The notes beneath the pieces are model-generated. The model searched no databases. It was not told the origin of the DNA and worked only from the letters and a program-made list of their open reading frames with translations. A program made the translations under genes and the position numbers. DNA of 31,250 nucleotides, taken from positions 1 to 31,250 of IMG/VR virus record IMGVR_UViG_3300033155_001112. The stretch is one strand, 5' to 3'. Below are positions 1 to 31,250 of this stretch, piece by piece. The stretch is from a virus. The number at the start of each line of letters is the position of its first letter. Position 1 is the first letter of the stretch.

Positions 1-1787
1 TTCAATGCGACTGGGAGAGTTCCAGCAACTCGCTCCTCAATGAGTTTAGCAAATTTCTCAAGGAAAGGAACAGACTCTAGTGTTCCTTTTTTAACAGCAT
101 CATAAAACTCAGCAATACTCGCTTCTCCATCTCCCCATGCCTTTGCAGCAAGCGCCATTGCTCCTGGAATATACTGTCCCAACTGCCTTCTCAATTCTTC
201 CATAGAAACAAAGCCCTTAGAAATCATCTGTTCTAAGGCCAAAAACATTCCACTTACTTGCTGGCCATCAAGGTTCATAACTCGGGCTGCAATAGCGAAT
301 GATTTGAATTGTTGAGTTGCTTTTTCTACTGATACTCCAGCAATAGTTGCTGCGTTTACAAATTTAGAATATTCTTTTGTTACAGAATTTATATCAAGTT
401 TCAACTGCATTGCAATAGTAATTGCATCCTTCATTTTACTATTTGCATTGTCCATGGATCCATCAACAAGCATCAATGCATTTCTAAAACCAAGGAAATC
501 AGAGCTAACTTTTGATAGATTTGCACCAAAACTAGCTATTGCAGTGACAATTTTCATGCCAAATGCAGTTGCCATATATTGGCCAACTCTTATTGCTGTT
601 CTGCCTAAAAATCCAATTTTCTTTTCCGTTTGACTAACTGCTTCCCCTAATTCAGTAATTGCTTGCCTTGCTTGATATGCATCTGATTTTGCTTTTAACA
701 ATCCTGTTTTTTGACGAAGCAAGTCTAAACTTGAGTTTAAAGTGTTCATTGCGAAACTGGAAGTTTGTATAGCTCTTGCAAATTCTCCAAGCCTTACACT
801 TGCTGTTCTTACGTGAACTGTTGCTTGACCAAATGATGCTTGTTTTTTAGCAAATAATTCCATGTGAGAATTTATTACTTGCATAGCAGTAGATGATCTT
901 TTTACTGAATTTGCAAATGCAGCAATATTTCTTACTCCAACTGCTGCATTTGCCCCTTTAGATGCAAATAAGTCCATTTGGGCATTAAGAGTTTTCATTG
1001 CATATGTAGATGTTTGCAACGATCTTATAAATTCACCAATGCTCTTATTACTAGCATTCATTGCTTTGGCAGCAGCATCTAATTCTTTTGACTTTTGTGC
1101 AAACAAAGCCATCTGATTATTAAGCGTCCTCATGGACTTAGTAGAAACTTGTAAAGTATTAGCAAAATTCTTAAAATTAGTTATTGCTGGATCTATTTTT
1201 GATGCTCGTTCTAATGCTACCCATTCAGCATTTAACTTTTTTGTTTCATTAACAACAGCTCTTAATTCTTTGCCTATTTTTGTAAACGCATCTAATCTTG
1301 CAAATTCTCTAAATTTAATTGTACTAAGATCTATTTCTGACGTCAACCTTTTAACGTAATTTATTGTAAGCCCTAAGCTTTTTGCAACATCTAATGAAGT
1401 ATTTCCAACCCATTTCAATCCAGCTATGAATGCTTGATTTCCAATTCTTGCTTCTTGAGTTGCCTTCATCAATGTACTAACATGAAGTTCTAGTGAATGC
1501 AAAGAATTTATTGTCTTTGCAATATCATTAGAAGCCATACCAAGTCTAGATAATGAAGCTGAAATTGATTTAACTTTATCAGCAGTACCACGAGTGGCAT
1601 TGCTCATATTCATAAGATCTTGGACAATCCCAGATATCGAACGACTTTGAGATTTTAATCCAGAAAGAGTAGTCCCAAGGTTTTTTATAACCTTTTCTGA
1701 TGAAAGGCCTTCTTTTTTGATTTTTGCTAATCTGGTATCAACATCAGTAGAGTCAACTGTAATCTTAATTCTGATTTCATCAGCCAT
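1..1787 (-). CDS. Tail tape measure protein, 5' part (runs off the left edge)
   Basis: The protein sets tail length and is threaded through the tail tube. The visible 595 residues begin MADEIRIKITVDSTDVDTRL at an ATG (1787) preceded by AGGAG six bases upstream. The frame stays open to the window edge, so the C-terminus is missing. Residues about 200-370 hold four imperfect repeats with the core S-x-x-[AS]-M-x-x-[LI]-N-x-x-[ML]-x-L (for example STYAMKTLNAQMDLFASK), spaced 45, 38 and 45 residues, predicted helical. Residues from about 400 match the tape-measure domain found in lambda-like tail proteins (FLALEQMISKGFVSMEELRR followed by QLGQYIPGAMALAAKAWG). Placement directly after two tail chaperone ORFs is the classical order. 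Family identification is firm; total length is unknown. Confidence 0.93.
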   Translation of the reverse strand, partial: MADEIRIKITVDSTDVDTRLAKIKKEGLSSEKVIKNLGTTLSGLKSQSRSISGIVQDLMNMSNATRGTADKVKSISASLSRLGMASNDIAKTINSLHSLELHVSTLMKATQEARIGNQAFIAGLKWVGNTSLDVAKSLGLTINYVKRLTSEIDLSTIKFREFARLDAFTKIGKELRAVVNETKKLNAEWVALERASKIDPAITNFKNFANTLQVSTKSMRTLNNQMALFAQKSKELDAAAKAMNASNKSIGEFIRSLQTSTYAMKTLNAQMDLFASKGANAAVGVRNIAAFANSVKRSSTAMQVINSHMELFAKKQASFGQATVHVRTASVRLGEFARAIQTSSFAMNTLNSSLDLLRQKTGLLKAKSDAYQARQAITELGEAVSQTEKKIGFLGRTAIRVGQYMATAFGMKIVTAIASFGANLSKVSSDFLGFRNALMLVDGSMDNANSKMKDAITIAMQLKLDINSVTKEYSKFVNAATIAGVSVEKATQQFKSFAIAARVMNLDGQQVSGMFLALEQMISKGFVSMEELRRQLGQYIPGAMALAAKAWGDGEASIAEFYDAVKKGTLESVPFLEKFAKLIEERVAGTLPVAL

Positions 1788-1801
1788 TCTAGTCTCCTGG
1801 A

Positions 1802-2137
1802 CTACTTTCTAGGTCTTTGTCTTTTTGAACTTTCTCTTTGCTGACGTTTTTTATTTTCGTCAGATTGATACTTTAAATATATATCATCCATTGAACACAC
1901 TACCTTAATAAATTCTTCCAATGATCCTATTAATTCAAATCTATCTGCATAATTAAACAAAATAGATGGAGGTATATGTTCTAAATTTGTACCTAAATTT
2001 CTTTCTCTAGTGAGCAACTCAAAAACATTTATATACCAAATTGCAGTATCAGTTAATTGGACTTCATCATCAAGAGGAGTTGCGCGTCCTTGCGCTTGAA
2101 GATTTTTAAATAAGGCTATCTTATCTCCATACTCCAT
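1802..2137 (-). CDS. Tail assembly chaperone, downstream ORF (gpT-like)
   Basis: A 111-residue charged protein with a very basic C-terminus (QRESSKRQRPRK). It lies between a gpG-like ORF and the tape measure gene, where phages usually carry the second tail assembly chaperone, normally made as a frameshift extension of the first. Its frame is -1 relative to the upstream ORF and is open back to about 2186, overlapping the end of that ORF. The annotated ATG (2137) has no good ribosome-binding site: the nearest AAGGAG lies 23 bases upstream. This supports frameshift expression, but no canonical slippery heptamer is visible. The function rests on position and frame, not on sequence motifs. Confidence 0.62.
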   Translation of the reverse strand: MEYGDKIALFKNLQAQGRATPLDDEVQLTDTAIWYINVFELLTRERNLGTNLEHIPPSILFNYADRFELIGSLEEFIKVVCSMDDIYLKYQSDENKKRQQRESSKRQRPRK

Positions 2138-2154
2138 CTGCCACTTGAGAAGCC

Positions 2155-2186
2155 CTATGACTCCTTTACAACTTCCTCTATATCCT
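2155..2186 (-). other. Candidate -1 frameshift overlap of the two tail chaperone ORFs
   Basis: Between the TAA that opens the -1 frame (just above 2186) and the TAG that ends the first ORF (2155), both frames are open. The slip would have to occur here to fuse gpG-like and gpT-like parts. The stretch contains GTT GTA AAG GAG TCA TAG. An internal Shine-Dalgarno-like AAGGAG sits next to the stop and could stimulate slippage, but no X-XXY-YYZ heptamer is seen. Confidence 0.35.
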
Positions 2187-2547
2187 CCTTAATATAATTA
2201 TCAAGATCATTTGAATATTCTTGCACATAATCTAAACAATCTGGATCGTTTTTTAATAAATCAACTGCATTTTCTTCACTATACTCTGGATTCCCAGGCA
2301 TCTTTGTTTTGTCCCAGCTATTAAGAACGCCATATGCAATTGATTTACACATTATATCTAGTGCAGTGTCATCGTCAATAGTTCCTTTATCAATTTGCTT
2401 CTTATACGGCTTTGATAACCTACGAAACATTTTCTTGAACTTAGCATTATTTGATCTTGCAATCAAAAGAGGAACGCCAAGATAACTGCCCCAAGAGCCA
2501 TCTTCTTCTTTCCCATGATCGACCGGGGTAATTTGTAGCATACTCAT
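2155..2547 (-). CDS. Tail assembly chaperone, upstream ORF (gpG-like)
   Basis: A protein of about 130 residues starting MSMLQITPVDHGKEE. I choose the ATG at 2547 because AGGTGA lies at proper distance before it; an ATG eight codons earlier (2571) has only an AGG directly touching it. The protein is helical and acidic at the C-terminus (DNYIKEDIEEVVKES) with a basic centre (KFKKMFRRLSKPYKKQ). Its position between the major tail protein and the tape measure gene, followed by a -1 frame partner, is the hallmark of gpG-type tail chaperones that bind the tape measure protein during tail polymerisation. No diagnostic motif was recognised. Confidence 0.65.
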   Translation of the reverse strand: MSMLQITPVDHGKEEDGSWGSYLGVPLLIARSNNAKFKKMFRRLSKPYKKQIDKGTIDDDTALDIMCKSIAYGVLNSWDKTKMPGNPEYSEENAVDLLKNDPDCLDYVQEYSNDLDNYIKEDIEEVVKES

Positions 2548-2648
2548 AATATCACCTGTGTTAATTTGCATCCTGTGTATTTAATTAAAGCACCCCATCA
2601 ATGCGCACAGGCACACAAAGGCAGGGTGGGGCCAAGGCCCAAACCTAA

Positions 2649-3842
2649 TTAGGCAGCATCCATGAAATCAAAGCCAACCATATAACCACCAGTTGGATCA
2701 CGAAGTGCGCGCAAAGAACCATTAAGTGTAAGGAAATTATCCTTACCATCAATAGGAACATCAAGAGTTTCAAACTTACACTTAGGTAGAGTAATAGCAA
2801 TACCATTGCCATCACCATCGCGCAATGCAAGAGAAACACTAAATGACTCAGAGTTAATAAACTTCTTGTAAATATCTAAGGAGCAGAAATACATAGTAAT
2901 ATCCGCTGTGACATTCAGTGTGAAGTCAGTAACATCTACAGCACCCAAAGTACCAATACATTTAGCACCCTGTGTACCATTGTCTACAGAAAGGTTAAAG
3001 TTCTGGAAACAAGATCCAGTAGTAAGGCCAGCAAGTGAAATATCAGCAACACTAGTTACTGCATTCATAATTGAATAAGCAGGAACATCTATATCATTCG
3101 CTTCTGAATTCTCATATTCTGTACCAGCAAGCTCAGTATCATCCAAAGCATCTTCAGTAGTACCAAATACACCAATTGCGCCATTCAATATAGAGCCAGT
3201 CTCAAAGTTGAAACTTGCAGTAGAGATGGAGCAACTAGGATAGAAGAAGTTTGAATTATATGTATCGCAAACTACACGCTTACGGAACAGATATTCATCA
3301 GCTGCCTCTGCACCATTTACATAACGAGCTACATGGGCTTCTCCAGTGCCGCCAGCATCAACAAGAATATCAGTAAAGACTGTAACCGCATCAGCAACAG
3401 CACTTTTTACAAGATAAACTCCATCAAGAGCAGTTACTGTCATGCCATTGATATTAACATATGTTCCAGCTGGGAATGCTGTGCCAATACCTGTTGCAGC
3501 AAATGTGCCATCTTCTGCACCAGGAGCAGATGTTGCAGTAGCAGTAATAGTAGTGATGTCAGTATTTGTAACTGGATCATTTGGATCTCGTAACAAAGAA
3601 ATCAAGAGAGGCTTATATGGAGCATAAGACAACTCATAATTAATATCACCAGACACTTCATTATCTGTCAGAACAAGGTCATCAATCATGCGGTCTGCAC
3701 GAATAACCTCAGAAACTGTAGTTGTAAGATTGGACATTGGCCCGCCACCAGTAGTTGGCAGGATTTGCAAGGCTGGCTCAGTAATACCATTCCAAGCTTT
3801 TTCATATCCGATGGAAGTATAATTGGTGCTAGTAATAGACAT
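2649..3842 (-). CDS. Major tail (tube) protein
   Basis: A 397-residue protein starting MSITSTNYTSIGYEKAWNG with GAGGTG upstream. The opening segment (residues 1-90, with TTVSEVIRADRMIDDLVLTD and SYAPYKPLLISLLRD) is typical of phage tail-tube proteins that assemble into hexameric rings. A Thr/Ala/Gly-rich stretch at about 98-170 looks like an inserted beta-sandwich domain exposed on the tube. The C-terminal half is predicted beta-rich and ends DPTGGYMVGFDFMDAA. It is followed by a 77-to-100-base gap with a short GGGCC-TT-GGCCC hairpin (2629-2640), then the tail chaperones, and is preceded by the tail terminator gene. The order strongly supports the call. Confidence 0.85.
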   Translation of the reverse strand: MSITSTNYTSIGYEKAWNGITEPALQILPTTGGGPMSNLTTTVSEVIRADRMIDDLVLTDNEVSGDINYELSYAPYKPLLISLLRDPNDPVTNTDITTITATATSAPGAEDGTFAATGIGTAFPAGTYVNINGMTVTALDGVYLVKSAVADAVTVFTDILVDAGGTGEAHVARYVNGAEAADEYLFRKRVVCDTYNSNFFYPSCSISTASFNFETGSILNGAIGVFGTTEDALDDTELAGTEYENSEANDIDVPAYSIMNAVTSVADISLAGLTTGSCFQNFNLSVDNGTQGAKCIGTLGAVDVTDFTLNVTADITMYFCSLDIYKKFINSESFSVSLALRDGDGNGIAITLPKCKFETLDVPIDGKDNFLTLNGSLRALRDPTGGYMVGFDFMDAA

Positions 3843-3856
3843 GGTGAATCACCTCA

Positions 3857-4249
3857 TTAACAGTTAGATTGCGCCCAGCATTTTGCTCGGACATTCATTT
3901 TAAACCAGCCATTGCCATTGTCACCAACTCTGGAAGTCTCAGCTGAATAAAAAGTAATATCATCTAAGACAATATTACTAAATAAAATTTCAAGCTCTTT
4001 AGCATATTCATATGCCAGCCCAGAGCCTGACTTGGGCTTTACAAATATTTCAATCCAGAATGAAGCATAATCTCTCTTGGCTAGCCCACCAAGCGCAGCA
4101 TTCTCAGTTAAAACTGGCCGAAGCATACACCGTAGCCACGGGCCATCTGGAGCATCAAAAGACATATTATCATATGCTATAGGACAATTATTCCAATTAT
4201 CCTTTAAATGATTTTCACATGCCTTTCTTATATCATCAAAGTGAGTCAT
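3857..4249 (-). CDS. Tail terminator protein
   Basis: A 130-residue protein starting MTHFDDIRKACENHLKDNW. It resembles the tail terminator / neck family that caps the finished tail tube: an N-terminal helix, then a strand pattern with PDGPWLRCMLRPV at about residues 35-47, then ALGGLAKRDYASFWIEIFV and a late strand DITFYSAETSRVG. It overlaps the preceding connector gene by four bases (ATGA) and stands immediately before the major tail protein, where the terminator is found in lambda- and HK97-like genomes. Fold-level assignment; no catalytic residues are expected. Confidence 0.68.
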   Translation of the reverse strand: MTHFDDIRKACENHLKDNWNNCPIAYDNMSFDAPDGPWLRCMLRPVLTENAALGGLAKRDYASFWIEIFVKPKSGSGLAYEYAKELEILFSNIVLDDITFYSAETSRVGDNGNGWFKMNVRAKCWAQSNC

Positions 4250-4641
4250 AATCCTAGACCTTTTAATGAATATTTAAAAACTATATCATCTATCCAACCT
4301 GTATTTGGTTGCTTTTTAGATGTTCCTTCATTTAATCCTTCAATATATGGAGCAAGATTTACAACAAACCATTGATGATAAATTTTATTATATTTTGATA
4401 AATTAATAATTTTTATGGGGATCTGTCCTAAGCAGGGAACATAATCTCCAAGATAAGTTACAGTATTTTTCGATATTACTGCTCCTGGAGAAGCATACCA
4501 GCTAGCTTGAGCATAACCAGTACAGACTGGCGTATTATTTATTAGTTCTTGTGTCATATCTTGAACAAGAGCCGCTGTTCTCTTTCCTATTAGATTTGTA
4601 ACTAAAGGAAGGTATCCATCAAAACCTATTACAACCGACAT
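4246..4641 (-). CDS. HK97 gp10-like head-tail / neck protein
   Basis: A 131-residue protein starting MSVVIGFDGYLPLVTN. The ATG at 4641 is chosen because GGGAG lies five bases before it; an ATG four codons upstream lacks a site. The core ALVQDMTQELINNTPVCTGY followed by AQASWYAS matches the gp10-type minor tail / neck family, whose members carry the pattern 'xNTPVxTGxLRxSW'. The C-terminal part has LAPYIEGLNEGTSKKQP, again the 'YAxxxExGT' element of that family. It overlaps the neighbouring genes on both sides (13 bases and 4 bases), consistent with translational coupling in the connector cluster. Confidence 0.75.
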   Translation of the reverse strand: MSVVIGFDGYLPLVTNLIGKRTAALVQDMTQELINNTPVCTGYAQASWYASPGAVISKNTVTYLGDYVPCLGQIPIKIINLSKYNKIYHQWFVVNLAPYIEGLNEGTSKKQPNTGWIDDIVFKYSLKGLGL

Positions 4642-4985
4642 TGTAGCTCCCAAGTTGCATCCGCTGGGTCATCCTTAACCTTAATAATCTTATATCTAGT
4701 GGATGAATAATCTATATAGTCATCAATCTCTGGTATTGCATCTAATTCATTTGTAAGAATAAGAATGTTTTTATCAGAGGGCTCAACTCCAGTATCAAAT
4801 AATTCTCTTATATAAGAACTAAGCACTCCACGAGTAGCATATAAAGTTTCTGTTGGAGTATCTAAGCCAGTATCTGTGCTATAATCATTAGTTATTTTAA
4901 TTAAATTTATTGTTTTTACTGCATCAGCTAGGTCTCCATCAAAAGCAGCCGCTAAATCGTTCTGTATTTCTGATCTAAGTCCCAT
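4629..4985 (-). CDS. Head closure / head-tail adaptor protein
   Basis: A 118-residue protein starting MGLRSEIQNDLAAAFDGDL with GGAG at seven bases. The alternating strand and turn pattern, with DTPTETLYATRGVLSSY, DKNILILTNELDAIPEIDDY and a final TRYKIIKVKDDPADATWELQ, is that of phage head-closure (stopper) proteins. In that family an 'x-I-Y-x-I-x-x-V' strand followed by a last strand 'W-x-L-x-x-x' ends the barrel. It is the first gene after a 100-base gap with an extended -10 promoter and is followed by the gp10-like and terminator genes. Assignment rests on this pattern and on order. Confidence 0.65.
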   Translation of the reverse strand: MGLRSEIQNDLAAAFDGDLADAVKTINLIKITNDYSTDTGLDTPTETLYATRGVLSSYIRELFDTGVEPSDKNILILTNELDAIPEIDDYIDYSSTRYKIIKVKDDPADATWELQCRL

Positions 4986-5023
4986 GATTGAACTCCAACC
5001 CTTTTTCTGAATCCCTACTTAAT

Positions 5024-5032
5024 ATTATAGCA
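5024..5032 (-). promoter_or_regulatory. Extended -10 promoter for the connector/tail genes
   Basis: The reverse strand reads TGCTATAAT, a perfect -10 hexamer with the extended TGn element, about 40 bases before the ATG at 4985 in one of the few gaps of the late block (4986-5087). No good -35 box is seen at 17 bases, which extended -10 promoters tolerate. The same gap has a weak GATATAA/TTATATC hairpin just after the previous stop. Confidence 0.5.
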
Positions 5033-5087
5033 TAAATGCGGGGGATTATGCTGCTAGATATAAGAGAAAATTGCATATTATATCCAA

Positions 5088-5498
5088 CTAACCTCGCAAG
5101 ATGCGCGTTGACGATCCAGACTTAGAGCAAATGCCTGCAAGCAATTGGTCTACATCATCTTGATTATTAGCAGCGGAAGCTCCACCTAAATATTCTGTTT
5201 CAGATTCAACTGTGCCAGCTTTAACTCTTTTTAACTTCACCCTGCCATTTAAAGATGATCCATCATCAAGCAATGTGCCTTGAAGATAATCCTCAGCAAG
5301 TAGAGCATTGGCATATTTAATTTCATCAGGAGGATCAGTCTCATCAAAATATACGCAAGAATATTTTGAATCTAAATTAACTCTTCCCCAAAATAATGCA
5401 CCATCTTTTTCATTAGTGGATGCATCTGCCCAAGTAGTAGACCCAACAAGATAAGTATTGGCTTCTGCTACTGTACAATATGGTGTTACTAACGCCAC
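5088..5498 (-). CDS. Head-tail connector, DnaT-like/gp6-like adaptor
   Basis: A 136-residue protein. The start is taken as the GTG at 5498 (reading V/MALVTPYCTVAEANTYLVG), since GGAG sits six bases before it. The ATG farther upstream (5537) overlaps the previous gene and has no such site. The opening 'YCTVAEANTYL-WADAS' is the signature of phage adaptor proteins often labelled DnaT-like, which bind the portal and form the connector ring. The later part is less typical: 'YFDETDPPDEIKYANALLAE' still matches the family's 'P-xx-I-K-x-A-x-x-x-L-A' helix. It comes after a run of appendage genes rather than right after the capsid gene, an unusual separation. Confidence 0.72.
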   Translation of the reverse strand: MALVTPYCTVAEANTYLVGSTTWADASTNEKDGALFWGRVNLDSKYSCVYFDETDPPDEIKYANALLAEDYLQGTLLDDGSSLNGRVKLKRVKAGTVESETEYLGGASAANNQDDVDQLLAGICSKSGSSTRILRG

Positions 5499-5515
5499 AA
5501 TAATCTCCTGTAATA

Positions 5516-5950
5516 TTAATACTTGGCGACTTTCCAAGTCAAGCGATAACCGCCATTATGCTGCATTACATCCTGTGTAACTTTGCCCCACATAGCTTCA
5601 CCAGCGCTTACAACGCAGTCTGTAAACTCATCATCTGTAGCACAGATTGCAGTAATCTCTGGCATTGGGCCTTCCATCTTACAACCATCTTCTCCCTGCT
5701 GGAATCCTACTCTCCCCCAATAATGACCACCACCTTTGACACCATGGTCTACAATATTAAATCTAACATGCCTTTCTTTGGCATCTTTAGGCAGTATAAA
5801 TTGATACCAATTAGTTGCGCCAGACTCTACTACACCATCAATATGCTGCCCACCAATGCCCATAGCAATAGCATCAATAGCAAATAACTTATCGCCTTCC
5901 TCAAAGCCAGGTGGAAGTACAACACCTTCTTCATTTTGCCACTCTTTCAT
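5516..5950 (-). CDS. Unknown virion-region protein, 144 aa
   Basis: Starts MKEWQNEEGVVLPPGFEEGD with AGGAG seven bases upstream. I do not recognise a family. It is acidic, predicted beta-rich, with several Gly and Trp residues (GGGHYWGRVGFQQGEDG) and four Cys. The spacing HVRFNIVDHGVKGGGHYW gives a possible His cluster, but no known catalytic motif. It sits between an appendage gene and the head-tail adaptor with short gaps on both sides, so a structural or tail-accessory role is likely. Confidence 0.55.
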   Translation of the reverse strand: MKEWQNEEGVVLPPGFEEGDKLFAIDAIAMGIGGQHIDGVVESGATNWYQFILPKDAKERHVRFNIVDHGVKGGGHYWGRVGFQQGEDGCKMEGPMPEITAICATDDEFTDCVVSAGEAMWGKVTQDVMQHNGGYRLTWKVAKY

Positions 5951-5963
5951 ATCTTATCTCCTG

Positions 5964-6326
5964 TTAAACTGGGTCAATGCCTTGCGGGGTAACTTTAAGT
6001 GTATAATGCTCCTCAATATTAAATGGAGGAGTTAATGTAGTATTAATCACCTCAATAACTTGAGTATATGGACGATAACTTTCACTATCATCAACCTCTA
6101 ATAGATTAGTTTCCGTTGGAGTTAGAGCAGCAATAAATCTTAAATTATCCACTGTCTTATCAGTCACTTCCCTTTTGGCAATTACAGCGACCCCATCTGA
6201 ATCATTAACGGCAGTAAAGCAACTCCAGTTGGCATCAAGGGTTACACCGTCATCCAGAACTGTAGGTCTTGGGCGGATAATTGGGCCAGTATCACCTTGG
6301 TAGATTGTATATTCTTCAACAGCCAT
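5964..6326 (-). CDS. Appendage-region protein with N-terminal baseplate-like fold, 120 aa
   Basis: Starts MAVEEYTIYQGDTGPIIRPR with AGGA upstream, overlapping the end of the giant repeat protein by 11 bases. 'YQGDTGPxI' followed by a variable linker and strand-rich region resembles the short beta-sandwich module found at the head of some phage receptor-binding or baseplate upper proteins. That match is by eye and weak. It ends NIEEHYTLKVTPQGIDPV. A role as an attachment or adaptor piece for the repeat protein is an inference from coupling alone. Confidence 0.5.
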   Translation of the reverse strand: MAVEEYTIYQGDTGPIIRPRPTVLDDGVTLDANWSCFTAVNDSDGVAVIAKREVTDKTVDNLRFIAALTPTETNLLEVDDSESYRPYTQVIEVINTTLTPPFNIEEHYTLKVTPQGIDPV

Positions 6327-9300
6327 CTTCTAGTCCTATAAGTTCAATAGTTGAGTCTATCATATAATTTTCAGGCAACATAGAAAGATCAAGCGTTTCT
6401 ATTTCAATATCTAAATCATAAGATTCATTATCGTAATTTATTCCATATGGGACACATAATAATGGTATTGCACCAGTATATAAAAGAACTATATCAGAAC
6501 CAGTTATATCAAATTCAACCGTCTCTGTTATTATGCTATGGTGATATGCAAGCCCTGCATCTGTGCCAGCAATTACAAAAGTGCCAGATTCTGCGCCTAT
6601 TGATCTACTATGTGCTAAATCTACATCTTGACCAAGTATTAAGAAAGATCCATTTTCTGCAATAATAGAATTTACAGTCTTTAATGTAACATCTTGACCA
6701 AGAATTGTATATTCGCCAGACTCGGCAGATATTGCATAACTTGTCTTAAATGATACGTCAGTTCCAGATATGTTGTATTCGCCAACAGCAGCAGATACAG
6801 AATATCCTTTTCCTAAATTAACAGGCTGTCCTGTAATATTAAATGATGCGCCATCTACAGATGCTACTTTATCTGATAAGAAGTCAACATCCGTACCAGT
6901 AATACTGAATGATCCATTATCAGCAAATAATACTGATTCAGCATTAAATGTTACATCAGTACCAGTTATTAAAAACTCACCATTAAGCGCAGATATTACA
7001 TAGCCTCTATCAAAGCTAACATCTGTGCCTGTAATATTAAATGATGTAGTAGTTGCAGATAAAGTGTAATTTATTAATAGACCAACAGATTGGCCATCAA
7101 TAGCAAAAGCGCCAGCAAGAACATTTGCTGTATAATCTATGCTAAAGTTAACATCCTGTCCAGATATATTAAATTGCCCATTCTCTATAGATATTGCATA
7201 TCCAACTGCCAAATCTACATCAAAACCAGTTAATATAAATGATCCATTTTCTGCTATTAGTGAATTTTCAGTAGAAAGATTAACATCTTGTCCATCTATG
7301 CTAAACGATCCAACTTCACTAATAAGAACATACTCTTTAGATAATACTATATCAGTACCATCTAAAGAAAATGCTCCATTATTTGCATCAAGAGTATAAT
7401 CAACTAATAAATTAGCATCAGTTCCGCTGATTGCATAGCTTTCAGAAATATTAGATAGAATATAATCTACTGAAAGATCTACATCAAATCCAGTTATTGT
7501 ATATGCACCAACTCCTGCTAATATTGATTTCTCGCTATCAAAATTAACATCCGTTCCAGTTATTAAATATGTGTCATAGTCTGGTATCAGTGCATAATCA
7601 CGATTAAACGTAACATCTGTTCCAGTTAATAAGTAAGAGCCAGAAAGTACATCTAGTGTATATTTTATAGAAAGGTTAGCATCAGCGCCATCTATTAAGA
7701 AAGCGCCATTCTCTGTAGCTAAAATATAATCTCTATCTAATTCTACATTTGCTCCAGTAATTATGAATGATTCTGTAGTAGGAATTAATACATATCCTTG
7801 CTGGAGATCTACATTAGTTCCATTTATGTCGAATGCGCCAATAATAACAGGCAAGTTATAATCTTGCTGTAGAGTAACATCCGTTCCAGCAATATTGAAT
7901 ACAGTCGTAATTGGAACTAATGAATATCCCTGCTGTAGAGTAGCATCTGTTCCAGTTATATTAAATGATGCAGATATTGAATTTAATGCATATCCCTGTT
8001 GTAAGTCTACATCCACAACTGTAATGTTAAACGTGCCAGATCCAGCAGATAATGATTTCTCACTATCGAAATTAACATCAAATCCAGTTATTACATATTC
8101 ACCAGCAATAGTTGATATTGCGTAATCACGACTAAATGCAACGTCCGTTCCATCAATATTAAATGTAGTTGTCGTTGGAACTAGCGAATATCCTTGCTGC
8201 AAATCTACATCAGTTCCATCTATATCAAATGTTCCAGCAAGAGCTTGTAAGACATATCCCTGTAGCAGATTAACATCAACTCCATTGATATTAAATGCTA
8301 TTGTTTCTGAAACTAGGGAGTATCCTTGCTGTAGAACAGCGTCCGTTCCAGCAATATCAAATTCTGCGACTGTAGTATTTAGCGAATATCCTTGTTTAAG
8401 GTCTACGTCAAAACCAGTTATATTGAATATGCCAGAGCCAGCGGATAGCGATTTTTCACTATCAAAGTTGACGTCATATCCTGTTATTACATATTCACCA
8501 ACGATAGTAGATACAGCATAATCGCGACTGAATGTAACATCCGTGCCAGATATATCAAAGGCTTCGGTTGATGTAGTTAAAGTATAGTCTTGAGAAAGAG
8601 TTACATCATTACCAGAAATATTAAAAACTTCAGTTAAGGCAACTAAGGAATATCCTTGGGAAAGTATAACACCAGTTCCATCTATATTGAAAGTTTCAGT
8701 TAAAGCAACTAATGAATATCCTTGTTGAAGTTCAACGTTATGCCCTGTAATATTAAATGCTTCAGTTATAGTTTGCAATACATGCGATACTGCTAAATCT
8801 ACATCAGTACCAACTATATTAAACGCGCCAACTAAAACTGGTAGATTATATCCTACTTGAAGATCAATAACAGTGCCATTGATATTAAATGCTTCTGTAA
8901 GGGCATCTAGTGCATAATGATTAACTTCACCCCCTTCTTTTGTTAATGTTACATCAGTGCCAGTAATATTGAATGCTTCGGTTAATACATGTAATGGCTT
9001 TCCATATATTAAATTAGTTGCCCCAGTGCCACCCCCACCAAGGGTTAGTGACCCTAATTTTGATGTACCTAGTTTTCCATCATCTCCAGCATCCTGATAT
9101 GTAAATGATCCAGCAAGCACATTTAACGTAAAATGCCTAGCTTGAATTAAATCTATATTAGTGCCAGTTATAGCGAATGATTCTGTTAAAGCATCAAGAG
9201 TGTGATGCCTAACAGCAGTTAAAGTAACATCAGTACCTGAAATAGCGAAAGATTCTGTAAGCGTATCAAGAGTATAATGAGTAACACTAGAAGTATAATC

Positions 9301-9780
9301 AACATCCCAAGCAACTGCGCCAACTTCAATAGTTGTTTCTTGTGCTGGTGGATGCACATCTGCATCACATTCCATTATCAGGCGAACATCAGTATCAGCG
9401 TCTTGGGATGAAAGAAGGCTGGCATCCCACGGCAGGGATATTACCTGCCCACCTGAAGTGGTAGCGGTGACATCACCGCCATCATCATATAAGGTCGCTC
9501 TTAATGTGGCACCTTCATACAAATAGAACCGAAGCCTGTCTGGATTTCTTGTGCCGTTTGTGGCACCTATTTGGACACGAAATTCTTGCAGGCCAGCGCC
9601 CGTGGTCAACGCACCGGCAGCATCCGGGAAGTCTACTTCCAGATAAGTATTCGCGTCCCCATCTGGCGCATTCAGCCAATTACTATCTGGGGCGGCTGGA
9701 TCATCCTGGATGTCTGAAACCAACCCAGACAAATTAGTCTGGGTGATTAGGACATCGGGGCTTAGTGTTTCAGCAGACAC
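6316..9780 (-). CDS. Giant tandem-repeat virion appendage protein, 1154 aa
   Basis: The largest complete gene in the window. It starts at a GTG (9780) with AAGG seven bases upstream, three bases after the previous stop. Residues 1-167 form a non-repeated Asp/Thr-rich beta domain (PDRLRFYLYEGATLRATLY), similar to N-terminal modules of other phage structural proteins. Residues 168-1102 are 41 copies of one unit, consensus 'Y-x-L-x(4)-x-x-F-x-I-x-G-T-D-V-x-L-x-x-G'. The first five copies vary in length, the third with a Gly-rich insert (LTLGGGGTGATNLIYG); the last 36 are exactly 22 residues each. Residues 1103-1154 are an acidic tail. Each unit suggests two short strands around a Gly turn, so a beta-solenoid or stacked shaft is likely. 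Probably a fibre or tail decoration; function not proven. Confidence 0.8.
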   Translation of the reverse strand: MSAETLSPDVLITQTNLSGLVSDIQDDPAAPDSNWLNAPDGDANTYLEVDFPDAAGALTTGAGLQEFRVQIGATNGTRNPDRLRFYLYEGATLRATLYDDGGDVTATTSGGQVISLPWDASLLSSQDADTDVRLIMECDADVHPPAQETTIEVGAVAWDVDYTSSVTHYTLDTLTESFAISGTDVTLTAVRHHTLDALTESFAITGTNIDLIQARHFTLNVLAGSFTYQDAGDDGKLGTSKLGSLTLGGGGTGATNLIYGKPLHVLTEAFNITGTDVTLTKEGGEVNHYALDALTEAFNINGTVIDLQVGYNLPVLVGAFNIVGTDVDLAVSHVLQTITEAFNITGHNVELQQGYSLVALTETFNIDGTGVILSQGYSLVALTEVFNISGNDVTLSQDYTLTTSTEAFDISGTDVTFSRDYAVSTIVGEYVITGYDVNFDSEKSLSAGSGIFNITGFDVDLKQGYSLNTTVAEFDIAGTDAVLQQGYSLVSETIAFNINGVDVNLLQGYVLQALAGTFDIDGTDVDLQQGYSLVPTTTTFNIDGTDVAFSRDYAISTIAGEYVITGFDVNFDSEKSLSAGSGTFNITVVDVDLQQGYALNSISASFNITGTDATLQQGYSLVPITTVFNIAGTDVTLQQDYNLPVIIGAFDINGTNVDLQQGYVLIPTTESFIITGANVELDRDYILATENGAFLIDGADANLSIKYTLDVLSGSYLLTGTDVTFNRDYALIPDYDTYLITGTDVNFDSEKSILAGVGAYTITGFDVDLSVDYILSNISESYAISGTDANLLVDYTLDANNGAFSLDGTDIVLSKEYVLISEVGSFSIDGQDVNLSTENSLIAENGSFILTGFDVDLAVGYAISIENGQFNISGQDVNFSIDYTANVLAGAFAIDGQSVGLLINYTLSATTTSFNITGTDVSFDRGYVISALNGEFLITGTDVTFNAESVLFADNGSFSITGTDVDFLSDKVASVDGASFNITGQPVNLGKGYSVSAAVGEYNISGTDVSFKTSYAISAESGEYTILGQDVTLKTVNSIIAENGSFLILGQDVDLAHSRSIGAESGTFVIAGTDAGLAYHHSIITETVEFDITGSDIVLLYTGAIPLLCVPYGINYDNESYDLDIEIETLDLSMLPENYMIDSTIELIGLEDGC
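6475..8850 (-). repeat. 36 uninterrupted 66-bp coding repeats
   Basis: The DNA that encodes residues 311-1102 of the giant protein is exactly 36 x 66 bases. The nucleotide copies have diverged, but the positions for F-x-I-x-G-T-D-V are kept. Two neighbouring blocks of six units (8191-8586 and 7795-8190) are much more alike than average, showing a 396-bp second-order duplication. A related three-unit block recurs near 7390-7620. Confidence 0.92.
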
Positions 9781-9783
9781 AGC

Positions 9784-10038
9784 TTAGCCTTTTGGCTGAT
9801 TCCCGTGGCGTGGATCTTCATCAGGAATACAAATGACTAATGATTCCGCGCAGACATAAACTTGAATTCCAGACTGGGGTGGTGCAGGCACTAAATCACA
9901 GTTATCTGTTGATGATGGCATGGTGTAAACACAACCGTCTTCTCCAACTATAAGGCGTGGATTATTCACCTTATCACCACCACCTATAGCAAGGCTTGAA
10001 AAAATAATCATACTGGTAATTGCAATTAACATTTTCAT
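9784..10038 (-). CDS. Small secreted protein, 84 aa
   Basis: Starts MKMLIAITSMIIFSSLAIGG with GAGGAG upstream. The first 20 residues are a signal peptide or membrane anchor with a likely cut after SSLAIG. The mature part has four Cys (DGCVYT, DNCDLV, VYVCAE, LVICIP) that could form two disulphides, and a Pro-rich centre (LVPAPPQSG). No family recognised. Secreted small proteins are unusual inside a tail-fibre block; a virion-surface or superinfection role is only a guess. Confidence 0.6.
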   Translation of the reverse strand: MKMLIAITSMIIFSSLAIGGGDKVNNPRLIVGEDGCVYTMPSSTDNCDLVPAPPQSGIQVYVCAESLVICIPDEDPRHGNQPKG

Positions 10039-10055
10039 ATCAAACTCCTCATATT

Positions 10056-10496
10056 TTACTGGTTAGTTATAATTCTATCTGCAATCTCCTTAATTTCCAA
10101 ATACGCATCCTTAACTGCTGGGTCAAAATCTGTTGACGCTATTACTGCATCATCAAGAAGTTTGCTAACAAGTTGAACGAGCACTAATATTGTGTCCTTG
10201 CCATAATCTTGCAAAAGTTCTATGTCTGATGCAACTTGCTCTGCATCAAGCTGCTCCTGTGTCTTTGTAAGTTTGGTATAAACTCTTGTAGCAGAATTAG
10301 ATGCATAATCATATGAATCTACTGGCAAAGAAAGATATTCAGTTTCTGAATCGAATGCTGGAACGGTTTTTATAACTTCTACAAGAAATCCCTTTTCATT
10401 TAATAATGAAGATTCTTTTGTATTATATTCCTCAAATACTCCAGCAACTATTCCAATGATAGAATGTAAAATTGGATCTATTTTGAAATATAACAT
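10056..10496 (-). CDS. Unknown appendage-region protein, 146 aa
   Basis: Starts MLYFKIDPILHSIIGIVAG; its ATG overlaps the preceding stop (TAATG), implying coupled translation with the BspA-like gene. The N-terminal part is beta-like (VEVIKTVPAFDSETEYLSLP) and from about residue 78 the protein is helical (TKTQEQLDAEQVASDIELL), a layout often seen in fibre chaperones or fibre assembly proteins. No specific family motif recognised. Confidence 0.5.
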   Translation of the reverse strand: MLYFKIDPILHSIIGIVAGVFEEYNTKESSLLNEKGFLVEVIKTVPAFDSETEYLSLPVDSYDYASNSATRVYTKLTKTQEQLDAEQVASDIELLQDYGKDTILVLVQLVSKLLDDAVIASTDFDPAVKDAYLEIKEIADRIITNQ

Positions 10497-11461
10497 TACA
10501 AGGCCCCTCCGTCAGTTATATGCCAATTATATGTATCAGTTAATATAGCCCTAGCAGCTGACTCAGTATATTTAGCTTGACCGGCATCAAAATAAAGATC
10601 ATGTTGAAGTGATTGCTGCGACCAAGATAACAGTAACTTGTCATAATTAGCATTTGAAAATTGGCTATTTAAAAATAAATATTGAACATCAGTAGCTGAT
10701 TCTACATCCCATCCACTAACATCCGGATTAGCTGCTGCACCATTAAACATCCCACGAAAACTTGTTACTGCACCAGTATCCCAATTTTCTACTGCTGGGG
10801 AAAATTCTGCATTCTGAAACATGTATCTCATGTCTTCAACGGAACTAGTGTCCCAATTTTCGACTCCTGGATCATATAACTGTGGTATATTACTAAATAA
10901 AGATGACATGTCAACTACATTTCCAACTTGCCATCTGCTAACATCAAGATCTTCTGATCCGGTATGAGAAAACGCATAATAGACATCTGTTATATTCCTT
11001 AAATCCCAATCGGAAACATCAGGGTTTGCTAACTCAGCATTGTAAAAAAGAAACTTGAGATCTGTTAATCCATAAAGACGCAAAGCATCAGTTGCAGTTG
11101 TTTCCATGTCAGTACAGCCATAAAACGCTGCATAAAGACTTTCAAAGCCAACATCTCCCCATTGCATAATTTCTAGTATTGATGTTTTATCCCCAGCATC
11201 ATCGAAAGTGAATATGGTGCAAAGCCCATTTATTGTAACTATATACTCTCCAGCATCCTCATATGTATGACTTGCATTATTATCATTCCATGCATCTACT
11301 TTAAAATTCCCCGTGTCATCTCCATAATTCACTATAAAATCATAATCATTTCCATTTTCTAATGGCAAGGTTTTTGTTGATGATGGAAAGAGTGCTCTCC
11401 ATTTGGTGATAAACGCCCTTTTATTCTTTCTTCCATGATGCATTCTATTCATGCCAAACAT
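10496..11461 (-). CDS. PKD-like plus BspA/DUF285-type repeat surface protein, 321 aa
   Basis: Residues 1-30 are basic (MNRMHHGRKNKRAFITKWRA). Residues about 38-85 resemble a PKD-like domain, with FIVNYGDDTG and ASHTYEDAGEYIVTING. Residues about 120-270 hold five copies of a 20-to-24-residue unit with the pattern '[DE]-V-S-x-W-D-x-x-x-V-x-D-M-x-x-[ML]-F-x-x-[AN]' (for example VENWDTSSVEDMRYMF). This is the DUF285/BspA-like repeat of bacterial surface proteins, known for binding host or matrix molecules and also seen in phage fibres. Its start and end overlap the neighbours by one base (TAATG). A receptor-binding or adhesin function is the natural inference; the repeat family is clear. Confidence 0.75.
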   Translation of the reverse strand: MFGMNRMHHGRKNKRAFITKWRALFPSSTKTLPLENGNDYDFIVNYGDDTGNFKVDAWNDNNASHTYEDAGEYIVTINGLCTIFTFDDAGDKTSILEIMQWGDVGFESLYAAFYGCTDMETTATDALRLYGLTDLKFLFYNAELANPDVSDWDLRNITDVYYAFSHTGSEDLDVSRWQVGNVVDMSSLFSNIPQLYDPGVENWDTSSVEDMRYMFQNAEFSPAVENWDTGAVTSFRGMFNGAAANPDVSGWDVESATDVQYLFLNSQFSNANYDKLLLSWSQQSLQHDLYFDAGQAKYTESAARAILTDTYNWHITDGGAL

Positions 11462-13161
11462 TAAGTATCATCTCCGGCATCTATGGTATAATATAATGTA
11501 ATTCCATGAAGTCTTATATCATTAGATAAATTGTCAGACGCATGTGCAATATCCCTTCTAACTTTAAACGTAATTACATCTTCTGGTGATGGAGTTCCAG
11601 CAATAGTAACTGCGCTTGATCTATCTGATATATACATATCATCAGTAGTTCCACCAGTATCTTCTAAATCTATTTCTGTTCCAACGGCGGCATCAATAGG
11701 GTCATCACTTGATAGCGCGTTGGCAGCTAATGACCAAACAACACCAAAATTTGTATCATCTGCTGGGTGACTCCATGATGCTGAAAACAATATCGTTCCT
11801 TCATCCCATGATTTTGGCATTCTTATTTGAAATTGAACTGATTCTGAAGTCCAAGGGTCAAAGTTAAATGTTGCCATCATTACATCATTTGTTTCTAGCT
11901 CATACTCAACATAAGCGGCTCCGTTTGTTGCTGTAGGGATCATTGCACTTGCCGAAATCCAAAGTGAATGAAGACCTTGCTCTATACTATCTCCACCACC
12001 AGCAGCATCCAATGCTTCTTGCAAATCTGTTTGATCAGATAGAATTCCATTGATATCTCCCCAAGTAGTAGATACTGCACCACTAACGTTTAATGCCAAT
12101 CCTACATTAATAAATCTCCAATCTATATATTGAGTGCCGCTATTATCAGTATCTACAACTCTTGATTGTACTGCATTTGTATAAGAGTCATTTGTTTGAA
12201 TAATAAAGCTGGCAATCGGCTTATATTCTACAATTGGAAGACCATCTAATTCAAGATTTAAAAGTTCATTAAGCGCACCTTCCTTTGCTGCTGGGCCTGT
12301 TAAATAATCATCTTGCCCAACAATAAAGAAAAAGCCATCATTAATATCACTTATTGCGTATAAGTGCATGATTAAAAAATCTGAATTAGTTACTTCAGTT
12401 AGCTGCCATGTTGCTCCTGTCCATTCGTTATAAGCTGCTCTACCAGTGCCAGTAGTAGTAACAATATAATCAGTAGCAGCAATCTTTCTCCAGTCGCCAC
12501 TTGCGCCACTACGATATAGAATTGGAATATTAGTGGGTCTATTATCCGCTGCGATGGAGATTTGAATATCTTCATCCCAAATAATACCGGATTGTACACC
12601 AATCTGAGCATCAATTGCATTATTGCCATTGCCGTCAGAAGTTATATCTACTGGCTGTAACCCTGATGCATATCTTGTTCCTTCAGTATCATGAAGATAC
12701 TGATGGGTCATGGAATCCATAATCATTCCATGACGTTCTTCAGCAAGAGTTACTGAAACATTATTTGTTGCATCCCAATAAACAAAAGATACTAATGCAG
12801 CATCATGAATTAAATCAGAATTAAATGATTGTGTTTTCTGAAGAACACCTGAAGAGTCATAGTATAAAAACCACAATCCTTCTGTATCATCAATTATAAT
12901 ATCCTCAGACTCTGTCTTTGTATATTTATTGCCACCGGAATAAAAAACAAAATCAGTAGTAACTGGCTCAATAGTAAATGTTCTAGTGCCATCTACAAAA
13001 GAAATAGTGCTATCAGTCCTATCAACAAACCCATTCTCTATAGAAGCTTTTTTGGCAAACTCATCCTCAACAAGATTAAAACCAGTTTCTATCTCCTCAA
13101 CATCAGAAGCGCTGTAAACTTCGCCATCAACTAAATCATTATTAAAGAATGGGTTTGCCAT
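11461..13161 (-). CDS. Tail fibre / appendage protein, 566 aa
   Basis: Starts MANPFFNNDLVDGEVYSASD with GGTAGAG upstream. The opening, up to EEIETGFNLVEDEFAKK, is the kind of N-terminal attachment module seen in phage fibres ('G-x-V-x-x-A-x-x-x-N-x-E'). Residues 60-330 are beta-rich with many aromatic residues. The segment WGDINGILSDQTDLQEALDA (about 365-384) is a common phage fibre motif, normally the trimeric stalk just before a C-terminal beta-sandwich head. The last 180 residues fit that head (ETNDVMMATFNFDPWTSESV). It is followed directly by the BspA-like gene. Confidence 0.72.
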   Translation of the reverse strand: MANPFFNNDLVDGEVYSASDVEEIETGFNLVEDEFAKKASIENGFVDRTDSTISFVDGTRTFTIEPVTTDFVFYSGGNKYTKTESEDIIIDDTEGLWFLYYDSSGVLQKTQSFNSDLIHDAALVSFVYWDATNNVSVTLAEERHGMIMDSMTHQYLHDTEGTRYASGLQPVDITSDGNGNNAIDAQIGVQSGIIWDEDIQISIAADNRPTNIPILYRSGASGDWRKIAATDYIVTTTGTGRAAYNEWTGATWQLTEVTNSDFLIMHLYAISDINDGFFFIVGQDDYLTGPAAKEGALNELLNLELDGLPIVEYKPIASFIIQTNDSYTNAVQSRVVDTDNSGTQYIDWRFINVGLALNVSGAVSTTWGDINGILSDQTDLQEALDAAGGGDSIEQGLHSLWISASAMIPTATNGAAYVEYELETNDVMMATFNFDPWTSESVQFQIRMPKSWDEGTILFSASWSHPADDTNFGVVWSLAANALSSDDPIDAAVGTEIDLEDTGGTTDDMYISDRSSAVTIAGTPSPEDVITFKVRRDIAHASDNLSNDIRLHGITLYYTIDAGDDT

Positions 13162-13172
13162 TATACTCTACC

Positions 13173-13589
13173 TTATTCTATAGTAAGAACACTAGCGCCA
13201 AAGTCCAGAGTAAATGTCTCTGTATCCGCGAGCGTTACTTCTGAACCATAATCATACCAGCCAACCAGTTCATCAGCAGGAGCATCAGCATTATACAAAA
13301 CTACATACTGAAATGGGCCAACTGCACCAGTAGCAGTCCAAACAACATCAGTCGCCGTCATGGTGCCAATGCCACCAGCTTCTGAATACAGATTCTGGAT
13401 ATCTTCGCCGCCAGCAGTATAACCATTGCCAGTGCCCAGCTCATTTCCAGAAACTTCTGCATAAAGTTCCATTCCAGCCGTTGGAATTGTATTGGTTAAG
13501 ATTGCCATAACTGCATCAGCATTTAGCTCATGCTTTTCAAGGCCAACTGCACCAGCAAAACTTTCAAATTTATTAAACGCGGAAGCCAT
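13173..13589 (-). CDS. Phage structural protein, 138 aa
   Basis: Starts MASAFNKFESFAGAVGLEKH with GAGG at about eight bases. It matches the general look of a small phage virion protein often annotated as structural or minor fibre: a short N-terminal helix with FxxFxxAVGxxxHxL, then beta segments (WTATGAVGPFQYVVLYNADA, LVGWYDYGSEVTLADTETFT) ending in a strand (LDFGASVLTIE). It begins the appendage block after the endolysin gene. Family known to me only as conserved phage protein. Confidence 0.6.
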   Translation of the reverse strand: MASAFNKFESFAGAVGLEKHELNADAVMAILTNTIPTAGMELYAEVSGNELGTGNGYTAGGEDIQNLYSEAGGIGTMTATDVVWTATGAVGPFQYVVLYNADAPADELVGWYDYGSEVTLADTETFTLDFGASVLTIE

Positions 13590-13603
13590 CTTTTAGTCCT
13601 CTA

Positions 13604-14035
13604 TCAATGTGAATAACAGCTCAAATCGTGCTTGAGCTTACGAATGTCATACTTCTTTTTCATACCAGTCTTTTGAAAATGGGGCATATCATAGTCCCAA
13701 AGATCGTAACCCCAATCAATGCCTAAACCATTGGCTTGGTTAACTTCTTTCATAGCATTCGCTATTACTATACATGGCCCTTCTTCCCATCTGGCAGCAC
13801 CATTGATCCACGGGACTAAATCAACTGCCAATCCATACAAATGATAACTATCCATAGTTGAGCTTGCTCCAATTTCAACCATATTTTTTTGTTTTTGTCT
13901 TGATCTCACTCCATCAAAAGCAGTAAAATCTTGCTTTGTAATCTTAATTGCTTCTGTAACGCAATAGCTTACATCTGGATGAAGGCCAACCAGTTGTGCC
14001 AAAGATTTCTTGCCTAATTTAAAATGATCTGTCAT
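13604..14035 (-). CDS. Endolysin, M15 peptidase (VanY/L-Ala-D-Glu type)
   Basis: A zinc peptidase that cuts the peptide stems of peptidoglycan at lysis. The start MTDHFKLGKKSLAQLVGLHP is the familiar opening of phage M15 endolysins; an in-frame ATG five codons earlier (14050) is possible and neither has a strong ribosome-binding site. Zinc ligands are visible in S-Y-H-L-Y-G-L-A-V-D-L-V-P (His and Asp) and in D-M-P-H-F-Q (His). Just before the latter, GIDWGYDLWDYDMPHFQ matches the 'WGGxW-xxDxPHFQ' region. Length (143 aa) is normal for the family. It overlaps the membrane coiled-coil protein upstream by 17 bases, forming a lysis cassette within the late operon. Confidence 0.9.
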   Translation of the reverse strand: MTDHFKLGKKSLAQLVGLHPDVSYCVTEAIKITKQDFTAFDGVRSRQKQKNMVEIGASSTMDSYHLYGLAVDLVPWINGAARWEEGPCIVIANAMKEVNQANGLGIDWGYDLWDYDMPHFQKTGMKKKYDIRKLKHDLSCYSH

Positions 14036-14561
14036 TTGCCAAGTAATCATTATCTAATGAAAGTTGCAAAGAAGACCCAGCATCAACTCTTAATTTAAGC
14101 TCAAGATCATATACACGAGAACTTATCTCTTCAATCATTTCTGATAGGTGTTTCCCTTCTGCAACAAACCTACTAGGCTCAAGGCTTTTCATTTCAAGAA
14201 TCCTAATTCTCTCTTCAGCATTTTCCCCTCTATCAAGAGTGTATCTTTTGCCTAAAATAGCTCTATCATATGTGAGATTTATTTTAATATCTCTTGCGGT
14301 AAGCTCAGACATAAATTGCTTTTGCAAATTATCATGATCTTTATTTCTTTCTTCTTGTAATTGTTCCAATTGCTGAGATACTTTGCCAATGAAATATGTT
14401 CCAGAGGCCAATGGAACTAATAAAACAGCTAATAGTGGCCAAATTTTCATTAAATCTTCACTTGTTGTTGTCATCGCTATTATAGCCCCCAGCCCTATTT
14501 TTTTACTTCCGGCAATTACACCAGCGGCTTTTATCCCGGTGACGATAGAATCTGGATCCAT
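14019..14561 (-). CDS. Membrane protein with coiled coil, candidate holin/inner spanin
   Basis: A 180-residue protein starting MDPDSIVTGIKAAGVIAGSK at the ATG (14561) that overlaps the preceding stop as TAATG. Hydrophobic stretches lie at about residues 25-31 (weak) and 40-60 (IWPLLAVLLVPLASGTYFIG, clear). Then comes a long charged helix with heptad character (VSQQLEQLQEERNKDHDNLQ) and a second one near the end (LSEMIEEISSRVYDLELKLR). Membrane anchor plus coiled coil, next to an endolysin, is the usual picture for an inner spanin or holin-like lysis protein. No family motif was found, so the exact lysis role stays open. Confidence 0.6.
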   Translation of the reverse strand: MDPDSIVTGIKAAGVIAGSKKIGLGAIIAMTTTSEDLMKIWPLLAVLLVPLASGTYFIGKVSQQLEQLQEERNKDHDNLQKQFMSELTARDIKINLTYDRAILGKRYTLDRGENAEERIRILEMKSLEPSRFVAEGKHLSEMIEEISSRVYDLELKLRVDAGSSLQLSLDNDYLANDRSF

Positions 14562-14929
14562 TATCCCCACCAACCATTTTCTTTTGCCTTGGCACATCCA
14601 AGAAGCAATGTGCCAATTGCCCAATAAACTGCCCTAAACCAACGCTCTTCAGACCATAATATGTCTGATATTACTCTGGCAGCTTGCAAAGCGAATACTG
14701 GGCTTCCATCATCCCATTTGCCCTGCAAACAGAGCTCATCATGTACCCACCAAGAATCAGAATCAATATCTGTAGCCCAAGTTGCCCCATCACTTTTACG
14801 TCCTTTTGGGACAGTAATGGTTTTTCCGTACCTAGGGCTTTTGTACACAATCTCTCTATTGGATACATATTTGTATCTTGTAAAGAATGCTTTGGCTACA
14901 CCAATTATTTTCTTTCCTGGTTCAGACAT
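14561..14929 (-). CDS. DUF1353 family phage protein
   Basis: A 122-residue protein starting MSEPGKKIIGVAKAFFTRYK. The ATG at 14929 has AAAGAG six bases before it, so the in-frame ATG 12 codons upstream is not used. 'ITVPKGRKSDGATWATDIDS' followed by 'WWVHDELCLQGKWDDG' matches the DUF1353 signature (V-P-x-G-x-x-T-D-G-A-S... H-D-x-L-x). Small, function unknown; often found in late phage operons near lysis or tail genes. A Cys-containing hydrophobic end (VYWAIGTLLLGCAKAKENGW) is usual for the family. Confidence 0.8.
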   Translation of the reverse strand: MSEPGKKIIGVAKAFFTRYKYVSNREIVYKSPRYGKTITVPKGRKSDGATWATDIDSDSWWVHDELCLQGKWDDGSPVFALQAARVISDILWSEERWFRAVYWAIGTLLLGCAKAKENGWWG

Positions 14930-14961
14930 AATGAACTCTTTAATAATGATGATTAATTTAT

Positions 14962-15258
14962 TCACTGAACCGGCGCCAATCTTGGTAATCTTTCAACAAG
15001 ACCATTTATTGCCCCGAAAGCATCGCCAACTGGTGTAGATGGGCTGGCATTAATCTTCATGCCACATCCCTCTGTAATTTCAATATCCAATCCACCAATT
15101 TCTCTCGCTGAGGTTCCATTGATAGTGCATGAAGTGCTACCGTCTGTGTGAGAGTAATTATAGATGGCGCCACCAGCATCTGCTTCACCCCATTGCGATT
15201 TAGCAGAACAACCACCAAGAATAATTATGGCAACAATAATAAATAAGAACTTATTCAT
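14962..15258 (-). CDS. Small lipoprotein, 98 aa (possible outer spanin)
   Basis: Starts MNKFLFIIVAIIILGGCSAK; the ATG at 15258 overlaps the end of the small ORF upstream. The Lys, hydrophobic core and L-G-G-C lipobox mean signal peptidase II cleavage and a lipidated Cys at residue 17. The mature part is soluble, with three more Cys (TSCTING, EGCGMK and the anchor) and ends DAFGAINGLVERLPRLAPVQ. A lipoprotein in the lysis region could be an outer spanin, but it lacks the usual Pro-rich look. A superinfection-exclusion lipoprotein is the alternative. Confidence 0.72.
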   Translation of the reverse strand: MNKFLFIIVAIIILGGCSAKSQWGEADAGGAIYNYSHTDGSTSCTINGTSAREIGGLDIEITEGCGMKINASPSTPVGDAFGAINGLVERLPRLAPVQ

Positions 15259-15379
15259 CGTACATACCACCTTTTCCTTTATCATTACAGCAAGACAACC
15301 AAGCAATTATAATGACGAATGCTACAACTAGCCAAGCTAGTGGGTCACCCAGGATTCTTACTACTCCATCGAACAACAT
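15251..15379 (-). CDS. 42-aa membrane peptide
   Basis: ATG at 15379 gives MLFDGVVRILGDPLAWLVVA FVIIIAWLSCC and ends NDKGKGGMYDE. A single hydrophobic helix (about residues 14-31) with a Cys pair is followed by a charged tail. It overlaps the previous 33-residue ORF by 35 bases and the lipoprotein gene by 8 bases in other frames. Small single-helix peptides in a lysis region can be holins or antiholins; nothing here proves it. Ribosome-binding site is poor. Confidence 0.45.
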   Translation of the reverse strand: MLFDGVVRILGDPLAWLVVAFVIIIAWLSCCNDKGKGGMYDE

Positions 15380-15446
15380 ATATTAACAATCCTATACCAA
15401 CAATAACAATTGGCATTCCAACTTTAAGCAATCCAGAATAATCCAT
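15345..15446 (-). CDS. 33-aa membrane peptide
   Basis: ATG at 15446 gives MDYSGLLKVGMPIVIVGIGL then LIYVVRWSSKNPG and a TGA. Residues 9-25 form one strong transmembrane helix followed by a short basic tail. Starts 11 bases after the 56-residue ORF ends. Possible small holin component; supported by composition and tight packing only. Confidence 0.45.
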   Translation of the reverse strand: MDYSGLLKVGMPIVIVGIGLLIYVVRWSSKNPG

Positions 15447-15457
15447 ATTAATTAAAA

Positions 15458-15628
15458 CTATGCAACTGTAAGCTCAACTTCAGAGGATGCAATAACAATA
15501 GAGCCAACATCTGCCCTCATTCTATTGATTTCATACTCTTCTCTGGTCTTTTTTCGCATATAATATAAAACAGCAGCAAGTAAATTTTTATGCCTGCCCC
15601 ATTTTGGTTTTCTGCGTAATTTGCCCAT
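15458..15628 (-). CDS. Small basic protein, 56 aa
   Basis: ATG at 15628 gives MGKLRRKPKWGRHKNLLAAV and a C-terminal strand-like end (GSIVIASSEVELTVA). The first third is strongly basic, then a Tyr/Lys/Arg helix (LYYMRKKTREEYEINRMRAD). It starts directly after a perfect 9-bp hairpin that follows the decoration protein gene. Too short for family recognition. Codon use is like the neighbours, so I regard it as a real gene. Confidence 0.5.
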   Translation of the reverse strand: MGKLRRKPKWGRHKNLLAAVLYYMRKKTREEYEINRMRADVGSIVIASSEVELTVA

Positions 15629-15638
15629 AATTTTAATT

Positions 15639-15660
15639 GCTGGCTAGAACACTAGCCAGC
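15639..15660. other. Perfect 9-bp hairpin between two late genes
   Basis: GCTGGCTAG and CTAGCCAGC are separated by a 4-base loop (AACA on the + strand). There is no T-run on either side, so it is unlikely to be a simple terminator. It sits 8 bases after the stop of the decoration-like gene and could protect the 3' end of the head-gene mRNA or act as a processing site. Confidence 0.55.
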
Positions 15661-15668
15661 AAATCCTA

Positions 15669-16193
15669 TTAGCTACTGCCAAGAACAACATACGCAATAT
15701 CCAACGAACCAGAAACAATAAATGTGCCGTCTTCATCGTCAGTTATTACATTATCATCAATAAGAATATTGATATTCAGTTCCATAGCACCAGCTGTATT
15801 ATCAATGATAACCTGCTCAGTAGCAGTAGATACTCCACGTGTTGATGGGGCATCTTTATCATCCGCAGCGGAGGCCAACGCAGTAGATGGGACAATGTTG
15901 TCATCTTCTGCATCACCAAGATCTACATCTGCATTTGGTGCCGTTCCAATGCCATAATCGCCATCCCAATCATCAACGATATGGGCATCAGCACCGCCAG
16001 CAACTGCGACATTCGCAACTGCCCCAAGCAATAGAATATTGCCAGTTGGAAGATTACCAATTACAGAGGTCGCAGCGTCAACTGTATCTGCTACACCAGT
16101 AATATTAGCAACAAAGCCGATTGCGATTGTCTTTTTGACAACCTTCTGATTGAGCTCACTACCGCGACTCAATGATCTAGTTAACCCTTTCAT
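15669..16193 (-). CDS. Probable capsid decoration / head stabilisation protein, 174 aa
   Basis: Starts MKGLTRSLSRGSELNQKVVK with GAGGTGGGAA upstream and overlaps the previous gene by four bases. It is rich in Ala, Asp, Val and Thr, with strand-like segments (GNILLLGAVANVAVAGGADA, LDIAYVVLGSS at the end) and an Asp-rich linker. Encoded two genes after the major capsid protein, with a homing endonuclease gene in between, it fits a head-decoration or minor head protein. The family is recognised only in this general sense. Confidence 0.6.
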   Translation of the reverse strand: MKGLTRSLSRGSELNQKVVKKTIAIGFVANITGVADTVDAATSVIGNLPTGNILLLGAVANVAVAGGADAHIVDDWDGDYGIGTAPNADVDLGDAEDDNIVPSTALASAADDKDAPSTRGVSTATEQVIIDNTAGAMELNINILIDDNVITDDEDGTFIVSGSLDIAYVVLGSS

Positions 16194-16375
16194 TTCCCAC
16201 CTCTAGCTTTTCTTTGCTCATTCAAAAGTTCTTTAATTGTTAATGGTTTTGCAACCTCTTCAACTTCTTTGACCACCACCTCTGGCTTTTTATTAACAAC
16301 TTCTTTGGCCAACGCTTTTGCTTTCACAGCAGGGGCAATCCCAGGCTTAGTTGGCACTTTTACTGTATCATTCAT
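16190..16375 (-). CDS. Small Lys/Val-rich protein, 61 aa
   Basis: Starts MNDTVKVPTKPGIAPAVKAK with AGGAG at a good distance. It is made of Lys, Val, Ala, Pro and Glu, with the stretch KEVVNKKPEVVVKEVEEVAK, and ends NEQRKARGGK. Low-complexity, probably unfolded alone or helical. Translationally coupled (ATGA) to the decoration-like protein. Its position among head genes suggests a virion accessory or assembly tail. No family known to me. Confidence 0.55.
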   Translation of the reverse strand: MNDTVKVPTKPGIAPAVKAKALAKEVVNKKPEVVVKEVEEVAKPLTIKELLNEQRKARGGK

Positions 16376-16413
16376 TATATACTCCTAATATTAAATTACA
16401 TCTTACCATAATA

Positions 16414-17499
16414 TCAACCCCTCTGTGGATTGGCGAAAATCTTCTTTCTGTTAAAGCCACTTGGGAAAGAAGCGAAATAAAACCCCATTTCTTTATATGT
16501 TTTTCCAACATATTTACTAAAGCATGAAAACCAACCACCTGATTGCGAATATGAACTCATAGTAAATGTTTTATTATTATTCTTCAAGCAAGCATTTATG
16601 ATTCTAGTTGGCGTACAGCCCAAGGCACTCGCTGCATCCATACTAGAATAAAAACAACCTAATGGAGTTATATATATGCCTTTTGATTTTGCCAAAGATG
16701 CTTGGAATACATAATCGCTAGTTTGTTTTCTTTTACCTGTTAATTTTTCTGACATTCTTTTCATCCCGAGATTATTTTCTTTTGTCCTACCCCTCATCGC
16801 CTCAGAGTGTTTTCTAACTCGCTCACAGTTGTGCTTATTATCACCTTTTCTTTTTTCAGCTAGCCTTGCAATGGAGGCATCATTTTCTTTAGTTCTTCCT
16901 TTTAATGGACTAGCATTGCTCCATTTAACTCCTGCTGTAAGCCCACAGTGAATGTCTTTATCAAATTCGCCATTTTTTAAGCGCACTATTTCCTCTGTGC
17001 CCTTTATTCTGCAAATAATAATCCCAATTTTGCTTTTTGATATTCTTTCTTTAGTCTCCATAGAGCGAATTATTCCTTTGCTCATTCCACAATACATTCC
17101 TTTGCTAAACTCTTCCATTGTAATATAGCATGTTTTCCCTGTTATTCTGTGCTTGCAAGGAACCATCCCCTTTTTAGAAAGAGATGTTTTTAAATCTGAT
17201 GTAGGATTATTTTTTCTTTTTATTCCACCATACTGTATATTGTAACAGTTTGGATCATTAATTTCAGCATTGCCAATAAAGTTAGCCTCTGCTTGGTACA
17301 TTTCATTTCTTGAATCAAAAAATTGGATTATTTCTTTATTAAAATTATTAATCCCATATTTTTTAAATGCAGAATTAAGATATACTCCACTTCCCATATA
17401 TCCATCAAAAATATCATTAGTTGAATGAATGCCAATATAATATTTATTATCTATTACATTTGTAATTCTATATAAAATATGATATTTTTTACTATCCAT
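16414..17499 (-). CDS. GIY-YIG homing endonuclease, free-standing
   Basis: A site-specific nuclease that spreads its own gene. I start it at ATG 17499 (MDSKKYHILYRITNVIDNKY, GAGAC upstream), giving 361 residues; the frame stays open 33 codons further but those lie in a terminator hairpin. The nuclease domain spans about 1-95: YHILYRIT... for the GIY-like strand and YYIGIHST for YIG, followed by DGYMGSGVYL (family 'Y.GSG..L') and YQAEANFIG with the catalytic Glu. Residues 190-270 have two NUMOD3-like DNA-binding copies (LKGRTKENDASI, MRGRTKENNLGM). Near the end, GIYITPLGCFYSSMDAASAL is an intron-encoded nuclease repeat. It interrupts the head operon right after the capsid gene. Confidence 0.9.
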   Translation of the reverse strand: MDSKKYHILYRITNVIDNKYYIGIHSTNDIFDGYMGSGVYLNSAFKKYGINNFNKEIIQFFDSRNEMYQAEANFIGNAEINDPNCYNIQYGGIKRKNNPTSDLKTSLSKKGMVPCKHRITGKTCYITMEEFSKGMYCGMSKGIIRSMETKERISKSKIGIIICRIKGTEEIVRLKNGEFDKDIHCGLTAGVKWSNASPLKGRTKENDASIARLAEKRKGDNKHNCERVRKHSEAMRGRTKENNLGMKRMSEKLTGKRKQTSDYVFQASLAKSKGIYITPLGCFYSSMDAASALGCTPTRIINACLKNNNKTFTMSSYSQSGGWFSCFSKYVGKTYKEMGFYFASFPSGFNRKKIFANPQRG

Positions 17500-17530
17500 A
17501 ATATTGTCTCTGTAAACAATTTCTGTATTA

Positions 17531-17589
17531 AAAAAACATAGACAGGGCAGTACAGAAACTGCCTTTTCAACCGCTAAGTTTAGTCTATG
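17531..17589 (-). terminator. Terminator after the major capsid gene
   Basis: On the reverse strand an inner hairpin GGCAGT-TTCTGT-ACTGCC (17546-17563) lies inside an outer stem CATAGAC/GTCTATG (17583-17589 with 17537-17543), followed by seven T. It would end or attenuate the abundant capsid mRNA before the homing endonuclease gene. The outer stem has an uneven interior loop, so strength is uncertain. Confidence 0.6.
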
Positions 17590-17629
17590 CTTTATCATTA
17601 TAGAGATTCCTATTTACTCTCTATTTGCC

Positions 17630-18682
17630 CTATCCATTTGACGTCAAAAATGCTATTCCAACATTCTTACGCTCATTGAATACACGACTCCAAGGAGCAG
17701 CGACAGCCAGTTCAGCATAAGTAGCAGTAATGCCAGCAAGACCAGCAGTAGCGAATGCGAAACCGAATGGATGTACGATTTCAGTGCCACGAGAGTGGAT
17801 AATATCTTGACCACCACCATTGCCAGTTCCAGCTTTACGTTCAATCTCAGAAGGAACTTCTGCATTACCTTGACCAAATGCAATTGTGCCAGCAGCAAAC
17901 AGGATAGTAGTATAAACAGAACCACTAGTTGTGCCAACACGAGGAGCCAAAGAATCATCAACGATTACGGCATACCCAAGATAAGTTGGGATACTAACTA
18001 CACCGTTAGAATCTGGAATGAAGTCAATCAAATTCAGCTTTTGCAGATTTGTATAGATGACAGAGTGCATTGCGATGGCAGACAGCTCAGGAGCATGGTC
18101 GCCCATTGTGGCAGCAGTATCAATAACTGCATCAGCGGAAATCCAATTTGAAGCATCTTGGCCAGTTGATGTCTCAAGGTGAATTGCGTTAACCATATCG
18201 CCAGAATTGTTGGCAATATTATCAAGCATCACGCCCTGCGCAGTATTAATCAGGCGCTTTTCGGTGTTTACAGCCCAATACTTACCAACACGAGCCATAA
18301 TGGCGCCAAGAGGATCTTGCAGACCCAATTCACGAGCCAGATCCATAGTAGACCAGGACTTGTGAAGGTGAGCAGAAGCGTAAATCTGCTTGCCATTTGT
18401 GATTGCAGCGGGAGTAGATTCATCCGCTGGATTATCATTCACATAATCTGGCTCATCATTGGTCAGGCCGTGGAAGAATGGGATATCACCAGTTGAACCT
18501 GGGCCAGAAGCCATAGCATTCAGGCGAGGGTCAGGCATCATAATGCCGGATTGTACAAAACGATTCAGCTCAATCGCCATTTCCTGAACGCCACCATTAA
18601 AAATGGTAGGATCATAAATATCATTCAGTGTAGCAGCAGCAGCTGATACTGTTGGGGTATATGTAGGAAGTGTTCCAAACAT
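17630..18682 (-). CDS. Major capsid protein
   Basis: A 350-residue protein starting MFGTLPTYTPTVSAAAATLN with GAGGA upstream. The N-terminal half shows the usual major-capsid features: IYDPTIFNGGVQEMAIELN, then DIPFFHGLTNDEPDY and HLHKSWSTMDLARELGLQDP. The segment DPLGAIMARVGKYWAVNTEK (about 128-147) is the long backbone helix of the HK97 fold in this coat family. GAPs and Gly-rich loops follow (GTGNGGGQDI). It is next to a scaffold-like gene upstream and a decoration-like gene downstream. Family (phage coat protein of the gp13-like group) is clear; no protease domain was seen in the neighbours. Confidence 0.88.
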   Translation of the reverse strand: MFGTLPTYTPTVSAAAATLNDIYDPTIFNGGVQEMAIELNRFVQSGIMMPDPRLNAMASGPGSTGDIPFFHGLTNDEPDYVNDNPADESTPAAITNGKQIYASAHLHKSWSTMDLARELGLQDPLGAIMARVGKYWAVNTEKRLINTAQGVMLDNIANNSGDMVNAIHLETSTGQDASNWISADAVIDTAATMGDHAPELSAIAMHSVIYTNLQKLNLIDFIPDSNGVVSIPTYLGYAVIVDDSLAPRVGTTSGSVYTTILFAAGTIAFGQGNAEVPSEIERKAGTGNGGGQDIIHSRGTEIVHPFGFAFATAGLAGITATYAELAVAAPWSRVFNERKNVGIAFLTSNG

Positions 18683-18741
18683 GATTATGTCCTCTAATTA
18701 GAGTTTTCAAATTGCAAAAGGACACAATCCTCTTACTTCAG

Positions 18742-18936
18742 TTATAAGCAATGCCTCGTCAAATAAGGAACTGCTCGGTTATCTTGATAAGGTCCACCCT
18801 CATCACCTCTTTTAGTTTCGACAGCAGATATGGTATGCTTTTTGCCATCCTTATCAACCAAAGTAACTATTTCACCGCTTTCTTCTGTATTCATCTGCCT
18901 TTGCAAGATATTGAAGAATACAGAAGAATGTGTCAT
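18742..18936 (-). CDS. Small protein between scaffold and capsid genes
   Basis: The frame gives MTHSSVFFNILQRQMNTEES from the ATG at 18936, four bases after the scaffold stop. A shorter start, MNTEESGEIVTLVDKDGKKH (18894), has AAGG just before it, though closely spaced. The shorter form is 50 residues, beta-like, with a GKKHTISAVETKRGDEGGPY centre. Such small ORFs occur before capsid genes in many phages. Real translation is likely, but the start is undecided. Confidence 0.45.
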   Translation of the reverse strand: MTHSSVFFNILQRQMNTEESGEIVTLVDKDGKKHTISAVETKRGDEGGPYQDNRAVPYLTRHCL

Positions 18937-18940
18937 TTTG

Positions 18941-19681
18941 CTATTTTGCCGCAGCAACCTTCATTCTTTCTGCTTTGGCAGGATCATTACGAATCATTTG
19001 TGATTGCAAGGTATAATTAATAGTATCCTTAGCGAATGGGTTAACTCCATCATCCGTACCAGGAGAACTTCCACCTTGAGCTCCACTTCCTTTTGAAGCT
19101 GGCCACAAATGAGATGCAGTATCTTTTAAAGAATCAACAAAAGAATCTGGGCTAGCGATTTTCTTGCCAATCTTACGAATATTACCGTCAGCATCACGAG
19201 ATTCAATACCGCCTTCTTCATTGATTGTAAACAAGTTACCAGCACGACTAATAACATCTTCAATCCCATCTGGAAGAACGCCAGCTTTTTCAGCAGCCTT
19301 ACGGAGTGCACCACCAATGCGCTCCTTATCATAACGAGTTTTTAATACGGTGTAGCTATTTTCTGAATCAGCCAGCTTAGTATTTACTTCACCAAACTGT
19401 AAATCAAAAGACTCTTGCTTCTTTTCAAGCTTTTGAGTAATAATCTCATTCATTTTTTCTGTTTGTTCTGCACCAAGATCATTCTCAGTCTTGAATGTCT
19501 CAAATTCTTCTTGTAATGTGCGCTTCTCAGTCTTAACTAGCTTTTCTTTTGCAACAGCCTCATTCATATGATTTTTCATGCGATCATTTTCCGCTATCAT
19601 GTCTGCCAAAGCAGCAGCATGTGTATCCTTCATAGCATTGAAGTTGGTTGTTAATTCATCAAACTGTTCTTGTAATTCCAT
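18941..19681 (-). CDS. Scaffold protein, coiled-coil
   Basis: A 246-residue protein starting MELQEQFDELTTNFNAMKDT. Residues 1-115 are one long charged coiled coil (AEQTEKMNEIITQKLEKKQE). The second half is soluble with Ser/Gly linkers (LWPASKGSGAQGGSSPGTDD) and a short helical end (LQSQMIRNDPAKAERMKVAA). A coiled coil, flexible linker and C-terminal helix just before the major capsid gene is the usual design of internal head scaffolds. No maturation-protease residues were seen. Ribosome-binding site is weak (GGTG). Confidence 0.75.
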   Translation of the reverse strand: MELQEQFDELTTNFNAMKDTHAAALADMIAENDRMKNHMNEAVAKEKLVKTEKRTLQEEFETFKTENDLGAEQTEKMNEIITQKLEKKQESFDLQFGEVNTKLADSENSYTVLKTRYDKERIGGALRKAAEKAGVLPDGIEDVISRAGNLFTINEEGGIESRDADGNIRKIGKKIASPDSFVDSLKDTASHLWPASKGSGAQGGSSPGTDDGVNPFAKDTINYTLQSQMIRNDPAKAERMKVAAAK

Positions 19682-19733
19682 GTTATTACACCGTAATATT
19701 TAAAGTTAGGTCACAAACCCATTGCCTGTGATT

Positions 19734-19766
19734 AAAAGGGCATTAATATAGCAAGGGGATTGCCCT
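19734..19766 (-). terminator. Weak hairpin with T-run between portal and scaffold genes
   Basis: In the 128-base gap 19682-19809 the reverse strand reads GGGCA, an 18-base loop, TGCCC, then TTTT. The stem is short, so attenuation rather than full termination is the most that can be inferred. The loop holds a TTGCTATATT (extended -10 like) box, so the gap may instead carry a promoter for the scaffold and capsid genes. Confidence 0.35.
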
Positions 19767-19809
19767 AATTTTCCCTGCAAAATAGAATAGGAGCGCATAA
19801 TATTATCCA

Positions 19810-21402
19810 TTATGACTTAATATTCTTATTCATAGTAGTAGAATCCGGTAAATCTTCACCAGTATCTAATTTTTTCTCTGTAATGCTAGTATTTGATCCT
19901 TCTTCAACTATTGGTTCGTATTTTTCGCCTGGTTGCGCTAGCCTTTTAAGCTCATCCTCTACTGTTTCTCCAGCTTGCAGCATTCCAGCTTTGCGGAAGT
20001 TCTCAAGAAGGGTACTTTGGCTAATTGCACCTGACTGCCATGATTGAAGCATCGCAATTGTCTCATTGGCAGTAAGAGCAAAGGTGTTGAATTCTTCATT
20101 TGCCTCAAAATCTACTTCTTCAATGTCTGCGCCAGTCCATTTTGCAGCAATTTCAAGAATCAAATTAATCCCTGAGCCAGTATTGCTTACAATTGACTTC
20201 AAAGAAGCAGTTGCAGCAGCCTGGCGCAATCTTAAAGCCTCTCCAGACTCAGATGTGCCGCGCTTGGCACCTAATATAGATGCACCAAGCTCCTGCGCGA
20301 TAGCAACATACTCTTGCATCTCATCTCTAATAGAAACAAATGCAGTAGTATCAGTTGTTGTATATCCTACTCGTCCTTGACTATCCGCTATGGTCACAAG
20401 TGTTCCAGGGCCAGTTACTGGTGGCGCATCATCCTTATCTACACCAGTCATGTACATTGTTGGGCCAGAAGACATCTTTTGGGCATATCCAAGCATTGCA
20501 GATAGCTCAACTCTTTTCAAATCACAACTAGCAATTGAATATAGAGGAATTGGATCAATTGTAACAGTATTATTCAAAGATCCAATAACTACTGCTGGGA
20601 TAAAATCAAGCTTTTTACCCATGTACTCTGGGACAGTAGTGTCATCTAAATACAAATCATTCTGATCAAATGTAGACTGTCTTGATTTGTATTTTTCTAC
20701 AGTATAAATGCCATTCTTGATATAATGATAGAACATTACCTGTATATTGCGCTTACTATCATCATCTTGAAGAGGATTAAAATCAGGATTCTTTTCAAAA
20801 TCAATAAATTTGAGATATACAATAGCGCGACTATCTATGCCAAGAGATTGATCTGCCCAATCAATAAGGCTTCCTGCTTTATATTGAACTACATGGAATT
20901 TTCCATCTTCAGATATATCAAGAAGAATTGGCACACGACCAGAAAGAGATACTTCAATCAATACATCTTTAAGAAATTGTGTTGCATCCTTGCCATCAGC
21001 AGTCATCCTCTTTTCAAGATAATTAATTGAAGATGGCAATTTGATAATTGGAGGATGTTGCAGGGCAAGAGAGATGGCAATAGATACAGTTTGTTGAGTC
21101 AAGAAAGACTCAAATGCTTCATTAACATAAGCCTTAGATGCAGAAGTCCAACCACTACCAACAGCCAGCTCTGTTGCTATTTGCCCAGTTGCATTGTTAA
21201 TCGCTTCATTAATTTTAACATCTTCAGCTTCCAAGCCAGCTGGTACAGGGAGATATTTATGGAACCTTTCTTTAAAAAGATTTTCATATGCTGTATATAC
21301 CAGCTCAATCTTAATAATATTTGATGCATAGTGAGGATGCCTGATAACTTTAACAGAGCTAACAGCTGGCTCAGGTGCTTTATTGGTTTGTACTAATTTC
21401 AT
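19810..21402 (-). CDS. Portal protein (DUF4055 type)
   Basis: A 530-residue protein starting MKLVQTNKAPEPAVSSVKVI; it forms the dodecameric DNA gate at one head vertex. The N-terminal part (residues 20-130: YTAYENLFKERFHKYLPVPA, FLTQQTVSIAISLALQHPPI) and the central domain with LLDISEDGKFHVVQYKAGSL match the portal group annotated as DUF4055. A helix-rich stretch at about 370-430 (YVAIAQELGASILGAKRGTS, ESGEALRLRQAAATASLKSI) corresponds to the stem and crown helices. The tail after 490 is acidic and disordered. It begins one base after the terminase nuclease ORF stops. Confidence 0.85.
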   Translation of the reverse strand: MKLVQTNKAPEPAVSSVKVIRHPHYASNIIKIELVYTAYENLFKERFHKYLPVPAGLEAEDVKINEAINNATGQIATELAVGSGWTSASKAYVNEAFESFLTQQTVSIAISLALQHPPIIKLPSSINYLEKRMTADGKDATQFLKDVLIEVSLSGRVPILLDISEDGKFHVVQYKAGSLIDWADQSLGIDSRAIVYLKFIDFEKNPDFNPLQDDDSKRNIQVMFYHYIKNGIYTVEKYKSRQSTFDQNDLYLDDTTVPEYMGKKLDFIPAVVIGSLNNTVTIDPIPLYSIASCDLKRVELSAMLGYAQKMSSGPTMYMTGVDKDDAPPVTGPGTLVTIADSQGRVGYTTTDTTAFVSIRDEMQEYVAIAQELGASILGAKRGTSESGEALRLRQAAATASLKSIVSNTGSGINLILEIAAKWTGADIEEVDFEANEEFNTFALTANETIAMLQSWQSGAISQSTLLENFRKAGMLQAGETVEDELKRLAQPGEKYEPIVEEGSNTSITEKKLDTGEDLPDSTTMNKNIKS

Positions 21403-21403
21403 A

Positions 21404-21949
21404 TTATTGAACCACTGATAGCTGTTTAGGTTTTAGTTCGCGCACAGGCATAATATAATTAACTAAATAGCCAAGTGCATCCATCATATGATCCAAGCCA
21501 GTAGTCTTATCTGGCTGTCCATTAGGCAACCAAATTTGCTGCTCAAGACATTCAGTTGTTTCAGGACATCTTTCTGTATCAATAAATAATTTCTTTTTGT
21601 TGAATGCATTATTTACTGATGCAACTCTATCCTTGATATATGGGTTTCTGTTTCTTGCTCTTATAACAAACTTTGCTTTCCGCAGTAAAGCAATGTCAGT
21701 AATTCCAGCATCTGCTGATCCACGCTTAATTCCAGTTGAGTCAGGATACGCTATAATTTTGTTATGAGGAAAATCAGCCCTAACTGCATTAATTAATTCA
21801 GGAGTATCAAGAAGATTATGATATTCTTTAAATACATAGATTTTTCCATCAATTAAAACTGATGCCAACCCTGCCATATGCTCAACATTGAAATCAACCC
21901 CTAAGTGAATAACAAAGTTGTTTTGAGTAAGGTAGTCGAGTAAATCCAT
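21404..21949 (-). CDS. Terminase large subunit, nuclease part
   Basis: The C-terminal RNase H-like nuclease of the packaging motor as a separate 181-residue ORF starting MDLLDYLTQNNFVIHLGVDF. The first catalytic Asp is in H-L-G-V-D-F-N-V, the second in I-A-Y-P-D-S-T-G (about 68), and a late Asp in L-D-H-M-M-D-A-L-G-Y. This is the complete acidic set expected. It is in the same frame as the ATPase part and starts immediately after its TAA (TAAATG). Only weak Shine-Dalgarno sequence is visible, so it is made by reinitiation, by readthrough of the stop, or as a truly separate subunit. Confidence 0.88.
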   Translation of the reverse strand: MDLLDYLTQNNFVIHLGVDFNVEHMAGLASVLIDGKIYVFKEYHNLLDTPELINAVRADFPHNKIIAYPDSTGIKRGSADAGITDIALLRKAKFVIRARNRNPYIKDRVASVNNAFNKKKLFIDTERCPETTECLEQQIWLPNGQPDKTTGLDHMMDALGYLVNYIMPVRELKPKQLSVVQ

Positions 21950-22825
21950 TTAACCAATACTCGCAATTGATGCATCTGCATCCATGATAACAAAATCAGC
22001 ATCAAAATGATGCTCTGTGCGTCCAAAGCAGTGGTATACAGCTCCACCAGTCAAGTTAACAAAGTCTCCATTGAGATAGGCTTCAATGAGCTGAGGTGGA
22101 TAAGATGCTCTGAGATTGGCTATATATGATTTTTTAAGATAGGGATTTGACTCTGTGGAAGCCTTTACCATAGCATATCCAGGAAGATCTTGTTTTTTCC
22201 ACTGATGATAGGTAAATTGGAATCCTTCTGGAGTAGTGAATACACCACACTTGTTTATGCATTCCATTGAATCAGGATCATATTCTATATTTTCTTCAAG
22301 AGTAACAAGCTCTTCATCTACCATTATAATGGCATCTTTTAAAAGAATAGTTCCAAGAGAAGGTTGCTGACGATTACGCGCTATGATCTTGTTCCATGCT
22401 TCTTCCGCTCTGATCTTAGGCATTGTATCCAGCTCATCAATAAAGCTGGCAAATACTTCATAGGCAATGATCCTCGCTGGATTATCCATTGACCTGCAAA
22501 TAATCTTTCCATGCCCAGCAATATCAAAGATGTAGTCTGATTTATTAAATTTCCACTTTAGTCCAAAGTGATCCAATAGCTCACCAATGCGGGGGACATT
22601 GTTAAGTTTAAGCAGGTCATAGGTTGGAGAATATACAGCAATATTGCACCATGGCATCTTAGTAATAGTCATTACTGCAATGTAGTGCATAATCTCTGAC
22701 TTGCCAGAACCAAATCCAGCCACAAAAGCCAGCGCCCACTCTAAAGTATTGAACCACAAGTTCCAATATCTGCCTTGTGGTGGAGTGGTCTCCCACTTAT
22801 GAACATTAGCGGGGGCTTTACTCAT
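21950..22825 (-). CDS. Terminase large subunit, ATPase part
   Basis: The packaging motor ATPase as a 291-residue ORF starting MSKAPANVHKWETTPPQGRY. Walker A is A-G-F-G-S-G-K-S (about residues 36-43); Walker B with catalytic Glu is V-F-A-S-F-I-D-E-L-D (about 124-133). The coupling motif region is near AEAWNKIIARNRQQPSL and the end of the ATPase domain has LIEAYLNGDFVNLTGGAVYH. The ORF ends SIASIG-stop, right in the linker before the nuclease domain. It overlaps terS by 8 bases. A complete terminase would be about 470 residues, so the two pieces together are normal in length. Confidence 0.9.
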   Translation of the reverse strand: MSKAPANVHKWETTPPQGRYWNLWFNTLEWALAFVAGFGSGKSEIMHYIAVMTITKMPWCNIAVYSPTYDLLKLNNVPRIGELLDHFGLKWKFNKSDYIFDIAGHGKIICRSMDNPARIIAYEVFASFIDELDTMPKIRAEEAWNKIIARNRQQPSLGTILLKDAIIMVDEELVTLEENIEYDPDSMECINKCGVFTTPEGFQFTYHQWKKQDLPGYAMVKASTESNPYLKKSYIANLRASYPPQLIEAYLNGDFVNLTGGAVYHCFGRTEHHFDADFVIMDADASIASIG

Positions 22826-23219
22826 GAGTATTAATAATCAACTCAACTTTAGAAGGCTTATCAGATGCCAGCTTAACGTCTTGCTTCCAGATTTCGTTTC
22901 CAAAACGTTGAAGATAAGCCAGTGAAGACTGCAAAGCACTATTGCCATTCATAGATTCAACTAACTTTAATACAGCATTGTGCTTCTGGTCGATTCTACC
23001 TCTAGCAAAGGTAACATCGAAGAAAAACTTATCATAGCTTGGTAAATCAGAATACACCAAGCCAAAGTAAGAAAGCAGCTCATCCTTCTCCAAGCCTTTG
23101 CTCATATCACGGATCATGTATTCATGTTCTGCAATAGTGAAGACTTGGAGGTCTTTTTGAATCCAATTGCGGGGCGCTGCTTTTGGTATCTTCTTTGGCA
23201 GTGTCGTCACATTTTCCAT
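22818..23219 (-). CDS. Terminase small subunit
   Basis: A 133-residue protein starting MENVTTLPKKIPKAAPRNWI; it recognises the packaging site and presents DNA to the large subunit. The central segment has the helix-turn-helix-like IRDMSKGLEKDELLSYFGLV and then SYDKFFFDVTFARGRIDQKH, followed by a long helix (LAYLQRFGNEIWKQDV) for oligomerisation and a beta end (KVELIINTHE), all typical of small terminases. It is first gene of the late block, with a promoter 50-80 bases upstream. Confidence 0.75.
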   Translation of the reverse strand: MENVTTLPKKIPKAAPRNWIQKDLQVFTIAEHEYMIRDMSKGLEKDELLSYFGLVYSDLPSYDKFFFDVTFARGRIDQKHNAVLKLVESMNGNSALQSSLAYLQRFGNEIWKQDVKLASDKPSKVELIINTHE

Positions 23220-23273
23220 ATTAAAATTCTACTGGTTTGGTGTCAGCTTTTATGCTTTCTAGCTCTGCTTTAA

Positions 23274-23302
23274 AGCATAGCATACCCAGAGGCAAATTGC
23301 AA
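23274..23302 (-). promoter_or_regulatory. Late-block promoter upstream of terS
   Basis: On the reverse strand TTGCAA, a 17-base spacer ending TGC, and TATGCT form a sigma70-type promoter with extended -10, about 55 bases before the terS ATG. It is correctly placed to drive the late genes. The -10 has two mismatches to consensus, so a helper factor is possible. Confidence 0.5.
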
Positions 23303-23702
23303 GCATTATATAAGGAATATCGCAAAATAATCTTTTTTGATTTCCGCTGTGCTTGCCATGTTGGTTAGTTTGCAGAATTGTTGTTTTATATTTCAGGGGA
23401 TTGGGTTTTGGGAAGTTGAGGTGGAGAAGAGGGGGGGGGGACCAGGTCAGATTGGTCGTTGACTAACAGTTCATCGAGACTGACCCCCGAAAAAAAATTC
23501 CGATACCGTACCGGGAGCATATAAAATGTACTTATACCCGTATAGTTGTTTTCTAGTCTGCCTAAATTTTAAGAACGAATATAGAACGAGGAAGGCGTAT
23601 AAGGGCGCGTATAAGGCGCAAAGGGAGAAAGCATAGAAGGGTGCAGGGGTGCAGGGTGCAGGGGCGCGGGGGTAGCATTTTGCGGATTATAGGCATAAAA
23701 AA
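23303..23702. other. Non-coding region next to terS
   Basis: A 400-base stretch with no convincing gene. It holds a run of ten G (23431-23440), a dyad TTATACCCGTATAG (about 23532-23545), two direct copies of GCGTATAAGG (23595-23604 and 23607-23616), and the (GGGTGCA)n stretch reported separately. CpG is common here, unlike the flanking late genes. Such a region beside the small terminase gene is a good candidate for a packaging or replication site, but nothing proves it. Confidence 0.5.
23639..23672 (+). repeat. G-rich (GGGTGCA)-type tandem repeat, G-quadruplex candidate
   Basis: About four copies of GGGTGCA or GGGGTGCA end in GGGGCGCGGGGG, giving five G-tracts of three or more with loops of three to four bases. 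That meets the usual rule for an intramolecular G-quadruplex on the forward strand. It lies 30 bases from a strong terminator. Confidence 0.65.
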
Positions 23703-23728
23703 ACCGGGGCAAGCGCCCCGGTCTTTTT
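23703..23728. terminator. Strong bidirectional terminator
   Basis: ACCGGGGC-AAGC-GCCCCGGT is a perfect 8-bp GC-rich stem. It is followed by CTTTTT on the forward strand and by TTTTTTT on the reverse strand. It ends the reverse-strand orphan gene whose stop is at 23743 and isolates the late promoter. Confidence 0.9.
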
Positions 23729-23742
23729 AAGCTAGAATCCTA

Positions 23743-24207
23743 CTAGCTTTTTGCGCCGTCCTCTTTTCCGGCTTTATAAGCGGTTACGATCGCGGCGAAA
23801 TCTCCCGCCCATTGTCCGGCGTGCAACCGCGCATTCTTTACCTTGCTTTGCTCGCAATTATATTCCGAAAGGAAAGCCGCAAAGTTATCTTTAAACTCTT
23901 CACCTTTTCCCTCGAAAGTCCGAAAGTCTCGCGCCTCTATAGCGCGCAAGAATACGGCGGTAACCGCATTCGTGCCCTTGCTAGGGACGGCGGATTCTAT
24001 CGCGGTAGAATCTAATCCTAATCCTTTTAATTCGGCTCGCTTTTCGGCTTTCGTTTTATCGGAGATAAGGCAAGCGCTTTTTTTCGCCTCTAGTTCTTGC
24101 GCTTGCTCGACTTTTTGCGCCTCTAAAAATTCGGCGATAATTGCGGCTTTCGTTTCTGCTACGGTTAAGGTTACGGTTGCGGTATTTACGTTTTTACGTG
24201 CGGTCAT
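23743..24207 (-). CDS. CpG-rich orphan gene, 154 aa, unknown function
   Basis: Starts MTARKNVNTATVTLTVAETK with AGAGG before the ATG at 24207. The protein is Ala/Lys/Glu-rich and helical, ends HAGQWAGDFAAIVTAYKAGK with an EDGAKS tail, and contains two Cys. I recognise no family. The gene has about 50 CpG in 465 bases by my count, against 4 in a 276-base early gene nearby, and prefers GCG, CGC, GCC and CCG codons that its neighbours avoid. It has a terminator on each side, so it is a self-contained unit. This composition and isolation suggest a recently acquired 'moron' gene; anti-host or DNA-binding roles are guesses. The forward-strand frame over the same DNA lacks a good start and is a shadow. 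Confidence 0.75.
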   Translation of the reverse strand: MTARKNVNTATVTLTVAETKAAIIAEFLEAQKVEQAQELEAKKSACLISDKTKAEKRAELKGLGLDSTAIESAVPSKGTNAVTAVFLRAIEARDFRTFEGKGEEFKDNFAAFLSEYNCEQSKVKNARLHAGQWAGDFAAIVTAYKAGKEDGAKS

Positions 24208-24305
24208 TTTATTATCCTCTTTAAGTTATCCCCTTCGATAGAGAAGGGAAGCCGGAAAACCCGGTAACTAAATAATAGCACTATTCCGAAAAAAAATACT
24301 TTTTC

Positions 24306-24402
24306 TTTTTTATACTAGCATAAATCAAGCTTATACTCCCGATTGGTCGTAAAGAACTAATAGAGAACGCCGAATAAATCTTCTTTATGCTAGTATAAAA
24401 AA
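24306..24402. repeat. 19-bp perfect inverted repeat with 59-base centre
   Basis: TTTTTTATACTAGCATAAA (24306-24324) and its exact complement (24384-24402) frame 59 bases. Each arm contains TGCTAGTAT, an extended -10 like box, pointing outward: the left arm toward the CpG-rich gene, the right arm toward the next terminator. It may be divergent promoters, a repressor-binding dyad, or the arms of a long RNA hairpin. Confidence 0.7.
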
Positions 24403-24403
24403 T

Positions 24404-24436
24404 ATCGCCGTAGGCAGATCGCTCTACGGCGATTTT
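24404..24436. terminator. Bidirectional hairpin terminator
   Basis: ATCGCCGTAG, a 10-base loop, CTACGGCGAT form a perfect 10-bp stem. It is followed by TTTT forward, and by ATTTTTT reverse. It begins two bases after the inverted-repeat arm, so a transcript from that arm would be very short. Confidence 0.8.
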
Positions 24437-24568
24437 CCTTATGCTTATATAAATGTTTCTTATCCTCTATAAATTGATATAAATAATATATTTCAACTCA
24501 TTATATATATTGAATCAGAATCAAAGCCATTCATTCTGGCCATCCATTTGAGGCACGTCGCGTATATC
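24437..24568. other. AT-rich stretch before the iteron array
   Basis: No gene is seen. It contains ATATAAATAATATATTTC and TTATATATATTG, an easily melted segment next to the repeat array, a layout common at replication origins. A further TTATGCTTATATAA copy (about 24439-24452) resembles the arms of the 19-bp inverted repeat. Confidence 0.4.
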
Positions 24569-24710
24569 AATTTAGCGCTACAGTCAACTTTGGGGCTACA
24601 GTTGAATCTGGGGTGCTGAACCAATCTAGGGCTGCATATGAATGGCCTCTTATACCAAAATGGGGCTGCATATCAGATTAGGGCTATGAACCAAACTAGA
24701 GCGATATTTG
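24569..24710 (+). repeat. Iteron-like array, about eight 18-nt direct repeats
   Basis: Units of 16-19 bases follow each other without gaps: starts at 24569, 24586, 24605, 24623, 24641, 24657, 24675 and 24693. The consensus is AATCTAGGGCTGCATATG with a conserved GGGCT core and two alternating ends (GCATATG and TGAACC). The fifth unit is degenerate. No credible ORF covers it. Such arrays bind replication initiators or regulators in tandem; here it sits between the divergent transcription units. Confidence 0.8.
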
Positions 24711-24807
24711 TATTTTCCGCTGCTGCAGATTCAAATGAATCCTAGGGTGAAACAATCCTCCTGCATCAACCTTGACTTAAATAGTAGTAGCTATGAGACT
24801 CTACCCG

Positions 24808-24816
24808 TGCTATACT
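24808..24816 (+). promoter_or_regulatory. Extended -10 promoter of the early unit
   Basis: TGCTATACT lies about 75 bases before the first early gene. The same box recurs in the second early promoter at 26634-26642, with the neighbouring word CTACCCGT shared by both. No clear -35 hexamer is present at 17 bases. Leader length of about 65 bases is inferred. Confidence 0.5.
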
Positions 24817-24890
24817 ATAAATAGGGAGAAGCAAGGTTGTTGAAAGGACTATTTCAAAGCTGGCATTATTTAACTGAATGAGGTATTAAA

Positions 24891-25097
24891 ATGTATCAAA
24901 GAAGCCTAATTACAACCCATCAAATTCTTGATAGTTGGGACGGTTGCCCAAACGAATTGCATCCTCTGTTTGAAGGATCGCTTAAAGCTTGTAAATATTG
25001 GCTGAGTACAGAAGGGCAAAAAAATATGTACTGGGAAGATGATCGTGAACCAATGCTCGCAGAAATTGGCGGTCGCATAACAAGCTGGGTATTATAA
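24891..25097 (+). CDS. Early small protein, 68 aa
   Basis: Starts MYQRSLITTHQILDSWDGCP behind GAGGTATTAAAATG, the leader shared by many early genes. Acidic, with several Trp (ACKYWLSTEGQKNMYWEDDR) and a short C-terminal strand (GGRITSWVL). No family recognised. It is first in the forward-strand unit and coupled to the next gene by TAATG. Typical early phage host-takeover ORF; activity unknown. Confidence 0.7.
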   Translation: MYQRSLITTHQILDSWDGCPNELHPLFEGSLKACKYWLSTEGQKNMYWEDDREPMLAEIGGRITSWVL

Positions 25098-25282
25098 TGA
25101 GACAAATCTTAGAATACCAATGCAATAAGTGCGGAACTGTCTTCAAGGAAGAAGATACCATTCAAATTCGTTTTTATCCTGAAGGAGATTACCCAGCCAG
25201 AATAAGGCACTACAAAACAGAAACCCCTTGCTGTGGACATAATAGAATGTCCATCCATAAGTTTAAGATGTTTGGAGAATAA
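25097..25282 (+). CDS. Small zinc-ribbon protein, 61 aa
   Basis: Starts MRQILEYQCNKCGTVFKEED. Two Cys pairs, C-N-K-C (residues 9-12) and P-C-C-G-H (about 45-49), form a zinc ribbon with CNKCGT and ETPCCGHNRMS as the knuckles. Between them is a basic strand (RFYPEGDYPARIRHYKTE). Such ribbons bind RNA polymerase, RNA or DNA; for a phage early gene a transcription role is plausible but unproven. Start overlaps the previous stop (TAATG). Confidence 0.75.
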   Translation: MRQILEYQCNKCGTVFKEEDTIQIRFYPEGDYPARIRHYKTETPCCGHNRMSIHKFKMFGE

Positions 25283-25284
25283 TA

Positions 25285-25485
25285 GTGTTACATCATATAA
25301 AAGTCCACTTCAATAAAAAGCCAGCTGAAAATCTTGCACATGAAGCCTGGATTTCTGTTCATCCTGGCGAAACTCGCCTTGATGCCATTTACGATTGGAC
25401 AGTGAAGGTAAGAAAATCCCATTCAATCTATAATTTGCACATTGTAGAAGATAGCATTGGCAGACAAGTTCGAGACGCTGTCTGA
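25285..25485 (+). CDS. Early small protein, 66 aa, GTG start
   Basis: GTG at 25285 with GGAG seven bases before it gives MLHHIKVHFNKKPAENLAHE, then AWISVHPGETRLDAIYDW. It is basic to neutral, with a mixed strand-helix pattern (KVRKSHSIYNLHIVEDSIGR). No family known to me. Two bases separate it from the zinc-ribbon gene. Confidence 0.6.
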   Translation: MLHHIKVHFNKKPAENLAHEAWISVHPGETRLDAIYDWTVKVRKSHSIYNLHIVEDSIGRQVRDAV

Positions 25486-25494
25486 GGAGATAAT

Positions 25495-25716
25495 ATGGCA
25501 TTGTATAAAAAAGACGCATTGGTTGGCGCAGCATTTGCTGTTGCCATCATTGCGCTGATGTTGGGGATATTTGCTGGATCCAAGCATGCCAGCCAATCTG
25601 ATACAAAAGCATGTATCAATAAAGTAGCGTGGGAGGCTTACGTTGAAGATGACGTGGGAGACTCATTTGACGCAGGGTTTGATGCTGGACTCCTGGCTGG
25701 AGAGCTTTGCAAATAA
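25495..25716 (+). CDS. Single-pass membrane protein, 73 aa
   Basis: Starts MALYKKDALVGAAFAVAIIA with AGGAGATAAT upstream. One transmembrane helix spans about residues 8-27, with a Lys pair before it (N-in-like). The outside part is acidic and has two Cys and the repeat SFDAGFDAGLLAGELCK. Function unknown; candidate for envelope interference or superinfection immunity. Confidence 0.65.
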   Translation: MALYKKDALVGAAFAVAIIALMLGIFAGSKHASQSDTKACINKVAWEAYVEDDVGDSFDAGFDAGLLAGELCK

Positions 25717-25722
25717 TCAGCC

Positions 25723-25755
25723 CAGAGTGCTTCTCTGAGAGTGGGGAGCATTCTG
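25723..25755 (+). other. Intergenic hairpin of the early gene module
   Basis: CAGAGTGCTTCTC pairs with GGGGAGCATTCTG, about 13 bp with some G-T pairs. It is followed by GAGATGGCGATTTGCTATCA and then the GAGGTATAATG leader. Nearly the same tail follows the hairpin at 27007-27033. Confidence 0.7.
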
Positions 25756-25794
25756 AGATGGCGATTTGCTATCATTAACAAGAGGTATAATGAA

Positions 25795-25971
25795 ATGAAA
25801 AAGATTTTTGCTGGTGCTGAGGATGCTCCTCAATATGTGAAAGATAAAGATGATACATATTGGGAATTGAAAAAGAATTCCATTGGAGACAGATTTTATT
25901 CTGTAATGGCTCCTTATTACCATACAGTTGGTTGGGTGATTGGTTATCCTAGTTTTGGGCCAAGAGGTTAA
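25795..25971 (+). CDS. Early small protein, 58 aa
   Basis: Starts MKKIFAGAEDAPQYVKDKDD at 25795 behind AGAGGTATAATGAA; a longer frame with start at 25741 lies inside the hairpin and lacks a site. It is aromatic (YWELKKNSIGDRFYSVMAPY, YHTVGWVIGYPSFGPRG) with acidic N-terminus. Probably a small folded beta protein; no family recognised. Confidence 0.65.
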   Translation: MKKIFAGAEDAPQYVKDKDDTYWELKKNSIGDRFYSVMAPYYHTVGWVIGYPSFGPRG

Positions 25972-25972
25972 A

Positions 25973-26266
25973 ATGAAAACCACTACTAAAGCACAATGTA
26001 CACACGCAGCCATCATCAGTAATGCGCTGTATGAGTGCATCGCTATTGACTCAAGCATGAGCTGTAATGATGCGCATGAAATCATTCATAAAGAGCTATC
26101 CAGCCTCAGGTGGGTAGATGACTTCATCGTAGAATTAACAGCCAACTTGATTCTTGAAAATGCTTATTTTGAATTTGAGTTCGGAAATGTATTCCAATTG
26201 CGCTGCCCTGAAATGGAAGACGCTGGTGGAATCATGGGCGAAATTATCAAATCATTCGAGAGGTAG
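25973..26266 (+). CDS. Early protein, 97 aa, paralogue of the 26721 gene
   Basis: Starts MKTTTKAQCTHAAIISNALY at 25973 with AGAGG before it. It shares the pattern 'I-x-N-A-[LM]-[YF]-E-C-[IL]-A-x-D-S' and a late 'Y-F-x-F-E' strand with the protein at 26721, so both come from one duplication. Acidic, helix then strand, with three Cys. No known family. It overlaps nothing, but starts one base after the previous stop. Confidence 0.68.
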   Translation: MKTTTKAQCTHAAIISNALYECIAIDSSMSCNDAHEIIHKELSSLRWVDDFIVELTANLILENAYFEFEFGNVFQLRCPEMEDAGGIMGEIIKSFER

Positions 26267-26270
26267 TGAA

Positions 26271-26429
26271 ATGGAAACATATAAAATGGCCAGCAAGCTG
26301 AGGATGATGTACTTCCTCAACTTGATCTGTGAAGCTGAAATTTTCTTTGCAGCCATTCAGGAAAATGTAACTGAAGAGTTGAATGAAGAAATCTTATTTT
26401 ATGAAGACTTTAACCAAAAGGCATACTGA
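26271..26429 (+). CDS. Early small protein, 52 aa
   Basis: Starts METYKMASKLRMMYFLNLIC at 26271 behind GAGAGGTAGTGAA, 5 bases after the previous stop. The first part is amphipathic/hydrophobic, the second acidic (EEILFYEDFNQKAY). Frame also open upstream, but that part lies in the previous gene. No family recognised. Confidence 0.6.
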   Translation: METYKMASKLRMMYFLNLICEAEIFFAAIQENVTEELNEEILFYEDFNQKAY

Positions 26430-26430
26430 T

Positions 26431-26529
26431 ATGTATATCAACCCAAAACTTAGATCCAGACTTGAAGACATAGCCATCGTCATATGTGTGCTGGCAATCA
26501 TGCTCATTCCCTGTGCTGGGGATCTATAA
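26431..26529 (+). CDS. 32-aa membrane peptide
   Basis: ATG at 26431 gives MYINPKLRSRLEDIAIVICV then LAIMLIPCAGDL. One hydrophobic helix at about 14-28 follows a basic lead, with two Cys. It starts one base after the previous TGA, so coupled translation is likely. Too short for a family call. Confidence 0.45.
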   Translation: MYINPKLRSRLEDIAIVICVLAIMLIPCAGDL

Positions 26530-26720
26530 GTGATTCAATTTGCTCCGCTGGTGGTTTCAGATCCAAATGTGATGTGTGACTGAAAGCGGGGCTGAAAACC
26601 ATAAAATAGGCAGTTGCGCTGAAAGGGCGGTCGTGCTATACTACCCGTATAGGGCAGATGCCCTTGCTGGGATTCCTATTTTTGGAATTCATATTTTAAC
26701 TTGAAAATGAGGTATTAAAA
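26530..26720 (+). promoter_or_regulatory. Control region with second early promoter and hairpins
   Basis: No gene in these 190 bases. The segment begins with CTCCGCTGG (26543-26551), a word that recurs between other early genes, then a stem CCGCT/AGCGG. TTGCGC-17 bases-TATACT (26614-26642) is a good sigma70 promoter with TGC extension. After it come AGGGCA-GA-TGCCCT and GATTCC/GGAATTC hairpins and the GAGGTATTAAAAATG leader. Confidence 0.6.
26614..26642 (+). promoter_or_regulatory. Sigma70-type promoter inside the early block
   Basis: TTGCGC, exactly 17 bases, TATACT, with TGC just before the -10. Directly downstream is CTACCCGTATAG, so the -10 and downstream word form a TATAC-GTATA dyad that could be an operator. 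Best-looking promoter in the early region. Confidence 0.7.
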
Positions 26721-26996
26721 ATGGAAACAAAACTTGATCCCAACATGAGGATCTATGCTGATTGTATTCGGAACGCAATGTTTGAATGCTTAGCAAATGA
26801 CTCACCAAAGCTTCCTGTTGCTGATGCAGATACTATTGTAGAGCGCAATATGTATCACCTCTATGTTGACTCTGATGTAGATGTGGACAACAACCTTAAA
26901 ACTGATGCAATTGATATCTCTGATAATGGAGATTACTTTGTATTTGAGGCGGCAACTGAGCTCTTCACTTTAACCTCTGAATCACACTCTGTCTGA
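26721..26996 (+). CDS. Early acidic protein, 91 aa, paralogue of the 25973 gene
   Basis: Starts METKLDPNMRIYADCIRNAM behind GAGGTATTAAAAATG. It is very acidic, with DSDVDVDNNLKTDAIDISDN near the centre and a strand YFVFEAATELFTL. Compared with the 25973 protein it keeps N-A-[ML]-[FY]-E-C-[LI]-A-x-D-S and the late strand. High negative charge suggests DNA mimicry or binding to a basic host protein, but this is only inferred from charge. Confidence 0.7.
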   Translation: METKLDPNMRIYADCIRNAMFECLANDSPKLPVADADTIVERNMYHLYVDSDVDVDNNLKTDAIDISDNGDYFVFEAATELFTLTSESHSV

Positions 26997-27006
26997 GTTG
27001 AATCCT

Positions 27007-27033
27007 AATGCGCCTCAGTTGATGGGGCGCATT
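27007..27033 (+). other. Intergenic hairpin of the early gene module
   Basis: AATGCGCC, an 11-base loop and GGCGCATT form a perfect 8-bp stem. GAGATGGCAATTTCGCTATC and the AGAGGTAATATAAA leader follow, nearly repeating the element at 25723-25794. Confidence 0.75.
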
Positions 27034-27074
27034 GAGATGGCAATTTCGCTATCATTGAATAGAGGTAATATAAA

Positions 27075-27512
27075 ATGAGTGCTATATTTGACTTGTTGGT
27101 AGAAGAAAAACACAGTGCTGTAGCAGGGATTACAGATCAAATTAGGCGAGAAAATGATAAGTTGGCATTTGTATCAAGCATGGATGTTGATTCAGTAGAG
27201 GCAAACATTCTGGAGGCAATAAAGTATTTTGAATTGCCTGCTGATATTCAGCCTAGCATCTACATATACAGCGACGATGTTGATGTTGATTTTTATCTTA
27301 AAGATGTTTCTTATGATGATGTGTTGCAGCATAATGAAGCATGTTTATCTTACAATGGAAACTATCTTCACGCTGAATTAAAAACCACAATTGGGATTGT
27401 TGATGCAACTGTGCATCTGGAAGCCAAGATTCCTGAAGATGTGGATAGCATCTTGAGAGCGTGTAATAAAATTCAAGATGTGGCCTCCACTCAAAAAACG
27501 GCTATGTGCTGA
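27075..27512 (+). CDS. Early acidic protein, 145 aa
   Basis: Starts MSAIFDLLVEEKHSAVAGIT with AGAGGTAATATAAA upstream. An N-terminal helix is followed by acidic strands (IYIYSDDVDVDFYLKDVSYD, LHAELKTTIGIVDATVHLEA) and a C-terminal helix with three Cys in the protein. No family recognised. One of the two largest early proteins here. It ends TGATG with the next gene. Confidence 0.68.
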   Translation: MSAIFDLLVEEKHSAVAGITDQIRRENDKLAFVSSMDVDSVEANILEAIKYFELPADIQPSIYIYSDDVDVDFYLKDVSYDDVLQHNEACLSYNGNYLHAELKTTIGIVDATVHLEAKIPEDVDSILRACNKIQDVASTQKTAMC

Positions 27513-27709
27513 TGCTGGCGAAAATTCTCCTTTGGGGAGCATTGGTGTTTTGGGGGTTCCCTAATCTGTTTGGATTATTTAATGAGGCAGGAGAAAGTTG
27601 GATGTGCTTGTTAACTCTTATATTGTGGATGGGAACGGTTCTAGTGATTCCTGCCTTGATGATTGGATCTGGAGTAGAGCACGTCATAAATGAAATAAAA
27701 GGGAAGTAG
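27512..27709 (+). CDS. Two-helix membrane protein, 65 aa
   Basis: ATG at 27512 (overlapping TGA) or GTG at 27506 gives MLAKILLWGALVFWGFPNLF. Two hydrophobic helices (about 2-17 and 31-50: CLLTLILWMGTVLVIPALMI) flank a short acidic turn, with a C-terminal soluble end HVINEIKGK. Possible inner-membrane effector or antiholin; no family known. Confidence 0.6.
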   Translation: MLAKILLWGALVFWGFPNLFGLFNEAGESWMCLLTLILWMGTVLVIPALMIGSGVEHVINEIKGK

Positions 27710-27719
27710 TGATAACCCT

Positions 27720-27741
27720 GCGCCAAGGATGGCGCTCTTTT
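27720..27741 (+). other. Short intergenic hairpin with T-run
   Basis: GCGCC-AAGGAT-GGCGC is followed by TCTTTT, then GAAAGAGGTATTAAAAATG. The short T-run means partial termination is possible. It belongs to the set of hairpins placed before early genes. Confidence 0.6.
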
Positions 27742-27757
27742 GAAAGAGGTATTAAAA

Positions 27758-27937
27758 ATGAAGACATTTAAAATGGATAGCGTTGTAGCAGAAGATGATG
27801 AAATTCGGAATATTCTGGATTCATTCTTCTATGGCAATGAGCCAGGCGTAGTGAAAACAGCAGATGCAGAGCGTGTATCTGATAATGCGTTTGATATCAT
27901 AGTTCGCCATACAGGTGAGCTTAAACTTCCATTCTGA
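27758..27937 (+). CDS. Early small protein, 59 aa
   Basis: Starts MKTFKMDSVVAEDDEIRNIL at 27758 behind GAGGTATTAAAAATG. The upstream in-frame ATG (27740) lies before the ribosome site and is not used. Acidic, with helix (DEIRNILDSFFYGNEP) and a strand (FDIIVRHTGELKLPF). No family recognised. Confidence 0.65.
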   Translation: MKTFKMDSVVAEDDEIRNILDSFFYGNEPGVVKTADAERVSDNAFDIIVRHTGELKLPF

Positions 27938-27947
27938 GGACGCTGCA

Positions 27948-28118
27948 ATGAATGTGATAACTGAAGAGAAGCTTGAAGAAGCATTTGAGCACATTGAATC
28001 TGCTGTTTGGATTATGGCGAAACCAAATGAGGAGCTAATGATCAATGATAAAACTAGGGCTATTGAAAAAATCTTTAACAACCTGATGTTGCAGTTTGAC
28101 TTGGAGGAAGTAAAATGA
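27948..28118 (+). CDS. Early small helical protein, 56 aa
   Basis: Starts MNVITEEKLEEAFEHIESAV with GAGGA seven bases upstream. Two acidic helices (residues 5-30 and 32-50, IEKIFNNLMLQFDLEEVK). It overlaps the zinc-ribbon gene behind it by four bases (ATGA), so the pair is likely made together. Family unknown. Confidence 0.62.
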   Translation: MNVITEEKLEEAFEHIESAVWIMAKPNEELMINDKTRAIEKIFNNLMLQFDLEEVK

Positions 28119-28336
28119 GTGGATGGGAAGAAAATGATGATTTCTATGATCCTTTTGGATATAACGAAAATCAACCACAGTTTGCAAATCCAGGTGGGAC
28201 TTCTGCTTTGAGAGCAGGAGATCGGATTCATCCATGCCCTACTTGTGGTGAAGCAAATCGCTTAACCCAAGCTGATGTAAGATTAGGTTATCAGTGCGAT
28301 GAATGCGCTGATCGCGCTGAAGGTGGCGGTTACTAA
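28115..28336 (+). CDS. Acidic zinc-ribbon protein, 73 aa
   Basis: Starts MSGWEENDDFYDPFGYNENQ. The second half contains C-P-T-C (about 41-44) and C-D-E-C (about 61-64) with GEANRLTQADVRLGYQ between, a zinc ribbon. The first half is acidic and aromatic. This second ribbon protein in the unit again points at a nucleic-acid or RNA-polymerase target, though the binding partner is unknown. Confidence 0.75.
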   Translation: MSGWEENDDFYDPFGYNENQPQFANPGGTSALRAGDRIHPCPTCGEANRLTQADVRLGYQCDECADRAEGGGY

Positions 28337-28343
28337 TCATCTG

Positions 28344-28369
28344 ATTGCCCTTTCGTGAGAGAGGGCAAT
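28344..28369 (+). other. Intergenic hairpin of the early gene module
   Basis: ATTGCCCT, a 10-base loop and AGGGCAAT make an 8-bp perfect stem. GATGAGGATGTCTCATC (a smaller hairpin) and TTTAACAAGAGGTATTAAA follow before the next ATG. Confidence 0.7.
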
Positions 28370-28408
28370 AGGATGAGGATGTCTCATCTTTAACAAGAGG
28401 TATTAAAA

Positions 28409-28795
28409 ATGAAACACAAAAACTTAACGCCAAACAACATGCAAGAGCCATTCTGGTACTTCCATGCCATGAAAAGGAATCTGACTTGGATCAATGATAA
28501 GATCAATGAGAAAGAAAGGTTTGGTCATTACAAAGAAAACTTCTGGGAAGAAGAGTATATTGTTGAAGTATCCGGAATGGACTGTGATGGGGTACAATAT
28601 TCAGGCCATCTTATGACTGGGCCTCTTTCCTTCTATCAATTCCAGAAGGATCTTGAGAAAGCATATTATGATGCGGAAGGCCCAATCCACTTCAGGATGG
28701 TAACCCCATATGAAGCAGTATCTATCATCCCATATAGCAGGGATAGAATGATGGAAGCATATGAGGATGGGCATCCTAGCACATTGTATTATTGA
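28409..28795 (+). CDS. Early protein, 128 aa
   Basis: Starts MKHKNLTPNNMQEPFWYFHA behind GAGGTATTAAAAATG. Many aromatics, with NFWEEEYIVEVSGMDCDGVQ and YSGHLMTGPLSFYQFQKDLE, then EAYEDGHPSTLYY at the end. Predicted mixed alpha-beta. A single Cys is present. No family recognised. Followed by the strongest hairpin of the region. Confidence 0.68.
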   Translation: MKHKNLTPNNMQEPFWYFHAMKRNLTWINDKINEKERFGHYKENFWEEEYIVEVSGMDCDGVQYSGHLMTGPLSFYQFQKDLEKAYYDAEGPIHFRMVTPYEAVSIIPYSRDRMMEAYEDGHPSTLYY

Positions 28796-28803
28796 TCAAA
28801 TCA

Positions 28804-28840
28804 GCCAGCGAGGGCATTCACTTCAGAATGCTCCGCTGGC
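28804..28840 (+). other. Long intergenic hairpin
   Basis: GCCAGCG pairs with CGCTGGC and, inside, GCATTC pairs with GAATGC, giving 13 bp with a small interior bulge. Its right arm contains CTCCGCTGG, a word shared with three other early intergenic sites. No T-run. Confidence 0.75.
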
Positions 28841-28859
28841 GCAATCAAAGTGAGGCGTT

Positions 28860-29078
28860 ATGATGAAAGGAAGAAGAAGGAACTTGGAATGGTATTGCTT
28901 AAATGTCCTGGTTCACTGGGACCCAACAATGCCAGTGATTGACGCGCATAGCGCAATCAAAGATTTTGTTGATGTCCAATCAGATGCAGTAATTGACCAA
29001 TATGATTGTCTTGAAGTAAAATACGCTGGCGATCATCTAACTTACATTTTAAACTCAGAGAAAGACAATGAGACTTAG
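28860..29078 (+). CDS. Early small protein, 72 aa
   Basis: Two ATGs in tandem (28860, 28863) follow GAGGCGTT; the second has the better spacing. The protein MKGRRRNLEWYCLNVLVHWD is basic at its start, then acidic with DAHSAIKDFVDVQSDAVIDQ. It overlaps the next gene by 11 bases. Family unknown. Confidence 0.6.
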   Translation: MMKGRRRNLEWYCLNVLVHWDPTMPVIDAHSAIKDFVDVQSDAVIDQYDCLEVKYAGDHLTYILNSEKDNET

Positions 29079-29340
29079 TACACAGACAACAATTGTAGTA
29101 GAATCAGATAATGGAAGGCAATCAAGGATTCCATACACTGTGCATCTGGAGTATATATACCAGATTATCGCATCAAGTGACCGGGAAATTCCAGTTCAGA
29201 AGATTCAACTTATCAAAATGGTTCGCCATCTTGGTGGCAGTCTTCCATTGTCAGAGTGCAAAGATCTGGTAGAAGATGCGCTGAGGCATCGTCCGTTGCC
29301 ACTGGCAGATTTCCTGAAGATGGAGCTGAATAGCCAATAG
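29068..29340 (+). CDS. L7/L12 C-terminal-domain-like early protein A, 90 aa
   Basis: Starts MRLSTQTTIVVESDNGRQSR. Residues 44-71 (KIQLIKMVRHLGGSLPLSEC then KDLVEDA) match the ribosomal L7/L12 C-terminal helix pair, whose pattern is 'K-x-x-x-I-K-x-V-R-x-x-x-G-x-x-L-x-E-A-K-x-L-V-E'. In L7/L12 this surface recruits translation GTPases such as EF-Tu and EF-G. The rest of the protein differs from bacterial L7/L12 (no N-terminal dimer domain). It overlaps the gene before by 11 bases and is paralogous to the gene at 29629. An L12-mimic is a good hypothesis; an unrelated fold with chance similarity is less likely because the second copy matches even better. Confidence 0.72.
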   Translation: MRLSTQTTIVVESDNGRQSRIPYTVHLEYIYQIIASSDREIPVQKIQLIKMVRHLGGSLPLSECKDLVEDALRHRPLPLADFLKMELNSQ

Positions 29341-29351
29341 CAACCATCAAG

Positions 29352-29383
29352 CCAGCGGGGAGACTGATTCAATCCTCCGCTGG
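29352..29383 (+). other. Intergenic hairpin of the early gene module
   Basis: CCAGCGGGG pairs with CCTCCGCTGG across a 13-base loop. The right arm carries the CTCCGCTGG word, followed by TGCAAATTCAACTGAAGAGG and the next start. Confidence 0.75.
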
Positions 29384-29411
29384 TGCAAATTCAACTGAAG
29401 AGGTAAATGAG

Positions 29412-29639
29412 ATGAGTAAAATATTAGAGCCAATGGGCTTAATAGTAACACCAGAAAGCTGGGAAGAAGTAGATAGTTGGATTGGATTGCATAATCCAGA
29501 AGATCGAGCATATCTGTATACTGCTGCATTTATGGGTTGGAACTATGCAGCCAAGTTGGCTAATGAAAACCATGAAGGGCCAGCGGGTGATATTGAAAAG
29601 GCAATGGCTTATATCCTGGAGAGTGAAGATGAAAGTTGA
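29412..29639 (+). CDS. Early acidic protein, 75 aa
   Basis: Starts MSKILEPMGLIVTPESWEEV with GAGGTAAATGAG upstream. Acidic and helical, with DSWIGLHNPEDRAYLYTAAF and MGWNYAAKLANENHEGPAGD. No family recognised. Its end overlaps the L7/L12-like gene B by 11 bases, so the two are translationally coupled, as are genes 28860 and 29068. This repeats the same two-gene arrangement. Confidence 0.65.
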   Translation: MSKILEPMGLIVTPESWEEVDSWIGLHNPEDRAYLYTAAFMGWNYAAKLANENHEGPAGDIEKAMAYILESEDES

Positions 29640-29892
29640 AAAGGTAAGCAAGACTGTACTCCACCTGACTGATGCACATGGCAGGCAGATGGGCATTGAG
29701 GGAAGTGAGATGGTAATTGAAGCCTGGAAACTGATCCATAGTTATAAAATGTTGTATGGAGATGAGCAAGTGGTTCGTCATGTCAAGATGGTAAGGTCAA
29801 TTACTGGAATTGGCCTCAAAGAGGCGAAGTATCTGGTTGAAGATGCATACCACAATAACCTGACGGATGTATTTGATCTCTACGGATCATAA
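29629..29892 (+). CDS. L7/L12 C-terminal-domain-like early protein B, 87 aa
   Basis: ATG at 29629 with GGAG seven bases upstream gives MKVEKVSKTVLHLTDAHGRQ. Residues about 45-71 (DEQVVRHVKMVRSITGIGLK then EAKYLVEDA) closely match the L7/L12 C-terminal domain of bacteria ('K-A-V-R-x-x-T-G-L-G-L-K-E-A-K-D-L-V-E'): R, T, G, G-L-K-E-A-K and L-V-E all align. Paralogue A at 29068 shares D-x-x-G-R-Q and the motif. The 40 residues before the motif do not resemble the L7/L12 N-terminus or hinge. Likely interacts with translation GTPases; this is inference from the motif. Confidence 0.8.
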   Translation: MKVEKVSKTVLHLTDAHGRQMGIEGSEMVIEAWKLIHSYKMLYGDEQVVRHVKMVRSITGIGLKEAKYLVEDAYHNNLTDVFDLYGS

Positions 29893-29899
29893 TTACTGC

Positions 29900-29919
29900 G
29901 CCTCCCTGAGCTGGGAGGC
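29900..29919 (+). other. Intergenic hairpin of the early gene module
   Basis: GCCTCCC-TGAGCT-GGGAGGC is a perfect 7-bp stem, followed by ATAACCAAAGAGGCATTACA and the next ATG. Confidence 0.7.
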
Positions 29920-29940
29920 ATAACCAAAGAGGCATTACAA

Positions 29941-30120
29941 ATGACTGATTTTGAATATGAAAGCTTGATTGAGGCCACCGCTATACTTGGCGCCATCGAG
30001 GATCTTGGCCTTGGCTTTACGCATTATAAACAAGGCTTAATTGTTGTTGATTGCAGTTTGCAAAGCCAAGTCACCTATATTAATGATGCAGTTGAAAAAA
30101 GGATGAACAACAATGAATGA
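29941..30120 (+). CDS. Early small protein, 59 aa, paralogue of the 30311 gene
   Basis: ATG at 29941 with GAGGCATTACAA before it gives MTDFEYESLIEATAILGAIE. The stretch AILGAIEDLGLGFTH is nearly identical to AILGAIEDMGLDFTH in the protein at 30311, so both genes are tandem duplicates. The end (VEKRMNNNE) overlaps the next gene by 8 bases. Family unknown. Confidence 0.68.
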   Translation: MTDFEYESLIEATAILGAIEDLGLGFTHYKQGLIVVDCSLQSQVTYINDAVEKRMNNNE

Positions 30121-30310
30121 TAGAAAAGAAATCTTGAAGCAACTTGCACAAATCATGCATCAAATTGAATTGATTTGTGATGGTGATTGGGTAGCAGAAG
30201 AAGCAGCTGGAGAGCCCACTCAATATTATTTTTCTATGACATCTCATGAATTCACCATAGATGAAATTATGCAGCAATTGGCAGAAGATTATCCAGATGA
30301 GGGCAGCTAA
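30113..30310 (+). CDS. Early small protein, 65 aa
   Basis: Starts MNDRKEILKQLAQIMHQIEL with AAAGGA upstream. Two acidic helices around a strand (QYYFSMTSHEFTIDEIM). It lies between two duplicated genes and overlaps the first. No family recognised. Confidence 0.6.
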   Translation: MNDRKEILKQLAQIMHQIELICDGDWVAEEAAGEPTQYYFSMTSHEFTIDEIMQQLAEDYPDEGS

Positions 30311-30508
30311 ATGACTGAGTTTAGATATCATAATGACAGAGGCGCCATTGCCATTCTTGGTGCAATTGAAGACATGGGGCTTGACTTCACCCATGAGCCT
30401 GATGTGATGGAGTATGGATCCATCTGGGTAGATATGGAACTTGAAAGTGAGTTTGATTATATTTGGGCAGCTTTCTGTAAATCCCAATTACCAAGGCCAC
30501 TTGATTAA
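30311..30508 (+). CDS. Early small acidic protein, 65 aa, paralogue of the 29941 gene
   Basis: Starts MTEFRYHNDRGAIAILGAIE directly after the previous stop (GAGG eight bases before). It carries AILGAIEDMGLDFTH, then an acidic beta end (EYGSIWVDMELESEFDYIWA). Homologous to the 29941 protein over the first 30 residues, diverged after. Confidence 0.68.
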   Translation: MTEFRYHNDRGAIAILGAIEDMGLDFTHEPDVMEYGSIWVDMELESEFDYIWAAFCKSQLPRPLD

Positions 30509-30523
30509 TAAAAGAGGTACTAA

Positions 30524-30754
30524 ATGAATATTGATCCTAGACTAATGAAAGTCACCGAAGACTTCCTTTCAAGTTATAAAGAGATACTGACATCCAAGCT
30601 TGGTCACCAACCAGAAGGCTGGAGTATATTTGAGGAGGAATATATTGATCACCTCACTATAAATCTCACCCCCACTGTTAATCAGCAATTCCTCATCCAG
30701 GCCACTCTTAATCGTAAATGTCTTATATATGAAGAGTTCCTTGGAATTATCTAA
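30524..30754 (+). CDS. Last early protein of the unit, 76 aa
   Basis: Starts MNIDPRLMKVTEDFLSSYKE behind AGAGGTACTAA. A helical first half is followed by strands (EEYIDHLTINLTPTVNQQFL, IQATLNRKCLIYEEF). No family recognised. It ends 14 bases before a terminator, so it is the final gene of this transcription unit. Confidence 0.65.
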   Translation: MNIDPRLMKVTEDFLSSYKEILTSKLGHQPEGWSIFEEEYIDHLTINLTPTVNQQFLIQATLNRKCLIYEEFLGII

Positions 30755-30767
30755 TTACTCCCACCTA

Positions 30768-30799
30768 GCCTGCCTCCAATCTGAGGCGGGCTTCTTTTT
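30768..30799 (+). terminator. Rho-independent terminator of the early unit
   Basis: GCCTGCCTC-CAATCT-GAGGCGGGC is a 9-bp stem (one G-T pair) followed by TTCTTTTT. Directly after comes another copy of CTCCGCTGG (30809-30817). Strong, forward orientation. Confidence 0.88.
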
Positions 30800-30988
30800 G
30801 TTTCAATTCTCCGCTGGCAAGGATCCACCCCATCTTTTTTGTTGTTTTTATTTGTTTTGTTTACAAAACACTGTTAAAATGCCCATCTCCTTATATAGAT
30901 TGTGGCCAATTTGAGACACAGAATTGATTTGGGCCTACACAAAACTGTTTCTGGCTTCACAAAATCATTTTGCAAGGCTGCATTAATA

Positions 30989-31004
30989 GGCACGAAACTT
31001 GCAT
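30989..31004 (+). promoter_or_regulatory. Sigma54-like -24/-12 promoter sequence
   Basis: GGCACGAAACTTGCAT matches the -24 (GGCAC) and -12 (TTGCA) elements with exactly 10 bases between GG and GC, as required by sigma54. The first base of the usual TGGCAC is A here. It sits 190 bases after the early terminator and points right, with no gene in view downstream. No enhancer site was identified. Confidence 0.45.
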
Positions 31005-31072
31005 AGTACCCTACAAAAAGTAAGGTAGAAATGAGGTAGTTTAGGGCAAGAAGGAGGCAACTGCAAGTGTAT

Positions 31073-31117
31073 GATATATATATAATATATATATATATAT
31101 TATATATATTATATATC
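31073..31117. repeat. Alternating AT tract
   Basis: About 45 bases of A and T alone, nearly all alternating, near-palindromic (starts GATATATAT, ends ATATATATC). It would melt or extrude as a cruciform easily. Position after a terminator and before a GC-alternating stretch suggests a structural DNA element. Confidence 0.8.
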
Positions 31118-31250
31118 TTTACTCCATTTCGGTCTGTTGTGGGACCTATTTTGGTTAGAGCTAGCTCTTCTCAAAAGAGCATTATGCTATCTTGATATAA
31201 GCTAGCTCGAGTGGAAAAGCAGGATTCTAGGGGTGCGTGCGCGCGCGGGG

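Follow-up and report, generated by a model that had tools for sequence, protein, structure and literature searches.

Two small genes of a virus record of 31,250 bases raise the question of which part of the ribosomal protein L7/L12 (bL12) is carried by their products, proteins A and B, and what this part would do in a phage protein. The whole record, which is the stretch of DNA analysed here, is referred to as the window. An initial annotation had assigned to both proteins an L7/L12 C-terminal domain (CTD) that might serve as a decoy or adaptor for translation factors, an interpretation that is partly supported by the analyses described below.

Genetic context of A and B

The minus strand of the window holds siphovirus structural genes, including those for terminase, portal, major head protein, tail and tape-measure proteins, and the nearest relative of the major head protein is found in Serratia phage Eta (56% identity). 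The plus strand carries, from about 25.9 to 30.8 kb, small genes without assigned function, A and B among them. The label "early" that had been given to both proteins comes from this position only, that is, from their being small genes on the strand opposite to the structural ones. The features around A and B are as follows:

28804..28840, plus strand: strong RNA hairpin ahead of the A unit (fold of 28800-28862: -28.8 kcal/mol, z -5.1; repeat family D6)
28860..29078, plus strand: 72-aa ORF without assigned function, its 3' end (stop codon) sharing 11 nt with the 5' end of A
29068..29340, plus strand: protein A, ATG start, 90 aa
29351-29384, plus strand: RNA hairpin ahead of the B unit, resembling that ahead of A (fold of 29341-29414: -21.3 kcal/mol, z -2.1)
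29412..29639, plus strand: 75-aa ORF without assigned function between A and B and unrelated to them, its 3' end (stop codon) sharing 11 nt with the 5' end of B
29629..29892, plus strand: protein B, ATG at 29629, 87 aa

The overlap between the 72-aa ORF and A makes translational coupling of the two likely. This ORF gave no match in a Pfam search, and its comparison with the ORF that precedes B showed no similarity. A duplication of the whole unit, formed by the upstream ORF and the L12-like ORF, was rejected because the upstream ORFs differ and paralogy appears restricted to A and B. These two are probable paralogues, and the initial description of A as a diverged copy of B holds: their local alignment has a z of 7.1 and a score that was reached by 1 of 5000 shuffles, with the helix pair described below contributing most of it, while the N-terminal halves are weakly alike (global p about 0.02) and have in common a GRQxxI motif and a predicted hairpin-helix. 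Two other pairs of paralogous small genes, the neighbours at 29941-30120 and 30311-30508 (local z 22) and those at 25970-26266 and 26721-26996 (local z 8.2), indicate that gene duplication is common in this region.

GC-rich RNA hairpins (28804-28840, 29351-29384 and 29900-29919) separate the small genes; the arm sequence CCGCTGG is common to the first two, and a third, partial copy lies at 30805-30822. On the minus strand, separate ORFs joined by TAAATG encode the ATPase and the nuclease of the terminase large subunit (21404-21949 and 21950-22825). PHROGs lists a family for each half, and the nuclease ORF is matched at 100% identity along its length by a second contig (L007). The major head protein gene is immediately followed, on the same strand, by that of a GIY-YIG homing endonuclease (16414-17598). 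This strand also encodes a DUF285 repeat protein amid the tail-side genes (10496-11461, E 9e-32) and a 1154-aa protein (6316-9780), most of which is made up by dozens of copies of a repeat of about 20 residues (..F.I.GTDV.L..) and for which Pfam returned weak and doubtful matches only.

A and B carry the helix pair of the L7/L12 CTD

The L7/L12-like string that had been read in B (VKMVRSITGIGLKEAKYLVEDA) is exact, and the protein matches the Pfam model of the L7/L12 CTD (PF00542) over residues 48-73 with an E-value of 1e-6 and 29.4 bits, above the curated cut-off of 25.9 bits. The match of A (residues 41-71, E 1.1e-4, 22.9 bits) falls slightly below this cut-off, yet A is supported by the shuffles and by the search of the whole 31-kb record, in which PF00542 gave exactly two matches:

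29188..29280, plus strand: L12 helix 4-5 segment of A (E 4.6e-6, profile positions 8-37 of 67)
29770..29847, plus strand: L12 helix 4-5 segment of B (E 6.2e-8, profile positions 12-37 of 67)

The NCBIfam model of L7/L12 (TIGR00855) likewise recognises B (E 2.2e-6) and A (E 6.1e-3). When aligned with the CTD of E. coli L12, B and A reach shuffle z values of 11.2 and 8.8, respectively, and none of 3000 shuffles attains either score. A profile built from A and B and run with hmmsearch against all PDB sequences gave 17 matches at E<=1 (best E 1.1e-6), all of them bL12 or mitochondrial bL12. At the residue level, B keeps the equivalents of K70, R73, K81, E82 and K84, with Val in place of K65, and A keeps those of K65, K70, R73, E82 and K84, with Ser in place of K81 and one extra residue inserted in the TGxG turn. 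The V68 position is occupied by Leu in A and by His in B. The homology of both proteins to the L7/L12 helix pair is thus real and confirmed.

The matched segment is restricted to helices 4 and 5. The full CTD fold (beta-alpha4-alpha5-beta-alpha6-beta) is not present, as the PF00542 match stops at position 37 of 67, and TIGR00855 covers only positions 68-97 of 125, with scores of 28.1 for B and 17.0 for A against a cut-off of 84.4. Both proteins are devoid of the dimerisation and uL10-binding N-terminal domain, of the hinge, and of the beta2-alpha6-beta3 part of the CTD. Since the uL10-binding domain is missing, A and B cannot join the stalk, and they cannot be ribosomal bL12.

Predicted structure

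AlphaFold2 models, built from a two-sequence alignment and of moderate confidence (pLDDT 75.7 and pTM 0.67 for A; pLDDT 76.7, about 91 across the helix pair, and pTM 0.69 for B), show a beta-beta-alpha-alpha-alpha arrangement, in which a beta-hairpin and a helix precede the helix pair, and not the fold of the L12 CTD. In A, the predicted hairpin (3-12, 18-22) is followed by a helix at 25-35, the L12-like pair at 42-56 and 61-73, and a C-terminal strand at 83-89; in B, by a helix at 27-43, the pair at 48-59 and 63-75, and a disordered tail (hairpin 10-14, 20-24). Foldseek returned nothing significant for either model against the PDB, or for that of B against BFVD, where the best match was a bL12-CTD-containing protein of a Streptomyces phage (E 0.16, probability 0.92, not significant). 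As regards a helix-turn-helix DNA-binding fold, homeodomains are among the weak top matches of B (E 0.1-0.4, likewise not significant).

The initial annotation had named an unlike fold or a missing profile match as grounds for abandoning its view; the profile match exists, whereas the predicted fold differs. Its "L7/L12 CTD domain" is therefore retained for helices 4 and 5, which have profile support, but not for the overall fold, and the correct wording is helix pair of the L7/L12 CTD.

The helix pair in other phages

Outside the helix pair, A and B stand apart. Searches by tblastn with either protein against phage, plasmid and IMG/VR records gave no close relative, the A and B alignment used as query retrieved only other L12-like helix pairs, and no relative of the N-terminal halves was found in 84,980 bacterial and archaeal genomes or in IMG/VR. 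The records of phages with a related terminase or capsid, among them Serratia phage Eta and Shewanella phage 3/49, gave no PF00542 match, so the two genes are not a hallmark of the lineage. A DNA pattern for the unusual G-x-LPL-xx-CK turn of A had no match in IMG/VR; an L12-like pair with the RxxxGxLPLxxCK turn of A occurs in a 181-aa protein of Vibrio phage vB_VcorM_GR11A (L164:415-957).

The helix pair itself is common. A DNA pattern for TGxGL[KR]EAK matched 114 stretches of IMG/VR, and these, together with the loci from the alignment search, correspond to 103 distinct ORFs, a handful of which (e.g., L091, L097 and L112) are chance matches. Some of the 103 are full-length bL12, many combine unrelated N-termini with a tail of CTD length (34-38 residues), and 22 are short-tail forms that stop no more than 28 residues past the motif, a few of them cut by the contig end. 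Examples of the latter, with unrelated N-termini, are L137, L074, L081, L090, L116 and L119. Lys or Arg occupies the positions of K70 and R73 in every case, both short-tail (21/21) and CTD-length (36/36), and these positions lay outside the search requirement, which demanded only the later TGxGL[KR]EAK part. A consensus of the helix pair, 28 residues long, matches 166 records of GenBank phages at E<=1. The statement of the initial annotation that other phages carry the full bL12 is wrong, given the dozens of non-bL12 architectures in the IMG/VR scan and the survey of Mizuno et al. 2019 (PMC6375957), according to which the bL12 domains of phages lie more frequently inside other polypeptides and are variably placed in larger proteins; an example is a 126-aa protein of Sulfitobacter phage phiCB2047-B with 25% coverage.

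Phage bL12 segments are therefore already known, and what is unusual in A and B is their N-terminus and the nearby paralogue. Like the proteins of Mizuno et al. 2019 (PMC6375957), they are phage-encoded PF00542 matches within non-bL12 proteins, but they come as two close paralogous copies with a beta-hairpin/helix N-terminus found nowhere else. With bacterial bL12 (rplL; 1ctf, 1dd3, 1rqu) they have in common CTD helices 4 and 5 with the factor-contact residues, in contrast to the parts listed above as absent. They resemble the short-tail IMG/VR proteins in ending soon after helix 5, although V68 is replaced by Ala in 16 of 21 of those, compared with 5 of 36 CTD-length forms (Fisher p 6e-6, uncorrected for kinship). 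Because this Ala is absent from A and B, and B scores equally against the short-tail and the CTD-length groups, A and B may be an independent truncation.

A further architecture, a "peptide chain release factor 1" of Otagovirus phages (VCM, phiPsa374, PHB09 and others), has the helix pair C-terminal to another domain, as in A and B, but the other domain is here a partial RF-1 domain:

L153:2231-2707 (Pseudomonas phage VCM; also L154 and L160-L163): Otagovirus fusion protein

Its RF-1 domain is matched with E-values of 3e-13 and 4e-14 and its helix pair with 9e-7 and 3e-7. GGM replaces the catalytic GGQ in all six proteins examined, which makes the release-factor domain look inactive. Most of the fusion protein is held by 38 phage records, and a literature search found no paper describing it. 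It constitutes a second, independent attachment of the helix pair to a ribosome-acting part, and no proof for A and B.

A putative docking function

Ribosomal bL12 binds IF2, EF-Tu, EF-G and RF3 through a conserved site of positive charge, which lies on helices 4 and 5 (PMC6753160). The part kept in A and B is exactly this binding site, so a decoy or adaptor role is a reasonable inference. The most parsimonious reading, with about an even chance of being right, is that A and B, two small paralogues, use bL12 helices 4 and 5 to dock on translational GTPases as a decoy or tether. In each of them, a beta-hairpin and a helix without a recognised source would lead into the helix pair of the bL12 CTD. 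The helix pair would dock, in the fashion of the stalk, on the G domain of IF2, EF-Tu, EF-G and RF3, while the proteins themselves, without the uL10-binding N-terminal domain, would stay off the stalk. As decoys, A and B would compete with the host stalk for translation factors; as tethers or adaptors, they would link a factor to whatever partner the hairpin-helix part binds. The latter version is favoured, on the premise that single CTD-factor contacts are weak in general.

Several observations argue for docking: the L12 profile support is specific and repeated, the charged contact positions K70, R73, K81, E82 and K84 are preserved in B, the helix pair recurs on unrelated phage proteins with constant Lys or Arg at K70 and R73, and the Otagovirus pair, fused to a GGQ-type release-factor domain, provides an independent link to translation. 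Additionally, a bL12-domain protein of a Salmonella phage was found in E. coli ribosome fractions (PMC6375957). Against docking stand the loss of K81 and of the normal TGxG turn in A, the lack of any homologue outside the helix pair in the collections searched, and the unsuccessful purification of ribosomes bearing tagged phage bL12 (Mizuno et al. 2019, PMC6375957). Moreover, the helix-pair surface may serve otherwise, as the predicted fold is not that of the L12 CTD and Foldseek gave no significant match.

Alternative explanations

The main rival, a serious possibility that nonetheless falls short of an even chance, is that the bL12-derived pair has been reused as a scaffold within a small phage protein of three helices that serves a different purpose, nucleic-acid or protein binding, translation factors not being its targets. 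The predicted hairpin and three helices unlike the L12 CTD, the homeodomains among the weak matches of B, the partial loss of the contact surface in A and the many small gene duplicates without assigned function in the region are in line with it. It fits less well with B, which conserves the charged factor-binding positions beyond the core residues, and with those other phages whose release-factor domain is joined to the same pair; the homeodomain matches are, besides, not significant. That A and B substitute functionally for host bL12 in the stalk is very improbable: the presence of a phage bL12-domain protein in ribosome fractions (PMC6375957) would agree with it, but it is contradicted by the anatomy of A and B, from which the N-terminal domain, hinge and beta2-alpha6-beta3 are all absent, and by TIGR00855 scores of 28 and 17 against 84.

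As to the origin of the pair, it was also compared with the N-terminal, UBA-like helix pair of EF-Ts (VKELRERTGAGMMDCKKAL), which likewise contacts EF-Tu. The resemblance is weak (z 3.7 for B and 1.8 for A), far below the L12 values of 11.2 and 8.8; none of the PDB profile matches is EF-Ts, and NCBIfam and Pfam return L12 instead. This origin was rejected and is given hardly any credence. Chance likeness of a short helical segment is the least probable explanation of all: the match does span only some 26-30 residues and A lies under the curated cut-off, but two nearby genes match the same model, with whole-record E-values of 6e-8 and 5e-6, and among 18 other phage records searched a match appeared only in the two chosen for the motif.

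Implications

If the helix pair of A and B binds translation factors, these proteins of 87-90 aa would be near-minimal docking modules, and the redirection of host translation by a phage without replacement of a ribosomal protein would become directly testable. In a broader and more doubtful view, which we regard as rather unlikely, the helix 4-5 pair freed from bL12 would be a widespread phage GTPase-docking module that has been attached repeatedly to different effectors, a hairpin-helix here and a dead release-factor domain in Otagovirus, and would define a class of translation-takeover adaptors that is unrecognised so far and separate from the ribosomal proteins of viruses. Such a recurring module may have escaped notice, since annotation reads either "bL12" or nothing and PHROGs lists the matching families as "unknown function" only.
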